Source: Marinomonas communis
GTDB lineage: Bacteria; Pseudomonadota; Gammaproteobacteria; Pseudomonadales; Marinomonadaceae
Direction of reading: 5' to 3'
DNA: 64,000 bases
Assembly: GCF_004363305.1 (NCBI RefSeq)
Contig: NZ_SNZA01000004.1
Span: forward strand, 248,001 to 312,000
The translations under genes were made by a program, and so were the position numbers. Below, in pieces: positions 1-64,000 of this stretch (the stretch's first letter is position 1; each line of letters opens with the position of its first letter). The notes under the pieces were generated by a model, which saw nothing but the letters and a program-made list of their open reading frames with translations, searched no databases and was not told where the DNA came from.

Positions 1-57
1 TAGAATTAATGTCGTACAATAAAGATCTATACTCGACCCACAGATCATTACGGACCT

Positions 58-93
58 AAAAAAGCCCGATCCTATGTCTACATAAGATCGGGC
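58..93 (-). terminator. Rho-independent terminator of the accessory inositol operon
   Basis: Read on the minus strand, an 8-bp GC-rich stem (GCCCGATC/GATCGGGC, arms 64-71 and 86-93) with a further 4-bp inner stem is followed directly by six T residues (58-63). It lies 87 bp beyond the stop of the binding-protein gene ending at 180 and points the same way. Bases 1-57 show nothing recognisable. Confidence 0.85.
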
Positions 94-142
94 AAGTAAC
101 ATAGTCATCTCGAGTGGAATGCTATGAAAAAACATTTTCAGA

Positions 143-167
143 CAGGTCTGTTCCGGTCACAGACCTG
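143..167 (-). other. Second hairpin between binding-protein gene and terminator
   Basis: A perfect 9-bp inverted repeat (CAGGTCTGT at 143-151, ACAGACCTG at 159-167) with a 7-nt loop sits just 3' of the stop codon of the minus-strand gene. A T-rich stretch follows only about 12 nt later, so it is a poor terminator. It could protect the 3' end of the transcript; that is inference. Confidence 0.5.
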
Positions 168-179
168 ACTGATAGCCTC

Positions 180-1115
180 TTAGTTGCGGGCAGCGTATTG
201 CGCTAAGTTAGCAGGCGTTACTAATTCAAACGGCACCCACACTTTCTGCTCCACCTTCTCACCATTCATCAGCTTTTGCAGTGTTTCTACCGCCCCGCGA
301 CCTTGTGCAGCGGCATTCTGGAAGACAGTGACATCCAGTTCGCCTGCTTGCATAGCCGCCAGTGCATCCGCGGTAGCATCAATACCTGCTACGACAACTT
401 TATCCATATCCATACCAAAAGCCTTCATGGCTTGAATCGCACCGATAGCCATTTCATCGTTATTAGCAATCACCGCATCAAACTCAATGCCAGCGGTTAG
501 CCAGTTGGTCATCAGATCGTTGCCTTTCGTTCGCATAAAGTCAGCAGATTGCTCCACGACAATCTCCAAACCTGAACAAGCGGGTGTTTCCAACACATCA
601 TGGATGTCTTTAGTTCGTTGCTGAGCTGCGTTATCCCCTAATGTGCCCATCATCACGGCGACCTTGCCTTTACCATCTAGCAAACGACATACTTCTTCTG
701 TTTGAAGGGTGCCAGACTCAAGTTCATTTGAGGCGACAAAGGCTTGGTTTTCAGGCAAGAAGTCAACATTAATAGGACGGCGACCAACATATACTAACGG
801 GATGCCAGCTTCTTCAGCATAGTCTGTCATCGCCTGAGTCGCATCCGAATCCACAGTATCAACGATAATGCCGTCTACCCCTGAAGCGATAAAGTTTTGA
901 ATTTGGTTCAACTGCATACCAATTTCATTCTTAGCATCCTCCATTTGCACCTCAAAGCCCGATTCATTGGCCGATTTTTCCAAACTGTTGCGCAGCACAG
1001 AGAGAAACAAATCATCAAAACTGAACAGGGTCACGCCAACCCGAGGCGCATCAGCCGCCATCACGGAGCCAGAGATCAGAGAAGCAAAGACAGCACTTAA
1101 AAGTGTTTTTTTCAT
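180..1115 (-). CDS. Periplasmic sugar/inositol-binding protein (orphan SBP of RbsB type)
   Basis: This 311-residue protein begins with a Sec signal peptide (about residues 1-20, cut after an M-A motif) and continues as a type I periplasmic binding fold of the ribose/inositol class. It closely resembles the 308-residue binding protein ending at 10999: both carry an IQNFIASGVD segment, an NNDEMAIGAIQA segment and a near-identical KVWVPFELVTP C-terminus. It is the last gene of a minus-strand operon with a TIM-barrel isomerase and a dehydrogenase. No permease or ATPase gene is adjacent, so it probably delivers a related polyol to the importer encoded at 8328-10950. The ligand is inferred from context; myo-inositol or another stereoisomer is possible. 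Confidence 0.88.
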   Translation of the reverse strand: MKKTLLSAVFASLISGSVMAADAPRVGVTLFSFDDLFLSVLRNSLEKSANESGFEVQMEDAKNEIGMQLNQIQNFIASGVDGIIVDTVDSDATQAMTDYAEEAGIPLVYVGRRPINVDFLPENQAFVASNELESGTLQTEEVCRLLDGKGKVAVMMGTLGDNAAQQRTKDIHDVLETPACSGLEIVVEQSADFMRTKGNDLMTNWLTAGIEFDAVIANNDEMAIGAIQAMKAFGMDMDKVVVAGIDATADALAAMQAGELDVTVFQNAAAQGRGAVETLQKLMNGEKVEQKVWVPFELVTPANLAQYAARN

Positions 1116-1189
1116 TTTTATTTTCCTTTATAGCATTGTTTTCAAAATTATCAGCTGTTGCTGAATCAGGGGTAAAACACAATATTCTG

Positions 1190-1205
1190 AGCCGCCTTAG
1201 CGGCT
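1190..1205 (-). other. Intercistronic hairpin at a stop codon
   Basis: The inverted repeat AGCCGC/GCGGCT (1190-1195 and 1200-1205, 4-nt loop) covers the stop codon of the TIM-barrel gene. No T tract follows, so it is more likely an mRNA-processing or stability element ahead of the highly expressed binding-protein gene than a terminator. Confidence 0.4.
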
Positions 1206-2138
1206 TAATGTCGCTTTCAAAGCATCGATGGATGTCTCAATCCCAGCGTCAACGGACATGGTCAAATCTTCCATTTCAAGAGACACCCAATCGTTGTATC
1301 CCATCATGCGCACTACTGAGAAAAACTCTTTCCACCATTGCATATCTTGACCACAACCGACGGCGACGTAGTTCCAAGCACGGTTAGCAGTATCTTCCAC
1401 CACTTTGGTTTCCAATAAGCCATTCACATCCGCTAGACCTCGCTCAATACGTGCATCTTTACCATGCACATGATGAATGGCATCACCGAGAGCACGGGCG
1501 GCCGCAATCGGATCCGCGCCCATAAAAATCAAATGACTTGGGTCGAGGTTCAGACCAATGATCGGACCTACTGCATTACGTAAGCGAAACAAGGTTTCAG
1601 GATTCCAGACCAACATGGAGGAAAAGTTTTCTAGGGCGATTTTTTCTACCCCATGTTGTTGCGCGTGTGCTGCCAGCTCTTTCCAAAATGGAATCGCCAC
1701 ATCGTTCCATTGATAATCTAAGCGCTGTTGTAAAATCGGTGGCCAGCTAACTGTGTAGGTAATCCAATTAGGCACTGTATCTTCAGGGCTGGCGGGTGGT
1801 AGGCCACTCATCATGACGATTTTTTTCACCCCCAAAAGCCCCGCTAGTACCATGGTGTCAAACGCGGCTTTTTTGTGAGCCTGTCCCATTGGACTTGGAT
1901 CTAACGGATTACCCGAGACATTGAGCGCAGCAATGTTCAGTCCGCGTGAATGAATAGCACTTAAAAAGGCTTCGCGCTTTGCTTCACTGGCAATTAATTC
2001 ATCCATACGCACATGCGGTGCAGGAGACCAGCCGCCGGTGGTCATTTCCACCCCTTCGACTCCCAGTTCAACCAGACGATCCAGCATGGCTTCGAATGGT
2101 AGATTCCCCAAACTATCAGTACAAAAAGAAAGCTTCAT
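1197..2138 (-). CDS. Sugar phosphate isomerase/epimerase, TIM-barrel family
   Basis: The 313-residue product belongs to the xylose-isomerase-like TIM-barrel superfamily (AP endonuclease 2 fold) that includes IolE, IolH and IolI. Probable metal-ligand positions are visible as a Glu in ALENF, an Asp and His in NLDPSH, a His in HHVHGKD and a Glu in VSLEMED. It lies 16 bp downstream of a Gfo/Idh/MocA dehydrogenase gene and 81 bp upstream of the binding-protein gene, all on one strand. Such pairs commonly oxidise and then isomerise or dehydrate a cyclic polyol or sugar. The substrate cannot be read from the sequence. I infer a keto-inositol or a related sugar acid because of the locus. Confidence 0.8.
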   Translation of the reverse strand: MKLSFCTDSLGNLPFEAMLDRLVELGVEGVEMTTGGWSPAPHVRMDELIASEAKREAFLSAIHSRGLNIAALNVSGNPLDPSPMGQAHKKAAFDTMVLAGLLGVKKIVMMSGLPPASPEDTVPNWITYTVSWPPILQQRLDYQWNDVAIPFWKELAAHAQQHGVEKIALENFSSMLVWNPETLFRLRNAVGPIIGLNLDPSHLIFMGADPIAAARALGDAIHHVHGKDARIERGLADVNGLLETKVVEDTANRAWNYVAVGCGQDMQWWKEFFSVVRMMGYNDWVSLEMEDLTMSVDAGIETSIDALKATLSR

Positions 2139-2154
2139 AAAACACCCCTCTCAA

Positions 2155-3162
2155 TTAACGGTAAAATACTGGACGCTCTGGAATATTGATTGGCTCGATG
2201 TTGCCAGAATGCTTCGCCGCTACACAGGCATCGGCCGTGACGGCTACAATAAAGCCATCCCAAGCACTCGGACCATCCACACGCCCAACACTGGTGGCAT
2301 CAATCCATTCTTGTAACTCCACATCAAATGCTTCAATAAAGCGCAGCTGCCAATCCACAATGATGTTCCGTGTGAACTTGCCATCGTGGCGCAACATGAC
2401 ATCACTTGGCTCAGGTAACGCAGCAGTACCAGATTCACACACCACATGGCATTGAATGTCATAGCCATATTGGGCATTTACGAAGCTTTCGATATTGATC
2501 AAGACGCCCTGCTTGGTTCGAAGCAAGACAACATGAGGATCTTGTAGACTGTCATCACACAGACGAGTTTTTCGAGGAAGGATCACTTGCGCTGACACAT
2601 AGTCATCGTTCAATAACCACTTCAGCACATCAAATTCATGCACTAGGGAATCGCTGATCGCCATGTCCCCAGCAAACCCTGGTGCGGCTGGCGCTCGGTG
2701 GGCACAATTCAAAATGAGTGGGTAACCTAGTTGTTCACTGTCTAGAACACTTTTTAGTTGGCGATAGCTTTTATCAAAGCGGCGCATAAACCCCACTTGA
2801 ACCAGCTGCTTTCCATGCATCATCTCTGCTTCAACAATCGCTCTACAGCCTGAAGCCGTGACCGCTAACGGCTTTTCGCAGAACACATATTTACCGGCTG
2901 CAATGGATGCCAACACAAACTCTTCGTGGGTCGGTCCCCAAGAAGTAACTAGGATCGCATCCACATCTTGCGCACGAATCAGCTCAATACCACTTTCATA
3001 AAATTTTGCCGAAAGATTGTGTTGCGCGAGAAAGGCTTCGGTATGTTCACGATTGACATCGTTGACCGCGACGACTTTAGCGCGGCTAAGCTTCTTTTCA
3101 ATTCGCAGAGTGTGCTCTTTACCGATGGCACCAATACCAATGACGCCGAGACGAAGTCCCAT
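2155..3162 (-). CDS. Gfo/Idh/MocA-family dehydrogenase, inositol 2-dehydrogenase paralogue
   Basis: This 335-residue NAD(P)-dependent oxidoreductase has the N-terminal Rossmann motif GVIGIGAIG, the catalytic-lysine motif CEKPLAVT and a conserved HEFD segment typical of the family. It aligns over its full length with the 336-residue IolG at 14092-15102; for example, [15 protein letters not shown] and SADACV/TADACV-type segments are shared. It heads the minus-strand accessory operon. Family members oxidise myo-, scyllo- or D-chiro-inositol to inososes. Because a second IolG copy sits in the main operon, this one may handle a different stereoisomer. The specificity is inference. Confidence 0.85.
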   Translation of the reverse strand: MGLRLGVIGIGAIGKEHTLRIEKKLSRAKVVAVNDVNREHTEAFLAQHNLSAKFYESGIELIRAQDVDAILVTSWGPTHEEFVLASIAAGKYVFCEKPLAVTASGCRAIVEAEMMHGKQLVQVGFMRRFDKSYRQLKSVLDSEQLGYPLILNCAHRAPAAPGFAGDMAISDSLVHEFDVLKWLLNDDYVSAQVILPRKTRLCDDSLQDPHVVLLRTKQGVLINIESFVNAQYGYDIQCHVVCESGTAALPEPSDVMLRHDGKFTRNIIVDWQLRFIEAFDVELQEWIDATSVGRVDGPSAWDGFIVAVTADACVAAKHSGNIEPINIPERPVFYR

Positions 3163-3470
3163 AGTTTCACCTACCTATGATGTATTTGATTTATTATCTA
3201 TCATAAATTGATATTAATTAGGCGCTTCAAAATAGCAGGAGGAGGGACACCGAACGATGCGATAAAACAGAATGCAAGGATTCAGACTGACGCATTTTTC
3301 CGGATTAAAGCTACACATAGCGGTAACTTAATGCCTTTTACTCTTGTTATTTTTAGGCTCTGATGGAATATTTGTTCCAAAGCAGTGGAATGCAGTATCG
3401 AAGAAAGCAGCAATAACACAAAGAAAACAGCATGATCTAATATCAAAAACATCATAAGTCGAGCTGAGAA
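3163..3470. promoter_or_regulatory. Divergent promoter region, dehydrogenase operon / LacI gene
   Basis: This 308-bp gene-free space separates the minus-strand operon from a plus-strand LacI gene. It is AT-rich near 3180-3225 and contains one strong palindrome at 3365-3378 (listed separately). No convincing -35/-10 pair could be assigned to either direction. Confidence 0.6.
3365..3378. promoter_or_regulatory. Candidate IolR operator (GGAA-N6-TTCC)
   Basis: The 14-mer GGAATATTTGTTCC has perfect GGAA/TTCC half-sites six bases apart. The same architecture recurs at 4792, 6820, 12068, 12237, 15159 and 15302. A GGAA-N6-TTCC motif is the described target of RpiR-type IolR in Sinorhizobium; an IolR-like gene lies at 5861-6718. 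Confidence 0.6.
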
Positions 3471-4520
3471 ATGATAGAAACCATCAAAAATAATAACAGC
3501 AAGGTGACTCTTCAGGATATCGCAAACGAAGCCGGTGTCGGCGTAGCGACGGTGGATCGGGTCATTAATGGCCGCGCCAAAGTCAGTGAAAAGACCATGA
3601 AAAAAGTCCTCCAAGCCTCACAAGCTCTGGGATACCACGGCCATAACCTAATCAAACAACGGGTAGGACAAGATCTTGAGGAGCTGACGTTAGGATTTAT
3701 CTTGCAGCGCCGCGAGAGCTACTTTTATCGTGAGCTGGCGGCAGAAATCGAGCGAGGTTGCGAGGCCATCAAACATAAAAAAATCTCCGCTAAAATCGAG
3801 TTCTTAGATGACTTAACCCCCCGATCACTGGCTCAAACGATTGAAAAACTCGGTGCACAGGTTAATGCTCTGGGGATTGTGGCAGCGGATCATGCCAAAG
3901 TGAATATTGCCGTTGAGAGTTTACAAGCCACAGGCAAGCCTGTATTTACGTTATTGAGTGACATAACCGCCAGCAGTCGCGCCGGCTATGTTGGCATTGA
4001 TAATCGTGCGGCAGGACGCACGGCAGCCTGGGCCATTACGAAACTGGCAAAACAGCAAGGCAAGATTGGCATCATTATGGGAAGCCACCGCTACCTATGC
4101 CAGGAACTGTGTGAAATCAGCTTCCGCTCCTATTGCCGTGAAAACGCCCCACAGTTTCAAATCGTTGAATCCGTTGTCAGCTTAGAAAATAAAAGCCTAG
4201 CGGAAGATGCCACCCTTGAGCTATTAAAACAAAATCCTGATCTCGTCGGGCTGTACTGCGCTGGTGGAGGTGTGGAAGGTGTACTTGATGCGCTGGAAGG
4301 CATGCCTCTCGCAAAAGACATGATCGTGGTCGCCAACGAGTTAACCCACGCCACCAAAGTCGCCTTGATGGATGGCATTCTCAATATGGTGATCTCTCAC
4401 CCACGAGATCGACTCGTGAAAGCGTTAGTCGAACAAATGATTGCCGATACGCCCAACCTTTCCGGTCGCCCACAAGCGGTGCTGTTACCTTTTGATATCC
4501 ATATTTCTGAGAATATCTAG
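3471..4520 (+). CDS. LacI-family transcriptional regulator
   Basis: This 349-residue protein has an N-terminal LacI helix-turn-helix (about residues 12-31, VTLQDIANEAGVGVATVDRV) followed by a periplasmic-binding-like effector domain. Where many LacI proteins have TVSRV, it has TVDRV, as does the second LacI protein at 7190-8218. The two are similar throughout (for example YVGIDNRAAGRTAAWAI against HIGVDNRKAGRTAAWAI). It is divergent from the accessory inositol operon, which it probably controls in response to a sugar or polyol. The ATG at 3471 has only a weak ribosome-binding site. Ligand and operator are unknown. Confidence 0.88.
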   Translation: MIETIKNNNSKVTLQDIANEAGVGVATVDRVINGRAKVSEKTMKKVLQASQALGYHGHNLIKQRVGQDLEELTLGFILQRRESYFYRELAAEIERGCEAIKHKKISAKIEFLDDLTPRSLAQTIEKLGAQVNALGIVAADHAKVNIAVESLQATGKPVFTLLSDITASSRAGYVGIDNRAAGRTAAWAITKLAKQQGKIGIIMGSHRYLCQELCEISFRSYCRENAPQFQIVESVVSLENKSLAEDATLELLKQNPDLVGLYCAGGGVEGVLDALEGMPLAKDMIVVANELTHATKVALMDGILNMVISHPRDRLVKALVEQMIADTPNLSGRPQAVLLPFDIHISENI

Positions 4521-4550
4521 CTTCTACTCTTTAGTTAACCATCGTAAAGG

Positions 4551-4584
4551 CTCATATAGGGCATTCCGCCTTGCCCTATATGAG
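4551..4584. other. Perfect 12-bp inverted repeat without T tract
   Basis: CTCATATAGGGC (4551-4562) and GCCCTATATGAG (4573-4584) are perfect complements around a 10-nt loop, 30 bp after the LacI stop codon. No run of T follows on either strand, so this is an atypical terminator, an mRNA 3'-end stem or an operator. Confidence 0.55.
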
Positions 4585-4594
4585 TATCCACTAG

Positions 4595-4774
4595 TCAGTC
4601 CATCACGGCATTGCTGAGGGACATATTATGGCGGCCTTCCCTCATCCGGTGCAGCGCATCTCGGAAGAGTTGATCGACGTCATGCTGACCTTGGTTCAAG
4701 GCCATAACCCAATCGGTATACAGCAACGTTTAGTCCCTTTTGAAGTCATTACGCCTGAGAGTATTTGGAATTAA
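4595..4774 (+). pseudogene. C-terminal remnant of a third LacI-type regulator
   Basis: An open frame without stops from 4595 to the TAA at 4774 reads ...AEGHIMAAFPHPVQRISEE..., then ...RLVPFEVITPESIWN. It matches the last 60 or so residues of LacI-family regulators: compare LNMVISHPRDRLVKALVEQ and LLPFDIHISENI at the end of the neighbouring intact gene. A TAG at 4592-4594 closes the frame upstream, and no helix-turn-helix or effector-domain start remains. An ATG at 4628 could at most give 48 residues. I interpret it as the tail of a deleted paralogue; the rest has been lost between it and the upstream LacI gene. Confidence 0.7.
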
Positions 4775-4791
4775 GCAAAGACAACACAAAT

Positions 4792-4805
4792 GAAATAAAT
4801 ATTCC
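4792..4805. promoter_or_regulatory. Candidate IolR operator upstream of iolB (one mismatch)
   Basis: GAAATAAATATTCC differs by one base from the perfect site GGAATAAATATTCC at 15159 upstream of iolC. It lies 110 bp before the iolB start. The space from 4775 to 4901 is otherwise AT-rich with no clear promoter. Confidence 0.5.
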
Positions 4806-4901
4806 AAAATTTAATTGTTATAGAATATCCGATAGTTTAAGGTTAGTGGTAGCAAACACATTCTTCATATACGACAAAAATAAATGACTAGGGATGCCAG
4901 C

Positions 4902-5738
4902 ATGCCAAATCTTCTATCCAAAAAAACGCTGTCTTCTGATAGCACCATGACACAACACATCACCCCAGAATCCGCCAACTGGCAATACGTAGGTTTTCAG
5001 GCACACACCCTAAAAGCGGGCCAAACGTTTGCCATGGAAACTCAGGATAACGAAGTCTGTGTCGTACTACTAAGCGGTAAAGCAAATGCGGCAACCGCTG
5101 ATCAGAGTTGGGAAAACATCGGCGAGCGTGAATCAGTATTTGATCAAAAAGCTCCTTACGCTGTGTACGCCCCAGCACAAGATCGCATTGAATACACAGC
5201 ACTGACGGATATTGAGTTAGCCGTTTGCCAAGCACCAGGCAAAGGCAATTACCAAGCGCGTTTAATCACGCCTGCTGATTGCCAATTTGAAACCCGAGGT
5301 GTGGGTACCAATACTCGCCATGTGTGTAATGTGTTATTTGGCAACTTGGCTGCTGACAGTTTGTTGGTATGTGAAGTCATCACTCCAAGCGGAAACTGGT
5401 CAAGCTATCCGCCACATAAGCACGATCAGGACGCGGCGCCAGCGGAAACACAGCTGGAAGAAACCTACTACCACCGAATCGATCCACCGCAAGGGTTTGT
5501 GTTCCAACGAGTCTACACGGATGATCGCAGCCTAGATGAAACCATGTCTGTAGAAGACGGGGATGTGGTGATGGTGCCAGAAGGTTACCATCCTGTCGGC
5601 GTACCGCACGGTTATCAGTCTTATTATCTGAACGTGATGGCGGGACCATCGAGAAACTGGATTTTCCACAACGATAAAGATCACGAGTGGATCATCGAGC
5701 GAGATAAAGAGGTTTTGGCCAAGCAAAAAAGTGCCTAA
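4902..5738 (+). CDS. iolB: 5-deoxy-glucuronate isomerase
   Basis: IolB isomerises 5-deoxy-D-glucuronate to 5-dehydro-2-deoxy-D-gluconate, the fourth cytoplasmic step of myo-inositol breakdown. The product is a bicupin of about 278 residues with the family's PPHKHD metal-binding segment, followed by an ETYYHRI motif, and a late cupin motif PEGYHPVGVPHGY. Length matches the family (about 270). I chose the ATG at 4902, preceded by AGGGA at a good distance, over an upstream ATG at 4884 that has no ribosome-binding site. It stands alone on the plus strand, convergent with the RpiR gene, while the other iol genes lie about 7-10 kb away. A weak copy of the IolR-type palindrome lies upstream. Confidence 0.95.
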   Translation: MPNLLSKKTLSSDSTMTQHITPESANWQYVGFQAHTLKAGQTFAMETQDNEVCVVLLSGKANAATADQSWENIGERESVFDQKAPYAVYAPAQDRIEYTALTDIELAVCQAPGKGNYQARLITPADCQFETRGVGTNTRHVCNVLFGNLAADSLLVCEVITPSGNWSSYPPHKHDQDAAPAETQLEETYYHRIDPPQGFVFQRVYTDDRSLDETMSVEDGDVVMVPEGYHPVGVPHGYQSYYLNVMAGPSRNWIFHNDKDHEWIIERDKEVLAKQKSA

Positions 5739-5800
5739 AACGTTACGCTAAGTAGACTCAACTCCAAATAGCATTACTCTGATAAAAGTTACCCTGATAA

Positions 5801-5836
5801 AAAATGCCAACCATGTAAACGTGGTTGGCATTTTTA
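5801..5836. terminator. Bidirectional terminator between iolB and the RpiR gene
   Basis: ATGCCAACCA (5804-5813) and TGGTTGGCAT (5822-5831) form a 10-bp stem with an 8-nt loop, flanked by an A run on the left and a T run on the right. It can serve both convergent genes. Confidence 0.9.
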
Positions 5837-5860
5837 TTGTTTACTCCATAGCGCTGCCGC

Positions 5861-6718
5861 TTAACTCTTTAGGGGCAACTGCTCGCGTTTTTCTAGTTCG
5901 TGGGCCAGACCAATTGATAACGCTTGAGCTAATACTAACGATGAAGACAACGAGCGAAACGAGTCGATTTCAGCTTCTTTTACCACAAAGGATACCGTCG
6001 CTATCGACGCAAGTGGGCTGATTTGGTTATCAGTAATCACGATCAAAGGAACGCCTTTTTCAGCGGCCGCCTTGGCCACCACCTGAGTTTCTTCAGCGTA
6101 GGGGTGGAAACTTACCGCAATCAGAACATCGTTTTCGTCTAATGTACTGGCTTGCTCCTTATACATTCCCCCAACGCCATCCACCAAATATGCCTTGCGA
6201 TCAATATGACGAAGTGCATAAGCGAAATAGCTCGCTACCACAAAAGCTCGACGCACCCCAACGATGTGAGCGGCATGGGCGTTGGCTAACACATCAATCG
6301 CACGCTCTAGCTCTTCAGTAGAAATAATCTCGGCTAAATGTTGCAGCGCCAACACATTGGCGTCAGAAAAGCGCTTTAACAGTCGGTAAGGAGATTGATC
6401 AGAATCATTCGTTCCTAAAGCATCCCGTGCCATACGGATGCGATCTTGATAGTTTGGCGACTCTTCCATCAGGTTCTGCTGAAACAGCTTTTGCATCTCG
6501 GTAAAGCCACTGAAGCCAAATGAGTTGGCAAAACGAACCCATGTAGATGGATGCACGCCAGCTTGTTCGGAAAGCACCGCGACCGTACCAAATGCCACAT
6601 CACTTGGGGAATCAATCACAAACTCAGCCACTTGGCGTAAACGCTTACTTAAATTAGGATGCTCACGTTTAATGGTTTCTTTGAGCTCTGATAAAGACTT
6701 TGGCGTAAGATCTGACAT
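5861..6718 (-). CDS. iolR: RpiR-family transcriptional regulator, probable IolR
   Basis: This 285-residue protein has an N-terminal RpiR helix-turn-helix domain (roughly residues 15-85, with VLSEQAGVHPSTWVRFANSF) and a C-terminal SIS sugar-phosphate-binding domain (roughly 130-260, with SFHPYAEETQVVAKAA). The HTH resembles alphaproteobacterial and gammaproteobacterial IolR proteins, which repress inositol genes until an inositol catabolite binds the SIS domain. The convergent position next to iolB supports this. The repeated RGAA-N6-TTCY palindromes in the locus are its most likely targets, including one about 100 bp upstream of its own start, which suggests autoregulation. HexR is an alternative RpiR identity, but the HTH sequence and context argue against it. 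Confidence 0.82.
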   Translation of the reverse strand: MSDLTPKSLSELKETIKREHPNLSKRLRQVAEFVIDSPSDVAFGTVAVLSEQAGVHPSTWVRFANSFGFSGFTEMQKLFQQNLMEESPNYQDRIRMARDALGTNDSDQSPYRLLKRFSDANVLALQHLAEIISTEELERAIDVLANAHAAHIVGVRRAFVVASYFAYALRHIDRKAYLVDGVGGMYKEQASTLDENDVLIAVSFHPYAEETQVVAKAAAEKGVPLIVITDNQISPLASIATVSFVVKEAEIDSFRSLSSSLVLAQALSIGLAHELEKREQLPLKS

Positions 6719-6809
6719 AGGACACTCACTTTATTATCATTATTAGAGTCACCTGATCAGGGGCTTCAGATGGTACTCTAGTCCGTTTCGAACAACGGAA
6801 ATGAATGGG

Positions 6810-6838
6810 TTGCATTTTTAGAATAAAAATTCTAACTT
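6810..6838 (+). promoter_or_regulatory. Predicted promoter with IolR-type operator between -35 and -10
   Basis: TTGCAT (6810-6815) and TAACTT (6833-6838) are spaced by 17 bp and face the small-protein/LacI genes. The palindrome AGAATAAAAATTCT (6820-6833) fills the spacer. It is the exact reverse complement of the palindrome at 15302-15315, which sits in the same position within the predicted iolC promoter. Confidence 0.5.
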
Positions 6839-6954
6839 ACTTCTCTATACCGTGTCTATTTTGTTGCAGACTAAGTACTCACTTATCTTATAGTACCGTT
6901 GAAGCAACAGCTTTGTGCGTGTGTGTCAATTTAAATAACAATAGGAATCACAAC

Positions 6955-7146
6955 GTGAACGATGCCGAACAGAACTTTTTCCGTCCCAAATGGCGACGTG
7001 TCGCTATAACTATTTTTTGTGCTGGTTGGAGCGCGTTAGAATGGCTCACTGGCAACCCTTTTTGGGGCGTTATTTTTACCGCCATGTTTTTCTACTGCCT
7101 ATGGAAGTATTGGTATACCTTCGACGAAAACTCCTCTGCAGAATAA
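6955..7146 (+). CDS. Small two-helix membrane protein, conserved hypothetical
   Basis: A 63-residue product starting at a GTG preceded by AGGA at about 8 nt. An upstream in-frame ATG would add 50 residues of unlikely sequence. It has a basic N-terminus (FRPKWRR), then two hydrophobic segments, ITIFCAGWSALEWLTG and FWGVIFTAMFFYCLWKYWYTF. Small proteins of this plan (xxKxRR, then W..FEWxTG.PFWG) are familiar from marine gammaproteobacteria, but I know no function. It lies 43 bp upstream of the second LacI gene and may share its transcript from the promoter near 6810. The N-terminus is probably cytoplasmic by the positive-inside rule. Confidence 0.6.
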   Translation: MNDAEQNFFRPKWRRVAITIFCAGWSALEWLTGNPFWGVIFTAMFFYCLWKYWYTFDENSSAE

Positions 7147-7189
7147 CCAACTCCTGCTCTACTGTTCACCTTTCAACTAGGCTTGGTGT

Positions 7190-8218
7190 ATGTCAAATCG
7201 CCCCACTATTGAAGATTTAGCGGCTGCGGCGGGTGTTAGCACAGCCACCGTGGATCGAGTACTGAATAAACGCTCAAAAGTCAGAGAAGTGACCGCTCAG
7301 CGTGTCTTATTAGCTGCTGAAGATATCGGTTATCATGCCGCTGGCTTGCTAAAACAGCGCGTCCGAGAGTCCAAACCCAGAAAGCGCCTTTCTATTCTGT
7401 TGCAACGCAGCAATGATGAATTCTATGTCGCATTAGGCAAAGCCATTGAAGCAGCCTGCAGCCGTGCAACCGACTTTGTTTTTGAAACAACGATCCGCTT
7501 TATGGATGAGGTGTCACCGGAATACATCACCGAACAGCTGGAGCGAGAAAGCCAGCACGCTGATGCGATGGCTGTCGTCGCCCTCGATCACTTGCTTCTC
7601 AATCAAGAAGTGGAACGTATTACGGGGCAAAACATTCCCGTACTGACACTGCTCTCGCCGTTGTCTACCTCTACTTGCACACGCCATATCGGCGTCGATA
7701 ACCGCAAAGCGGGGCGTACTGCCGCGTGGGCAATCAATCGCTTAGCAAAACCTGGGGACGTGGGCATTTTGCTCGGCAGCCACAGCTACTTAAATCAGGA
7801 CATTGCGGAGATCAGCTTTATCAGTTATTTCCGCGAAATTCAGCATGACTTCAACTTGTTAGCGCCCCAAGTCAATCTAGACGATAACCAGCTCGCCTAT
7901 CAAGCCACCAAAGACTTGATCGCACAAGCTCCAAACATCAGCGCGATTTACAGTGCTGGAGGCGGAGTGGAAGGTATTATTAAAGCCATTCGTGAAGCGC
8001 AAAAAGCCCAAAGCATTACTTTAATTTGTAACGAACTGATGAGTAGCACACGCCTTGCCCTAAGTGATGGCTGTATCGATATGATCATTGCCACACCAGT
8101 CTCCAAGATCGCTCAAGCAGTGGTTGAGACCTTTACGCAAGCCCTCTCTCAAAAACACATCACGCCTCAGCCAGCGCTTCAACTTACCGTTGAGTTGCAC
8201 GTCGCTGAAAATTTATAA
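7190..8218 (+). CDS. LacI-family transcriptional regulator (second copy)
   Basis: A 342-residue LacI protein with N-terminal HTH (IEDLAAAAGVSTATVDRVLN, about residues 6-25) and a sugar-binding effector domain. It shares the TVDRV variant, the VDNRKAGRTAAWAI segment and the overall length with the LacI gene at 3471-4520, so the two are paralogues. It is convergent with the ABC importer operon, so control of that importer from the promoter at 11926-12320 is plausible. The inducer is unknown; an inositol or a related polyol is my inference. Confidence 0.88.
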   Translation: MSNRPTIEDLAAAAGVSTATVDRVLNKRSKVREVTAQRVLLAAEDIGYHAAGLLKQRVRESKPRKRLSILLQRSNDEFYVALGKAIEAACSRATDFVFETTIRFMDEVSPEYITEQLERESQHADAMAVVALDHLLLNQEVERITGQNIPVLTLLSPLSTSTCTRHIGVDNRKAGRTAAWAINRLAKPGDVGILLGSHSYLNQDIAEISFISYFREIQHDFNLLAPQVNLDDNQLAYQATKDLIAQAPNISAIYSAGGGVEGIIKAIREAQKAQSITLICNELMSSTRLALSDGCIDMIIATPVSKIAQAVVETFTQALSQKHITPQPALQLTVELHVAENL

Positions 8219-8271
8219 GCGTTTATCTAGCTCCCCTACTCCAAACCTAACATTTGTGATGACTCCATAAA

Positions 8272-8302
8272 AAAGGCCAATCGCTCAGAGCGATTGGCCT
8301 TT
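8272..8302. terminator. Bidirectional terminator, LacI gene / ABC operon
   Basis: AAAGGCCAATCGCT and AGCGATTGGCCTTT form a long stem with an A-rich left flank and a TTT right flank. It sits between the convergent LacI gene and the permease gene. Confidence 0.85.
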
Positions 8303-8327
8303 AAAAGGATGCCTGGATGGAGCATCG

Positions 8328-9374
8328 CTAAGTGGATTTCTTCAGTTTACCCTGACGATGTTGGTCAACGATTACTGCAACAACGATGATGGCACCCTTG
8401 ATGATATCTTGGTAGTAAGCATCGATTCGTAGGAAAGTGAAGCCTGACAGCATCACACCTAGAATCAAGGCACCAATCACGGTTCCCGCGATGCGACCAC
8501 GACCACCAGACAAAGACACACCACCGATAACGGCAGCCGCAATGGCATCTAGCTCGTACATCAAACCCATACCAGCTTGTGCTGTTTTGATACGGGCAAT
8601 GGCAACCATCGCAGCCAAACCTGTTAGCAAACCGGCAATGGTGTAGACCTTGATAAGGTGCATGTCGATGTTGATACCCGATACACGAGCGGCTTGTGGG
8701 TTAGCACCAATGGCGTAGGTGAATTTACCAAAGCGGGTGTAGCGCATCACGATGTGGAAAATAACCGCTACTGCAAGGAAGATTACAACAGGCATCCAGC
8801 GATCTAGAGCATTACCCAGTGCAGCGAAATCTTTTGTGAAACCCGATACAGGGCTACCATCTGTGTACCAGCGAGCGATACCACGAGCCGACACCATCAT
8901 CCCAAGTGTTGCAATAAATGGTGGTATTTTCGTCTTGGTAATCAACCACCCGTTGATAAAGCCTGCCAACGCACCAGCACCTAGACCAACGATTAACGGC
9001 ACAACAAATGGCAAGTCAGTCAGTGTTGGAAAGATCACCTTTGGCCAAGCACTGGTCTGGGCAAAGGTGGCAGCGATCATGGCGGTCATAGCAACAACGG
9101 AGCCAGAGGATAAGTCGATCCCCCCGGTAATGATGACCATGGTGACACCAATGGCAATAATACCGATTACGGAAACCTGCAATACGATGATTTGGATTCG
9201 GCTCATGTTCATTAGGAAGCTTTGTCCAACAAACATCCAGCCCAAAATTTCAAACATAACTGAGATACCCACCAATACGGCGAGGATACTCAATTCTGGT
9301 GGAAGTGGTTTTTTCTGCTTTTCTGCCCCAGTGTCTACCGCGGCAGGCTTAACTGTGTTGTCTAAAGTAGTCAT
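8328..9374 (-). CDS. ABC sugar/inositol importer, permease subunit (RbsC family)
   Basis: A 348-residue polytopic inner-membrane protein of the ribose/xylose/inositol permease family with about nine or ten hydrophobic segments. The family signature GGIDLSSGSVVAMTAMI is near residue 85, and GGVSLSGGRGRIAGTVIGAL lies near the C-terminus. It is the last gene of the binding protein-ATPase-permease operon. In this family two copies form the channel with one dual-domain ATPase. The iol genes on both sides suggest a myo-inositol importer equivalent to IatP. The ribosome-binding site (AGAG) is weak. Confidence 0.92.
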   Translation of the reverse strand: MTTLDNTVKPAAVDTGAEKQKKPLPPELSILAVLVGISVMFEILGWMFVGQSFLMNMSRIQIIVLQVSVIGIIAIGVTMVIITGGIDLSSGSVVAMTAMIAATFAQTSAWPKVIFPTLTDLPFVVPLIVGLGAGALAGFINGWLITKTKIPPFIATLGMMVSARGIARWYTDGSPVSGFTKDFAALGNALDRWMPVVIFLAVAVIFHIVMRYTRFGKFTYAIGANPQAARVSGINIDMHLIKVYTIAGLLTGLAAMVAIARIKTAQAGMGLMYELDAIAAAVIGGVSLSGGRGRIAGTVIGALILGVMLSGFTFLRIDAYYQDIIKGAIIVVAVIVDQHRQGKLKKST

Positions 9375-9402
9375 ATCAATCTCTTATTCTTGTCATTAAA
9401 AA

Positions 9403-10950
9403 CTATTTCGCAGCCAGACTCATGACGGACACTTGGTCCGCTTCATCACGATCAAGGATCCCAGTACAGCGACCTTCATGCATAACCAGCACTCGGTCAC
9501 TCATTCCCAATACCTCAGGTAGCTCAGATGAAATCATGATCACAGCCACACCTTTATGGGCTAATTGAGAGATCAAGGCGTGAATTTCAGATTTCGCCCC
9601 CACATCGATACCGCGGGTAGGTTCATCCAAAATCAGAATTCTTGGGTGGGTTAGCAACCAACGAGCAATCAATACTTTTTGCTGATTACCACCGGATAAG
9701 TTTTCGATCACCTCGTGCATACTTGGCGTTTTCACACGAAGCTTTTTACACAACTCAGCAGACTCTTTTTCCAAAGCCGCATGATCGACAAAACCGTTAT
9801 TCACATAGTTATCGTGTAACACGGCTGACTGAACGTTTTCTTGAATATCTAACGGCAAGAAACACCCTGTTTCCTTGCGGTCTTCCGTTAAGAATGCCAT
9901 GCCCTGTCTGATCGCATCGTGCGGGTTCTTGATATTAACTTCTTCACCTTCAATGAAGATCTGGCCAGACGTCGCAGGTGTCACACCAAAAATCGTTTCG
10001 GCAACATTTGAGCGCCCTGCGCCAACCAATCCTGCCAATCCAAGAATCTCGCCTTTGCGAACATCAAAGGAAATGTCATGAAAGACGCCTTCTAGGCTAA
10101 GGTTTTTAACGGACAATAAGACATCGCCAATCTCAACTTCTTCCTTCGGAAACATTTGTGAGACTTCTCGGCCCACCATCATTTTGATGATGTCATCACG
10201 GGTCACTTCAGAGGAAAGGTGCGTACCAATGTATTTGCCATCACGGAACACTGAAAACTCGTCCGCAATTTCAAACAACTCGTTCATTTTGTGGGTGATG
10301 TAAACGATACCAATGCCGCGTTTGCGTAGGTCACGAATAATCTCGAAAAGGTGCGCTACCTCGGTTTCAGTGATCGCTGATGTTGGCTCATCCATGATGA
10401 GTACGTCAGAGTTAAATGAAACCGCTTTCGCAATTTCAACCATCTGACGGTTCGCCACCGACAATGTTGAGATTTCAGCATCAGGGTTTAAGCGGATGTT
10501 AAGTCGATCAAACAGTTCGACCGTCATGCCACGCATTCGATCATGGTCAATCAGGCCAAAACTGTTGCGAGGTTCACGACGGATCCAGATGTTTTCCGAA
10601 ACCGTCATGGAGTTCATCAATAACAGCTCTTGGTGAATCATGGCGACACCAGATTCTTGAGCTTTAAGAGGAGTTTCCAAGGTGACCGGCTCACCACGAA
10701 GGCGCACCTCTCCTTGGTCGGGTTGATAAATACCAGCGATTACCTTCATCAAGGTTGATTTACCCGCACCGTTCTCACCCATTAGAGCGTGAACCGTACC
10801 AGGCCGAATCTTTAACTGGACATTATCGAGTGCTAATACCCCAGGAAACTCTTTGCGCACGTCTACGACTTCTAGGACGTACTCTGAGCTTTGTGCCTGG
10901 GGACTTACGCCACTCGTAGGCATGGCTTCCACCACTGCTGCGCTACTCAT
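9403..10950 (-). CDS. ABC sugar/inositol importer, ATP-binding subunit (RbsA family)
   Basis: A 515-residue dual-domain ATPase. The N-terminal domain has Walker [10 protein letters not shown] and Walker [10 protein letters not shown], with a degenerate signature (LSVANRQ). The C-terminal domain has a degenerate Walker A (GLVGAGRS) with intact LSGGNQQK and [11 protein letters not shown]. This asymmetry is normal for the RbsA/MglA/XylG class. Start at 10950 has a strong AGGAGG. It is the middle gene of the importer operon and the likely energiser for both binding proteins in the window (IatA-like). Confidence 0.93.
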
Positions 10951-10991
10951 AACGCAATCCCTCCTCTTGTTATTTTATTTTTACATCGGGT

Positions 10992-11018
10992 TAAACAATT
11001 ACTTTAAGTAATTGTTTA
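10992..11018 (-). other. 27-bp perfect palindrome covering the binding-protein stop codon
   Basis: Arms TAAACAATTACTT (10992-11004) and AAGTAATTGTTTA (11006-11018) are perfect complements around one base. The structure spans the last codons and stop of the binding-protein gene and precedes the ATPase gene by about 40 bp. No T tract follows. Such hairpins commonly stabilise the upstream binding-protein mRNA and reduce downstream expression. That role here is inference. Confidence 0.6.
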
Positions 11019-11925
11019 GATTTTCAGGTGTTACAAGCTCAAACGGAACCCATACTTTCTGGTCCACATCTTCGCCTTTAGCAAGTTTCACTGCCGCATC
11101 AACCGATCCTCGACCCTGACCTTCAGCGCTTTGGAAAACCGTCACATCTAAGTCACCTGCTTTCATCGCTGCTAGAGCATCAGTTGTCGCATCGATACCT
11201 GCAACAATTACATCGTCCATTGAACGACCATCTGCTTTAAGTGCTTGAATCGCACCTATGGCCATTTCATCATTATTTGAGATCACTGCATCAAATTGGA
11301 TGCCTGCAGAAATCCAGTTCGTCATCAAGTCGCTACCCAGAGTGCGCGACCACATACCTGTTTGCTGCTCTACCACCTTAAGGCCAGAACATTCAGGTGT
11401 TGCAATCACATCATGGATATCTTGCGTGCGTTGCAAGGCCGCCTGGTTAGTTAACTCACCCATCATGACAACAACGTTACCTTTACCGCCCATCAAGCGA
11501 CAAACCTCTTGTGTTTGCAAGGTACCGGAGACTCGCTCATCGGATGCGACGAACGCTTGGTTATCAGGAAGTAAATCAACGTTGATTGGTTGGCGGTTAA
11601 CGTAGATAAGTGGAATGCCAGCCGCTTGTGCGTCATCAGAGATGGAAATGGTGGCATCCGTATCCACAGGGTTAACGATGATGGCATCAACGCCAGAAGC
11701 GATGAAGTTTTGAATTTGGTTTAGCTGTGTACCGACTTCGTTCTTGGCATCTTCGATTTGAACATCAACGCCCTGCTCTTCTGCAGCGGATTGAATACCG
11801 TTACGAAGGGTCGTCAAAAAGTTGTCATCAAAAAGTGCCATAGACACACCGATGGTTAAGTCCGCTGCGTGAACAGAAGACATCATCATGCCAGATGCTA
11901 AAGCCGTAAGAGCTAGTTTTTTCAT
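10999..11925 (-). CDS. ABC sugar/inositol importer, periplasmic binding protein
   Basis: A 308-residue type I binding protein with a signal peptide (about residues 1-20, ending V-H-A). I place the start at 11925, behind AGGAA, rather than at 11952. It is the first gene of the importer operon and is paralogous to the orphan binding protein at 180-1115. Flanking iol genes make myo-inositol the most likely ligand (IbpA-like). The family also binds ribose, allose and other inositols. Confidence 0.92.
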   Translation of the reverse strand: MKKLALTALASGMMMSSVHAADLTIGVSMALFDDNFLTTLRNGIQSAAEEQGVDVQIEDAKNEVGTQLNQIQNFIASGVDAIIVNPVDTDATISISDDAQAAGIPLIYVNRQPINVDLLPDNQAFVASDERVSGTLQTQEVCRLMGGKGNVVVMMGELTNQAALQRTQDIHDVIATPECSGLKVVEQQTGMWSRTLGSDLMTNWISAGIQFDAVISNNDEMAIGAIQALKADGRSMDDVIVAGIDATTDALAAMKAGDLDVTVFQSAEGQGRGSVDAAVKLAKGEDVDQKVWVPFELVTPENLNNYLK

Positions 11926-12067
11926 TGTGCGATTTCCTCGAAAAATGAACACTGAGTGTTCTATTTGTTTTTATTGTTTCCGGTAAAACGCGTCTAAGCA
12001 TGTTGCTTAAACAGACGAAATGTTTGTTTACATTTCGAATACGATCGTTCTAAAAAAATTACCATTT

Positions 12068-12081
12068 AGAACATATGTTCC
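12068..12081. promoter_or_regulatory. Candidate IolR operator (AGAA-N6-TTCC)
   Basis: AGAACATATGTTCC contains the perfect 12-bp palindrome GAACATATGTTC and fits RGAA-N6-TTCY. It is about 145 bp upstream of the importer gene start on the minus strand and overlaps the right arm of a larger repeat (12047-12072). Confidence 0.55.
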
Positions 12082-12236
12082 AATTTGGACTGATTCAGGA
12101 TTTTTGTCAAGGGATTGGAACAATCATTTAACGTGTTTTTTTCGCAAATACGTTTTTGATGTTTTTTGATAGAAATTGATGTTATCACGACATCATTAGA
12201 TTGACGTTAAAAAATCATCCTCGCTAGTATCAATCA

Positions 12237-12250
12237 CGAAAAATAATTCT
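12237..12250. promoter_or_regulatory. Candidate IolR operator upstream of iolI (weaker)
   Basis: CGAAAAATAATTCT keeps the GAA-N6-TTC core with the T flank but has C in the first position. It lies 71 bp before the iolI start, where a repressor site for the plus-strand operon would be expected. Confidence 0.4.
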
Positions 12251-12262
12251 AAAAACCACTTT

Positions 12263-12297
12263 GCGTAAAACATGATCAGTCGAAACATGGTTTACGC
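12263..12297 (+). promoter_or_regulatory. Long inverted repeat in the iolI leader
   Basis: GCGTAAAACATG (12263-12274) and CATGGTTTACGC (12286-12297) pair over 12 positions with one mismatch around an 11-nt loop. The right arm ends 23 nt before the iolI ATG. It may be a LacI-type operator or an mRNA stem-loop near the ribosome-binding site. There is no U tract, so a terminator is unlikely. Confidence 0.5.
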
Positions 12298-12320
12298 GCC
12301 TTTATCTAGAGGTGAACAAT

Positions 12321-13124
12321 ATGTCTATGCAACCACGCTTTGGCTTAAACCACATGGTCTGCCCATCTTTTACTGTGTCTGAGTTTCTTGACCTATCAGG
12401 CAAACTCAAAGCACAGACAGTTGAGTTTCGAAACGACGTGGGTGACAACAGCCTGACGGACCTAGACACCGCCCTCAAAGCAGGCCAACAAGCCAAAGAG
12501 CTAGGTATTCGCGTCCTTTCTATCAACGCCCTTTACCCTTTCAATGTTTGGAATGACGAACGCGAAGCTCAAACTCGCGAGTTGGCTAAGCTTGCTCAAG
12601 CCGCTAACGCAGAAGGCCTAGTCTGCTGCCCACTCAACGACGGCACAGCCGTCAGTTACGAAGATCTCAAATACGCTCTTACTGAGCTTGCCAAAGTATT
12701 GAAAGAATTTGATTTACACGGCTTTATCGAGCCACTTGGCTTCCCTATCTCATCTCTTCGTTCTAAGCGCCTTGCACTGCAAGCTATTGATGAAATCGGT
12801 GAAAGCGAGCGTTTCTCACTGGTACACGACACCTTCCACCACAAAGGTGCAGGAGAAGACGAGTTTTTCCCTGAACGTACTGGCCTAGTTCATATCTCTG
12901 GTCTTGAAGACGACATCACCTTTGAAGACATGCTTGATGGAGATCGAGTTCTAGTGGGTGAAAAAGATCGCCTTAGCAATGTAGAACAACTTCGCACTCT
13001 GCTTGATGCAGGCTTTGACGGCCCTGTTTCATTTGAACCGTTCTCTGAAAAAGTGTGGAACTTGCAAGACATCGAAGGTGCCGTGCAAGACAGCATTCAA
13101 TACGTGAACAAAGCGCTGGCGTAA
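12321..13124 (+). CDS. iolI: 2-keto-myo-inositol isomerase-like TIM-barrel protein
   Basis: A 267-residue TIM-barrel protein of the IolI type, which interconverts scyllo-inosose and other inososes and so lets alternative inositols enter the pathway. Visible family features include the ALEFV-equivalent FIEPLGFP, SLVHDTFHHKG (compare LVLDSFHFHAMG in Bacillus IolI) and a metal-ligand Glu in SFEPFSE. I chose the ATG at 12321, behind GAGG at 8 nt, over the GTG at 12312. It is the first gene of iolI-iolH-iolG, with 22 bp to the next gene. Confidence 0.8.
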   Translation: MSMQPRFGLNHMVCPSFTVSEFLDLSGKLKAQTVEFRNDVGDNSLTDLDTALKAGQQAKELGIRVLSINALYPFNVWNDEREAQTRELAKLAQAANAEGLVCCPLNDGTAVSYEDLKYALTELAKVLKEFDLHGFIEPLGFPISSLRSKRLALQAIDEIGESERFSLVHDTFHHKGAGEDEFFPERTGLVHISGLEDDITFEDMLDGDRVLVGEKDRLSNVEQLRTLLDAGFDGPVSFEPFSEKVWNLQDIEGAVQDSIQYVNKALA

Positions 13125-13146
13125 GCGTCTCTGTGGAGGAAGTCTG

Positions 13147-14043
13147 ATGAAAATTGCACTAGATCCGTATATGCACCGCCACTTGTCTTTGGAACAGCTG
13201 TGCCGTGCGACCAAAGAAATGGGGTTTGACTACATTGAAATGTCACCACGAGATGACTTTGTTAAATGGTGGACCCGCCCACGAGTTTACCCAGAACGCT
13301 TGGCCAGTTTCAAAAAAGCCATGAAGGAATACGATGTTGGCTTGGCCACCATTCAACCCATGTACCGCTGGTCGAGCCCTTACGAGGACGAGCGCCAAGT
13401 GGCCATGGATAACTGGAAACGCATGATTGAAATTGCAGTGGAGTTAGACAATCCATTGTTAATTTCTGAATTTGGTCGTGGTGGTTCACCAGAGCGTTCT
13501 AACGTGGACCGTCAAGGCATCCACACACCAGAAGCCTGTGAAAATGCGTTCTGGCGCTCCATGGATGAATTGGTGCCGATTCTTGAGCGTGAAGGCTTGG
13601 TGTTAAGTGTTGAGCCACATCCAGAGGATTGGGTGGAAGAAATGAGTCCCGCCATCGAGATCATCAAAACCATCAATTCGCCAGCGTTAAAAGCGTCTTA
13701 CATCGCGCCGCACTCGTTTTACTACGGGGACGATTTGGCTGAGACCATTAGCATGACCCAAGGTGAACTCGTGCACGTTCGTGTGGCCGACACCTTTAAC
13801 CATAAAGGTTCGTCACAGCTGCGCTACATCGTCAACCCACCAGGCTCAAACGCCCGAGTGCATCAGCATTTGGACATGGGCGAAGGGGAAATCGATTGGG
13901 ATGTGTTCTTCAAAACCCTGCATGAGATTGGCTTTGACGGTGTGCTATCCAGCTGCGTCTTCGCCTGGGAAGAACGCGCCGATGACTCCGCCCGTTTTAT
14001 GCGTGATCGAATGCAACATTACATCAATAAATACTGGGGCTAA
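13147..14043 (+). CDS. iolH: IolH-like sugar phosphate isomerase/epimerase
   Basis: A 298-residue TIM-barrel protein that matches enterobacterial and Bacillus IolH through NWKRMIEIAVEL, the RSM.EL.PI.EREG segment, RYIVNPPGS and VHQHLDMGEGE. A strong GGAGGA precedes the ATG. IolH is standard in inositol operons but its reaction is not firmly established; an isomerase or epimerase acting on a pathway intermediate is usually assumed. It is translated with iolI and iolG, 48 bp from the latter. Confidence 0.85.
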   Translation: MKIALDPYMHRHLSLEQLCRATKEMGFDYIEMSPRDDFVKWWTRPRVYPERLASFKKAMKEYDVGLATIQPMYRWSSPYEDERQVAMDNWKRMIEIAVELDNPLLISEFGRGGSPERSNVDRQGIHTPEACENAFWRSMDELVPILEREGLVLSVEPHPEDWVEEMSPAIEIIKTINSPALKASYIAPHSFYYGDDLAETISMTQGELVHVRVADTFNHKGSSQLRYIVNPPGSNARVHQHLDMGEGEIDWDVFFKTLHEIGFDGVLSSCVFAWEERADDSARFMRDRMQHYINKYWG

Positions 14044-14064
14044 GGCACCACTTACCTTAAATAA

Positions 14065-15102
<1,038 letters not shown>

Positions 15103-15131
15103 TATTACCCACTGGAATGTTATTTGTTCTA

Positions 15132-15158
15132 AAGGCTGCTTTCGAGCAGCCTTTTTTT
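15132..15158 (+). terminator. Rho-independent terminator after iolG
   Basis: AAGGCTGCT (15132-15140), a TTCG tetraloop and AGCAGCCTT (15145-15153) are followed by a T run to 15158. It is a strong terminator, ending exactly where the next operator begins. Confidence 0.93.
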
Positions 15159-15172
15159 GGAATAAATATTCC
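15159..15172. promoter_or_regulatory. Candidate IolR operator (perfect GGAA-N6-TTCC)
   Basis: GGAATAAATATTCC is a perfect 14-bp palindrome except for the two central bases, abutting the T tract of the iolG terminator. It is about 130 bp upstream of the second site at 15302, a spacing that would allow looping between two bound repressors. The DNA in between is very AT-rich. Confidence 0.65.
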
Positions 15173-15291
15173 GTTCCATTTCATAAAGAAATACTGTCGG
15201 CACAAACAAAAACAATTAAGACATTGATTTAATTGAAAAAAATAAACAAATAAGTCTATAAACAAAACCTGAAAAAATATTTTCCAAACAA

Positions 15292-15320
15292 TTGAAAAAA
15301 TAGAATTTTTATTCTAATCT
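15292..15320 (+). promoter_or_regulatory. Predicted iolC-iolD-iolE-iolA promoter with operator
   Basis: TTGAAA (15292-15297) and TAATCT (15315-15320) are spaced by 17 bp. The palindrome AGAATTTTTATTCT (15302-15315) fills the spacer, so a bound repressor would block RNA polymerase. A strongly A/T-rich stretch upstream could act as an UP element. The leader runs about 90 nt to the start codon. Confidence 0.6.
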
Positions 15321-15419
15321 AGACAACATACTTACTAACAATAACAAATGATCACACTGTCTTACTCAATGGGCAGTTCAAGGATCAGACAATTTAGCTG
15401 ACACGGGAGAATGAGCACC

Positions 15420-17330
15420 ATGCCCAGCGATAAAAACTTAGATCTAATCTGTCTTGGTCGCGCTGCAGTCGATATTTATGCAGAGCAAATTGGCAGTCGC
15501 CTAGAAGACGTTTCAAGCTTTGCTAAATACCTAGGTGGTTCCTCTGGAAACATTGCTTATGGAACAGCTCGCTTGGGTCTAAAAAGTGCCATGCTAACTC
15601 GTGTGGGCAATGAACACATGGGCCGCTTCGTAAAAGAAGAACTGGATCGTGTGGGTTGTGATACCAGCCATGTTGTTACCGACGAACAACGTCTTACCGG
15701 TTTAGTTCTCCTAGGTATCAAAGACCAAGACACTTTCCCTCTTATTTTTTATCGCAACGATTGTGCAGACATGGCGGTTAGCCCAGAAGACTTCGATGCC
15801 GACTTCATTGGGTCAGCCAAAGCTCTTGTGATTACCGGCACCCATTTCTCAACTGAGAGCACTTACGCCACCAGTAAACAAGCTATTCAATACGCTAAAG
15901 AACGCCAAACTAAGTGCGTGTTGGATATCGACTACCGCCCTGTTCTTTGGGGATTAACCAACCCTGGCGATGGCGAAACACGTTTTATTTCGAATGAAGC
16001 GGTCACCACACACCTACAAGGTATTCTGGGCGATTTCGACCTTATCGTTGGCACAGAAGAAGAAGTTCACATTGCAGGTGGCAGTACCGACACGATTACA
16101 GCATTGAAGAAAATTCGCGAGCTGAGCAACGCAACGATTGTTCTTAAGCTTGGCGCGCAGGGCTGTACCGTAATAGAAGGCAGCATCCCTGCTAATGAAG
16201 ATGACTTTGTGGTTCACACTGGCGTACGCGTCGATGTACTCAATGTTCTAGGCGCAGGCGATGCCTTTATGAGTGGTTTTCTTCGCGGTTGGATTCGTGG
16301 CGAAACACCAGAACAATGCTGCAACTACGCCAATGCCTGCGGTGCTTTGGTTGTTTCTCGTCATGGTTGCGCTCCGGCTATCCCAAGTGCAGAAGAGCTG
16401 GATTACTACCTAGAGCATGCTCACGAGATCCCACGTCCAGACCTGGATACAGAGCTGAATCACTTGCACCGAGTTACCACTGAACGTTTGCCATACGACT
16501 GGCAAGACCTATGCATTTTTGCCTTTGACCATCGTAAACAACTGTTCGATATGGCCAAAGAAGAAGGCGTTGATCCAGCGAAAATCAAAACACTTAAACG
16601 ACTATTAGTAAAAGCTCTTGAAGCGGGCGTTAAAGAAATAGGCAGCAGTCAATACGGCGTTCTCATTGATGGCACCTACGGTCAAGATGCTTTGAATGAT
16701 GTCACAGGCAAAGGTATGTGGATTGGTCGTCCAGTAGAACTACCAAGTTCTCGTCCTATCGAACTAGAAGGCGGTCGAAGCATCGGCTCACGTTTGAAGT
16801 CTTGGCCAAAAGAGCACATCGTCAAATGTTTAGTGTTTTACCACAACCAAGACGAAGCAGAACTGCGCGCAACACAGGAACGCCAAGTGATTGAGCTTTA
16901 CCAAGCCTGCTGCGCGTCGGGACATGAATTGTTATTAGAAATCATTGCTCCACGTGACAAAGAACACGACGAATCCGTGTACACCGAATCTGTACAGCGT
17001 TTTTACAACCTAGGTGTGAGGCCAGACTGGTGGAAGCTACCGCCACAATCACCAAGTAACTGGACGTCCCTCACTCAGATTATTCAGCAATTCGACGCTC
17101 ATTGCCGAGGCGTAGTGATGTTGGGGCTTGATGCGCCAATGGACGAGCTGAAACAAGGCTTTGCTAACAGCGCAGGCTTCGACATTGTAAAAGGCTTTGC
17201 CGTTGGTCGCTCTATCTTTGGCGCGCCTAGCCGCGAGTGGTTAGCTGGACGCTTTAATGACGAGCAGCTAATCGAAGCATGTGTATCAAATTATTTAGAG
17301 TTGGTTTCCTACTGGAAAGACCGCCACTAA
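15420..17330 (+). CDS. iolC: 5-dehydro-2-deoxygluconokinase fused to DUF2090 aldolase-like domain
   Basis: The N-terminal half (about residues 1-320) is a PfkB-family kinase with LGGSSGNIAYGTARLG and the phosphotransfer motif VLGAGDAF near residue 280. It phosphorylates 5-dehydro-2-deoxygluconate. The C-terminal half (about 325-636) is a DUF2090 domain, starting near LCIFAFDHR, with an aldolase-like barrel character. Fusions of this type are thought to combine IolC and IolJ activities, splitting the phosphorylated product to dihydroxyacetone phosphate and malonate semialdehyde. No separate iolJ is visible in the window, which fits. I prefer the ATG at 15420 (GGGAG at 10 nt) to the one at 15411, which the ribosome-binding site almost touches. 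Confidence 0.93.
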   Translation: MPSDKNLDLICLGRAAVDIYAEQIGSRLEDVSSFAKYLGGSSGNIAYGTARLGLKSAMLTRVGNEHMGRFVKEELDRVGCDTSHVVTDEQRLTGLVLLGIKDQDTFPLIFYRNDCADMAVSPEDFDADFIGSAKALVITGTHFSTESTYATSKQAIQYAKERQTKCVLDIDYRPVLWGLTNPGDGETRFISNEAVTTHLQGILGDFDLIVGTEEEVHIAGGSTDTITALKKIRELSNATIVLKLGAQGCTVIEGSIPANEDDFVVHTGVRVDVLNVLGAGDAFMSGFLRGWIRGETPEQCCNYANACGALVVSRHGCAPAIPSAEELDYYLEHAHEIPRPDLDTELNHLHRVTTERLPYDWQDLCIFAFDHRKQLFDMAKEEGVDPAKIKTLKRLLVKALEAGVKEIGSSQYGVLIDGTYGQDALNDVTGKGMWIGRPVELPSSRPIELEGGRSIGSRLKSWPKEHIVKCLVFYHNQDEAELRATQERQVIELYQACCASGHELLLEIIAPRDKEHDESVYTESVQRFYNLGVRPDWWKLPPQSPSNWTSLTQIIQQFDAHCRGVVMLGLDAPMDELKQGFANSAGFDIVKGFAVGRSIFGAPSREWLAGRFNDEQLIEACVSNYLELVSYWKDRH

Positions 17331-17354
17331 CAGGAATGGCATAAAGGAATCATG

Positions 17355-19205
17355 ATGAACACGATTAAATTGACCATGGCGCAAGCGGTAATTCGCTACT
17401 TAATGGCGCAAAAAGTAGAAACTGACGAAGGCATCAAACCAATGTTTGCCGGTGTGTGGGCGATCTTCGGTCACGGCAACGTAACAGGCATAGGTGAAGC
17501 GCTTTACCACGTAAAAGATCAGCTACCAACTTACCGAGCGCATAATGAACAAGCGATGGCTCACGCTGCCATCGCCTTCGCTAAAACTAAAAACCGTCAA
17601 CAAATGATGGCTTGCACCGCTTCAGCTGGACCTGGTGCAGTCAACATGGTGACCGCTGCGGCGGTGGCTCATGTAAACCGTATTCCTGTGTTGTTCTTGC
17701 CAGGTGATACATTCGCTACGCGCATGCCAGATCCAGTGTTGCAACAAGTGGAAAATTTCCATGATCACACACTGACGTCTAATGATTGCTTCCGTCCTGT
17801 AAGCCGCTTCTTTGATCGTATTACACGCCCAGAGCAGCTTTTGACTTCATTGCCACAAGCCATGCGTGTTTTAACTGATCCGGTTGAATGTGGCCCTGTG
17901 ACACTTGGTATGCCGCAAGATGTACAAACGATGGCGTTTGATTTCCCAGAGTCGTTCTTCGAAGAGAAAGTACACCGTTTGCGCCGCCAAGGACCAGATG
18001 CCTTCGAATTGGCTCAAGCCATTGAGCTAATCAAACAAGCCAAAAACCCAGTTGTGATTGCAGGCGGTGGCATTCATTACTCTGGTGCTCTTAGTGAGTT
18101 TGATGAGTTTGTCAGCGCCCTGAAATTACCTGTGGGTGAAACACAAGCGGGTAAAGGTGCTCTACCTTGGGATCATCAGCAAAACATGGGCTCAATCGGT
18201 GTCACCGGTGCGGGATCCACAAACCGTCTATGCGCTGAAACCGATTTGATCATTGCTGTTGGCACACGCCTTGGCGACTTTGCTTCGGGCTCTCGTTCTC
18301 TGATCAACCCAGAAGCGAAGTTGTTATCTCTGAACGTTGCTTCGTTTGATGCAGTCAAACACAAAGCCGTCTCTTTGGTCGGCGATGCTAAGTTGACCTT
18401 GCCGATGCTGACTCAGGCACTTTCAGGCTATGAAGCGGCCGGCGCTTGGGTAGACCGTGCAGAAACAGAACGTCTGGCATGGCATGCAGCGGTTGAAGAT
18501 GCCACTCGCGATCGCGGCACTTCCCTTCCGAGTGATGGCGAAGTCGTTGGTGCAGTGAACCGCTCGGCTGGTGAACAAGACATCGTCGTGTGTGCTGCTG
18601 GTGGCTTACCAGGTGAGTTGCAAAAACTATGGCGTACTCGATACAGCCGTGGTTACCACATGGAATACGGCTACTCTTGCATGGGTTATGAGATCGCTGG
18701 TGGCGTTGGTACCAAAATGGCCGCCCCCGATTCCGAAGTCTATGTCATGGTGGGCGATGGTTCTTACCTGATGATGAACTCAGAAATTGCCACATCGGTG
18801 ATGTTAGGTTTGAAAGTCATCTTCGTGGTGCTCGATAACCGCGGTTACGGCTGTATCCATCGCCTACAACAGTTCTGTGGTGGACCAGGCTTCAACAACA
18901 TGCTGGAAGACTGCTTAACCACAGAAGAAGGCGCACCGAAAACCGATTTCGTGGCCCATGGCAAAGCCCTTGGTGCTAACGGTGAGAAAGTCACCACCAT
19001 CGAAGAACTTGAGGCGGCTCTGGTTCGCGCCAAAGCCTCTCCTATTAGCTATTTGATTGAGATCGACACAGATCCAACCATCGTCACGCACAGCGGTGGT
19101 CACTGGTGGGATGTCGCCGTTGCGGAAGTGTCTGAACGTGAACAAGTTCGAGACGCACGCAAAGTCTACGAAGAGCATAAAGCTCGCCAATTTAAAAACC
19201 TTTAA
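17355..19205 (+). CDS. iolD: 3D-(3,5/4)-trihydroxycyclohexane-1,2-dione hydrolase
   Basis: IolD opens the inositol ring: it hydrolyses the trihydroxycyclohexanedione to 5-deoxy-glucuronate using thiamine diphosphate. The 616-residue protein has the acetolactate-synthase-like layout, with an N-terminal catalytic Glu region (RAHNEQAMAHAAIAFAK), a central domain, and the C-terminal ThDP/Mg motif beginning GDGSYLMMN near residue 467 and ending near DN. The second of two adjacent ATGs (17355) is better placed from AAGGA. It follows iolC by 24 bp and precedes iolE by 30 bp. Confidence 0.95.
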   Translation: MNTIKLTMAQAVIRYLMAQKVETDEGIKPMFAGVWAIFGHGNVTGIGEALYHVKDQLPTYRAHNEQAMAHAAIAFAKTKNRQQMMACTASAGPGAVNMVTAAAVAHVNRIPVLFLPGDTFATRMPDPVLQQVENFHDHTLTSNDCFRPVSRFFDRITRPEQLLTSLPQAMRVLTDPVECGPVTLGMPQDVQTMAFDFPESFFEEKVHRLRRQGPDAFELAQAIELIKQAKNPVVIAGGGIHYSGALSEFDEFVSALKLPVGETQAGKGALPWDHQQNMGSIGVTGAGSTNRLCAETDLIIAVGTRLGDFASGSRSLINPEAKLLSLNVASFDAVKHKAVSLVGDAKLTLPMLTQALSGYEAAGAWVDRAETERLAWHAAVEDATRDRGTSLPSDGEVVGAVNRSAGEQDIVVCAAGGLPGELQKLWRTRYSRGYHMEYGYSCMGYEIAGGVGTKMAAPDSEVYVMVGDGSYLMMNSEIATSVMLGLKVIFVVLDNRGYGCIHRLQQFCGGPGFNNMLEDCLTTEEGAPKTDFVAHGKALGANGEKVTTIEELEAALVRAKASPISYLIEIDTDPTIVTHSGGHWWDVAVAEVSEREQVRDARKVYEEHKARQFKNL

Positions 19206-19235
19206 TGCCAACACTTTTTTGAGCGGAGAATAACA

Positions 19236-20135
19236 ATGAGCGTTCGTATCGGTATTAACCCACTTACATGGACCAATGACGACCTACCTACTTTAGGGGC
19301 AGACACGTCACTCGAAACCTGCCTAACAGAAGGCAAACAAGCAGGATTTAGTGGTTTTGAATTGGGTCAAAAATTCCCACGTGATCCAGAAGTGCTTGGT
19401 CCAATCCTGAAAAGCCATGGTCTAGATCTAGTCTCTGGCTGGTTCAGTGGTGAGCTACTTTCGCGCAGTGTCGAAGAGGAAATTGAGGCCATCAAACCTC
19501 ATTTACACCTACTAAAAACACTTGGCGCAAAAGCCATGGTGTACTGTGAAATCACAGATTGCATCCATGGGCAGATCGATACTCCACTATCACATCGCCC
19601 ACGCTTAACCGAAGCGCAAATCGCAGACCTAGGTAAGAAGCTTACACTGGTAGCTGATTTTACTCTTTCTGAAGGAGTTCAAATCGCCTACCACCACCAT
19701 ATGGGTACAGTGATTCAAACCGAAGAAGAAGTTGCGCTGCTAATGAAATACACCGGCCCATCGGTAGGTCTGCTATTAGATACCGGCCATATGACCTTTG
19801 CCGGAGGTGATCCGTACGCAGTTCAAGAGCGCCATGCTGATCGTATCGTTCATGTGCATTGTAAAGACATGCGCAAAGAGATTTTAGCGGATGCGCTAAA
19901 CCGCGACCTTCCATTCTTACGTGCCATGCTGAACGGCGCGTTCACGGTACCAAGTGATGGTTTTATCGATTACGGCCGTTTGTTTAAACAGTTGAAAGCA
20001 AGCAATTACTCTGGCTGGTTAGTGGTGGAAGCGGAACAAGACCCTGCGGTTGCACACCCTCTGACTTACGCCACCAAAGGCGCCGAAGGCTTAAAACGAT
20101 ACTGTGAAGAAGCTGGCTTAGATCTAATCGACTAA
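19236..20135 (+). CDS. iolE: 2-keto-myo-inositol dehydratase
   Basis: IolE dehydrates scyllo-inosose to 3D-(3,5/4)-trihydroxycyclohexane-1,2-dione, the substrate of IolD next door. The 299-residue TIM-barrel protein starts with the characteristic IGINPLTWTNDDLP. It carries the family's YHHHMGT, LDTGHMTFAG, HVHCKD and VVEAEQD segments, which hold the metal-binding Glu, Asp, His and Glu. Length matches the family. A GGAG ribosome-binding site precedes the ATG. Confidence 0.95.
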   Translation: MSVRIGINPLTWTNDDLPTLGADTSLETCLTEGKQAGFSGFELGQKFPRDPEVLGPILKSHGLDLVSGWFSGELLSRSVEEEIEAIKPHLHLLKTLGAKAMVYCEITDCIHGQIDTPLSHRPRLTEAQIADLGKKLTLVADFTLSEGVQIAYHHHMGTVIQTEEEVALLMKYTGPSVGLLLDTGHMTFAGGDPYAVQERHADRIVHVHCKDMRKEILADALNRDLPFLRAMLNGAFTVPSDGFIDYGRLFKQLKASNYSGWLVVEAEQDPAVAHPLTYATKGAEGLKRYCEEAGLDLID

Positions 20136-20187
20136 TTTCGTGAAGGTCGCCTGTCGAGTCAGGCGACAACAACAAAAAGGTAATGCA

Positions 20188-21690
20188 ATGAATACGTTAG
20201 GAAACTTTATCAATGGCCAGCATGTGGCTAGCCAAAGCGGCCGTGTTGGCCCTGTTTACAACCCAGCAACTGGCGAACAGAGCTTAAACGTTGCCCTTTC
20301 CAGTGCAGACGAAACTCGTGACGCGATTGCAGTGGCACAAACTGCCTTTGAAACTTGGCGTAAAGTTACGCCACTTAACCGTGCCCGTGTTCTTTTTAAA
20401 TACAAAGCACTGCTTGAGCAACACGCAGATGAAATTGCTGAAATGATCACTAAAGAGCACGGTAAGGTGTTCTCTGATGCGAAAGGTGAGCTAACTCGTG
20501 GCCTTGAAGTGGTTGAGTTTGCTTGTGGCATTCCTCACCTTCAAAAAGGCGAGCACAGCCTAAACGTTGGTCGTGGTGTAGACAGTATGTCTTTGATGCA
20601 ACCACTTGGCGTTTGTGCCGGTATCGCTCCGTTTAACTTCCCTGCCATGGTACCAATGTGGATGTTCCCTGTTGCCATCGCATGCGGAAACACATTTGTT
20701 ATGAAGCCTTCTGAAAAAGACCCTTCTGTGCCACTACGTTTGGCTGAGCTACTTACTGAAGCAGGTCTTCCTGATGGCGTATTCAACGTGGTTAACGGTG
20801 ATAAAGAATCTGTCGACGTTCTATTAACTGACGAACGTGTACAAGCAGTGAGCTTTGTCGGCTCGACCCCAATCGCAGAATATATCTACGCAACGGCATC
20901 AGCTCATGGCAAACGTGTTCAAGCTTTAGGCGGTGCGAAAAACCATATGATCGTTATGCCTGATGCCGATCCATCTCAAGTCGTTGGCTCACTAATGGGT
21001 GCTGCTTACGGTTCTGCTGGTGAGCGTTGTATGGCCATTTCAGTTGCGGTGTGTGTTGGTGACGAAGTAGCAGACAACTTGATCAGCAGCCTAAGCCAAG
21101 AAATCGATAATATGCGCGTTGGCCCAGGCCTTGGTCTGCCAGAAGAAGCACACATGGGCCCTGTGATTTCGAAAGAGCATTGCGCAAAAATCAAAGACTA
21201 CATCGGTGTGGGTATTGAAGAAGGCGCCACCATCGTGCGTGATGGCCGTGACTTTATCTACCCAGGCCATGAGAACGGCTACTTCGTAGGCCCAACGTTA
21301 TTCGATAACGTGAAAAAAGGCATGCGCATTTACGAAGAAGAAATCTTCGGCCCTGTGCTATGTGTGGTACGCGCTAACAGCTACGCGGAAGCGGTTGAAA
21401 TGATCAACTCCCACGAATACGGCAATGGTACCTCTATCTTCACCCGTGATGGCGATACAGCACGTCAATTCTGTGAAGAAATCCAAGTGGGCATGGTCGG
21501 TGTTAACGTGCCAATCCCTGTACCCATGGCATTCCACAGCTTCGGTGGTTGGAAGCGCTCACTGTTTGGCCCACTGCACATGCATGGACCAGACGGCGTA
21601 CGCTTCTACACTCGCATGAAAACCGTGACAGCTCGCTGGCCAACAGGTCTTCGCGCTGGCGCTGAATTCTCAATGCCAACCATGAAGTAA
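20188..21690 (+). CDS. iolA: Methylmalonate/malonate-semialdehyde dehydrogenase (CoA-acylating)
   Basis: This 500-residue aldehyde dehydrogenase converts malonate semialdehyde, NAD+ and CoA to acetyl-CoA and CO2, closing the inositol route. The catalytic Cys is near residue 281 in GERCMAISVAV, and the family-typical ends FNFPAMVPMWMFP and HSFGGWKRSLFG are present. I place the start at the ATG at 20188, behind AAAAGG, since the upstream frame to 20140 adds an unlikely basic extension. It is the last gene of iolC-iolD-iolE-iolA. A clear paralogue is at 49053-50549. Confidence 0.93.
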   Translation: MNTLGNFINGQHVASQSGRVGPVYNPATGEQSLNVALSSADETRDAIAVAQTAFETWRKVTPLNRARVLFKYKALLEQHADEIAEMITKEHGKVFSDAKGELTRGLEVVEFACGIPHLQKGEHSLNVGRGVDSMSLMQPLGVCAGIAPFNFPAMVPMWMFPVAIACGNTFVMKPSEKDPSVPLRLAELLTEAGLPDGVFNVVNGDKESVDVLLTDERVQAVSFVGSTPIAEYIYATASAHGKRVQALGGAKNHMIVMPDADPSQVVGSLMGAAYGSAGERCMAISVAVCVGDEVADNLISSLSQEIDNMRVGPGLGLPEEAHMGPVISKEHCAKIKDYIGVGIEEGATIVRDGRDFIYPGHENGYFVGPTLFDNVKKGMRIYEEEIFGPVLCVVRANSYAEAVEMINSHEYGNGTSIFTRDGDTARQFCEEIQVGMVGVNVPIPVPMAFHSFGGWKRSLFGPLHMHGPDGVRFYTRMKTVTARWPTGLRAGAEFSMPTMK

Positions 21691-21699
21691 TACCCACTA

Positions 21700-21722
21700 G
21701 CAGCACTCATTGCGAGTGCTGC
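21700..21722 (+). other. Hairpin after iolA
   Basis: GCAGCACTC (21700-21708) and GAGTGCTGC (21714-21722) form a perfect 9-bp stem with a 5-nt loop, 10 nt after the iolA stop. No T tract follows, so it is perhaps a 3'-end stabiliser preceding the real terminator at 21820. Confidence 0.5.
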
Positions 21723-21819
21723 ACAATTTCTGTGAAGCACTATCAAGTAACCTGATCTCTGGCCGAGATGCTCCGTCGCACGCTAGTTAACCGTCACTCT
21801 CTGCTGGTTAGCGACTCTT

Positions 21820-21846
21820 GCCCACCGCCCCCGGTGGGCTTTTTTA
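21820..21846 (+). terminator. Rho-independent terminator of the iolC-iolA operon
   Basis: GCCCACCG and CGGTGGGC form an 8-bp GC-rich stem with a CCCC loop, followed by six T residues. It is about 130 bp after iolA and 24 bp before the end of the convergent gph gene. Confidence 0.88.
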
Positions 21847-21869
21847 TCCCAGCGCTAAGACCTGTTATC

Positions 21870-22550
21870 TTACATTAGCAATTCAGCAAGATCGTCGATC
21901 AGCACGTCGGCTTCTAGTTCTTTGAGGTCGACACCGTGGTTGTAACCGTAAGTGACTAAGGCGCATTTGAAACCCGCCGCTTTCGCCGCACGGTAGTCCG
22001 CCAGTGAATCCCCTACCATCAAGCACTTCTCAGGAGCCGCTTCGATGTCTTCCATACAATGCAATAGCGGCAATGGCGACGGTTTTTTCTCTGCCAATGA
22101 GTCACCGCCTAACATCCAACTAAAGTAAGTCGAAATGCCAAAATGATCCAACAAGGGCTTGATAAACAGGCTCGGCTTATTCGTAATCAAGGCCACAGGC
22201 ACTTTCTGATATTTAAACGCTTTTAGGATAGATTCCACATTGGCATACAGCGTTGAGCTACCAGCTAAGTTGTCAAAGTACTCTTTTAAAAACAACTTAT
22301 AGCCTTCTTCAATACGCTCTGCTGGCAGGTTAGCCCACTCCATAGCTTGTTGCACAAGCTTGGCAGAGCCATAACCTACCCAGCCTCGAACACGCTCCTC
22401 ACCTGCTGGAGAAGCGCCCATAGCAACTAGGCTTTTATCCATCGCTGCTGCGATATCAGGCACGCTATCCACTAACGTGCCATCCAGGTCAAAGCAAACT
22501 AACTCAGGCCAACCTTCGAATAAGCGCTTTAAGTGTTTCGGCGTTTTCAT
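21870..22550 (-). CDS. gph: Phosphoglycolate phosphatase (HAD family)
   Basis: A 226-residue HAD-superfamily hydrolase with motif [11 protein letters not shown] near residue 20, a helical cap, motif [10 protein letters not shown], and motif [14 protein letters not shown]. Gph removes 2-phosphoglycolate formed during DNA repair of oxidative damage. Its start overlaps the rpe stop by 4 bp (ATGA), so the two are translationally coupled, a common gammaproteobacterial pairing. A broader sugar-phosphate phosphatase activity cannot be excluded. Confidence 0.9.
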
Positions 22551-23221
22551 CGCTTCACACCAGCGAGCTCAGCACGCATCTGATCGATCACCGCTTTGTA
22601 GTCTGGTTTACCGAAAATCGCAGACCCTGCCACGAAAGTATCGGCACCGGCTGCTGCACACTCGGCAATATTTTTCTCGCTCACACCGCCATCGACTTCC
22701 AGACGAATATCGTAACCGCTTTCATCGATCAGGCGACGCGCTTCGCGAAGTTTATCAAGCGTGCCAGGAATAAACTTCTGGCCACCGAAACCAGGGTTCA
22801 CAGACATCAGTAGAATCATATCGACCTTATCCATGACATATTTCAGATCATCCAGAGGCGTCGCTGGGTTAAACACAAGGCCAGATTTACAGCCACCATC
22901 ACGGATCATCTGTAATGAACGATCAATGTGTTCGCTACCTTGTGGGTGGAAAGTAATGTAGCTGGCGCCCGCTTCAATGAAGTCACCAATCAAACGATCA
23001 ACGGGTTTCACCATTAAATGAACATCAATGTCCGCTGTCACACCATGTTTACGCAGCGCCTGACACACCATCGGCCCAATGGTTAGGTTTGGAACATAAT
23101 GGTTGTCCATAACATCAAAGTGAACGATGTCCGCTCCGGCTTCCAGTACGTTGTCTACTTCTTCTCCTAAGCGCGCAAAATCAGCCGCTAAAATAGACGG
23201 TGCAATAAGAAAGTCTTTCAT
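22547..23221 (-). CDS. rpe: Ribulose-phosphate 3-epimerase
   Basis: Rpe interconverts ribulose 5-phosphate and xylulose 5-phosphate in the pentose phosphate pathway. The 224-residue TIM barrel shows the family motifs [55 protein letters not shown] and the phosphate-binding [14 protein letters not shown] set the start at 23221, behind GGAG; the frame upstream to 23296 is not family-like. It is the first gene of the rpe-gph pair. Confidence 0.97.
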
Positions 23222-23295
23222 ATTTGTCTCCGGCAGTGACAGAATGTTGTTTGCGCAATATTCTAACAAGGCCCATTGCATAAGTATTGGATTCA

Positions 23296-24282
23296 ATGAA
23301 GAAAATAACGCTAACCACTTGTTTGCTCATACTGACGTTGCAGAACGTTTGGGCAGAAGGTGAAGAGGAAACCAGTAGCACCGCTCCCGCCGTCACGCAA
23401 AGCGATGTACCGCGGGTAATGCCAACGCCGCAGCAAACGAGAATTGCGGGGTTGATTGAGCGCCTAAGTACTAACCATGCCCATGAGATAGAAACCTTAG
23501 AAGCGGATGGTGAGTCTTTCCTTGGGTTATTTCGCGAAGCGGAAACAGCAGATCCCCAAGGTTGCTTAATCCTATTACATGGGGATCATGGCCACCCTGA
23601 TTGGCCACAAGTGGTGTCCCCCCTTCGCGAAACGTTACCACGACATAGCTGGTGTACATTAGCCATTGAAATACCAGATATGGGTGGTCGAGCCACCCCC
23701 GTACAAGTCGCCCAAACAACTAGCGAGGGGACCAGTGACACTGATGAGAGCATTGCCAATGCAGACGCATCGACATCAGCTGAACTACCGAATGAGGCGC
23801 AAGTGTTCGCACGCATCGATGCCGCCATAGCTTTAACTCAAGAAAAGGGCTATAACCAAGTGGCTTATTTAGGCTACCGCAGTGGTGCCGCCTATGCGCT
23901 GCGCTACGCTGCCGAGCGAGGCACCACTAGTCAGGCACTTGTTTTAATTGAACCTAGAAGCACCACAGCCCTCAGCGGTTTCCAGTTGGCCCAAAACATT
24001 GAACGCTTAAGGCTTCCGACGTTGGACTATTATTTTGATCGAACCAATGTCGATGCGCGTTTTGCACGCCAACGACTGGCCGCAGCTAATAAGCGCGGCA
24101 ATCAAAGAGCCCCTTATATACAAATTGATGCACTGCCCGATGCCCGCTTTGATCCCACAGGTAACAAGCGTCTGACACAACGGGTGTGGGGCTTTTTAAA
24201 GCAAAACACCCTCCAGTCCAATCAGCGCAAAACCTTACCTGAATTCGAAAAATCTCTTTTCTATGAAAGCCCTTTGGACTAA
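23296..24282 (+). CDS. DUF3530 family secreted alpha/beta-hydrolase-like protein
   Basis: A 328-residue protein with an N-terminal signal peptide (about residues 1-20, ending VWA), a low-complexity Glu/Ser/Thr-rich stretch, then a hydrolase-like core. The core has [13 protein letters not shown], followed by a segment resembling the nucleophile elbow ([13 protein letters not shown]). I chose the ATG at 23296 rather than the TTG at 23287. A Ser/Asp/Glu-rich insertion lies near residues 140-170. The DUF3530 family is found in proteobacteria near unrelated genes, and its substrate is unknown. It is divergent from rpe with a 74-bp gap. Confidence 0.75.
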
Positions 24283-24285
24283 AAA

Positions 24286-24311
24286 AATGGGGAGCCGATT
24301 GGCTCCCCATT
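24286..24311. terminator. Bidirectional terminator, DUF3530 gene / djlA
   Basis: AATGGGGAGCC and GGCTCCCCATT pair over 11 bp with a GATT loop, flanked by an A run on the left and TTTCTTTT on the right. Confidence 0.92.
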
Positions 24312-24340
24312 TTCTTTTACCCATGCTGACTTAGGCAGTC

Positions 24341-25129
24341 TTACTTACGGGATTTCTTAATCATTTCATAAGCCGACTGAATTTCTTGCGTACGCTCTTT
24401 TGCAAGTTCAATCATTTCTTCTGGTAGACCTTGCGAGCTCAGTTTATCAGGATGGTTCTGGCTCATCAGGCGACGATACGCTTTCTTAATTTCCGCATCG
24501 CTCATACTCTCATTGACTTCAAGGACTTCATAAGCCGCCTTCAAAAGATCGGGAGAAGATTGTCCAGATGCTTGTTGCTGATAACCTTGATGGAAGTGTG
24601 CCTGACGCTTAATTTGCTCATGAATACTGTTGTACTCTGCCTCGGACATGCCTAGTTGAGCACAGATCTGTCCCAGCAAAGATTTCTCTTCAAGCGATAA
24701 ATAGCCATCTGCATAAGCCGATAACAGCAATACTTCAAGCAATGAACGGCGCAACATGCCAGCGCCCACAACACGGCTAAAACGTTGTAACGCAGCATCA
24801 ACATTAAAGTCTGGCGCTTTACCTTGATTAAACAGTTCTTGAGCTTGACGCTGCGCATCGGGTGATAGACGTAGACGCTGCATCACAGCTTTAGCTAGCT
24901 CAATCTCTTCTTTAGAAACTTGCCCGTCAGACTTTGCCAAACGCCCCATAAGTTGGAACAGTGTTTGGAAAAATACTTGCTGTTGTTCGAATAAAGACGC
25001 TCCAGTTCTGCGCCCGCCCATTTGATTTCCTTTGGCTCGATCGATCAACAAACCTACGAAAAAACCGCCGACTAATCCAAAAAAGCCCGCGAACAACAAA
25101 CCAACGATCGCCCCAACCCATTTCCACAT
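24341..25129 (-). CDS. djlA: Membrane-anchored DnaJ-like co-chaperone
   Basis: A 262-residue protein with the DjlA layout: an N-terminal Gly-rich transmembrane helix (about residues 3-25), a TerB-like helical domain (about 45-170), a Gln/Gly-rich linker and a C-terminal J domain (about 195-260). The HPD motif lies near residue 225. DjlA stimulates DnaK at the inner membrane and is linked to envelope stress signalling. I chose the start at 25129 (GGAG upstream) over 25171. It is divergent from lptD, as in many gammaproteobacteria. Confidence 0.92.
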   Translation of the reverse strand: MWKWVGAIVGLLFAGFFGLVGGFFVGLLIDRAKGNQMGGRRTGASLFEQQQVFFQTLFQLMGRLAKSDGQVSKEEIELAKAVMQRLRLSPDAQRQAQELFNQGKAPDFNVDAALQRFSRVVGAGMLRRSLLEVLLLSAYADGYLSLEEKSLLGQICAQLGMSEAEYNSIHEQIKRQAHFHQGYQQQASGQSSPDLLKAAYEVLEVNESMSDAEIKKAYRRLMSQNHPDKLSSQGLPEEMIELAKERTQEIQSAYEMIKKSRK

Positions 25130-25256
25130 AAAGATATTTCTCCAGAATCGGTAGCCCCTTAGGGGCCGCATAGATTATTATTTGTCGCCAATATGGACCG
25201 ACATGTGCCGCGCCTATGTTCGCGCTAGCACGTAATAGAGATTTAGTATACTCCGC

Positions 25257-27521
25257 ATGCCAAAGCATTTACGCTCTTACGCGCTATTATTTCAAAGTCT
25301 TTTCATCTTGCCTATGGCTGAGGCAAATGAATGGGACTGGGTACCAAAAGAATCGCTTAGCCCTTCTCAGCAAGCGACGTTAAGTCAATACTGTCGCGGT
25401 GCTTACATCGACGGCTGGCAAGCAATAGATGATGAAAACACCCATTTGCTAGCAGACATGATTTATCGCGATGAGCAAGGCACTTTGTATATGGAAGGGG
25501 CTGCAACCCTTCGACAGCCTCTCTCGGAACTGAATGCAGATCTAATTGAAGGTGTGCAAAATGAGTATTACCAAGCAACAGGGGATGTTTCCCTTCGAGC
25601 TAGCGGTCAGCTGATTCGCAGCGACAGCGCCTATATGAGTACAGCCAAAGGCAATCAAAGTGCTCAGTTTGAAAATGCCAAGTTCCTTGCGCACGACAGC
25701 CGCATTCGTGGTGAAGCCAGTGAAATCGCTCGTTCAAAAGACGGTCTCATTTTTATTAAAGAAGGCTTTTACACGACCTGTGAGCCAGGGCAAGACAGCT
25801 GGACTCTTTACGGTTCCAGCATTGAATTGAACCCTGATAGTGGCTTTGGTACTGCCAAGCATGTGCAGATTCGTGTTCGTGATATCCCGGTATTTTATTT
25901 CCCGTGGTTGCGTTTCCCGCTAGACGATCGTCGTCAATCCGGTTTCTTATTTCCAAGTTTTGGCTTTAGCGGCAAAAGCATAACCCTCTCAACGCCTTAC
26001 TACCTGAACCTAGCTCCAGATTACGATGCTACCGTGACCCCAAATTTGGTCATCCCTGTCGCTGGATCGGATGAGGCAGATAAAGATCAGTACGGCCAAG
26101 GCCTAGATATCGAAATTCGACACCTAAGCCAATATGGTACAACTGTCTTCGAACAATCAACGTTCTACGATGAAAATGGCGATGAAGGCACCTTACGGGC
26201 ATTACGCAGCAACCAGCAGCTGACTGAGAATCTAAATGTTGGCGTTAACCTTGAAGATAACCCTACGGAAAACCGTGAGCCAGAAGTTAACAATACCTCG
26301 ATTCAAGAAAAAGATAACTACGAGCGCAGCACCTATGCTCGCTACGATTTGGGGAACTTTAGTTCCAACGTACAAGTTCGACGCTATCAAACCCCTGACC
26401 CAACCGTTGATCAACCTTTAGAATGGATGCCTCGGGTAAGTGCTTCCTATCGTTATGCGGATACGCGTTATAGCTATCAACCTGATGTAGAATTCACTGA
26501 CTTCTACGAGCCAGATGAAACCGGTGAAGATGGACAGCGTTTGGCCCTGAACCAAGACTTTAACGTGCAATTCGGTAATGCTTGGGGTGACATCACTGCA
26601 GGTATGCTGCATCAATACCGCAACTATTCACTGCACGACTACGATAGTCGTCAAGACAGTGATGCCGAAGTAAATCATCTAACCTATTACCTAGATACCA
26701 GTGTGGTATTTGATCGTTCGTTGGAAAATCAGTGGCGTCAAACATTGGAGCCAAGGGTGCAATACCTTAATGCGCCTTATCAAGATCAGTCAGACATCCC
26801 TGACTTCGATGCAAATGAGATGGACATGACCTACGCTCAAGCTTTTTCTCATCGTCGCTTCAGTGGTAACGACCGCATCGGTGATACCGAGCAAATTGCA
26901 CTCGGTCTTGAGAGCCGCTTCTACGATAGCAACAATGTTAATCGCTGGACTCTACAAGGTGGCCAGGTGTTCTACTTGGCAGATCGTAAAGTTGGCCTAG
27001 AGGGAGATACTGGCTCAGTTGTGGATGACAGCAGCCACAGCGCCGTACTTTCTAGTGCCACTTACAATGGTGACCGTTTTACGTTAGCCAACCACTTAAA
27101 CTATGATTTTGATGACAATCGTGTAGATCTTGCGCAAACCGCACTGAAATACAAGCCAGACAGTGGCATTGTTTTCAATCTTAGTTTTTCATATCTATAC
27201 GATGAAGATGAGACCGACATGACCAAACAGTCTGGTTTCGGTGCCATTATCCCGATTAACGATAATTGGCATTTCTTCCATCAACAATCCTACGACTGGG
27301 TCGAGCGAGAACACACCGCTCAAGTAGCAGGATTAGGCTATGAAAACTGCTGTATAAAAACCTCCTTCAGTTATCAACGCTGGCGCGATGATGATGGTAT
27401 TTTTGACGAAGGAGTATTCATACAATTTATTTTACGCAGTCTCAGCGGCGTAGATCAGACGAATTCTGATCTAACTACCATTGCTGATGACTATTGGAAC
27501 CAAGGCAAGGTCGGATATTAA
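25257..27521 (+). CDS. lptD: LPS-assembly outer-membrane protein LptD
   Basis: LptD with LptE inserts lipopolysaccharide into the outer leaflet. The 754-residue protein has a signal peptide (about residues 1-23), an N-terminal beta-jellyroll domain (about 60-220) and a C-terminal beta-barrel. Cysteines are at about 46, 175, 698 and 699, the pattern needed for the two interdomain disulfides of E. coli LptD (one N-terminal, one linker, an adjacent CC pair). No clear ribosome-binding site precedes the ATG, and a TATACT at 25247 is too close to be its -10. It is followed by surA with the stop and start overlapping by one base. Confidence 0.96.
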   Translation: MPKHLRSYALLFQSLFILPMAEANEWDWVPKESLSPSQQATLSQYCRGAYIDGWQAIDDENTHLLADMIYRDEQGTLYMEGAATLRQPLSELNADLIEGVQNEYYQATGDVSLRASGQLIRSDSAYMSTAKGNQSAQFENAKFLAHDSRIRGEASEIARSKDGLIFIKEGFYTTCEPGQDSWTLYGSSIELNPDSGFGTAKHVQIRVRDIPVFYFPWLRFPLDDRRQSGFLFPSFGFSGKSITLSTPYYLNLAPDYDATVTPNLVIPVAGSDEADKDQYGQGLDIEIRHLSQYGTTVFEQSTFYDENGDEGTLRALRSNQQLTENLNVGVNLEDNPTENREPEVNNTSIQEKDNYERSTYARYDLGNFSSNVQVRRYQTPDPTVDQPLEWMPRVSASYRYADTRYSYQPDVEFTDFYEPDETGEDGQRLALNQDFNVQFGNAWGDITAGMLHQYRNYSLHDYDSRQDSDAEVNHLTYYLDTSVVFDRSLENQWRQTLEPRVQYLNAPYQDQSDIPDFDANEMDMTYAQAFSHRRFSGNDRIGDTEQIALGLESRFYDSNNVNRWTLQGGQVFYLADRKVGLEGDTGSVVDDSSHSAVLSSATYNGDRFTLANHLNYDFDDNRVDLAQTALKYKPDSGIVFNLSFSYLYDEDETDMTKQSGFGAIIPINDNWHFFHQQSYDWVEREHTAQVAGLGYENCCIKTSFSYQRWRDDDGIFDEGVFIQFILRSLSGVDQTNSDLTTIADDYWNQGKVGY

Positions 27522-28783
27522 TGATGTATAAAAAGCTTATTTGTTCACTGTTAGTGACGTCTGCAGCATGGTCTGTAGCACCTGTTTCGGCAGAGCCTGT
27601 AAAAATTGACGGTCTAGCGGCAGTAGTTGATTCACGCCCTATTCTAGACAGTGATGTCACCGCCCGCTTCCAAGTGGTAAAAGACCGCGTACCTGGCGGC
27701 GTGCTGACTGACAGCGTTCACCGTCAGATTGTAAACCAGTTAGTCGAAGAAGCATTACAAGTGAACTATGCGCGTAAGCAAGGCATTCGTGCTAGCACCC
27801 AAGAAGTAGATAAAGCAATCTTGACGGTTGCCGGCAACTTCAATACTGACCTAGCTGGATTACGAAGCATCCTAGCAAACCAAGGCGTTGACTATGGTCG
27901 TTACCGTCAACAAATTGAGAACGAGCTGCTTATCAGCAAAGCTCGTCAGCAGGTTGTACAGTCGCGTATTACAGTCACTGAGCAAGAAATCGATGACTTC
28001 TTACAGAATCAACAAAGTAGTGGTCAAAACCAAGCTGAATTCCGCTTACGTCACATTGTGATTAGAGCCAGCGATGTCGCACAAGCTCGTACTAAGATCG
28101 AAGACATTGCGAGCAAAATCTACACTGAAAAAGACTTTATCGATCAAGCGATTGCTCAGTCAGAAGGTCAGTTCGCGATCCAAGGTGGTGATTTAGGGTG
28201 GCGTAAAGCAAATGAGCTACCACGACTATTCACTCAAGCGATCAATAAACAAACTCAGGATGGCCTAGTAGGACCGCTACAAAGTAATGCTGGCTTCCAC
28301 CTACTTTGGGTAGTTGATAAACGCTCACAAGACGTGGCATACCAGCAAGAAACCAAGGTTAGCCATTTGCTACTGCGTCCAAATGAAATCCGCGATGATG
28401 AGCAAACTCGTGCTTTAGCTGAGCAGCTTTATCAACGCCTTGAGCAAGGTGCTGACTTTGCTGACATTGCAAAACAATACAGCGAAGATCAAGGCTCTAC
28501 CTTGCAAGGTGGTGACCTTGGCTGGGTCACACCAGGAACCATGGTGCCTGAGTTTGAGGACATGATGAATAAAACGGAAGTTGGCGATATTAGCGCACCT
28601 TTCCGCTCTCAGTTCGGCTGGCATATTCTAGAAGTGGATGGCCGTCGTCAAAACGACATCAGTGATAAAGTGAAACGTCGTAATGCTGAGCGTGCCATCA
28701 TGGCGCAAAAACAAGATTTCGTCTTGGACACATGGTTATCTGAACTACGTGCCGATGCCTTCATCGACCGTAAAGACGACTAA
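27521..28783 (+). CDS. surA: Periplasmic chaperone / peptidyl-prolyl isomerase SurA
   Basis: A 420-residue SurA with a signal peptide (about residues 1-24), an N-terminal chaperone module (about 25-165) and two parvulin PPIase domains, each carrying the QGGDLGW motif (near residues 222 and 330). It guides outer-membrane proteins such as LptD to the Bam complex. Two adjacent ATGs at 27521 and 27524 are possible; the first overlaps the lptD stop. It is co-transcribed with lptD and pdxA. Confidence 0.95.
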   Translation: MMYKKLICSLLVTSAAWSVAPVSAEPVKIDGLAAVVDSRPILDSDVTARFQVVKDRVPGGVLTDSVHRQIVNQLVEEALQVNYARKQGIRASTQEVDKAILTVAGNFNTDLAGLRSILANQGVDYGRYRQQIENELLISKARQQVVQSRITVTEQEIDDFLQNQQSSGQNQAEFRLRHIVIRASDVAQARTKIEDIASKIYTEKDFIDQAIAQSEGQFAIQGGDLGWRKANELPRLFTQAINKQTQDGLVGPLQSNAGFHLLWVVDKRSQDVAYQQETKVSHLLLRPNEIRDDEQTRALAEQLYQRLEQGADFADIAKQYSEDQGSTLQGGDLGWVTPGTMVPEFEDMMNKTEVGDISAPFRSQFGWHILEVDGRRQNDISDKVKRRNAERAIMAQKQDFVLDTWLSELRADAFIDRKDD

Positions 28784-28798
28784 ATTTAGGAGTATTAC

Positions 28799-29791
28799 GT
28801 GAGCCCTCGCATTGCCATCACATCTGGCGAACCGGCTGGTATTGGCCCAGATATTATTCTGAGCGCGTTGCAAGACAACTTTGCTGCGCAATTGGTCGTC
28901 GTCGGAGATCCAGAGCTCTTTCGGCAACGAGCACAACAGCTTGGCTTAGAGTTGGAGATTAAAGTTTGCAGCGATCTCACTCAGATCACTGATCATCAAG
29001 CTGGGCAAGTGCAAATTCTGCCAACCTTGCTGGGCTCAAACGTGGAATGCGGCAAGCTCGATGTAGCAAACGCTCCTTATGTACTAGAGACGTTACGAAT
29101 CACTGGTCAAGGTTGCCTAGATGGCGACTTTGATGCAGTGGTAACACCGCCTGTACACAAAGGTGTGTTGTGCGAAACAGGAGTACACTTTTCGGGACAC
29201 ACCGAGTTTTTCCAAGACCTTTGTGACAGCCCGCAAGTCGTAATGATGCTTGCCAGTCAAGCTATGCGTGTTGCATTGGTGACGACTCACCTTCCCCTAA
29301 AAGACATTCCAGCAGCCATCACGCCTGATACTATTAGAACCGTTACACGTGCTTTGCATCAGGATTTAAAAACACGTTTCGGCTGCGACCAACCACGTAT
29401 CTTGGTATGTGGTTTAAACCCTCATGCTGGTGAAGACGGCCACCTTGGCCGTGAAGAGATAGAGATCATCACTCCAACGCTCAACGAGCTACGCGAAGAG
29501 GGAATGAATTTGATCGGCCCACTGCCTGCTGACACCTTGTTCCAGAACAAGTACCTTGAACAAGCAGACTGTGTGCTGGCCATGTATCACGATCAAGGCT
29601 TACCTGTGTTAAAGTACTCAGGATTTGGCAATGCGGTGAACATCACCCTTGGCCTACCGATTATCCGAACTTCCGTTGATCACGGAACGGCTCTCGATCT
29701 TGCGGGAACCGGACAAGCAAGTGATGGCAGCTTGAAGGTTGCCATTGAAAACGCCATTACCATGGCAACTAACGCCCAAAAAAGACATTAA
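28799..29791 (+). CDS. pdxA: 4-hydroxythreonine-4-phosphate dehydrogenase
   Basis: PdxA oxidises 4-phosphohydroxy-threonine for pyridoxal phosphate synthesis. The 330-residue protein begins with the typical ITSGEPAGIGPDI and has the metal-binding His sites in GHTEFF, GLNPHAGEDGHLG and MYHDQGLPVLK. The start is a GTG at 28799 preceded by TAGGAG. The gene abuts rsmA with no spacer. Confidence 0.96.
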   Translation: MSPRIAITSGEPAGIGPDIILSALQDNFAAQLVVVGDPELFRQRAQQLGLELEIKVCSDLTQITDHQAGQVQILPTLLGSNVECGKLDVANAPYVLETLRITGQGCLDGDFDAVVTPPVHKGVLCETGVHFSGHTEFFQDLCDSPQVVMMLASQAMRVALVTTHLPLKDIPAAITPDTIRTVTRALHQDLKTRFGCDQPRILVCGLNPHAGEDGHLGREEIEIITPTLNELREEGMNLIGPLPADTLFQNKYLEQADCVLAMYHDQGLPVLKYSGFGNAVNITLGLPIIRTSVDHGTALDLAGTGQASDGSLKVAIENAITMATNAQKRH

Positions 29792-30586
29792 ATGAGTAAA
29801 TCACATCCCCATAAAGCCCGTAAGCGCTTTGGCCAAAACTTCCTTCATGATGTCGGCATTATCCGCCGTATCGTCGCTTGTATTGCACCTAAAGAGGGCC
29901 AGCGCGTTGTTGAAATCGGCCCAGGTAAAGGTGCACTGACGGAAGGTATCATCAGTGCTACGAAACGCATGGATGTGGTGGAACTAGACCGCGATTTGAT
30001 CCCTATTTTGCGCGTCAATTTATTCCGTTACCCAGACCTAAATGTGCATGAAGCCGATGCCATGAAATTCGACTTTTCCAGTCTGGCGCAGGACGGCAAC
30101 ATTCGCGTAGTGGGTAACCTACCGTACAACATTTCAACGCCACTGATCTTCCACTTACTCAGTTTTGCCGAGCAAATCGATGACATGCATTTTATGTTGC
30201 AAAAAGAAGTGGTCGACCGCCTTGCGGCACGCCCAGGTGACAACCTATACGGTCGTTTAAGTGTGATGGCGCAGTACTATTGTCGCGTAGAGTCTCTGTT
30301 TATTGTTGGACCTGAGTCTTTTGACCCGCCACCAAAAGTAGATTCGGCAATCGTTCGTATGGTGCCTCATAAAACGCTACCTTGTGTCGCTCAAGACCTA
30401 AAAATGCTTGAAGACATGGTACGAATTGGCTTCCAACAGCGCCGTAAAACGCTTCGCAACAACTACAAAGGGGTCCTCAATGACGAGGAGTTTGCAGCCT
30501 TAGACATCGATCCAAGCTTACGCCCAGAACGTTTGGATGTAGACGACTTCGTCCGTATTGCCAACCTTGTGAGCAAAAGAGGCTAA
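29792..30586 (+). CDS. rsmA: 16S rRNA dimethyladenosine transferase
   Basis: RsmA (KsgA) dimethylates A1518 and A1519 of 16S rRNA late in 30S assembly. The 264-residue protein shows the substrate-loop motif KRFGQNFL, SAM motif I VVEIGPGKGALTE and the catalytic motif NLPYNIS near residue 110. It starts immediately after the pdxA stop and is followed by apaG after 2 bp, so translation is coupled. Confidence 0.96.
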   Translation: MSKSHPHKARKRFGQNFLHDVGIIRRIVACIAPKEGQRVVEIGPGKGALTEGIISATKRMDVVELDRDLIPILRVNLFRYPDLNVHEADAMKFDFSSLAQDGNIRVVGNLPYNISTPLIFHLLSFAEQIDDMHFMLQKEVVDRLAARPGDNLYGRLSVMAQYYCRVESLFIVGPESFDPPPKVDSAIVRMVPHKTLPCVAQDLKMLEDMVRIGFQQRRKTLRNNYKGVLNDEEFAALDIDPSLRPERLDVDDFVRIANLVSKRG

Positions 30587-30588
30587 TC

Positions 30589-30966
30589 ATGCTGCCTGAG
30601 CAAGACATTATCGTCACAGTCCGTACGGAATACTTATCAGAGCAATCCGTGCCTGAAGATGACCGCTATGTATTTGCCTACCACATTACCATGACCAACT
30701 GTGGTACTGAGAGCGCTAAACTTTTATCACGCCATTGGATTATCACCAATGGTGATGAGAAGGTTCAAGAGGTCAAAGGTGCCGGCGTAATCGGTGAATA
30801 CCCTCTGTTAGCGCCTGGCGAATCCTATGATTACACGAGTGGCACAGTTATTGATACGGTAGTAGGTGTAATGCATGGTAGCTACCGTTTTCAAAGTGAG
30901 GACGGTAGCGAATTTGATGCACCGATCCCACCGTTCACGTTAGCGGTACCCAATAAAGTTCACTAA
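30589..30966 (+). CDS. apaG: ApaG protein
   Basis: A 125-residue ApaG of normal length, an all-beta fibronectin-III-like fold. Family motifs YVFAYHITMTNCG, LLSRHWIITNGDEKVQEVKGAGVIGE (given in part) and a C-terminal GSYRF.SEDG.EFDAPIPPF segment are visible. Its biochemical role is not settled. It sits between rsmA and apaH as in most gammaproteobacteria. Confidence 0.95.
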   Translation: MLPEQDIIVTVRTEYLSEQSVPEDDRYVFAYHITMTNCGTESAKLLSRHWIITNGDEKVQEVKGAGVIGEYPLLAPGESYDYTSGTVIDTVVGVMHGSYRFQSEDGSEFDAPIPPFTLAVPNKVH

Positions 30967-30974
30967 GGCGAAAT

Positions 30975-31790
30975 ATGGCAACTTACGTCATCGGAGACTT
31001 GCAGGGTTGTTTTACTCCCCTCCTGAAACTCCTTGAACAAATCCAGTATGACGATCAGAACGATACTCTTTGGTTTGCAGGCGACTTAATAAATCGCGGC
31101 AAAGAGTGTCTACAAACGTTGCGCTTTGTTAGCTCTCTAGGGGAGAAAAGCAAAGTTGTGCTGGGTAATCACGATCTACATTTGTTAGCCGTTGCCCATG
31201 GTTTTGCTACGTTAAAGCGTGGTGATACCTTAATGAACATCCTGCAAGCCAGCGATCGTGACGAACTGATGACGTGGCTAAGGCAGCAGCCTCTGGCTCA
31301 CTATGATCCTGATTTTAATGTGCTGATGACCCATGCTGGGGTTCCGCCATGCTGGGATATAGAAGACGTTCTTCGCTACAGCCATGAGGTTGAAACCGTA
31401 TTGCGTTCAGAGCAACTGGAGGAATTTCTTCAGGTCATGTATGGTAATAAACCGGATACATGGTCAGAGTCACTTAACGGTATGGATCGCTTAAGAGCCA
31501 TCACCAACTACCTGACCCGTATGCGTTTTTGTCGTGCTGACAGCAAGCTAGATCTAAAATCCAAAGAAGGGCCGGAGAGCGCCCGTCAAGGGTACCAGCC
31601 CTGGTTCACCTTCCCTAACCGACTACCACAAGACACACGTGTCGTATTCGGTCACTGGGCAGCATTAGAAGGCATAACTCAAACGCCTAATGTCCATGCA
31701 TTGGATACTGGTTGCGTTTGGGGTGGAGCCCTGACAGCTTTACGACTGGATGATAACCAGCGTTTCAGCACTCCTTGTAACATTAATTGA
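30975..31790 (+). CDS. apaH: Bis(5'-nucleosyl)-tetraphosphatase, symmetrical
   Basis: ApaH cleaves Ap4A to two ADP and can decap Np4-capped RNA. The 271-residue metallophosphoesterase has the three metal motifs GDLQGCF, GDLINRG and GNHD within the first 70 residues, plus FGHWAALEG and LDTGCVWGG near the C-terminus. It follows apaG by 8 bp and is followed by glpE after 7 bp. Confidence 0.96.
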   Translation: MATYVIGDLQGCFTPLLKLLEQIQYDDQNDTLWFAGDLINRGKECLQTLRFVSSLGEKSKVVLGNHDLHLLAVAHGFATLKRGDTLMNILQASDRDELMTWLRQQPLAHYDPDFNVLMTHAGVPPCWDIEDVLRYSHEVETVLRSEQLEEFLQVMYGNKPDTWSESLNGMDRLRAITNYLTRMRFCRADSKLDLKSKEGPESARQGYQPWFTFPNRLPQDTRVVFGHWAALEGITQTPNVHALDTGCVWGGALTALRLDDNQRFSTPCNIN

Positions 31791-31797
31791 GAGAACC

Positions 31798-32118
31798 ATG
31801 AGCACCTATTCTTGTATCGATATCAATGATGCCCTTCCCCTACTAGAAAACAATGCCATCGTCGTCGACATCCGCGATGCGGTGAGTTTTCAAACCAGCC
31901 ATATGAACACTGCTATCAACCTGAACAACGATAACGTTCAAGCGTTTATTGAAGAAAGCAATAAAAGCCAAGCTGTGATTGTCTGCTGCTACCATGGCAA
32001 CAGTAGCAAAGGCGCAGCGGAATTCTTAGCCAGCCAAGGCTTCGAAGAAGTTTACTCATTAAATGGCGGCTTTAGCCAATGGAGCGCCATGTTCCCTGAG
32101 CAGTGCGAGCAAGGTTAA
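31798..32118 (+). CDS. glpE: Thiosulfate sulfurtransferase GlpE (single-domain rhodanese)
   Basis: A 106-residue rhodanese with VDIRDAVSF and the active-site loop [12 protein letters not shown], in which the second Cys carries the persulfide. I chose the ATG at 31798 (GAGA upstream), as the longer frame from 31750 would overlap apaH. GlpE moves sulfur from thiosulfate to thiols such as thioredoxin. The stop overlaps the cca start by one base (TAATG). Confidence 0.92.
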
Positions 32119-33203
32119 TGCTGCCAAAAGCAACGGTCTACCTCGTTGGTGGCGCAGTTCGAGACGAGTTACTTGGCCTACCAGTGAAAGACAAAGACTG
32201 GGTTGTGACGGGCACCACCCCAGACCATATGTTGCAGCAAGGTTTCCAACAAGTTGGTAAGCAGTTTCCAGTCTTTCTTCACCCTAAAACCAAAGAAGAA
32301 TACGCTCTGGCTCGCAAAGAGCGTAAGCAAGGTATTGGCTACACAGGTTTTGTGTGCGACTTTGCCCCTGATATTCGCCTAGAAGAAGACCTCGAGCGCC
32401 GGGATCTAACCATCAACGCCATTGCCAAAACAGATGATGGTGTCTTAATTGATCCTTTTCATGGCCGACAAGATCTTGAAAAACGGGTGCTACGTCATGT
32501 ATCGGATGCCTTCATTGAAGACCCGCTTCGAGTACTGCGCGTGGCACGATTTATGGCGCGCTTCGCGAGTTTTGGCTTTCACATTGCACCGGAAACAAAA
32601 GCTCTGATGGCAGCCATCGCAGAATCAGGTGAGCTCAACAGTTTGACACCTGAGCGTGTTTGGCGTGAAACCGAAAATGCCCTACAAAGCGACCATGCCC
32701 AAGTATATTTTGACGTTTTGCAAGAAGTCGGTGCACTTGAGCACCTGTTCCCTAAACTGGCATACCATACAAAGCAACTTGCAAAACAATGGGACAAGCA
32801 TGCTCGCTGGAGCTTAATCACCGCTGAGACACCTGTCGCAGCGCTGACCGAGCTTAACGCCTATTTACGAGCACCTAACCAATTCAGCTGGTTCAGCGAA
32901 CAAAGCCGATTGTTTATTGAAACCAATACATTGCCATTGGATAGCGTGACTTGGGAAGCTTGGTTAAGCAGTGTTGCAGCGATCAAGAAGCCCCAGCCAT
33001 TTGAAAAACTCATCAGCATTTTGGCCCATTTGACCGAAACGGAAGCAAAACATTGGCTAGCCCTTCGCGCCAGCATCGCGAAAGTTAATGCACAAACTTT
33101 AATGAAGCAGGGATTTTCTGGGGCAGAATTGGGACAAGCATTAAAACAAGCACGGATTGAAGCCATTGCAAAGCTTAACAATCCGCTCCTGTTAAAAGTC
33201 TAA
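32118..33203 (+). CDS. cca: tRNA nucleotidyltransferase (CCA-adding enzyme)
   Basis: A 361-residue class II nucleotidyltransferase that builds or repairs the tRNA 3' CCA end. It shows [10 protein letters not shown], the catalytic DxD in [16 protein letters not shown] and the nucleotide-selecting ERVWRE segment. It lacks the C-terminal HD phosphohydrolase domain of E. coli Cca, as in pseudomonad-type enzymes. The ATG overlaps the glpE stop. Its stop codon directly abuts the stop codon of the convergent folB gene. Confidence 0.94.
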
Positions 33204-33557
33204 CTAGGCGCTACGGCGAATCTTTACACCAACGGCGCGGGCAGCAGGCACCGCGCCAGGTTTGCGCAATGTCATAGTGATTGAGGTAAGACCGAATCGA
33301 TCAATCAGGAGCGCACACAAGCGTTCAGCTAACGTTTCAATCAACTCAAATTGGTGCTCTTTACAAAAGCCAGTGATGGCATTTGAAATCGCTTCATAAT
33401 CCAATGTCTTGTTAATATCGTCATTGGCGGCGGGCACACGATTGTCGTGCTCCATCTCCACGTCAAATACCAAATCTTGCCAGATTACCTTTTCCCAATC
33501 GTACACACCGATAACCGCCTTGGTGTGTAGACCTTCAATAAATACAATGTCTTGCAT
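33204..33557 (-). CDS. folB: Dihydroneopterin aldolase
   Basis: A 117-residue FolB of the folate pathway, which cleaves 7,8-dihydroneopterin to 6-hydroxymethyl-dihydropterin and glycolaldehyde. The N-terminal VFIEGLHTKAVIGVYDWE and the LIETLAERLCALL segment with the substrate-binding Glu are typical. It is 2 bp downstream of tsaD on the minus strand. No terminator separates it from the convergent cca. Confidence 0.95.
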   Translation of the reverse strand: MQDIVFIEGLHTKAVIGVYDWEKVIWQDLVFDVEMEHDNRVPAANDDINKTLDYEAISNAITGFCKEHQFELIETLAERLCALLIDRFGLTSITMTLRKPGAVPAARAVGVKIRRSA

Positions 33558-33559
33558 GA

Positions 33560-34600
33560 TTAAACTTCCTCAGTAATATCAGGCAAATCTGACAATGGCC
33601 AGCGAGCGCGAATCGATAAATTCAATGGGGAGCTCTGCCCTGCCAATAATCGCTGAGCGCCGGCATAAGCAATCATGGCACCGTTATCAGTACAAAACTC
33701 AGGACGGGCATAAAAAACACTTGAGTTAATTTTCGCCAATTGAGTTTCCAACTGACTTTGTAATCGCTTATTCGCGCTTACGCCACCAGCAATAATCAGT
33801 TGCGTCAGACCTTCTTGCTCAAGTGCTCGACGACACTTAATCACTAAGGTATCAACGATGGCTTGCTCAAATGCCAAAGCGATGTCTGCTTGGAATTGAT
33901 CATTGAAACCATCACGATCCAAAGCATCGTGCACAGCGGTTAGAAAGGCTGTTTTTAAGCCACTAAAGCTAAAATCCAAACCTGGACGGTCTGTCATCGG
34001 GCGCGGAAACTTAATCCCTGCATCCGGATTACCAGTCTGAGCCAGCTTCGCAATGTAAGGGCCGCCCGGATAGGGCAAGCCAATCATCTTCGCGGCTTTA
34101 TCGAATGCTTCACCAGCCGCATCGTCTAAAGACTGACCTAAGAGCTTGTATTGGCCAATCGAATCAACGCGCACTAATTGCGTATGACCACCCGACACCA
34201 ACAAGGCAATAAATGGCATTTTAGGCTGTTTTTCTTCCAGCATCGGCGCCAGCAAGTGGCCTTCCATGTGGTGAACACCTAGAGCCGGAATGCCTAAGGA
34301 ATATGCCATAGAACGACCGATAGTCGCCCCCGCCATCAGCGCCCCTACCAAGCCAGGACCAGAGGTGTAAGCCACTGCGTCCAGATCAGACTTTTTCAGG
34401 TTAGCGTCCGCCAACACTTCATCGATCAAAGGTAAGGTTTTGCGCACGTGATCACGTGAAGCTAATTCCGGCACGACACCGCCGTACTCCGCATGCTGTG
34501 CAATTTGAGTGTAGATCTTATGGGTCAGAAGACCTTTATCAGTATCGTAAATGGCGATACCGGTCTCGTCACAAGACGTCTCTAAGCCTAAAACTTTCAT
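33560..34600 (-). CDS. tsaD: tRNA N6-threonylcarbamoyladenosine synthase subunit TsaD
   Basis: TsaD transfers the threonylcarbamoyl group to A37 of ANN-decoding tRNAs together with TsaB and TsaE. The 346-residue protein starts [14 protein letters not shown] and has the metal-binding pair in HMEGH (His 111 and 115), [10 protein letters not shown] and the late [12 protein letters not shown] motif. I moved the start to 34600, behind AGGAA, from the frame opening at 34687. It is divergent from rpsU, a very widely conserved arrangement. Confidence 0.97.
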
Positions 34601-34984
34601 GGTATTCCTACGCTGTTCGCTAATGCAGTCATTGTACCTCAAACTGCGTAGACAACGTAGAGAGTATTGCTGTAGATAACAAAGCAAGTAAGGAAAGCAT
34701 TAGACAATGGCAGGGCAATTACTGTACAATGCCGCCCGATTTGATCGTTTAATTAAAAGGCAGGTGATTTTTTCCCGTCCCTCTCCCTATTAAGACTCTA
34801 TAATCAGAGCTAGGGATCACTAAGTTTAGGGGCACCCAAAGAAAATTTTTGTACAACATTTGGGTACACACACTGTGAAAGCCGCACATTACGGCTCGTA
34901 CCATTTTATTTTATGTTGAAAAATCGGTATGATTCGCGCCGTTTTGTGTATACAAACGACTAAATTTTTTATAGGTAAATAGAT
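34601..34984. promoter_or_regulatory. tsaD-rpsU divergent promoter region
   Basis: This 384-bp space contains a TATAAT at 34799-34804 on the plus strand without a clear -35 partner, and an inverted repeat ACCCAAA (34834-34840) / TTTGGGT (34859-34865) in the probable rpsU leader. It also holds a T-rich segment before the rpsU ribosome-binding site. I see no coding sequence. The repeat may form a leader stem involved in rpsU control; this is speculative. Confidence 0.4.
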
Positions 34985-35200
34985 ATGCCAGCAGTTAAAG
35001 TTAAAGATAACGAACCATTTGACATTGCACTACGTCGCTTCAAGCGTTCTTGCGAAAAAGCAGGTATCCTAGCTGAAGTTCGTCGCCGTGAGTGCTACGA
35101 AAAACCAACTACTCTACGTAAGCGCGCAGCAGCTGCAGCTGTTAAGCGTCACGCTAAGAAAGTATCTCGCGAACAGAAGAAATTCCAACGCCTGTACTAA
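34985..35200 (+). CDS. rpsU: 30S ribosomal protein S21
   Basis: The 71-residue product is S21 over its whole length ([20 protein letters not shown], then [14 protein letters not shown], and a Lys/Arg-rich tail ending FQRLY). S21 joins the platform of the 30S subunit late and aids initiation. It is the first gene of the macromolecular-synthesis cluster with dnaG and rpoD. Confidence 0.99.
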
Positions 35201-35210
35201 GCAATTGTTC

Positions 35211-35230
35211 ATTGCTTAATTTTAAGCAAT
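35211..35230 (+). other. Hairpin just after rpsU
   Basis: ATTGCTTAA (35211-35219) and TTAAGCAAT (35222-35230) are perfect complements two bases apart, 10 nt after the rpsU stop and upstream of the true terminator. Probably a 3'-end stem or processing site. Confidence 0.4.
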
Positions 35231-35266
35231 ACCGATTGCAGTAGAGTTGAAAAGCTTTACGATAAG

Positions 35267-35301
35267 AAATCGGCTAGTTCTATAACTAGCCGATTTTTTT
35301 T
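35267..35301 (+). terminator. Terminator between rpsU and yqeY-dnaG
   Basis: AAATCGGCTAGTT and AACTAGCCGATTT pair over 13 bp with a 4-nt loop, followed by a T run. An internal terminator between rpsU and dnaG is also known in E. coli, where it lowers primase expression relative to S21. Confidence 0.93.
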
Positions 35302-35341
35302 GTTTCAATAACACGATTGCCCATTCCTGAGGAAGACAACC

Positions 35342-35788
35342 ATGTCAGAATTGAAAAAATTGATCTCCGATACTCTTAAAACATCTATGCGTGCCAAAGA
35401 AAAAGAGCGCGTTACCATCATTCGTTCTATCCAAGCTGAAATCAAACGTGTAGAAGTTGATGAACGTATCGAAGTGGAAGATGATCGCGTATTGGCAATT
35501 CTGGATAAGATGGTTAAACAGCGTAAAGACTCTTTCCAACAGTTCACTGACGGTGGCCGTGAAGATCTAGCGGAAATCGAAAAGAAAGAGATGGACGTTA
35601 TTGCAGAATTCTTACCGCAACAACTTACCGAGGAAGAAGTAACCGACATCGTCAAAGCAGCCATTGCTGAAACAGGCGCCACCAGCATGCAGCAAATGGG
35701 AGCTGTAATGGCAATTGTTAAACCACAGGTTCAAGGCCGTGGTGACATGTCAGTTGTTAGCAAACAAGTTAAAGCGCTACTAGGTTAA
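35342..35788 (+). CDS. yqeY: GatB/YqeY domain-containing protein
   Basis: A 148-residue all-helical YqeY protein, related to the tail domain of the GatB amidotransferase subunit. It has family segments MRAKEKERVTIIRSIQAEIKR in outline, ILDKMVKQRKDS, IAEFLPQQLTEEEV and GRGDMSVVSKQVKALLG (near C-terminus). It regularly lies between rpsU and dnaG. A tRNA-related role is assumed from GatB; its own activity is unknown. GAGGAAG precedes the ATG. Confidence 0.92.
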   Translation: MSELKKLISDTLKTSMRAKEKERVTIIRSIQAEIKRVEVDERIEVEDDRVLAILDKMVKQRKDSFQQFTDGGREDLAEIEKKEMDVIAEFLPQQLTEEEVTDIVKAAIAETGATSMQQMGAVMAIVKPQVQGRGDMSVVSKQVKALLG

Positions 35789-35798
35789 TACCAAGACC

Positions 35799-37826
35799 AT
35801 GGCGGGACGCATACCGGATCAATTCATTGATGAGCTATTGGCTCGCACCGACATCACAGATGTGGTTGCGTCTCGTATCACCTTAAAAAAGACCGGCCAA
35901 AACTACTCCGCTCTTTGTCCGTTTCATAACGAAAAATCCCCTTCTTTTAGCCTTAATCCAAATAAGCAGTTTTACTACTGCTTTGGTTGTGGTGCGGGTG
36001 GCAATGCCATCTCCTTTGTCATGGAGCACGACCATCTAGATTTCGTTGAAGCGATTGAAGTACTGGCCAAAGACGCGGGTATGGAAGTACCACGTGAACA
36101 AGGCGTTCCAGACCGTTATGAGCAAAACAGTGAATTACTCAAGCGTTTAAGTGAGTGCGCGACCTACTTCCAAGAGCAACTCACCCAAAGCCCACACAAA
36201 GACAAAGCACGCCATTACCTAGCCAATGAACGCGGCTTAACAGGGCAAATTGCTAAAGTTTACGGCCTTGGTTTTGCGCCACCAGGCTGGGACAATTTAC
36301 TGAAAAAGCTGGGCACACGTGCCGAGCAACAAGAGCAGCTACTGCAAGGCGGTATGCTGATCGAAAAGAAAGAACAGGCAGGACATTACTACGATCGTTT
36401 TCGTGATCGCATCATGTTCCCGATTCGGGACACTCGCGGTCGCGTCATCGCCTTTGGTGGGCGAGCTTTTGGTGATGAGAAGCCAAAGTATTTAAACTCA
36501 CCAGAAACCCCTGTTTTCCATAAAAACCTTGAGCTCTATGGTCTTTATGAAGCCAAGCAAAATACCACAACGCTAGACCATATCATCGTTGTGGAAGGCT
36601 ACATGGATGTTATCGTACTGGCACAGTACGGTATCACCAATGCCGTGGCGACTCTTGGCACTTCGGTAAACAGCCAACACTTCAAAAAACTGTTCAAACT
36701 GGTCGATAAAGTCACACTCTGTTTTGATGGCGACAAAGCCGGTCGCGCGGCCGCCATCCGCGGATTAGAAGCGACGCTTCCAGTTATCCAGAATGGTAAG
36801 CAGGTGCGCTTCTTATTCTTACCGGAAGGAGAAGACCCAGACTCACTGGTTCGTAAAGAAGGCGCCGAAGGCTTCCAGAATCTATTAGAAGATTCCTCTT
36901 CCCTAGCGCACGTGTTGTTTGAGCACGCACGTTCTTTGGTGACTTTGGCCGATGAAGAAGGCGAAGCACAGTTTACCCAGAATGCAATGTCACTTATTCA
37001 AAGCATTCCAGCGGAAGCAACCTTACGTTCATTATTAATCAAGCAGTTATCAGAGCAGTCAGGTCTGAGCTCAGACACATTAGCTGCAGCGGCCCCAGCA
37101 ACAAAACAATACGACCATTCACAGCCAAGCCAATACGCCCCGCAAGCCTCTGACAACAATCATTACGATGATTATGGCTATGATCAAATGGACGATGGCT
37201 ATGCACCACATGGCTACGATGATGCGGGCTACCAGCCCTACCCTGACGATGGTCAAATGGTGCCTACTCAAACAGCACAGACCAAAAAGCCAGGCTTTAA
37301 CAACAAAGGCTTTAAGGGCAAGAAGGGACAAGGCCAATGGAAAGGAAAGGGTAAGTGGCAAGACCAAGAAACCTTTGCCCCACTCTCTATGCAGCCTAAA
37401 TTAGGACGGATTGCTCATGCCACTTTATGTCTACTGATGCATCCAGCCATTGCTCAAGAAGTGGATGTCCCAGACCCACTGTTGTCAGGTGAAACACCTG
37501 ATCGCCAAGCTTTTAGTCGTGTTTGGCGTTATTTCTCTAAGCACCCAAGTCACAATACTGGCCACTTCCTTGTTCAAGAGAAAAATCAGGCCTTACTTGA
37601 TACTGTCTACGCCCTATTAAATCATCCTGACGCCACGACGAAACAAAAAATCGTCAACGCAAAACAGGAAGTTGAGGACTGGATTACACTGCAATCTGAA
37701 GCCTTAGGATTAAATTCTAGTATCCAACGGTTGAAAAGCCGTGGTAATGACGCCATAAACAATCCTGAAACACAGCAAGAACTCCGTGCTTTAATGGAAC
37801 AGTTGCGCAGAAAGAAATCAAAATGA
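35799..37826 (+). CDS. dnaG: DNA primase
   Basis: DnaG lays down RNA primers for replication. The 675-residue protein has the N-terminal CHC2 zinc finger (C40, H43, C61, C64), the RNA polymerase/TOPRIM core with VEGYMDV and FDGDKAGRAA (about residues 260-320), and a C-terminal DnaB-binding helical domain (about 525-675). It is longer than E. coli DnaG (581) because of an unusual linker at about residues 437-523 that is rich in Tyr, Asp, Gly and Gln, then Lys, Gly and Trp. It follows yqeY by 10 bp. Confidence 0.97.
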   Translation: MAGRIPDQFIDELLARTDITDVVASRITLKKTGQNYSALCPFHNEKSPSFSLNPNKQFYYCFGCGAGGNAISFVMEHDHLDFVEAIEVLAKDAGMEVPREQGVPDRYEQNSELLKRLSECATYFQEQLTQSPHKDKARHYLANERGLTGQIAKVYGLGFAPPGWDNLLKKLGTRAEQQEQLLQGGMLIEKKEQAGHYYDRFRDRIMFPIRDTRGRVIAFGGRAFGDEKPKYLNSPETPVFHKNLELYGLYEAKQNTTTLDHIIVVEGYMDVIVLAQYGITNAVATLGTSVNSQHFKKLFKLVDKVTLCFDGDKAGRAAAIRGLEATLPVIQNGKQVRFLFLPEGEDPDSLVRKEGAEGFQNLLEDSSSLAHVLFEHARSLVTLADEEGEAQFTQNAMSLIQSIPAEATLRSLLIKQLSEQSGLSSDTLAAAAPATKQYDHSQPSQYAPQASDNNHYDDYGYDQMDDGYAPHGYDDAGYQPYPDDGQMVPTQTAQTKKPGFNNKGFKGKKGQGQWKGKGKWQDQETFAPLSMQPKLGRIAHATLCLLMHPAIAQEVDVPDPLLSGETPDRQAFSRVWRYFSKHPSHNTGHFLVQEKNQALLDTVYALLNHPDATTKQKIVNAKQEVEDWITLQSEALGLNSSIQRLKSRGNDAINNPETQQELRALMEQLRRKKSK

Positions 37827-37939
37827 TTGACTAATTATTGCCCAATTGTCGAGAGAATATCTGGATAAAATCCAAGTTTTTTGTTATAATACGCGGCTTG
37901 CTAATCTCCCAAACGAATTTCTAAACGATAGGTTGTCGA

Positions 37940-39781
37940 ATGCCAGACACTCAACAGTCACGTCTTAAAGAGCTGATCGCCAAAGGTAAAGAACAAGGTT
38001 ATTTAACTTTTGCCGAAGTTAATGACCACCTACCTGATGACCTTTCTGACCCAGAGCAGGTTGAAGAAATCATTGCCATGATTAATGACATGGGCATCGT
38101 GGTTTCTGAATACGCGCCTGATAAAGAAAGCCTTCTGATGGAAGAAGGTGATTCAACAGATGATGATGCTGCAGAAGAAGCAGCCGCGGCACTAGCCGCA
38201 GTAGAAGGTGATGTGACCCGCACCACCGACCCTGTACGAATGTACATGCGTGAAATGGGTACCGTTGAACTGCTTACTCGCGCTGGAGAGATCGCTATCG
38301 CGAAGCGTATCGAAGAAGGTACTCGTGAAGTGATGGCGGCATTGTCGTACTTCCCTGGTGCGGTAGATTTACTACTCGACACTTACGACAGAACACTGGA
38401 AGAAGAAGGTCGCTTGAGCGATATCTTCAGTGGCTTTATCGATGGCGATGGTGAAGAGCCAGTTTTCGAAGAGCTTGAAGAAAGCGTTGAAGAAGAAGTC
38501 GAAGAAGACAGCGATGACGACTCTGACGGCGATGACGACAGCGATGACGATGAAAGCGAAACAGAAAGCGGTCCAGATCCAGAGGAAACTGCATTACGTT
38601 TTGGTGAAATCCGTCGTGTGTACAAAGAACTTCTAGTTCTGCTTGAGCAACATGAGCGCGGTACGCCAGAAGTGGCGGCTAAGCAAGAAGAGCTAAGCAT
38701 CATGTTTGCACCGATCAAGCTAGCACCAAAACTGTTTGATGATCTAATCGATCGTATCCGTTCTCGCATGGACAAACTGCGTGAGCAAGAGCGTTTGATC
38801 ATGCAACTTTGTGTGCGCAAAGCAATGATGCCTCGTACAGAATTCTTGAAGCGTTTCCCTAACAATGAAACGAACCCTAACTGGATTCAAGAGTGCATTG
38901 ATTCAGGTGCATCATACGCTGATGGCCTTCGTGAAAACGAAGCAGAATTTATGCGTTGCCAGCGTAAACTACGCGGCATCGAAAAAGACACTGGCTTATC
39001 AGTGGCTGAATTGAAAGAAATCAACCGTCGTATTTCTATCGGTGAGACACGTGCTCGTCGTGCTAAGAAAGAAATGGTTGAAGCAAACTTACGTCTGGTT
39101 ATCTCGATCGCTAAGAAATACACCAACCGTGGTCTACAGTTCTTGGACTTGATCCAAGAAGGTAACATCGGTCTGATGAAAGCAGTAGATAAGTTCGAAT
39201 ACCGTCGTGGTTACAAGTTCTCGACCTACGCAACTTGGTGGATCCGTCAGGCCATCACGCGTTCGATTGCTGACCAAGCACGTACCATTCGTATTCCTGT
39301 GCATATGATTGAAACGATCAACAAGTTGAACCGTATCTCTCGTCAAATGCTTCAGGAAATGGGCCGTGAAGCGACGCCAGAAGAGTTGGCTGTGCGTATG
39401 GACATGCCAGAAGACAAGATCCGTAAAGTACTGAAGATCGCTAAAGAGCCGATCTCTATGGAAACACCAATCGGCGATGATGAAGATTCGCACCTAGGTG
39501 ATTTCATCGAGGACGATGGCGCAGTATCACCAAGTGACACCGCAACTATCGAAGGTCTAAAAGAATCAACGACTATGGTTCTTGCAGGTCTAACCGCTCG
39601 TGAAGCAAAAGTACTGCGCATGCGTTTCGGTATCGACATGAACACTGACCACACTCTTGAAGAAGTGGGTAAGCAGTTCGACGTAACTCGTGAGCGTATT
39701 CGTCAGATCGAGGCTAAGGCTCTGCGCAAACTGCGCCACCCAAGCCGCTCTGAGCATCTACGTAGCTTCCTAGACGAGTAA
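37940..39781 (+). CDS. rpoD: RNA polymerase primary sigma factor (sigma-70)
   Basis: A 613-residue RpoD with region 1.1 at the N-terminus ([20 protein letters not shown]), region 1.2 ([18 protein letters not shown]), a non-conserved region, region 2 ([26 protein letters not shown] in part, [10 protein letters not shown]), region 3 and region 4 with the -35-binding helix ([11 protein letters not shown]). Residues about 172-217 of the non-conserved region form a very acidic Asp/Glu/Ser tract. A TATAAT lies upstream at about 37884, within the 113-bp gap after dnaG, as in the separate rpoD promoters of other species. Confidence 0.98.
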
Positions 39782-39806
39782 TTTTTTACTCTCGCAAAAG
39801 CATATT

Positions 39807-39842
39807 AAAAGCCCCAATCGTTATTGCGATTGGGGCTTTTTT
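39807..39842 (+). terminator. Rho-independent terminator after rpoD
   Basis: GCCCCAATCG (39811-39820) and CGATTGGGGC (39827-39836) form a 10-bp stem with a 6-nt loop, followed by six T residues. The A run on its left allows partial function in reverse. Confidence 0.95.
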
Positions 39843-40001
39843 ATTGGCCATCACTTTGTATAAATTTGTTGTGCTACTTAGCGCTTGTCGCATTTTTGTC
39901 ATACACTCAAAATACTCTCAAATGAAACGGAGGCACTTCCTGATAAGAATATAAGTACACAGTGAATGGATTTTTATCTCTATATAGAGGAGAGAAGTAC
40001 T

Positions 40002-41399
40002 ATGGAAAAGATCTATGTGTTAGATACCAACGTTTTACTTCATGACCCAATGGCCATTTACGCCTTTGCGGAACACAAAGTCGTCATCCCTATGACGGTG
40101 CTCGAAGAGTTGGACGAGATAAAGGATCGTAGAGATAAAGACGTCAGCCGAGAAGCACGCCTAGCCATCAACATCATTGATAAAATCGTCGGGGATGCCA
40201 GCCCAAAAGAATTGCAAAATGGCGTTCCAATTCATTCCCCAGATTGCGAACAAATCAGTAAAGGCAATGGCACTCTGGCCATTTATCCAGACCAACAAAT
40301 CACGCAACTGGACAATGTCCCCTTCTTAAATGGCAATCATAATCACGCCAACGACAATCGCATTATTAACGTTGCACTAAGTCTTCAAGCCACCAACCCA
40401 AGAGCCAGCGCCTGCCTTGTGACCAAAGACATCAACATGCGTATTAAAGCCAAAGGTTCAGGCTTAGAGCGCGTAGAAGATTATCGCAAAGACAAAGTGC
40501 TAGACGACGTTGACCTACTGAACAAAGGTTACGTCAGTGTTGAAGGACACTTCTGGGATAATATTTCCAATGTCTCTACAGAAACCCACGGCGTTCATAC
40601 GGTCCATAAGATTTCCAAAGCAGAGCTTCCAGAAGAGCTTTATTTAAATATGTTCGTGATAGACGACGATGAGTTCAGTGGCTTTGTAGTGAATATTGAT
40701 GACAACCACGTGTACTTACTCGATATTAATCGCTCAAGCTTAATGCACCAATCTTTCTGGGGCATCACTCCTCGTAATCTAGAACAAGCCATGGCGTTTT
40801 ATCTTCTGCGTCACGACAACAGTGACATGATGATTATGACGGGGCCGGCAGGCTCTGGTAAGACACTGTTAGCGCTTGCTTATGGTCTTCATGTGACCAT
40901 GGAAGAAAAACGCTTTAATAAAATTATCGTCGCGCGCTCTACACCGCCTTTAGCCGAAGACATTGGTTTCTTACCCGGAACCGAGGAAGAGAAAATGGCT
41001 CCTTGGCTGGCAGCTTTTGACGATAACCTTGAAATTCTGCACGGAAGCGATGAGCACGCCGTCAGCAGCATTGACTACGTCAAACAAAAAGCCAACATCC
41101 AGTTCAAATCCCTAAACTTTATGCGTGGCCGTTCATTCAATAACGCGTTAATCATTGTCGATGAGGCTCAAGGCCTAACGCAGTTTCAGTTGAAATCCAT
41201 CGTCACTCGTGTGGGAGCGAACTCAAAAATCATCGTTTTGGGCAACCTTGCCCAAATTGATAATAAATACATCACCCCACTTACCTCAGGTTTAACCTAT
41301 TTGGTAGAACGTTGTAAGGCCTTTAAATACACCAGTATCATGCATGTGAATGGCATCGAACGAAGCCGTTTGGCAGAATTTGCCGAAGAGAATTTATAA
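40002..41399 (+). CDS. PIN domain / PhoH-family ATPase
   Basis: A 465-residue protein joining an N-terminal PIN nuclease-like domain (about residues 1-150, starting KIYVLDTNVLLHDP, with acidic residues at conserved positions) to a C-terminal PhoH ATPase domain. The ATPase has Walker A GPAGSGKT near residue 281 and Walker B IIVDEAQ. Proteins of this PhoH2/YlaK type are linked to RNA unwinding and cleavage. The ATG at 40002 has a GGAG; the frame upstream from 39966 is rejected. It is a single-gene unit between two terminators. Confidence 0.92.
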   Translation: MEKIYVLDTNVLLHDPMAIYAFAEHKVVIPMTVLEELDEIKDRRDKDVSREARLAINIIDKIVGDASPKELQNGVPIHSPDCEQISKGNGTLAIYPDQQITQLDNVPFLNGNHNHANDNRIINVALSLQATNPRASACLVTKDINMRIKAKGSGLERVEDYRKDKVLDDVDLLNKGYVSVEGHFWDNISNVSTETHGVHTVHKISKAELPEELYLNMFVIDDDEFSGFVVNIDDNHVYLLDINRSSLMHQSFWGITPRNLEQAMAFYLLRHDNSDMMIMTGPAGSGKTLLALAYGLHVTMEEKRFNKIIVARSTPPLAEDIGFLPGTEEEKMAPWLAAFDDNLEILHGSDEHAVSSIDYVKQKANIQFKSLNFMRGRSFNNALIIVDEAQGLTQFQLKSIVTRVGANSKIIVLGNLAQIDNKYITPLTSGLTYLVERCKAFKYTSIMHVNGIERSRLAEFAEENL

Positions 41400-41432
41400 A
41401 CTCTCATTGGGATCATCAAATCAACAGGCAAC

Positions 41433-41458
41433 AAAAAGCGGCTAAAAAGCCGCTTTTT
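41433..41458. terminator. Bidirectional terminator after the PhoH gene
   Basis: AAAAAGCGGCT and AGCCGCTTTTT pair around an AAAA loop, so both strands end in T runs. It serves the PhoH gene and the convergent flavin reductase gene. Confidence 0.93.
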
Positions 41459-41503
41459 CATACCCTAAACACCGCTACTGTAAAGCTCACAACGACTAAA
41501 TCA

Positions 41504-42037
41504 TTAACCTAGTGTCGCTAGGATGTCTTTTAGTTTTGCAGACAACTCTTCGTTGACCAAAACACCTTGATCCGTATCGAAGTTGTCGTTAAATGAAGGC
41601 ACGGACAAGCTACCTTTTAAATCCATTGCGAAGAAGCCCGCTGAGTTCACCGCGCCCGCCAACACGTTTCCAGCACCACCAGGTCCTGGAGACGTTGCCA
41701 ATAAAACGGTTGGTTTGTTTTGGTATACCTTCATATCGATTCGAGACGCCCAGTCAAATAAGTTCTTGTACACTGCGGCATAAGAACCGTTGTGCTCGGC
41801 AAATGAAATCAGCACTGCATCCGCTGCACCAATTTTATCGAAGAACTGTTGAGCCAACGGATGCATACCGTTTTCCGTCTGGCGCTCGATACTGTAGAGC
41901 GGTAATTCGTAATCGTTTAGATCCAGCACTTCAACTTCAGCACCCGTATTTTGCGCCACGATGTTGGCTGCGTGAGTCACTAGTTGTTTGTTGATTGATG
42001 CTTTGTGGTTCGTTGCAGCAAAGGCTAATACTTTCAC
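41504..42037 (-). CDS. NADPH-dependent FMN reductase-like flavoprotein
   Basis: A 177-residue flavodoxin-fold protein of the NADPH-dependent FMN reductase family (ChrR/YieF/azoreductase relatives). It shows the FMN-phosphate region AATNHKASINKQL, ADAVLISFAEHNGSYAAVYKN and LLATSPGPGGA. I chose the GTG at 42037, preceded by GAGGGA at 7 nt, because the frame upstream to 42121 is not family-like. It may reduce quinones, azo dyes or metals. It is a single-gene unit. Confidence 0.85.
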   Translation of the reverse strand: MKVLAFAATNHKASINKQLVTHAANIVAQNTGAEVEVLDLNDYELPLYSIERQTENGMHPLAQQFFDKIGAADAVLISFAEHNGSYAAVYKNLFDWASRIDMKVYQNKPTVLLATSPGPGGAGNVLAGAVNSAGFFAMDLKGSLSVPSFNDNFDTDQGVLVNEELSAKLKDILATLG

Positions 42038-42148
42038 AGGTAATCCCTCAGATGTGTTGTAAAAATAGTTATTAACAATGGACCTTAAACATAGCACGCT
42101 TTTAAGGATCAAATATGGCAAAAGAAAACCAGATAGTTAATGGATTAT

Positions 42149-42841
42149 TTACTTTAATGCAAAAGTAACCGCCGCACCCGCATGAATCTCAGTGGTATCA
42201 AACAACGGAGTATCTGTATCAGCCTGGGTGACCAGCATGCCAATTTCAGTGCATCCTAGTATCACCGCTTCAGCGCCCTGCTCTTTTAATGCTTCAATAA
42301 TGCGTAAGTATTCTGCTTTTGAGGCATTCGTTGTAATGCCAACGCATAGCTCTTGGAAGATCACTCGGTGAATCAGAGCTCGATCTTCTGCTTTGGGTAC
42401 CAATACTTCCAGATCGTGCTGCTCACTTAAACGGCCTTTATAAAAGTCTTGTTCCATAGTGAATGCGGTCCCCAGCAGCCCGACTCGTTTAACGCCTGCT
42501 TGCTTTAAAGCCTCACCGGTGGCATCTGCGATATGGATAAGTGGAATGGAAATCGCATCATCAATGTCCTCTGCCACTTTGTGCATGGTATTGGTACAAA
42601 TTAGCAGACAGTCCGCTCCCGCTGCTTCGACTCCTTGGGCAGCTTGAGCCAGTATCTCTCCTGCCTTGCGCCAGTCTCCGCTTTGTTGGCAGGCTTCAAT
42701 TTCAGCAAAATCCACACTATTCAGAACCAGCTTGGCAGAGTGAAGACCGCCTAGGGCTTCTTTCACACCCTCATTAATGGCCCGATAATATCCCTGTGTG
42801 CTTTCCCAGCTCATACCACCTAGTAATCCGATTGTTTTCAT
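42149..42841 (-). CDS. Aspartate/glutamate racemase family protein
   Basis: A 230-residue cofactor-independent amino-acid racemase of the RacX/YgeA type. It starts MKTIGLLGGMSWEST and carries both catalytic cysteines, one in LLICTNTMHKVA (near residue 83) and one in VILGCTEIGML (near 195). It is translationally coupled to the DUF1232 gene upstream by a 4-bp overlap. Family members racemise aspartate or other amino acids for the cell wall or for signalling. Specificity cannot be read here. Confidence 0.9.
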   Translation of the reverse strand: MKTIGLLGGMSWESTQGYYRAINEGVKEALGGLHSAKLVLNSVDFAEIEACQQSGDWRKAGEILAQAAQGVEAAGADCLLICTNTMHKVAEDIDDAISIPLIHIADATGEALKQAGVKRVGLLGTAFTMEQDFYKGRLSEQHDLEVLVPKAEDRALIHRVIFQELCVGITTNASKAEYLRIIEALKEQGAEAVILGCTEIGMLVTQADTDTPLFDTTEIHAGAAVTFALK

Positions 42842-43281
42842 TCTGACTCCGTTTCTCCCATTAATTGTTCCACTTTGACCTTAGCTTTTTCTTTGACACC
42901 CTCATCGATTAAAGAAGCCACGGCAATCAAGGCACTGCTGATCAAACTGATGTCATCACTGTAACCGAAAAATGGCGTCAAGTCGGGGATCACATCAATC
43001 GGCGTGAGCAGATACCCCAACGCCCCATAGATTGCTGCTTTTTGTGCCAGGGTACAGTCCTTATGTTGGGTGGCGTAATAGAGGCTGAATACTTTCTCTA
43101 ATCCCGCTCGTCCGATGCGATTAGCATAGCGTTTACATTTTTGCCAAAAGTTGAGCTCATCATATTTTACCGCATACTCTTGCGCTGCTTGCTCTAGAGA
43201 AATAGGTTCTTCGGCGATAAAGTCGCGATTCTTGTCCTTAGACTCTGCGCACTTTCGAAATTGAAATCGACTAAACTGCAT
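42838..43281 (-). CDS. DUF1232 (YkvA-type) membrane protein
   Basis: A 147-residue protein. The C-terminal half carries the DUF1232 signature LGYLLTPIDVIPDLTPFFGY within a hydrophobic hairpin (about residues 85-125), followed by an acidic tail. The start at 43281 sits 5 nt after a strong AGGAGG. The GTG at 43287 would leave no spacer. It is the first gene of a two-gene unit with the racemase. Function is unknown. Confidence 0.85.
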   Translation of the reverse strand: MQFSRFQFRKCAESKDKNRDFIAEEPISLEQAAQEYAVKYDELNFWQKCKRYANRIGRAGLEKVFSLYYATQHKDCTLAQKAAIYGALGYLLTPIDVIPDLTPFFGYSDDISLISSALIAVASLIDEGVKEKAKVKVEQLMGETESE

Positions 43282-43512
43282 AGCCACCTCCTATTTTTCG
43301 TTGATATATTCAGCCTGACATACTCTCTGTGAAAAGCCATAGATAAGCCTATCAATTCATAAATTAAGCCCGTTTTTTTCCTCATTTAACTCGGCATTAG
43401 AGTCCATTAAATCCGCCAAACCAAGCATGAAAATGGTATAATTTTCAGTCAATCAGAAGCCCCTAAGGACCCTCTTCCGCTTGGCTTTATTTTTTTCTTG
43501 GAAGGCCCGTCA

Positions 43513-44439
43513 ATGATTCCAAACCAGCTAAATATTTTTAACACGGTGGTGAAAAACGGCAGTTTCTCCAGTGCAGCAAGATTACTGGGCGTGTCTTCGG
43601 CCGCCATCAGTAAATCCATTTCGCAGCTTGAGAAAAACTTAGAATTGCGACTTTTCCATCGTTCTACTCACTCCCTCACCTTGACCGAAGACGGTCAGGA
43701 ACTCTACAAGCGCACCGGACATTTGATAGAGCAACTTGAGGATCAAATTCGTCTCAGTACCGACAAGCAAAAAGCCCCACATGGACGTTTGAAAGTGAAT
43801 CTTCCGGACAGTTTTGGACGCATGTTTGTACTGCCGTTAGTGCCTGATTTTCTGAAGAAGTACCCTGATATTGAGTTGGACTTAAAGTTTGACGACCGTA
43901 TGGGAGATCTCGTTAAAGAAGGAGCCGATGTTGGTATTGGTGTCTTAGGCAATATCGATAGTGCCCTGATTGCTAGGGAGTTTTACTCACTACAACCAGT
44001 ACTGGTAGCCAGTCGTGAATACATCAATAAATATGGCGAACCTAGCTGCCCGCAAGATCTGCTACAACACAACTGCATTGCCTACCGTTCAGACACCACT
44101 GGAAGAAAGAAAATCTGGAATTTTCGAATCGACGGTGAGCAAATTCAAATGGAACCGGAAGGCAACCTGATCGTCAACAACCTCTCTGCTGCCATGACCG
44201 CCGTGGAGATGGGTGTCGGTATTGCCGCCGTTGGCGTCGGCAATTATGAAACATGTCTAGAGCAAGGTGGTTTTCGTCGTATTTTGAAAGACTACGAAGC
44301 CGATCCAATCCGCGTCATGATTTACTATTCTTCACGACATTATCTACCTGCCAAAACCCGTGTGTTTATTGATTACATGCTGGCGAATGTAAAAGACCAG
44401 TGTCCTCATGAACTCGAAGATATGATTCACAATCTATAA
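43513..44439 (+). CDS. LysR-family transcriptional regulator
   Basis: A 308-residue LysR regulator with N-terminal winged HTH (NQLNIFNTVVKNGSFSSAAR, then a recognition helix in SSAAISKSISQLE) and a C-terminal effector-binding domain of the CrgA-like subgroup. The ATG at 43513 has GGAAGG at a suitable distance. It lies alone between the DUF1232 gene (divergent) and a terminator shared with the RND pump genes. Possible targets are its neighbours, but the sequence does not show which. Confidence 0.9.
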   Translation: MIPNQLNIFNTVVKNGSFSSAARLLGVSSAAISKSISQLEKNLELRLFHRSTHSLTLTEDGQELYKRTGHLIEQLEDQIRLSTDKQKAPHGRLKVNLPDSFGRMFVLPLVPDFLKKYPDIELDLKFDDRMGDLVKEGADVGIGVLGNIDSALIAREFYSLQPVLVASREYINKYGEPSCPQDLLQHNCIAYRSDTTGRKKIWNFRIDGEQIQMEPEGNLIVNNLSAAMTAVEMGVGIAAVGVGNYETCLEQGGFRRILKDYEADPIRVMIYYSSRHYLPAKTRVFIDYMLANVKDQCPHELEDMIHNL

Positions 44440-44443
44440 CAAA

Positions 44444-44476
44444 CAAAAGGGGGCTCCTAAATTGGAGCCCCCTTTT
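44444..44476. terminator. Bidirectional terminator, LysR gene / RND pump
   Basis: CAAAAGGGGGCTCC and GGAGCCCCCTTTTG form a long GC-rich stem around a 5-6-nt loop, with A and T flanks on either side. It lies between convergent genes. Confidence 0.93.
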
Positions 44477-44500
44477 GCAAAGTCGTCACTATTCTTTTGA

Positions 44501-47500
44501 CTAGGACTTCTTTCGTTCCAGAGCGGTCATGGCCATATAGAAAACCGGTGTAAACAATAAACCAAACACCGTAACACCAATCATGCCAGAGAATACAGCC
44601 ACCCCCATCGCCTGACGCATTTCTGCACCTGCGCCGGTAGCCAACACCAATGGCACCACGCCTGCGGTAAACGCAATGGATGTCATAAGGATCGGACGCA
44701 AACGCAAACGACAGGCGGCCAGTATCGCTTCCAAGCGAGACTCACCCTGATGACGTTTATCACGCGCAAATTCAACCATCAGGATGGCATTTTTACTGGC
44801 TAAAGCAACCAGTACGATTAAAGCTACCCGAGTGAAAATGTTGTTGTCCCCTGAGGTTAACCATACACCCGCTAAAGCAGATAAAATGGTCATCGGTACA
44901 ATCAAAATGATCGCAAGCGGCAGCGTGAGACTCTCGTACTGTGCTGCCAGCACCATAAACACAAGCAGTACCACCAATGGGAAGATATACACCATGGTAT
45001 TACCTGCCAATATTTGTTGGTACGTCACTTCTGTCCATTCAAACGCCATGCCTTTATCAAGCTGCTCATTTAGAATTTTCTCAATGGCCGCCTGTGCCTG
45101 ATCCGAGCTGTAACCGGGCGCTGGGTTACCATTTAACTCAGCAGTAGGGTAACCGTTGTAGTGCATCACACGATCCGGACCAATGGTTGGTTCCACAGTT
45201 AGAATCGAGCCCAACGGCACCATCGCTCCGGCATTATTGCGGACCTTTAAGCGCAAAATCTGCTCAGGGTCCACCCTATGTTCAGCTTCAGCTTGGGCAT
45301 TTACCTGATAGGTTTTGCCAAATAGATTGAAATCGTTGACGTACGCTGAACCTAAATAGATCTGCAGCGTTTCAAATACCTGATCCAACGGAATGCCTTG
45401 CAATAAGGCCTGCTCGCGATCCACTTCAATGTCCATTTGCGGCACCTGAATACGAAAGCTTGAGAACACGCCAGTTAAGGCTGGATCTTGGTAAGCCGCA
45501 TTCATTACTTTTTGCAGATTGGCAAACAAGGCATCAAAGCCTAAGCTGGCACGATCTTCGATCTGTAGTTTAAAGCCCCCAGTTGAACCAAGCCCCAAAA
45601 TAGGCGGCGGAGGAAAGATCGCCACAAACGCCTCATCAATAGTGCTGAAGCGGCCATTCAATTGACCTGCAATGGCACCAGCAGACAATTCTGGCGCTTT
45701 ACGCTCAGCAAACTCATCCAGTGTCACAAAGACAATGGCACTGTTTGAACTGTTGGTAAAACCATTCACAGAAAGGCCAGGGAATGACACGGTCTGCATG
45801 ACACCAGGTGTCGCCAATGCGATTTGTTCCATTTCACGTACCACGGCTTCTGTTCGGTCTAAACTTGCCGCGTCTGGTAACTGAGCAATCGCAACCAAGT
45901 ACTGCTTATCCTGAATCGGGATAAAGCCGCCTGGCACCTCATCGAATAATTTGAACGTGCCGCCAAGCAAGCCCACGTATACAACGCCAACCACCACACC
46001 TAAACGGATCAGTTTTTTCACACCTTTCTCGTACACTCGCCCACCACGATCAAATAGGCGGTTAAACGGTGTAAACAACCAACGACCAAATATGGCGTTC
46101 ATCATACGTGTTAACGCATCGGGGTTGGCATCATGAGAGCGCAGCAAAATAGCGGATAACGCAGGCGATAAGGTTAGTGAGTTAAACGCAGAAATCAGCG
46201 TTGAAATCGTAATCGTTAGTGCGAACTGTTTATAAAACTGGCCACTTAAGCCCTGTATAAACGCCGTTGGAATAAACACCGCACACAACACTAAAGCAAT
46301 GGCTATGATCGGTCCGGTGACCTCACTCATGGCTTGTCGAGTGGCAGCCACAGGCGACAAACCATTCTCGATATTACGCTCGACGTTTTCCACCACGACA
46401 ATGGCATCATCCACCACGATACCGATGGCTAGAACCAAGCCAAACAAAGACAAGGTGTTGATTGAGACCCCAAGCCACTGCATGACGGCAAAAGTACCAA
46501 CTAAGGAAACAGGCACGGCAATTAATGGAATGATCGAGGCGCGCCATGTTTGTAGGAATAGAATCACCACAATTACGACGAGGACAATCGCTTCCAGTAA
46601 CGTATTGATCACCGCATCAATGGAACCACGTACAAAGACTGTTGGGTCGTAAGCGATTGCATAGTCTACCCCTTGAGGAAAACTCTGGGACAACTCTTCC
46701 ATTTGCGCTCGAACTTGGTTCGACAACTCAATGGCATTCGAACCTGGTCGTTGAAAAATAGGAATGGCGACCGCAGTTTGGCCATTCAGAAGCGCACGAA
46801 GAGAATAGGAATCTTGCCCAAGCTCGATCCTAGCCACATCTTTTAGACGTGTGATAGCACCATTATCATTGACTTGAACGATGATGTTTTCAAATTCATC
46901 AATGCTTTCAAGGCGACCTTTCACATTCAATAAGATTTGGAATTCACTGTCGTTTGCAACGGGTTGAGCACCTAAACTGCCCGCAGCGACTTGCTGGTTT
47001 TGTTCCCTAACGGCCTGCACCACATCACTTGGAATCAAGTCACGGGAAGCTAAAGCATCAGGATCAAGCCATAAGCGCATGGAGTATTTACCACCACCGA
47101 ACATCTGCACATCGCCCACGCCCGGCAAACGCGCCAAAGCGTCTTTGATATAAATATCTGCGTAGTTTGATAGATAGCTAATATCGCGATCACCCTCAGG
47201 CGAGAACAGGTGCACCACCATGGTTAAGTTAGGCGACGATTTCTCGGCGACCACTCCAAGTCGCTGCACTTCCTCGGGTAATCTTGGTAAAGCACTGGAG
47301 ACACGGTTTTGCACTTGTACCTGAGCACGATCCAAGTCCGTTCCCAAAGCGAACGTCAGGGTTAGAGTCATGCGACCATCAGTCGTCGCTTGAGAAAACA
47401 TGTACAGCATGTTTTCCACACCATTCATTTCTTGTTCCAGAGGCGCGGCAACGGTTTCAGCGATGACTTTAGGGTTAGCACCAGGATAGTTGGCCGTCAC

Positions 47501-47638
47501 GACTACAGTCGGTGGGACAACTTCTGGGTATTCACTGACAGGCAACTGAAATAGGGAAATGCCGCCGCCGATCAGAATCAGCAAAGACAGCATCGCCGCA
47601 AAAATAGGTCGACTGATAAAAAAGTGACTGAATTTCAT
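44501..47638 (-). CDS. RND multidrug efflux transporter (HAE1 family, AcrB/MexB-like)
   Basis: A 1045-residue inner-membrane proton antiporter with twelve expected transmembrane helices and two large periplasmic loops. The proton-relay Asp pair is visible in TM4 (GIVVDDAIVVVENVERN, Asp at about 410-411), and the N-terminus FFISRPIFAAMLSLLI is typical. It is 16 bp downstream of its adaptor gene. No outer-membrane channel gene is adjacent, so it probably borrows a TolC-type protein encoded elsewhere. Substrates are likely hydrophobic or amphiphilic drugs, solvents or bile-like compounds. Confidence 0.95.
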   Translation of the reverse strand: MKFSHFFISRPIFAAMLSLLILIGGGISLFQLPVSEYPEVVPPTVVVTANYPGANPKVIAETVAAPLEQEMNGVENMLYMFSQATTDGRMTLTLTFALGTDLDRAQVQVQNRVSSALPRLPEEVQRLGVVAEKSSPNLTMVVHLFSPEGDRDISYLSNYADIYIKDALARLPGVGDVQMFGGGKYSMRLWLDPDALASRDLIPSDVVQAVREQNQQVAAGSLGAQPVANDSEFQILLNVKGRLESIDEFENIIVQVNDNGAITRLKDVARIELGQDSYSLRALLNGQTAVAIPIFQRPGSNAIELSNQVRAQMEELSQSFPQGVDYAIAYDPTVFVRGSIDAVINTLLEAIVLVVIVVILFLQTWRASIIPLIAVPVSLVGTFAVMQWLGVSINTLSLFGLVLAIGIVVDDAIVVVENVERNIENGLSPVAATRQAMSEVTGPIIAIALVLCAVFIPTAFIQGLSGQFYKQFALTITISTLISAFNSLTLSPALSAILLRSHDANPDALTRMMNAIFGRWLFTPFNRLFDRGGRVYEKGVKKLIRLGVVVGVVYVGLLGGTFKLFDEVPGGFIPIQDKQYLVAIAQLPDAASLDRTEAVVREMEQIALATPGVMQTVSFPGLSVNGFTNSSNSAIVFVTLDEFAERKAPELSAGAIAGQLNGRFSTIDEAFVAIFPPPPILGLGSTGGFKLQIEDRASLGFDALFANLQKVMNAAYQDPALTGVFSSFRIQVPQMDIEVDREQALLQGIPLDQVFETLQIYLGSAYVNDFNLFGKTYQVNAQAEAEHRVDPEQILRLKVRNNAGAMVPLGSILTVEPTIGPDRVMHYNGYPTAELNGNPAPGYSSDQAQAAIEKILNEQLDKGMAFEWTEVTYQQILAGNTMVYIFPLVVLLVFMVLAAQYESLTLPLAIILIVPMTILSALAGVWLTSGDNNIFTRVALIVLVALASKNAILMVEFARDKRHQGESRLEAILAACRLRLRPILMTSIAFTAGVVPLVLATGAGAEMRQAMGVAVFSGMIGVTVFGLLFTPVFYMAMTALERKKS

Positions 47639-47654
47639 GTTAGAAAAGCTCTTG

Positions 47655-48800
47655 TTACGCCGATGGTTTAGCGGATGCTAAGGCCAACTCAGCCGTTTTA
47701 ATCGACACATCCCTAGGAGCAATGGTCATACCTGGTCCAACGCGAGCTGGGCCGTTAACCGCGATGCGCTCATTAGGCTGTAAGCCAGATTCAATCACTC
47801 GTAAATCCCCTTCTCTGCGGCCTAGCTGTACTTGGCGGTATTCCAAAACATTGTCTTGATTTACAACCAGTACAAAACGATTCTCTAGATCGGTTCCGAC
47901 GGCGCGGTCTGGGACTAAAATAGTTGGCTGGCTAGCCACTGCTTGCAGCTGGATACGTGCAAAGGCCCCAGGGCGAAGCGCGTCACTGTCTGACTTAAAC
48001 AAAGCTCGAACACGCAGCGTACCGCTCTCAACATTGATCTGGTTATCAATGAAGTCTAGGTAGCCCTGATACTCCGTCTGAGCTTGACCAGACAGCATCA
48101 TCGTTGCTTTGGTTTGACCGTCGGCTTTGACTTGAGAGAAAGCACTGTTCCAAGTGCGCTCGTCCACATCAAAGTACGCATACAACGAGTCTGTCGCGAC
48201 TAACGTCGTTAGCACACTTTGACCCGCTTGAACGTTGTTACCTGCTGTGATGAAAGCATTGGAAACTTGCCCATCAATCGGCGCACGTACTTCGGTAAAC
48301 TGCAGGTTTAAAAGAGCCGCTTCCAATGCAGCCTGCACGGAGGCAAGTTCGGCACGACGTTGCTGTGCAAGGGAAACTCTCGACTCCGCTTGCTCCGCTG
48401 ACATCGCGTTACGGCCTTGTAAGCTTTTGGCGCGATCTGCTTCGGATTGCGCTTGGCTTAAAGCCGCTTGCGCGCGATTCAACTCTGCGGTCAAGCGAGC
48501 AACTTCAGCTGAAAAGGGTCGCGGATCGATTTTGAACAATAGGTCACCACGTTTAACGCGACTCCCTTCTTTAAACGACACCGCATCAATGACACCTGAC
48601 ACACGCGGACGTAAATCCACCTGCTGGGGCGATTCTAGACGTGTGGTAAAGGTGTACTCAGGACTGTATTGGGCATAGACCACTTTTGCCACATCAACAG
48701 GCTGAGCTGGGGGCTGCGTTGCAACCGTTGAATCCGCCTCAGCCGTGCAGCCAACTAAGACAGTTGCTAAAAACAAGACAGAAAAAATTCGCAAAGACAT
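47655..48800 (-). CDS. RND efflux periplasmic adaptor (membrane fusion protein)
   Basis: A 381-residue adaptor lipoprotein. The signal peptide ends in the lipobox LVGC (Cys 18). A lipoyl-like half (RPRVSGVIDAVSFKEGSRVKRG) is followed by an alpha-helical hairpin rich in Ala, Gln and Arg (about residues 100-165), the second lipoyl half (VRAPIDGQVSNAFITAGNNV), then beta-barrel and membrane-proximal domains. It bridges the RND pump to an outer-membrane channel. A near-perfect palindrome about 140 bp upstream probably binds its repressor. Confidence 0.94.
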   Translation of the reverse strand: MSLRIFSVLFLATVLVGCTAEADSTVATQPPAQPVDVAKVVYAQYSPEYTFTTRLESPQQVDLRPRVSGVIDAVSFKEGSRVKRGDLLFKIDPRPFSAEVARLTAELNRAQAALSQAQSEADRAKSLQGRNAMSAEQAESRVSLAQQRRAELASVQAALEAALLNLQFTEVRAPIDGQVSNAFITAGNNVQAGQSVLTTLVATDSLYAYFDVDERTWNSAFSQVKADGQTKATMMLSGQAQTEYQGYLDFIDNQINVESGTLRVRALFKSDSDALRPGAFARIQLQAVASQPTILVPDRAVGTDLENRFVLVVNQDNVLEYRQVQLGRREGDLRVIESGLQPNERIAVNGPARVGPGMTIAPRDVSIKTAELALASAKPSA

Positions 48801-48936
48801 GTACCTAACTCCCGTTGGTCACGATAGCTTCAAAAGAAAGTCGGCAAGTATCTACGAATGGCTTTTAACTCTGTAGCTAGCACCAAGTTGAATTGGTTTA
48901 AACCTAAAGTTAAAAGGAAAGTTAGCCAAAAGTGCT

Positions 48937-48950
48937 TGACCAGTTGGTCA
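48937..48950. promoter_or_regulatory. Candidate repressor operator upstream of the efflux genes
   Basis: TGACCA-GT-TGGTCA has perfect 6-bp half-sites with a 2-bp spacer, typical of TetR-family operators. It lies in the 252-bp space between the adaptor gene and the convergent-end terminator of the dehydrogenase gene. No TetR gene is adjacent; the regulator would be encoded elsewhere. Confidence 0.5.
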
Positions 48951-48960
48951 GCCAATAACA

Positions 48961-48997
48961 TAAAAAAATGGCGCTATCTCCAAGAGACAACGCCATT
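48961..48997 (-). terminator. Terminator of the aminotransferase-dehydrogenase operon
   Basis: On the minus strand AATGGCG...CGCCATT forms an extended stem, with wobble pairs inside and a short loop, followed by a run of seven T residues. It is 56 bp after the dehydrogenase stop. Confidence 0.8.
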
Positions 48998-49052
48998 CAA
49001 GGTTGAGCAGATAACAGTCACACTATCCTGCCCCGGAGGTTTGATACATCAA

Positions 49053-50549
49053 CTACTGCTGACTTGGGAAAGCAAACTGCGCCGCTTCATGGGAAGCGCG
49101 TTTCGGCCAACGTTGGCTAATGGCTTTCTTGCGAGTATAGAAACGCACGCCATCAGGACCGTAAGCATGCAGGTCACCGAACAAAGAACGTTTCCAACCA
49201 CCAAAACTGTGAGAAGCTACCGGTACAGGAAGAGGTACGTTAACACCCACCATGCCGGCTTCCACTTCGTCGCAGAACAGTTCGGCCGCTTCACCATCAC
49301 GAGTAAAGATACAAGTACCGTTGCCGTACTCATGTTCATTGATCAGAGCGATACCTTCTTCAAGGCTGTTCACGCGCACCACACAAAGCACTGGGCCAAA
49401 GATTTCTTCTTTGTAAATGCTCATGTCCGTGGTCACATTGTCGAATAGACAACCGCCAATAAAGTAGCCGTTTTCATGACCTTCTACTTTTAAACTGCGG
49501 CCATCAACCAACAAGTTAGCGCCACTTGCTACGCCTTCATTGACGTATTGCGTCACTTTCTCGAAGTGTTCTTTCGAAATCAGTGGCCCCATTTCAACAC
49601 CCTCTTGAGTGTAGGCACCGACGCGTAACTCATGGATTTGAGGAGTTAGTTTGGCAATCAAACGATCAGCGGTTTCATCACCCACACACACGGCAACAGA
49701 AATGGCCATACAACGCTCACCACAAGAACCAAACGCCGCGCCCATCAATGCGCTGACAGCACCGTCCAACTCTGCATCTGGCATGACAATCGCGTGGTTT
49801 TTCGCACCACCTAGCGCTTGCACACGCTTACCGTTCGCTGTGCCTTGTGAGTAGATGTATTCCGCTACTGGCGTGGAGCCAACGAAGCTCATCGCTTTTA
49901 CTTGTGGTGCTTGAATCAAAGCATCCACCACATCTTTGCCACCGTTGACGACACTCATCACCCCTTTTGGTAGACCCGCTTCGTCTAGCAACTTAGCGAT
50001 GTAAAGAGTAGAACTTGGATTCTTCTCAGAAGGTTTTAAGATGAAACAGTTACCACACACAATCGCCAGCGGATACATCCACAGTGGCACCATCGCAGGG
50101 AAGTTAAATGGCGTGATACCTGCGACAATACCGACTGGTTTGCTGTCGCTCCAGGCGTTAATGCCTGGGCCTGTTGTGCTGGAGTATTCACCTTTCAAAA
50201 ACTCTGGCGCACCACAAGCGTACTCTACGTTTTCGATACCACGCTGTAGTTCACCCAGCGCATCCGGCACGGTTTTACCATGTTCTTCGCTGATCATTTT
50301 AGCGATGGTGTCTTTATTGGCTTCTAACAGCTCTTTAAAACGGTACATCACACGAGCACGTTTTAGCGGCGGCGTTTTCTTCCAAGCGGGTAATGCGGCT
50401 TCTGCTGCGCGAATAGCTTGTTGTACTGTTTCTTGGTTACCCATTTCCATTAGGCACGTTACGGCACCAGTTGCAGGGTTAAAAACTTCAATTGTTTCGT
50501 TGCTGTGGCTAACCATTTCGCCGGCAATCAAATGCGTTACTGTTTCCAT
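49053..50549 (-). CDS. mmsA: CoA-acylating (methyl)malonate-semialdehyde dehydrogenase
   Basis: A 498-residue aldehyde dehydrogenase with catalytic Cys near residue 280 in GERCMAISVAV and FNFPAMVPLWMYP, closely similar to IolA at 20188. It lies 40 bp downstream of an omega-aminotransferase gene. Together they convert beta-alanine, or a similar omega-amino acid, through malonate semialdehyde to acetyl-CoA, as BauA and BauC do in Pseudomonas. Valine catabolism is an alternative, but the other valine genes are absent. I chose the ATG at 50549 over the TTG at 50558. Confidence 0.92.
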   Translation of the reverse strand: METVTHLIAGEMVSHSNETIEVFNPATGAVTCLMEMGNQETVQQAIRAAEAALPAWKKTPPLKRARVMYRFKELLEANKDTIAKMISEEHGKTVPDALGELQRGIENVEYACGAPEFLKGEYSSTTGPGINAWSDSKPVGIVAGITPFNFPAMVPLWMYPLAIVCGNCFILKPSEKNPSSTLYIAKLLDEAGLPKGVMSVVNGGKDVVDALIQAPQVKAMSFVGSTPVAEYIYSQGTANGKRVQALGGAKNHAIVMPDAELDGAVSALMGAAFGSCGERCMAISVAVCVGDETADRLIAKLTPQIHELRVGAYTQEGVEMGPLISKEHFEKVTQYVNEGVASGANLLVDGRSLKVEGHENGYFIGGCLFDNVTTDMSIYKEEIFGPVLCVVRVNSLEEGIALINEHEYGNGTCIFTRDGEAAELFCDEVEAGMVGVNVPLPVPVASHSFGGWKRSLFGDLHAYGPDGVRFYTRKKAISQRWPKRASHEAAQFAFPSQQ

Positions 50550-50597
50550 TGTGTTCAATACCTTTTCTTAACTCGTCAAAAATCAAATGTGTAAAAC

Positions 50598-51935
50598 TTA
50601 ATCCAAAGACTGCAATGTCTCGTGAACAGCGCTAAACAAGCGCTCTAAATCCTCTGCTTGGGCATTGAACGTTGGCCCAAATTGCAACGTGTCACCGCCA
50701 GCACGAACGTAGAAACCTTTGTCCCACAATGCCAACATCGCTTGGTAAGGACGGGCTGTTGGATCACCGTCTTTAGGCTGGATCTGCAATGCCCCCGCCA
50801 AACCGCAGTTGCGAATATCGACTATGTGCTTGGTGCCCTTGAGCGCATGAAGCTTGTCTTCGAAAATCGGTGCAAGTTCAGCTGATTGTGGAATCAAGTG
50901 ATCGCGCTCTAAAAGATCCAGTGTTGCTAACGCTGCCGCACAGGCCACTGGGTGCGCTGAGTAGGTGTAACCATGAGCAAATTCAATGGCATGTCCTGCT
51001 AGATCTTGCTCCATAAAGGTTTGGTAAATCTCTTTAGAGGCAATCACCGCCCCCATAGGGATCGCACCGTTGGTAATCTGCTTAGCAGTGTTCATAATGT
51101 CCGGCGTGACACCAAAGAACTCAGCACCGGTCCATTTACCCATACGACCAAACGCCGTAATAACTTCATCAAAAATCAGCAAGATATCGTGCTGGTCACA
51201 GATTTCACGTAGACGCTGTAAGTAGCCTACAGGCGGTACAATCACACCAGCCGAACCAGACATTGGTTCAACGATAATCGCGGCGATGTTCGATGCATCA
51301 TGCAATTCGATCAGCTTCAGAAACTCATTCGCTAGCGCCACACCACCGGTTTGTGCCATGCCTTTTGTAAAAGCAAGCTCTGGCTGTAGTGTGTGGGGAA
51401 TATGATCGGCATCGAACAGCTGACCAAATGTTTTACGGTTACCGTTAATGCCACCTAGGCTAGTACCGCCAATGTTTACCCCATGGTAGCCGCGAGCACG
51501 ACCAATCAGCTTGGTTTTGCTTGGCTTACCCTTGGCACGCCAGTACGCACGCGCAAGCTTCAACGAAGTGTCCGCACTTTCAGAGCCGGAGCCAGTGAAG
51601 ATCACGTGATCAAGGCCTGCTGGGGTTTTGGCAACAATGCGCTCAGCCAATTTAAAAGACAGCTCATGACCGAATTGGAACGCAGGCGAGTAATCTAATG
51701 TGCCTAATTGCTCAGCGACAGCTTTTTGAATTTCAGCGCGAGAGTGACCGGCACCACAGGTCCATAGACCAGATAAAGAGTCGTAGATATCACGGCCATC
51801 TTTGTCTTTAAACCATGAGCCTGAAGCCTGCGTGATGATACGAGGCGTCTGATGAAATTGACGGTTAGCCGAGAACGGCATCCAGTGTGCGCTAAGGTCA
51901 GCCGACTCACCATTTGAAAATTGAAACAGACTCAT
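50598..51935 (-). CDS. Omega-amino acid:pyruvate aminotransferase (class III, PLP)
   Basis: A 445-residue fold-type I aminotransferase. The N-terminal HWMPFSANRQF segment is typical of the beta-alanine/omega-amino acid:pyruvate group. ARGYHGVN, the PLP-binding Asp in LLIFDEVITAFGRMG, and the Schiff-base Lys in TAKQITNGAIPMGAV are visible. It is the first gene of a two-gene operon with the acylating semialdehyde dehydrogenase, divergent from a LysR gene, which supports beta-alanine or a related amine as substrate. Confidence 0.93.
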   Translation of the reverse strand: MSLFQFSNGESADLSAHWMPFSANRQFHQTPRIITQASGSWFKDKDGRDIYDSLSGLWTCGAGHSRAEIQKAVAEQLGTLDYSPAFQFGHELSFKLAERIVAKTPAGLDHVIFTGSGSESADTSLKLARAYWRAKGKPSKTKLIGRARGYHGVNIGGTSLGGINGNRKTFGQLFDADHIPHTLQPELAFTKGMAQTGGVALANEFLKLIELHDASNIAAIIVEPMSGSAGVIVPPVGYLQRLREICDQHDILLIFDEVITAFGRMGKWTGAEFFGVTPDIMNTAKQITNGAIPMGAVIASKEIYQTFMEQDLAGHAIEFAHGYTYSAHPVACAAALATLDLLERDHLIPQSAELAPIFEDKLHALKGTKHIVDIRNCGLAGALQIQPKDGDPTARPYQAMLALWDKGFYVRAGGDTLQFGPTFNAQAEDLERLFSAVHETLQSLD

Positions 51936-51987
51936 TGTGAAACACTCCGTAAGTTGGTATGGCTATTTTTTCTCACGGATTTAAGTT

Positions 51988-52004
51988 AAGTTAAATACAA
52001 ACTT
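51988..52004. promoter_or_regulatory. Candidate LysR-binding palindrome
   Basis: AAGTT-N7-AACTT forms a 17-bp interrupted palindrome in the 89-bp space between the divergent aminotransferase and LysR genes, 21 bp before the LysR start. This is the usual location for autoregulation and co-control by a LysR protein. Confidence 0.4.
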
Positions 52005-52024
52005 ACTACACTCAGGTTAAGCAA

Positions 52025-52939
52025 ATGCAAAACAAAAAGAAGCGCGCCATCATTAATCAAATTACCGATTTTGATATCAAGCTGATTCGTTTGTTTAAAA
52101 CTGTGATTGAGTGTGGCAGTTATACCGCAGCAGAATCGATTTTAGGCATCACCAAGTCAGCTATTTCTATTCAAATGAGTGACTTAGAAAAGCGCTTAGA
52201 TATGAAACTCTGCCATCGAGGCAGAGGTGGCATTACTCTTACTGAGGAAGGTGAGGCGGTGCTCAATCTGGCGGAAGTGCTCTTGGCATCGATAGAGCAA
52301 TTCCGCAGTGATGTGAATCAGATCAACAATGATCTACGTGGCGATTTAAACATCGCGTTGGTAAATAACCTCGTCACACAACCGCATATGCGGATCACAC
52401 ATGCGCTGAAGGATGTGCGTGCTTTGAGTGATAAAATTAACATCAACATTACCATGTCCACACCGAGCGACATTGAGAAAGGCGTGATCGATGGTCGCTT
52501 TCACGTAGGAGCAGTGCCTTCTACCAATAAAGTGTCTGGGCTTGAGTATCGACCCCTTTACACCGAGCGTTACTATTTATTTTGTAGCGACCAACACCCA
52601 TTGTTCATGCAACCGCAACCTGACCAGTCCACTTTGAACCACAGCAACACAGTGGTAACCAGTCACCGCATGACCCCAAATGCCATCGCAATGCATCAAA
52701 AGTTGAACTGCTGTGCAACGGCATCAGATCACGAAGGTATCGCTTTCTTGATACTCACAGGGACTTACATCGGCTTTTTGCCAGAGCACTACGCAGAATA
52801 TTGGGTATCTAAAGGTCGTATGAAAGCCTTACTGCCCCAGCAATACTATTTCGAGTCAGAAATTAACCTCACCACAAAACGTGGTGCTCAGTTTAACCAA
52901 ATATTAAATCAGTTCTTAGAATGTGTTGGCGCAGACTAA
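52025..52939 (+). CDS. LysR-family transcriptional regulator of the adjacent catabolic operon
   Basis: A 304-residue LysR protein with N-terminal HTH (KTVIECGSYTAAESILGITK, then SAISIQMSDLEKRL) and a C-terminal periplasmic-binding-like effector domain. It is divergently transcribed from the aminotransferase-dehydrogenase operon across an 89-bp intergenic space, the classical arrangement for an activator responding to the pathway substrate. The first residues (MQNKKKRAIINQ) are basic. Confidence 0.9.
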   Translation: MQNKKKRAIINQITDFDIKLIRLFKTVIECGSYTAAESILGITKSAISIQMSDLEKRLDMKLCHRGRGGITLTEEGEAVLNLAEVLLASIEQFRSDVNQINNDLRGDLNIALVNNLVTQPHMRITHALKDVRALSDKININITMSTPSDIEKGVIDGRFHVGAVPSTNKVSGLEYRPLYTERYYLFCSDQHPLFMQPQPDQSTLNHSNTVVTSHRMTPNAIAMHQKLNCCATASDHEGIAFLILTGTYIGFLPEHYAEYWVSKGRMKALLPQQYYFESEINLTTKRGAQFNQILNQFLECVGAD

Positions 52940-52997
52940 TGGCTGGTTTGTAATAGCCAGCTAATAAAATTGATCAAACGCAAAATCAGCAAACAAG

Positions 52998-53031
52998 ATG
53001 CAAATCAATAACGAGAATGATTTGCATAAAA
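52998..53031. promoter_or_regulatory. 10-bp inverted repeat and Fur-box-like site
   Basis: ATGCAAATCA (52998-53007) and TGATTTGCAT (53018-53027) are perfect complements ten bases apart. The 19-mer at 53013-53031 agrees with the consensus Fur box at 12 of 19 positions by my count, a moderate match. It precedes the iron-type binding-protein gene by about 65 bp. Confidence 0.4.
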
Positions 53032-53094
53032 ACCAATCCTAATGTTTAATGGCGCCGTTTTTTAGTTTTCACACGCCAATAGGATTAGGATCAT

Positions 53095-54189
53095 ATGAAA
53101 ACCTTTGCTCTAGCCGCCCTAAGTGCCGCCTTGATAAGTGGTGCTGCACAAGCCGAAATGACCACTATCAAGGATGTTTTAGGCCGTTCCGTCGACATTG
53201 ATGTTCCAGCTCAACGTGTGGTCTTAGGTTTCTATGCCGAGGACTATATGGCCATCGGTACAGAGCAAGCCTTTGACAACGTAGTCGGTATCTCCCGTGA
53301 TACATGGGAAGCATGGCGCCCAGCGAGCTGGAAGCTTTACACAGACTACCGCCCTTCCCTAAAAGACATCCCAGACGTGGGTGAAATCGAATCGCAAACC
53401 TTCTCTGTGGAAAAAGTACTCAGCCTCAATCCTGATGTCGTACTGCTGGCTGATTGGCAGTACAAAGGCCTAGGTATGGACGTTGATACACTGGAAGATG
53501 CAGGCATTCCAATCGTTGTGGTGGATTACAATGCGCAAACTCTTGAGCGCCATTTACAAAGTACACACATCATCGGTGAACTAACTGGCCAAGAAGCTCG
53601 AGCAGATAAAATCGCTGACGAGTACGAAACTCTGGTCACGAATATCCACACTAAGATTGCAGACGCGGGATTGAAGAAACCACGCACTTATATCGAATTC
53701 GGTAACCAAGGCCCAAGTGAGTACTCATTTACCTACGGTAAAAACATGTGGGGTGCCATGGTCTCTAGCGCAGGTGGCGATAACATCGCTGCACCGTTTG
53801 TGGAATGGTGGGGGCCGATTAACCCTGAACAAGTGATTGCCTCTAACCCCGAAGTGATCTTTATCGCAGGTACCGAAAGCGGTAAAAAATCAGACGCTAT
53901 GGTGATGGGCCAAGGCATTGATCGTAAGGTTGCGCTACAGCGTCTTGCAGGCTTTACCAAACGCCCTGGTTGGGAAGACCTAAGTGCTGTTAAGTCTCAG
54001 CGCGTATACGGTATTTATCAAGGTGCTTCACGTACCATTCTTGACGGTAGCATGCTGCAATTTATCGCCAAAGCTCAATACCCAGAGCTGTTTGCCGACC
54101 TAACGCCTGAACAAAACTACCTAGATTTCTACCAGCGTTACCTACCTGTGACGCCTTCAGGAACATTTGCTGTCAGCCTGACGAAATAA
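53095..54189 (+). CDS. Orphan iron/siderophore-type ABC binding protein
   Basis: A 364-residue periplasmic protein with a signal peptide (about residues 1-20, ending AQA) and a type III (FhuD/TroA-like, PF01497) binding fold. VLGRSVDIDVPAQRVV is the usual opening, and LSLNPDVVLLADW and VIASNPEVIFIAG are visible, with a long backbone helix between the lobes. No permease or ATPase gene is nearby, so it must partner with an importer elsewhere or act as a sensor. A Fur-like site upstream supports an iron role. Other metal chelates or cobalamin are possible. Confidence 0.82.
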   Translation: MKTFALAALSAALISGAAQAEMTTIKDVLGRSVDIDVPAQRVVLGFYAEDYMAIGTEQAFDNVVGISRDTWEAWRPASWKLYTDYRPSLKDIPDVGEIESQTFSVEKVLSLNPDVVLLADWQYKGLGMDVDTLEDAGIPIVVVDYNAQTLERHLQSTHIIGELTGQEARADKIADEYETLVTNIHTKIADAGLKKPRTYIEFGNQGPSEYSFTYGKNMWGAMVSSAGGDNIAAPFVEWWGPINPEQVIASNPEVIFIAGTESGKKSDAMVMGQGIDRKVALQRLAGFTKRPGWEDLSAVKSQRVYGIYQGASRTILDGSMLQFIAKAQYPELFADLTPEQNYLDFYQRYLPVTPSGTFAVSLTK

Positions 54190-54279
54190 GCCCTGTTCAC
54201 AGCATTTTCCTAACACTCGATAGTGTCTAGTCTTTGACGCTATCGAGTGTTCCATCAAAAATTTCTGATGAGGTTAAGA

Positions 54280-54717
54280 ATGTCCAAAATACTTTCTCTG
54301 TTGTGTCTGACGCTGCTCTCTTCTTTCGCCTCTGCCAAAGATTGGCAAATCCAAATGTTAAACTACGGTGACGCCGGTTCCATGGTATTTGAACCCAGCT
54401 ACGTCCATGCTCAAGTCGGTGATACCGTCACCTTTGTACCAACCCAATCGGGTCATAATGCCAAATCCTACGTGGTTCCTGAGCAAGCCAAACAGTGGAC
54501 TAGCCCGCTCAATGAGACCTACACGTTACCCCTTTCGCAAGAAGGGATTCACCTGTATTACTGCCCGCCACATTTGATGATGGGTATGATTGGGGTTATT
54601 CAAGTTGGAAACGCGAGTAATATCGACGTCATTGAACAAAAGTACCCACGCTTACGCTCTAAAATTGCACTATCGTCAGAGCGTGCTGATGCCATCGTTG
54701 CACAGATTAAAAATTAA
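54280..54717 (+). CDS. Pseudoazurin-like cupredoxin
   Basis: A 145-residue periplasmic blue-copper protein: signal peptide (about residues 1-19), then a cupredoxin fold. The type 1 copper ligands are all present: His 59 (SGHN), Cys 95, His 98 (YYCPPH) and Met 103 (MMGM), with pseudoazurin spacing. Pseudoazurins carry electrons, classically to nitrite or nitrous oxide reductases, but none is encoded nearby. The ATG at 54280 follows GAGG. The C-terminal helical tail is also typical of pseudoazurin. Confidence 0.9.
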   Translation: MSKILSLLCLTLLSSFASAKDWQIQMLNYGDAGSMVFEPSYVHAQVGDTVTFVPTQSGHNAKSYVVPEQAKQWTSPLNETYTLPLSQEGIHLYYCPPHLMMGMIGVIQVGNASNIDVIEQKYPRLRSKIALSSERADAIVAQIKN

Positions 54718-54794
54718 GCGTTTCACTACTTAAACCACATCGACTTTATCGTTAGAATGAGCCCCAAACATTCCAGTGAAACAGAGAGTACGAG

Positions 54795-55166
54795 ATGAAA
54801 TACTTGGTAAAGTTGATTCGCAATCTTTTAGGCGGTCTTATTGTATTGGTCGATGTGGTAACGCGTGGGAGCAAAAAGAAACGTCCTGAGGCAGAACAAT
54901 TAGCGGTCAACGAAGCGGCTAAAGACCTAACTTTATACCAATTCACAGCTTGCCCGTTTTGCACTAAAACTCGACGCGCCATGTACAAGCTCAACCTTCC
55001 TATTGAGAAGCGCAGTGCTTCTGAAGGCTCTCCTTACCGTGAAGAATTGCAAGCTGGCGGCGGTCAAGTAAAAGTCCCTTGCTTACGTATTTCAGAAAAC
55101 GGCAACGTCCAGTGGATGTATGATTCTAAAGAAATCATTCGTTATCTTGAAAGCCGCTTTGCCTAA
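54795..55166 (+). CDS. Membrane-anchored glutaredoxin-like protein
   Basis: A 123-residue protein with a short N-terminal hydrophobic segment (about residues 4-22), a basic linker (SKKKR) and a glutaredoxin domain (about 45-123). The active site CPFC is at 53-56, VKVPCL carries the cis-Pro region, and SKEIIRYLE is the C-terminal helix. The anchor would place the domain on the cytoplasmic face of the inner membrane. It is a single gene with its own short leader. The partner protein is unknown. Confidence 0.88.
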   Translation: MKYLVKLIRNLLGGLIVLVDVVTRGSKKKRPEAEQLAVNEAAKDLTLYQFTACPFCTKTRRAMYKLNLPIEKRSASEGSPYREELQAGGGQVKVPCLRISENGNVQWMYDSKEIIRYLESRFA

Positions 55167-55193
55167 CGATCTACTTACTTATGAAACGCTTTA

Positions 55194-55526
55194 CTAAGCG
55201 GACCTTGGTGCAAACATAATAATGGCCATCCCCAGCACAGCGACTAAAGATCCAACAACATCCCATGTGCTGGGGCGAATACCATCCACCAACCAAAGCC
55301 ACATCACCGCACTAAAAATGTAGACGCCACCGTAGGCCGCATAAACACGCCCTGAGGCCGTTGGATGAAGCGTTAACAACCAAGCGAAGGCCATCAGACT
55401 CAACGCAGCAGGCAACAACAGCCAAATGCTTTTCCCTTCACGCAGCCATAAGTAAGGCAAATAACACCCTACTATTTCGGCCAACGCTGTGATCAAAAAT
55501 AACCCTAATGTTTTCAATTCAGGCAT
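55194..55526 (-). CDS. YnfA/UPF0060 family small membrane protein
   Basis: A 110-residue, four-helix membrane protein of the UPF0060 family, in the drug/metabolite transporter superfamily. The signatures [32 protein letters not shown] and [14 protein letters not shown] are present. I chose the ATG at 55526, as the one at 55535 sits directly on the ribosome-binding site. Small multidrug-resistance-like export has been proposed for the family but is not established here. Confidence 0.9.
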
Positions 55527-55581
55527 GTGACTCATCCTTTAAGTGTGTAGCCTCTATTATCGCTTGAAGTATTTTCAGAGC

Positions 55582-55612
55582 AAAAAAATGCCCCACGAAA
55601 ATCGTGAGGCAC
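55582..55612 (-). terminator. Terminator of the glk-zwf-eda operon
   Basis: On the minus strand GTGCCTCACGA and TCGTGGGGCAT pair with one wobble around a short loop, followed by seven T residues. It is 27 bp after the eda stop. Confidence 0.9.
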
Positions 55613-55638
55613 TTTTATAGCTCAATAAAGATGAACAA

Positions 55639-56262
55639 TTACTGCTGAACAGACTTCGCTAGCTCAGTAATCTCGTCCCATTTACCTGCTTTTACTAGGT
55701 CAGTCGGTACGATCCAAGAACCACCCACACATAGCACGCTGTCTAGGGCTAGATAGTCTTTAAAGTTTTTCTCATTGATGCCACCTGTTGGGCAAAAACG
55801 GATTTGCGGCAGTGGGCCTGAGAATGCTTTAAGGGCTTTCACACCACCATTCACTTCCGCTGGGAAGAATTTGAAATGGTCGTAGCCGTATTCAAGGCCT
55901 AGCAAAATATCAGAAATCGTCGCCACAGCGGGTAGATAAGGAATATCGTATTCTTTGCCTACTTTTAACAGATCAGGCGTTAACCCTGGGCTGATAATAA
56001 ACTGAGAACCCGCTTCAACGGCTTGAATGTATTGCTCACGTGAACAAACCGTTCCAGCACCAACAATCGCTTCTGGTACTTCCTTACGAAGAGCAGTAAT
56101 CGCTTCCAACGCTGCTTCCGTACGAAGTGTTACCTCAAGAACTGGAACGCCACCTGCAACCAACGCTTTACCTAGGTTTACCGCTTGTTCTACATCGTCT
56201 ACAACAATCACTGGAACAACTGGTGTGGCAGTCATGACTTGAGCTGCTGTGTAAGTCGTCAT
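55639..56262 (-). CDS. eda: KDPG/KHG aldolase
   Basis: Eda splits 2-keto-3-deoxy-6-phosphogluconate into pyruvate and glyceraldehyde 3-phosphate, ending the Entner-Doudoroff route. The 207-residue class I aldolase has the catalytic Glu region ([14 protein letters not shown]), GAGTV, the Schiff-base Lys in [11 protein letters not shown] and CPTGGI. It lies 18 bp downstream of zwf. Confidence 0.96.
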
Positions 56263-56280
56263 AGGTAAATCCCCTTTTGC

Positions 56281-57759
56281 TTAATAGTCGTGCCAATTAC
56301 GGCCATCTTTAATTGGTAATGCCATGGACGCAGCTGGCCCCCAAGAGCCTGATGCGTACTCTTTTGGACGCTCGCTGGTTTGGTTCCAAGCGGCCATGAT
56401 GCCATCTACCCATTTCCAAGCCGCTTCTACTTCGTCGTAGCGCATGAACAACGTTGCATCATCGCGCATTACATCAAGCAACAGACGCTCGTAAGCTTCT
56501 GGACTACGTTTATTTTGGAAGGCTTCACTCAAACTTAGGTTCAAGTCTACTGGCTGAAGGTTCATACCTTCACCGGCACCCGGTACTTTATTCATAACCG
56601 TTAGCGAGATTTTCTCTTCTGGCTGAAGACGAATGATCAATTGGTTACGCTGTAGCTGACGGTTACTTTCATCATTAAAGATGCTGTGTGGAATCGCTTT
56701 GTATTGAATCACGATTTCAGAGTAACGCTGACCTAGACGCTTACCGGTACGAAGGTAGAACGGAACACCGGCCCAACGCCAGTTATCAATATCAGCTCGA
56801 AGCGCCACGAATGTCTCTGTACGAGATTCAGGGTTTGAGCCTTCTTCGTCAAAGTAGCCTTTTACTTCTTTGCCGTTAATCATGCCTTTCGCATACTGAC
56901 CGCGTACGGTTTTCGTGTAAGCGTTGGCACCTTCGATCGGACGCAGAGCTTTCAATACTTTGATTTTTTCATCACGTACTGAGTCAGCATCGTTACGACC
57001 CGGAGGCTCCATCGCCACCAAACATAGCAATTGCACAAGGTGGTTCTGAACCATGTCACGTAGCGCACCTGCTTTGTCGTAGTAGCCCCAACGGCCCTCT
57101 ACGCCTACGGTTTCTGACACAGTGATCTGCACGTTGTCGATGTGCGCACTTGACCAAAGCGGTTCAAACAGCGTGTTACCGAAGCGTATCGCCAATAGGT
57201 TTTGTACTGTTTCTTTACCAAGGTAATGGTCGATACGGAAAATTTGCTTCTCGCCGAAGTTCTGCGTCACTTCATCGTTAATCGCACGGGAAGACGTCAA
57301 ATCACGACCAAGAGGCTTCTCAAGTACCACACGCATACGCTCTTCATTTAAGCCATGGTTGGCTAAAGAAGAACAGATAGAACCAAACAAGTCTGGTGAA
57401 GTTGCTAGGTAAAACACCACATCTTTGTCGTCAGAGCCTACACCGTGATCGTTGAAACGAGCAAAGTCTGACTCTTGTTGAGCGTCTACAGAAACATAGC
57501 TCAAACGCTCTTTGAAACGTGGCCAAGTTTTCTCATCGCCAATACTTTTCGGTACGAATTCGTCTAGCGCTTCACGAACCTTTGCTTGGTAATCTTCAGC
57601 ACTCATATCACGACGTGATGCGCCGATGATGCGAGTATTCTTCGCCAGCAGACCGTCTTGGTCCAAATGATAGAGAGCTGGAAGAAGCTTGCGCATGGCC
57701 AAGTCGCCACCGCCACCAAAAATCACCACATCACAGGCTTTTAAACTTGCCTTCATCAT
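56281..57759 (-). CDS. zwf: Glucose-6-phosphate 1-dehydrogenase
   Basis: Zwf oxidises glucose 6-phosphate to 6-phosphogluconolactone with NADP+ or NAD+. The 492-residue protein has the nucleotide-binding GGGGDLAMRKLLPAL near the N-terminus (in place of GASGDL) and the active-site motif RIDHYLGKE near residue 174. GGAGAG precedes two adjacent ATGs. It is the second gene of glk-zwf-eda. No pgl or edd gene is adjacent. Confidence 0.97.
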   Translation of the reverse strand: MMKASLKACDVVIFGGGGDLAMRKLLPALYHLDQDGLLAKNTRIIGASRRDMSAEDYQAKVREALDEFVPKSIGDEKTWPRFKERLSYVSVDAQQESDFARFNDHGVGSDDKDVVFYLATSPDLFGSICSSLANHGLNEERMRVVLEKPLGRDLTSSRAINDEVTQNFGEKQIFRIDHYLGKETVQNLLAIRFGNTLFEPLWSSAHIDNVQITVSETVGVEGRWGYYDKAGALRDMVQNHLVQLLCLVAMEPPGRNDADSVRDEKIKVLKALRPIEGANAYTKTVRGQYAKGMINGKEVKGYFDEEGSNPESRTETFVALRADIDNWRWAGVPFYLRTGKRLGQRYSEIVIQYKAIPHSIFNDESNRQLQRNQLIIRLQPEEKISLTVMNKVPGAGEGMNLQPVDLNLSLSEAFQNKRSPEAYERLLLDVMRDDATLFMRYDEVEAAWKWVDGIMAAWNQTSERPKEYASGSWGPAASMALPIKDGRNWHDY

Positions 57760-57775
57760 TTTCTCTCCGGTTCAG

Positions 57776-58750
57776 TTAGGCTTGATTGACAAGATACGAT
57801 GCGTAGTTAGCACATCCCATCAGCCCAGGGTATTCAGACATTACAACAAAGGTAGGAATAGGTGATACAAACGCTTTCATACGACCTTTGTCTTGCATCG
57901 CGTCGCGGAACGCGCTGCCTTTAATTTGTTCAAGATAACGCGGCACAATGCCCCCAGCGATGTAAACACCACCACGTGTTTCAACAGATAGGACAAGATC
58001 CCCTGTCACACGTCCAAGGAAGGTAAAAAACTGATCCAATGTGGCCTCTGCCAGTGGATCATTACCTGCTTCAATCGCGGCGCCAATTTCTGGTGCTGTT
58101 AAACGCTTTTCAATGCCTTGGCGGTGGGCCAAAGCTTCATAAATATTTTCCAGTCCCATGCCTGACAGTACACGCTCCGCTGAGACACGTTTATGACGCT
58201 CTCGTAAAAAGCGCAAAATATAATCTTCTTGGTCATTGCACGTGGCTAGATCAACGTGACCACCTTCACCAGGCAAGACAATGTTGGCACCATTATCTTG
58301 TGGTACGACACACGCCACTCCCAATCCGGTTCCAGCACCCAGCACCCATGAAGCGGCCTTCGGGTCGATCTCAGAAGGCTCACCAATTTGGATCAGCTCT
58401 TCCTTCGGGATGACCTCTAGACTGTGACCAATCGCATCAAAGTCATTAAGTAAGGCGATTTTCTTGTCGTGACCGAAATGGTCTTGGATCTCTTGGCGAG
58501 TGAAGTGCCAAGGATTGTTTGAGAAACGGATAACGTCTTGGTTAACCGGGCCAGCAATCGCTAGCACAATGGCATCGATAGAATCGAAGTTTACACTACA
58601 TTGATCAACATAAGCGGACACAGCATCAAAAAACGACTGGTACTCTTTGCAAGAATAAACACTTACTTCTTGCGGCAGATATTGGTTGATGGGCACTAAG
58701 GCAAAACGTGCGTTCGTCCCTCCCAAATCTGCGATCAAAGCATGAGACAT
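57776..58750 (-). CDS. glk: Glucokinase
   Basis: A 324-residue bacterial glucokinase (Glk/PF02685 type) that phosphorylates glucose with ATP. The N-terminal phosphate-binding ADLGGTNARFALV, the glucose-binding LLNDFDAIGHSL, GAGTGLGVA and GEGGHVDLA are all present. It heads the glk-zwf-eda operon. A HexR-type palindrome lies about 90 bp upstream. Confidence 0.96.
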   Translation of the reverse strand: MSHALIADLGGTNARFALVPINQYLPQEVSVYSCKEYQSFFDAVSAYVDQCSVNFDSIDAIVLAIAGPVNQDVIRFSNNPWHFTRQEIQDHFGHDKKIALLNDFDAIGHSLEVIPKEELIQIGEPSEIDPKAASWVLGAGTGLGVACVVPQDNGANIVLPGEGGHVDLATCNDQEDYILRFLRERHKRVSAERVLSGMGLENIYEALAHRQGIEKRLTAPEIGAAIEAGNDPLAEATLDQFFTFLGRVTGDLVLSVETRGGVYIAGGIVPRYLEQIKGSAFRDAMQDKGRMKAFVSPIPTFVVMSEYPGLMGCANYASYLVNQA

Positions 58751-58784
58751 AGTAAACCTCTTTGGAGTTTTAATTTTTTTGAAA

Positions 58785-58809
58785 TTTTACAACGAAAAAG
58801 CGTGTAAAA
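58785..58809. promoter_or_regulatory. Inverted repeat in the glk leader
   Basis: TTTTACA (58785-58791) and TGTAAAA (58803-58809) are complementary arms with an 11-nt spacer, 35 bp upstream of the glk start. It resembles widely spaced half-sites of the HexR palindrome further upstream and may be a secondary site. Confidence 0.3.
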
Positions 58810-58841
58810 ACACCAGAAAACAAAAATAATCCCGCCGCAAG

Positions 58842-58856
58842 TGTAATTTAATTACA
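58842..58856. promoter_or_regulatory. HexR-type operator upstream of glk-zwf-eda
   Basis: TGTAATTTAATTACA is a 15-bp palindrome with perfect 7-bp arms. It fits the known gammaproteobacterial HexR consensus (TGTARTWWWAYTACA), recalled from studies of central carbon control. It lies about 92 bp upstream of glk and only 2 bp from the stop of the GGDEF gene. HexR releases such sites when it binds KDPG. Confidence 0.7.
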
Positions 58857-58858
58857 TA

Positions 58859-59923
58859 TCAGCGAATTTTATTCAGAAATTTGAAGACTTTCGTAGGAAC
58901 AGATCGCTTGCGATTGTTTTTGTAGTTATAGAGGCGTTCGTCCGCTAATTTCAGCAGATGTTTATAACTGGTCGGTGCGTCAGATAAAACGCTTGCTCCG
59001 CCGTAGCTGACGGTAATGGGAACTAAGTTGTTTTTGTAGCGCAGTGGGTTCGATTGTAAATAATCATGAATCGACTCAGCAATACTCATTGCTTGATCAT
59101 AGCTCTTGCCCGGCATCACAAACACAAACTCATCTCCCGCAAAGCGGAACGCTAAACCTTGTTTATACACATGCTTCAAAAGACGTTTCGCTATGTATTC
59201 TAGCACTTCGTCGCCACAATTGTGGCCTAAAGTATCGTTGATCGACTTAAATGCATCACAATCTAGAAAAACGGCGGTTAAATCGCGGTTTTGCCCCTTA
59301 CAACGGGCAAATTCACGCTCTAGCATTAACTCGAGTTGGCGTCGATTTAACAATCCCGTTAATGGATCTCGGGTAGCTAGGTATTCTAGCTTCTCCCTTG
59401 CGGTCACGTTACTTAGGCAAATAGAGATTTTGATTGAGAGCTGATCCAGTAAAAAGGTGTCCTTTGCACTAGGATCGTAACGAGCGGGATCTTGATCGGC
59501 CTGACAAAACAATCCGACTAACTCACCATCAATTGTTAAAGGAGAGACTGCCACCGAGCCAATGATGGAACGGTAAGCTTGAGGAATAACTTCCCAATAG
59601 CGGCCAATATCTTGATTCACTAACACGGTCTTGTTGCCAACACCAATGGCATCGATCATGGCACTGCGTCGGGTGAACAGCACTCTGTCTTTTAGGCCGG
59701 CAGTTTTTTCTAAAGTTTCCACCAAATGTGATAGCGGTGCTTCGTTGATCAAGTTGACCCATACAAACGGCACATTGAACTGCTTTTGCACTTCTTTCGT
59801 CAGTGTCGATACAAATTGATCGCAACGCCCAATAGACAAAATGCAGCGTTCGATGTCGAAAAACTTCATCGCAATCTGCTCATTATGTCTAACGTTCTCG
59901 ATCAGCTCATCAATAGTATGCAT
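58859..59923 (-). CDS. GAF-domain diguanylate cyclase
   Basis: A 354-residue cytoplasmic protein with an N-terminal GAF-like sensory domain (about residues 25-165) and a C-terminal GGDEF domain starting at DPLTGLLNRRQLE. The active-site loop is AGDEF (about residues 262-266), a common active variant, with the Mg site in FLDCDAFKSIND. I see no RxxD inhibitory site five residues before it. It should make cyclic di-GMP in response to a cytoplasmic signal. It is a single-gene unit, upstream of and co-directional with glk. Confidence 0.9.
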   Translation of the reverse strand: MHTIDELIENVRHNEQIAMKFFDIERCILSIGRCDQFVSTLTKEVQKQFNVPFVWVNLINEAPLSHLVETLEKTAGLKDRVLFTRRSAMIDAIGVGNKTVLVNQDIGRYWEVIPQAYRSIIGSVAVSPLTIDGELVGLFCQADQDPARYDPSAKDTFLLDQLSIKISICLSNVTAREKLEYLATRDPLTGLLNRRQLELMLEREFARCKGQNRDLTAVFLDCDAFKSINDTLGHNCGDEVLEYIAKRLLKHVYKQGLAFRFAGDEFVFVMPGKSYDQAMSIAESIHDYLQSNPLRYKNNLVPITVSYGGASVLSDAPTSYKHLLKLADERLYNYKNNRKRSVPTKVFKFLNKIR

Positions 59924-60131
59924 CCAACCAACCTAATCAGTGTCTCAGCGTGAGGCGTCTTGCCAGATAAACACGATCCTTTTGCATGTGTCTAGTTTTT
60001 GCGCAATGTGTTTCGATATTCAATACTCTTATAAACGTTCTGTCTATGAAAAACTTTAGCTTAATTTGCTGACTTTATTAAAGTTTCTTATAAAAAGCCG
60101 ATAACCACTCTAACAGTCAGATGTGAACATT

Positions 60132-60455
60132 ATGAATATTAGAGACGTTTTAGAGACCCAATTAACCCATGAGGTGAAAGCTGGTGGCCGAGTTTCCGGT
60201 AACGCCAACTTTGCGCTGTTCATGAGTCTCTTTACTCAACCAGGCCCTAGTATTCGTAATCAAGAAGATACTCTGAGCAAGCATGAGCCTCATGCCGTCA
60301 CTCGCCCCATTCAATTCTCAGGTAACATCGGAGCCAACCCGACTGCAAATTTAGCCCTGTTAAAAGCACTCAGTCACGAGCCTCTCGCTCAAGGTAACCT
60401 CGCAGCCTACGATGCCGTTGCGGCGGTTGATAACCTGATCTCTACACAAGCCTAA
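60132..60455 (+). CDS. Hypothetical protein, possibly VC2046/SO_2500-like
   Basis: A 107-residue protein without a signal peptide or transmembrane segment. I prefer the ATG at 60132 to the GTG at 60123; neither has a strong ribosome-binding site. The segment AGGRVSGNANFALFMSLFTQ faintly recalls small uncharacterised gammaproteobacterial proteins of the VC2046/SO_2500 type, but I am not certain. The rest (PIQFSGNIGANPTANLALLK) is Ala/Asn-rich. It is convergent with the DUF3080 gene, the stops overlapping by 4 bp. Confidence 0.55.
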   Translation: MNIRDVLETQLTHEVKAGGRVSGNANFALFMSLFTQPGPSIRNQEDTLSKHEPHAVTRPIQFSGNIGANPTANLALLKALSHEPLAQGNLAAYDAVAAVDNLISTQA

Positions 60456-61477
60456 CCAACAGACTCACCACATACGGCAAAGATTTGACTCCAAGCTCGG
60501 CCGTGTTCCCTCGATGCCCGAAGATACGCCTGCCAAGCACTGTCAGAGTTTTGATAATCAAATTGATGGATAAAGGCGCGCCATTCAGGGCTATTTATTG
60601 GACTCTGTACGCCCAAAGAATGGATCAAAGGTAAAACCTGATAAGCCACTTTATTGATACGCGCCATGTAAGGTTGCAGCACCTTAATATAATGAGCTTC
60701 AAACTGCTGCTTTAAAAAGTTCAGTGGCGGGCCACAAACTGCTTGGCTCTGGCTCAGCGGCGCTAGAGCTTGTGTGATCTGGTCAAGATAATCATGCAAA
60801 TGCACCACACTAAATAGCAATTTCCCTAAATACTCACTTTCATAAATAGCCTTCATGTCGGCTTCAATATCTGCACTACGAATGTTGGGCACATCTTGTA
60901 AGTGAGTTTGGATTTGATTTAGGTGCTGTAAAGCGGCAATCAGTGCCTGATATTGAGAAGACTCTGGAGACAAGGGTAAATAGCCATTGGCCAAACTGAA
61001 AAACGTTTGCGTCTCTTCCCCAGCCCACAACACATTTGAAAACGTCAGCGGTAACTCATTTTGCTTAGTTTGCGCCACATCTAAGAGCTTGGTACGTAAC
61101 TCCATATCATCGATTTCACAGGTACGTATCGCCCGAATGATGTCTAGCTCATAAATAAAGCGCTGGCTTGTGGCCATGACACGGCCCAGTATACTATTGC
61201 GCTGTCCGGCCACCGCACCAACATCACATTGCTGTAATGACAAAAACTCTAATAAGCCTACATCAAACTGACTCAGCGCTAGCTGTCGATCTCTTAAGGC
61301 TGGCAAAGGTAGCATAGAACTCGTGGAGCCCAATTCGATCTGAACAAACTCAGATCGATTCAAATCCTTGACGTAGTTTTCTAATAAACCTTCTGGCGCA
61401 AAACGGCGGTCGCAACTAACGAGCAGAACCCCTAGAAGCAGTAATACCACTGATTTACGAGAGAGCAGTAACCTCAT
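60452..61477 (-). CDS. DUF3080 family lipoprotein
   Basis: A 341-residue predicted lipoprotein whose signal peptide ends in LLVSC (Cys 22). The mature part is alpha-helical, with a conserved LENYVKDLNR start and LSQFDVGLLEFLSLQQCDVG and LGRVMATSQRFIYELD blocks of the DUF3080 family. No function is known. The start codon meets that of the divergent thioesterase gene, with no intergenic DNA and no evident ribosome-binding site. The stop overlaps the convergent hypothetical gene. Confidence 0.82.
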   Translation of the reverse strand: MRLLLSRKSVVLLLLGVLLVSCDRRFAPEGLLENYVKDLNRSEFVQIELGSTSSMLPLPALRDRQLALSQFDVGLLEFLSLQQCDVGAVAGQRNSILGRVMATSQRFIYELDIIRAIRTCEIDDMELRTKLLDVAQTKQNELPLTFSNVLWAGEETQTFFSLANGYLPLSPESSQYQALIAALQHLNQIQTHLQDVPNIRSADIEADMKAIYESEYLGKLLFSVVHLHDYLDQITQALAPLSQSQAVCGPPLNFLKQQFEAHYIKVLQPYMARINKVAYQVLPLIHSLGVQSPINSPEWRAFIHQFDYQNSDSAWQAYLRASREHGRAWSQIFAVCGESVG

Positions 61478-61478
61478 G

Positions 61479-61883
61479 ATGAATACTCTACTAATTCAAA
61501 AGCGTGAAGAGATTTCAGAAACACGTGTTGCAAAAATGGTGTTTCCGAGCACAACCAACCACTATGACACTTTATTTGGCGGTGAAGCTTTAAAATGGAT
61601 GGACGAAGTGGCTTACATTGCAGCGACCCGTTTCGCCCGTAAACAAGTTGTTACGATCTCAACGGAGCAAGTGGATTTCAAACGCCCTATCCCTTCAGGC
61701 ATTCTAGTCGAACTTGTTGCGCGTGTAATTCACGTCGGCCGCACTTCATTAAAAGTGGAAGTAAACATTTTCCTAGAAGAGCTTTACAGTGATAAGCGTG
61801 AGAAAGCCATCACAGGCGTTTTCAACTTTGTCGCCATTGATGAAAACAAACGTCCAACGCCTATTTTTGAAGGTAACGATTAG
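61479..61883 (+). CDS. Acyl-CoA thioesterase (hotdog fold, YciA/BACH family)
   Basis: A 134-residue hotdog protein with a central helix TLFGGEALKWMDEVAYIAA carrying the catalytic Asp, followed by VDFKRPIPSGILVEL. It hydrolyses acyl-CoA. Two adjacent ATGs (61476 and 61479) are possible. It is divergent from the DUF3080 gene with overlapping or abutting starts. A weak convergent space of 52 bp without a clear hairpin separates it from the monooxygenase gene. Confidence 0.9.
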   Translation: MNTLLIQKREEISETRVAKMVFPSTTNHYDTLFGGEALKWMDEVAYIAATRFARKQVVTISTEQVDFKRPIPSGILVELVARVIHVGRTSLKVEVNIFLEELYSDKREKAITGVFNFVAIDENKRPTPIFEGND

Positions 61884-61935
61884 TTCGAACTTTCGAATTT
61901 TTCGTTCTAATCCGAAGAAATGCGGCCCAACGTCG

Positions 61936-63381
61936 CTAATCTTTCGGAGACATCCGACGTGGCTGATCAACCGGCTCTAAGACAACATCTGAGTGCAGGA
62001 ATTCAGCTGCGGCGGCGGAACCTTCTACCTTAACAGCACTGCGCTCAAGCATTTCCGCTTCATAGGTATTAAGTACTGCTTGTCGAAGCCCTTTGTTGCG
62101 CCAAACGTCTTCAGACCAACAGCCATTAGTAATTTCTCGTGCCAAAGATAAGGCATCCAAAATCGCTTGGTTAGCGCCTTGACCTTTAAACGGTGTCATC
62201 GGATGTGCGCCATCGCCAATTAACGTTGCTTTGGAGCTATTAGCAAAGTGCTCAGGCGTTAGCAGTTCACGATCATAAACGGGGTAACCGGATACCAGCT
62301 CAGCTGGCGTAGCGGCTAATATCTCAGGGATTGGAGAATGCCAAGGTAAGCGTCGAATCGCCTCCGCTTTGAGGGCATCAGAACCTTGTTCACTGAGCGC
62401 TTTGGCCTCATCATCGTCCATACGGAAACTGAGCTGCCACATAACGGACTCGGCATTAAACGGCATCATATAGATACGGTCATTACCATTGGCTGTTTGG
62501 AACACGGTGGCACCGTCCAACAGTTCTGACTCTAAGTCTCCCAATAAAGATAGTGGGCAAATTCCCAAGACCACCATGCAATTCAGTGAGCGCAATGGCG
62601 TCACCTCATCGCCTATGATGCTCTGGCGCACGACACTACGGATACCATCAGCACCAACCACTAAGTCTGCCTCAGCGTATTTTTGTTCACCGTTTACCAA
62701 AAAAGTCAGCTGCACCTTATCCGATCTAATTTGATCAAACGAGACCAATTGGTGCCCCCAATGTACCTCTTCAGAACCGCCTAACTGTTCCATCATCTGA
62801 AAACGCAAAGACTGGCGAGCAATATGAATATTGGAACGCTTCGGGATCGCACTCGGTTGCCCTTCAAGCCAGCGCCGCATTCCCCATTCAGCAACGACTT
62901 TACCTTCAGTGTTGTGCACCATGTGTCTTGTCGAGACAACACCTTCCTCTAGCTCGGTAATACCTAATCCGGAAATAGCGCGACTGGCTTGTTGTAGGGT
63001 TAAGCCATACCCTTGCGATCGAGCATCAAAGCTGATGTCACGCTCGTAGAGCGTAAAAGGAATGCCGCGATGCTTACAGGCAACCGCTAAAGCCATACCG
63101 CCAATGCCTGCGCCAATAATAGCCACTTTAGGAAGACTTTCATTTACAGGGAGCGCCTCATCCGACAACACTATTCCCAAGCCAGAACAACTGGCACACA
63201 TTTCTAAATGACCTTTGGGCTTCACCGGCTCTGGATGCTTCGAACTGTCATTCCTAAACGCCTCTAATGCCTTTTGGTACTCTAGGCGAACCTTCTTACG
63301 AATACGGCGGCTTCTTTTGCCCCGTCCCAAACAGTCACTGCACATCACCCAAAATTTGGTTTGCTTATCTAAGTTACTCAA
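61936..63381 (-). CDS. FAD-dependent monooxygenase with N-terminal CxxCxGxG cysteine motifs
   Basis: A 481-residue protein. Residues 1-70 hold two DnaJ-like motifs, CSDCLGRG (Cys 14, 17) and CASCSGLG (Cys 62, 65), separated by a basic helical stretch. They could bind one zinc ion. The rest is a class A flavoprotein hydroxylase with the FAD motif VAIIGAGIGGMALA (about 86-99), the DG motif VVGADGIRSVVR and the GDGAHPMTPFKGQG motif near residue 390. Substrates of this class are aromatic compounds, quinone precursors or similar. The added cysteine module suggests a protein or RNA partner, or redox control. The substrate is unknown. Confidence 0.85.
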   Translation of the reverse strand: MSNLDKQTKFWVMCSDCLGRGKRSRRIRKKVRLEYQKALEAFRNDSSKHPEPVKPKGHLEMCASCSGLGIVLSDEALPVNESLPKVAIIGAGIGGMALAVACKHRGIPFTLYERDISFDARSQGYGLTLQQASRAISGLGITELEEGVVSTRHMVHNTEGKVVAEWGMRRWLEGQPSAIPKRSNIHIARQSLRFQMMEQLGGSEEVHWGHQLVSFDQIRSDKVQLTFLVNGEQKYAEADLVVGADGIRSVVRQSIIGDEVTPLRSLNCMVVLGICPLSLLGDLESELLDGATVFQTANGNDRIYMMPFNAESVMWQLSFRMDDDEAKALSEQGSDALKAEAIRRLPWHSPIPEILAATPAELVSGYPVYDRELLTPEHFANSSKATLIGDGAHPMTPFKGQGANQAILDALSLAREITNGCWSEDVWRNKGLRQAVLNTYEAEMLERSAVKVEGSAAAAEFLHSDVVLEPVDQPRRMSPKD

Positions 63382-63467
63382 CTCTAACTGCCCAATATCC
63401 AGATCATTTCATTAAACGCCTTAGCGTACCTCTTAAGCTTTATTAATAGAATGTGGTGAATCATGCT

Positions 63468-64000
63468 TTATCGCTCATGCATGGCTTTTACGGTGTCAGT
63501 TAACCAATCCATAAACACCACTACTCGTTTTGGCAGTAAACGCCTCGAAGGATACAACATAGAAATGGGCATAGAGGCTGGACGAAACTCTGGTAACACT
63601 TCAACAAGCTCACCACGGTCCAGCTCGTCTTGAACTCCGTGTTGTGGGATTTGAACGATCCCTAGCCCTTTTAAACAGCAGGCTCGATAAGCATCCGTAT
63701 TGGTCACTGTTATGGACGTCGGCATGGAAATAAACTGAACACATTCTTCATTAACATACTCAAAACCACGAGGTACATCACTGCCACCTGGTAAATACTC
63801 AATCAATTTATGCTGCGATAAATCATCCAGTGTTTCTGGTACACCAAACTGATCTCGATAGGAGGCACTGACGCAATTCAACATTTTAAATTGCCCTAAT
63901 GGCCGCGCCACTAGAGCACTGTCCGTCAGCTGTCCCGCACGAATTAAGCAATCAATACCATCTTTGATTGGATCAACTCTCTGATCGCTGGTTTGAACCT
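63468..64000 (-). CDS. LysR-family regulator, C-terminal part (cut by window edge)
   Basis: The minus-strand frame stays open from the stop at 63468 to the right edge, reading ...KDGIDCLIRAGQLTDSALVARPLG..., which is the typical effector-domain start of a CrgA/DmlR-like LysR protein. It ends with LYPSRRLLPKRVVVFMDWL. At least 177 residues are visible; the HTH lies beyond the window. A GTG at 63911 would give a shorter product, but the continuous homology upstream shows it is internal. It is upstream of and co-directional with the monooxygenase gene and may or may not control it. Confidence 0.88.
   Translation of the reverse strand, partial: VQTSDQRVDPIKDGIDCLIRAGQLTDSALVARPLGQFKMLNCVSASYRDQFGVPETLDDLSQHKLIEYLPGGSDVPRGFEYVNEECVQFISMPTSITVTNTDAYRACCLKGLGIVQIPQHGVQDELDRGELVEVLPEFRPASMPISMLYPSRRLLPKRVVVFMDWLTDTVKAMHER

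Follow-up and report, generated by a model that had tools for sequence, protein, structure and literature searches.

A transporterless operon with an orphan inositol-type binding protein in Marinomonas communis, probably a plug-in module of the inositol uptake system

Gene content and organization of the module

The window, that is, the whole stretch of 64,000 nucleotides of Marinomonas communis DNA that was analyzed, carries close to its first base a minus-strand operon (180-3162) with a divergent regulator gene, as well as a main inositol (iol) locus. The features considered here are as follows.

64..93 (L001:15493-15464), minus strand, intrinsic-terminator-like hairpin 3' of the substrate-binding protein (SBP) gene, 13-pair stem and T run
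180..1115, minus strand, orphan CUT2-type SBP, class A, 311 amino acids (Pfam Peripla_BP_4)
1197..2138, minus strand, TIM-barrel enzyme, 313 amino acids, candidate keto-cyclitol dehydratase/hydratase or isomerase (Pfam AP_endonuc_2, 107 bits)
2155..3162, minus strand, IolG-type inositol dehydrogenase paralogue, 335 amino acids (Pfam GFO_IDH_MocA)
3364..3379, unstranded, IolR-type operator-like site TGGAA-N6-TTCCA in the divergent promoter, perfect match
3471..4520, plus strand, divergent LacI-family regulator of the module, 349 amino acids (Pfam LacI and Peripla_BP_4)
5861..6718, minus strand, RpiR-family regulator, candidate IolR (Pfam HTH_6 and SIS)
8328..9374, minus strand, permease of the proposed shared importer core (Pfam BPD_transp_2)
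9403..10950, minus strand, ATPase of the proposed shared importer core (Pfam ABC_tran, two stretches)
10999..11952, minus strand, main inositol-type SBP of the core operon (Pfam Peripla_BP_4; best solved relative by sequence, 4yo7)
12067..12082, unstranded, IolR-type site with one mismatch, main SBP promoter
15158..15173, unstranded, IolR-type site with one mismatch, upstream of iolC
19236-20135, IolE (TIGR04379, 410 bits)

The SBP, TIM-barrel, dehydrogenase, and LacI genes described in an earlier note on this DNA were confirmed (180-1115, 1197-2138, 2155-3162, and 3471-4520). The claim of that note that the operon has no transporter core was borne out. Its SBP gene is not adjoined by ATPase and permease genes as in a complete ABC importer operon, and the nearest core is that of the main locus (8328-10950). 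A transporter could have escaped notice just outside the window, past base 1. The flanking DNA on that side carries a Rieske-type ferredoxin gene, oriented like the module, and then opposite-strand genes. No permease or ATPase was seen by eye among the frames listed in the flank L001:4000-15700, and a genome-wide permease search gave no match within this stretch. The ferredoxin gene is unlikely to be a fourth gene of the operon, since the hairpin at 64..93 intervenes and the gene was not found in four other class A modules, although in M. rhizomae a 57% relative adjoins a TIM-barrel copy that has decayed. The terminator scan returned 5 terminator-like sites, compared with 4.7 in shuffled sequences, and the hairpin is therefore distinguished by its stem length only.

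The adjoining ferredoxin gene bears on a rhizopine-type (moc) reading, in which the module would serve scyllo-inosamine or an O-methyl derivative and the dehydrogenase, TIM barrel, SBP, and ferredoxin would correspond to MocA, MocC, MocB, and MocE, MocC and MocE presumably being the same kinds of gene as the module TIM barrel and the ferredoxin. MocR belongs to a family other than LacI, to which the regulator here belongs, and the accessory SBP scored 42 bits on the NCBIfam rhizopine SBP model NF052284, the cut-off of which is 420. These two observations disfavor the rhizopine reading, as do the intervening hairpin and the four ferredoxin-free modules. Although the gene kinds agree, and the moc units listed in the excerpted text of PMC10107442 likewise have no ABC core, with MocB working with inositol-transporter parts, this reading is very improbable.

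The orphan binding protein and the importer core

The accessory SBP is a CUT2-type (RbsB-like) protein (Peripla_BP_4, 180.5 bits against a cut-off of 35.1, residues 26 to 287) and a paralogue of the main-locus SBP, with which it shares 65% identity. The closest solved structure is 4yo7 (43% over 286 residues; Z score, 35.3), which we take to have been solved with myo-inositol. At the putative pocket positions, which we assigned from the RbsB residues, the accessory SBP has the class-specific residues F31, D86, G111, and F193. The pocket-position differences are fixed in 5 of 5 class A and 11 of 11 main SBPs and span three genera, and columns differing between the classes make up 4 of the 14 pocket positions and 18 of the 257 others (P = 0.019, uncorrected and from a small alignment). 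At an E value of 1e-95, the Marinomonas genome encodes three SBPs of this subfamily, 64 to 72% identical to one another, one of them beside the iol core and the other two both orphan. A second transporterless module of the same genome, on contig C2, has the arrangement LacI | SBP-TIM barrel-dehydrogenase.

The genome has a single permease matching that of the core at an E value of 1e-100, and such matches were found in 10 of the 143 genomes searched, this one included. The core is present in 6 of 7 same-genus genomes with extra SBPs versus 3 of 41 others (n = 48; Fisher P = 4.5e-5, a value that ignores relatedness). Six of the seven named genomes with a module SBP at least 65% identical to one of those studied here have a core permease 69 to 88% identical to ours. 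In G010, which retains the SBP and has no close core, the module dehydrogenase gene is broken and the LacI frame is interrupted. Modules of the order LacI | IolG-TIM barrel-SBP without an adjoining core are present in M. rhizomae, G021, Parathalassolituus penaei, and Marinobacterium profundum. In M. rhizomae (G025), the core consists of an ATPase and a permease without an SBP, the approximately 735 bases ahead of it being too short for an SBP gene, and four SBPs of the family are encoded away from it. Speaking against a shared core, an insertion disrupts the ATPase gene of the core of G021, whose modules look intact, and G118 has the core and no SBP at an E value of 1e-95. Core permeases 59 to 66% identical to ours occur in 8 of 11 other genomes tested, where some TIM-barrel loci have no SBP nearby (e.g., G159), so that a middling permease match says little.

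RbsB-type SBPs also serve chemotaxis, and the accessory SBP might be the partner of a sensor or chemoreceptor, or of another CUT2-type core, rather than of the iol core. The 11 other places in the genome with a permease domain, some of them serving other substrate classes, would fit such a role, as would Halomonas sp. LBP4 (G148), in which the module looks intact and the best permease match is only 38%, with no close core. However, of the three SBP matches at 1e-95 in this genome only one adjoins a core, namely the iol core (the other two are orphan), and both the co-occurrence and the SBP-less core of M. rhizomae point to the iol core, which makes a sensor or another core quite improbable. 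The idea of the earlier note that the second SBP feeds a shared importer is thus well supported, albeit indirectly, by the paralogy of the SBPs, the co-occurrence, the core of M. rhizomae, and the shared operator-like site described below, and the accessory SBP would use the importer core of the main locus.

Regulators and operator-like sites

As proposed earlier, the module has a LacI regulator of its own, encoded on the plus strand (3471-4520) and divergent from the operon. It is 39% identical to the LacI of the main locus, and four other genomes have a divergent LacI gene in the corresponding position (five genomes with M. communis). The sequence TGGAA-N6-TTCCA occurs perfectly at seven places in the 3.85-Mb genome, two of which are the two module promoters. 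According to the excerpted text of PMC2597717, GGAA-N6-TTCC is the IolR motif of the Caulobacter myo-inositol system, and the site at 3364..3379 fits it. Among the 13 cores of relatives that were scanned, 10 are preceded by the exact GGAA-N6-TTCC motif. There are exceptions, however: with at most one mismatch allowed, 13 of 22 tested promoter regions have no IolR-type site, including the class A promoters of each of the four other genomes, and no palindrome common to class A promoters outside M. communis was established.

The dehydrogenase and the TIM-barrel enzyme

The module dehydrogenase is 54% identical to its main-locus paralogue, and its top PDB match is 3mz0 (409 bits). On the NCBIfam model NF052679 for the bifunctional inositol 2-/D-chiro-inositol dehydrogenase IolG, it scored 507 bits, just under the cut-off of 540, and the main IolG scored 558 bits. 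K97, D172, and H176 (Bacillus subtilis positions), presumably the catalytic residues of IolG, are kept in all 22 dehydrogenases aligned. At position N157, Ala is found in all six accessory-type genes and Asn in all 13 main genes; Oceanobacillus has two copies, one with Asn at this position.

The TIM barrel matches those of the main locus over short stretches only (at best, 37% identity to IolE across 67 residues), which indicates that it is not a duplicate. The earlier view that the operon duplicates parts of the main locus thus holds for the SBP and the dehydrogenase and fails for the TIM barrel. On the myo-inosose-2 dehydratase model TIGR04379, it scored 32.7 bits against a cut-off of 290. 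It shares 65 to 82% identity with 29 aligned relatives from Pseudomonadota and Bacillota, picked from 79 loci, and E169, D198, H224, and E287 are invariant throughout. iolC or iolD is present at 22 of these 79 loci. The predicted model is closest to 2zds (Z score, 28.8) and to the hydratase AtHYD (8ro4; Z score, 28.1), followed by a match at 24.4. Because the model resembles a keto-glucal hydratase, the enzyme, which the earlier note had called an isomerase, may instead be a dehydratase or hydratase. A levoglucosan (LgdA/LgdB) reading was rejected, since partner dehydrogenases fall far under the levoglucosan dehydrogenase model NF052479 (cut-off, 650), with 37 bits for that of the module and 85 and 73 bits for two partners of module-type TIM barrels at other loci.

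These comparisons also bear on whether the module serves myo-inositol itself, as a redundant set that adds capacity and no new substrate. The gene families are the same, the dehydrogenase comes near the bifunctional myo-inositol/D-chiro-inositol model, and the two SBPs are 65% identical. However, the TIM barrel is no duplicate, the SBP pocket differences are fixed across three genera, with one dehydrogenase position behaving likewise, and the module has its own LacI at the same place in five genomes, M. communis included. Redundancy for myo-inositol is therefore unlikely.

Proposed function

The operon is probably a plug-in module through which the inositol importer and pathway also accept a further inositol-related cyclitol. 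In the periplasm, the accessory SBP would capture this compound and deliver it to the permease and ATPase of the main locus, which would keep its own SBP for the usual substrate. Oxidation by the IolG-type dehydrogenase would yield a ketone (an inosose or derivative), and the putatively metal-dependent TIM-barrel enzyme would dehydrate or isomerize this ketone, the product joining the main iol pathway (IolD, IolC, IolB, and IolA). The divergent LacI may provide substrate-specific control and an RpiR/IolR-type repressor, acting through the GGAA-N6-TTCC site, pathway-wide control. Of the ligands suggested earlier, an inositol-related one is supported by the dehydrogenase family, the iolC or iolD genes at 22 of 79 loci, and the IolR-type site. 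Among the named isomers, D-chiro-inositol is a tentative first guess, because its oxidation product needs one more enzyme before joining the pathway.

More speculatively, uptake in Marinomonas and related marine bacteria might follow a hub-and-spoke plan, with one inositol ATPase-permease hub and up to four interchangeable SBPs, mostly in small modules that each carry a regulator, a dehydrogenase, and a TIM barrel for one cyclitol. The hub could lose its own SBP, and the TIM barrels would form a so far uncharacterized family of keto-cyclitol dehydratases/hydratases through which substrates enter the iol pathway bypassing IolE. If the proposed function holds, a single importer gains new substrates through small added modules of catcher, enzymes, and switch rather than through whole additional transporters, and counts of complete transporters underestimate the uptake range of a genome. 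It would also make ligand prediction for inositol-type SBPs testable through four pocket positions and point to a TIM-barrel family with relatives in Pseudomonadota and Bacillota.

Comparison with known systems

Modules of this kind, called little described in the earlier note, are less new than stated, since orphan SBPs on the core of another system are known, as far as the excerpts of PMC2978685 and PMC10107442 go. Among the open-licence papers that the literature searches listed, no title or abstract opening describes transporterless modules in inositol uptake. BraC3 of Rhizobium leguminosarum is a separately encoded SBP that uses the Bra membrane complex of another ABC system, as proposed here for the accessory SBP; however, it serves branched-chain amino acids, and the excerpted text mentions no enzyme genes or regulator traveling with it (PMC2978685). 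MocB of rhizopine catabolism is an SBP for an inositol derivative encoded beside a dehydrogenase gene (mocBA) and can operate with an inositol-transporter core, having been combined with parts of the IntBC inositol transporter (PMC10107442, excerpt). That combination is an engineered hybrid, and the rhizopine regulator is MocR, whereas the module has a LacI regulator and an SBP far under the NCBIfam rhizopine cut-off. The Caulobacter IbpA-IatA-IatP importer with IolR shares the kind of SBP-ATPase-permease core and the GGAA-N6-TTCC operator but has one SBP, in the core operon, and the excerpt of PMC2597717 mentions no transporterless module. The D-chiro-inositol route of B. subtilis likewise combines IolG with a second enzyme, the isomerase IolI, acting on the ketone (PMC9603128, excerpt). 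IolI (1i60) is not among the best 50 rows of the second structure comparison, an absence that proves nothing, and in the Foldseek comparison of the TIM-barrel model it ranks only 20th. The model is nearest to SCO6571 and the hydratase.

Module anatomy and the main inositol locus

The window corresponds to C4:248001-312000 in the 3.85-Mb genome. The module and its surroundings comprise the following features, the last but one lying on L001, an own-genome stretch reaching past window base 1:

3162-2155, minus strand, dehydrogenase, first gene transcribed
2138-1197, minus strand, TIM barrel, second gene transcribed
1115-180, minus strand, substrate-binding protein (SBP), third gene transcribed
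3471-4520, LacI gene, divergent from the module operon
93-64, terminator-like hairpin with a T run, between the module SBP and the ferredoxin gene
L001:15040-15384, small Rieske-type ferredoxin gene, just outside window base 1, past the hairpin
11952-8328, SBP-ATPase-permease operon of the main locus, within the window

Domain and family model searches agree with the gene families assigned in the earlier note. Its statement that the module lacks a transporter core holds with the DNA outside the window edge included: no sugar-transport-like genes occur among those past the edge beyond the ferredoxin gene, so the missing core is no window-edge artefact. In Marinomonas rhizomae (L122), a 57% relative of the ferredoxin adjoins a dehydrogenase frame of 396 residues and a decayed copy of the TIM-barrel gene. 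A VanA-type Rieske oxygenase and its reductase (L001:9415-12363) lie a few kilobases outside the window, with a divergent GntR-like regulator identified by eye.

Besides an IolG, the main locus in the window also contains genes fitting IolB, IolC, IolD, IolE, and IolA and two regulator genes, one for an RpiR protein and one for a second LacI. The view that the module duplicates parts of this locus is correct for the SBP (65% identity to the main SBP) and the dehydrogenase (54% to the main IolG) and fails for the TIM barrel, whose best main-locus match covers just 67 residues of IolE. A Peripla_BP_4 search of the genome hit 16 places, counting LacI-type regulators. A third SBP, on contig C2, shares 64 to 72% identity with the accessory and main SBPs and belongs to a module ordered LacI / SBP, TIM barrel, dehydrogenase, with no adjoining core. 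Permease domain PF02653, which takes in other permease classes too, occurs in 12 places, and a single match to the main permease was found at E 1e-100. On contig C9, domain searches placed a permease gene flanked by two SBP-domain genes (L007:9960-14007).

Distribution of the module design

Loci encoding a relative of the TIM barrel were compared for the best 79 distinct of 135 places, from named genomes, with flanks of up to 10 kb; some loci stop at contig ends. A dehydrogenase lies no more than 600 bases from the TIM barrel in 71 of the 79, iolC or iolD (at least 40% identity) is present in 22, and an ATPase-permease pair in 24. In 17 loci, a family SBP is close to the TIM barrel and there is no core; nine are enterobacterial, with SBPs only 38 to 41% identical to that of the module, and the remaining eight (seven genomes) have SBPs 65 to 78% identical. 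The order LacI / IolG-TIM-SBP recurs in M. rhizomae, Parathalassolituus penaei, the relative G021, and Marinobacterium profundum, the last carrying a second module back to back with it. On a Klebsiella quasipneumoniae plasmid (L002:7836-12532), the TIM barrel (77% identity) is encoded together with an SBP, an MFS transporter, and a Gfo/Idh dehydrogenase of 392 residues; the TIM barrel was also found on two K. pneumoniae plasmids.

Co-occurrence of the SBP and the core

Among 143 relatives' genomes, including our own, the SBP (E 1e-95) and the core permease (E 1e-100) were each matched in 10 and together in 9; G010 had only the SBP and G118 only the permease. Extra SBPs are the better count, since the core-adjoining SBP was itself matched in eight of the nine genomes with both. 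In the same-genus set (G000 to G047, n = 48), seven genomes have an extra SBP (G000, G010, G021, G025, G026, G038, and G039), and the core is present in six of these; among the remaining 41 genomes, 3 have it (P = 4.5e-5, kinship ignored). The extra SBP lies at the end of an iolCDEA operon in G038 and G039, and the G010 module has a broken dehydrogenase and an interrupted LacI frame. The core pair of M. rhizomae (G025) has no adjoining SBP, with room for about 735 bases, and four family SBPs are encoded elsewhere. One of two cores of Marinobacterium nitratireducens (L206:8020-10641) likewise has no adjoining family SBP; a gene with remote SBP likeness (27%) is found some 6 kb away.

The permease was also searched for in 18 genomes behind the TIM-barrel loci. 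Six of the seven with an SBP at least 65% identical (M. rhizomae, Parathalassolituus, three Marinobacterium, and Halomonas ventosae) have a permease 69 to 88% identical; the best in the seventh, Halomonas sp. LBP4, reaches only 38%. Among the 11 others, identity was 59 to 66% in eight and 42% in one; the remaining two, MAGs of an Aestuariibacter and of a gammaproteobacterium, gave no match and show no SBP at their TIM-barrel loci. Thus, it is a very close core alone that tracks a very close SBP. Evidence to the contrary comes from G021, in which the core ATPase gene (L189:8117-10897) is interrupted by what resembles, by eye, a transposable element carrying two transposase-like frames, and the transporterless modules are nevertheless apparently intact.

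Specificity of the SBP and the enzymes

Pocket positions were mapped through what we take to be the RbsB pocket residues. Positions 31, 86, 111, and 193 (accessory SBP numbering) are F, D, G, and F in class A, the type to which the accessory SBP belongs, versus A/S, N, N, and W in main SBPs, a pattern holding in 5 of 5 and 11 of 11 sequences. Exclusive class differences fall in 4 of 14 pocket columns versus 18 of 257 others (P = 0.019; one of two results with P < 0.02, uncorrected, among six class comparisons). In the dehydrogenases, the catalytic residues are conserved. The position of Bacillus subtilis IolG N157 is Ala in six accessory-type enzymes, one of which (L062) comes from a locus where no SBP is visible, versus Asn in B. 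subtilis and 13 of 13 main genes aligned; of the Oceanobacillus copies, one has Ala and the other Asn.

Four TIM-barrel residues, presumably metal ligands, are invariant across 30 sequences. The structure model (mean pLDDT 82.8; weak regions 127-130 and 230-259) is nearest to SCO6571 (2zds; Z 28.8, 2.7 Å, 280 residues), followed by the 2-hydroxy-3-keto-glucal hydratase AtHYD (8ro4; Z 28.1, 2.8 Å, 278 residues) and then a row at Z 24.4. Given this likeness, hydratase or dehydratase chemistry would in our view be as likely as isomerization, a shared fold alone proving no function. IolE at least 50% identical occurs in only 1 of the 79 TIM-barrel loci, which is in keeping with, and no proof of, an IolE-like role.

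Regulation

Caulobacter IolR works via GGAA-N6-TTCC (PMC2597717). This motif, a partly post hoc choice spotted in the module promoter after palindrome comparison, occurs three times in the window versus a shuffle mean of 0.79 (4 of 100 shuffles reach three). Two of the seven perfect TGGAA-N6-TTCCA places in the genome are the two module promoters (window 3364; C2:181740), and the main SBP and iolC promoters each carry it with one mismatch. The exact GGAA-N6-TTCC lies upstream of 10 of 13 relatives' cores scanned (absent in L200, L204, and L206). With one mismatch the motif is scarcely commoner genome-wide than its backward control (162 versus 145). Nine of 22 promoter regions tested have a site at up to one mismatch; the other 13, including all four other class A promoters, have none.

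Comparison with known systems

Anatomy and genome comparison support the module as a plug-in on the inositol importer with altered specificity, which partly supports, short of the specific isomer, the earlier proposal of a second SBP feeding a shared importer and broadening cyclitol uptake. D-chiro-inositol is a fair first guess as the ligand because its oxidation product requires a further enzyme (PMC9603128); O-methyl inositols and other isomers are possible. Orphan SBPs borrowing other cores are already known: BraC3 uses the core of another system (PMC2978685), as MocB does with IntBC, a pairing made by engineering (PMC10107442). The module, for which such a partnership is proposed, would therefore be a variant of this arrangement, and the borrowing is not new as a kind.
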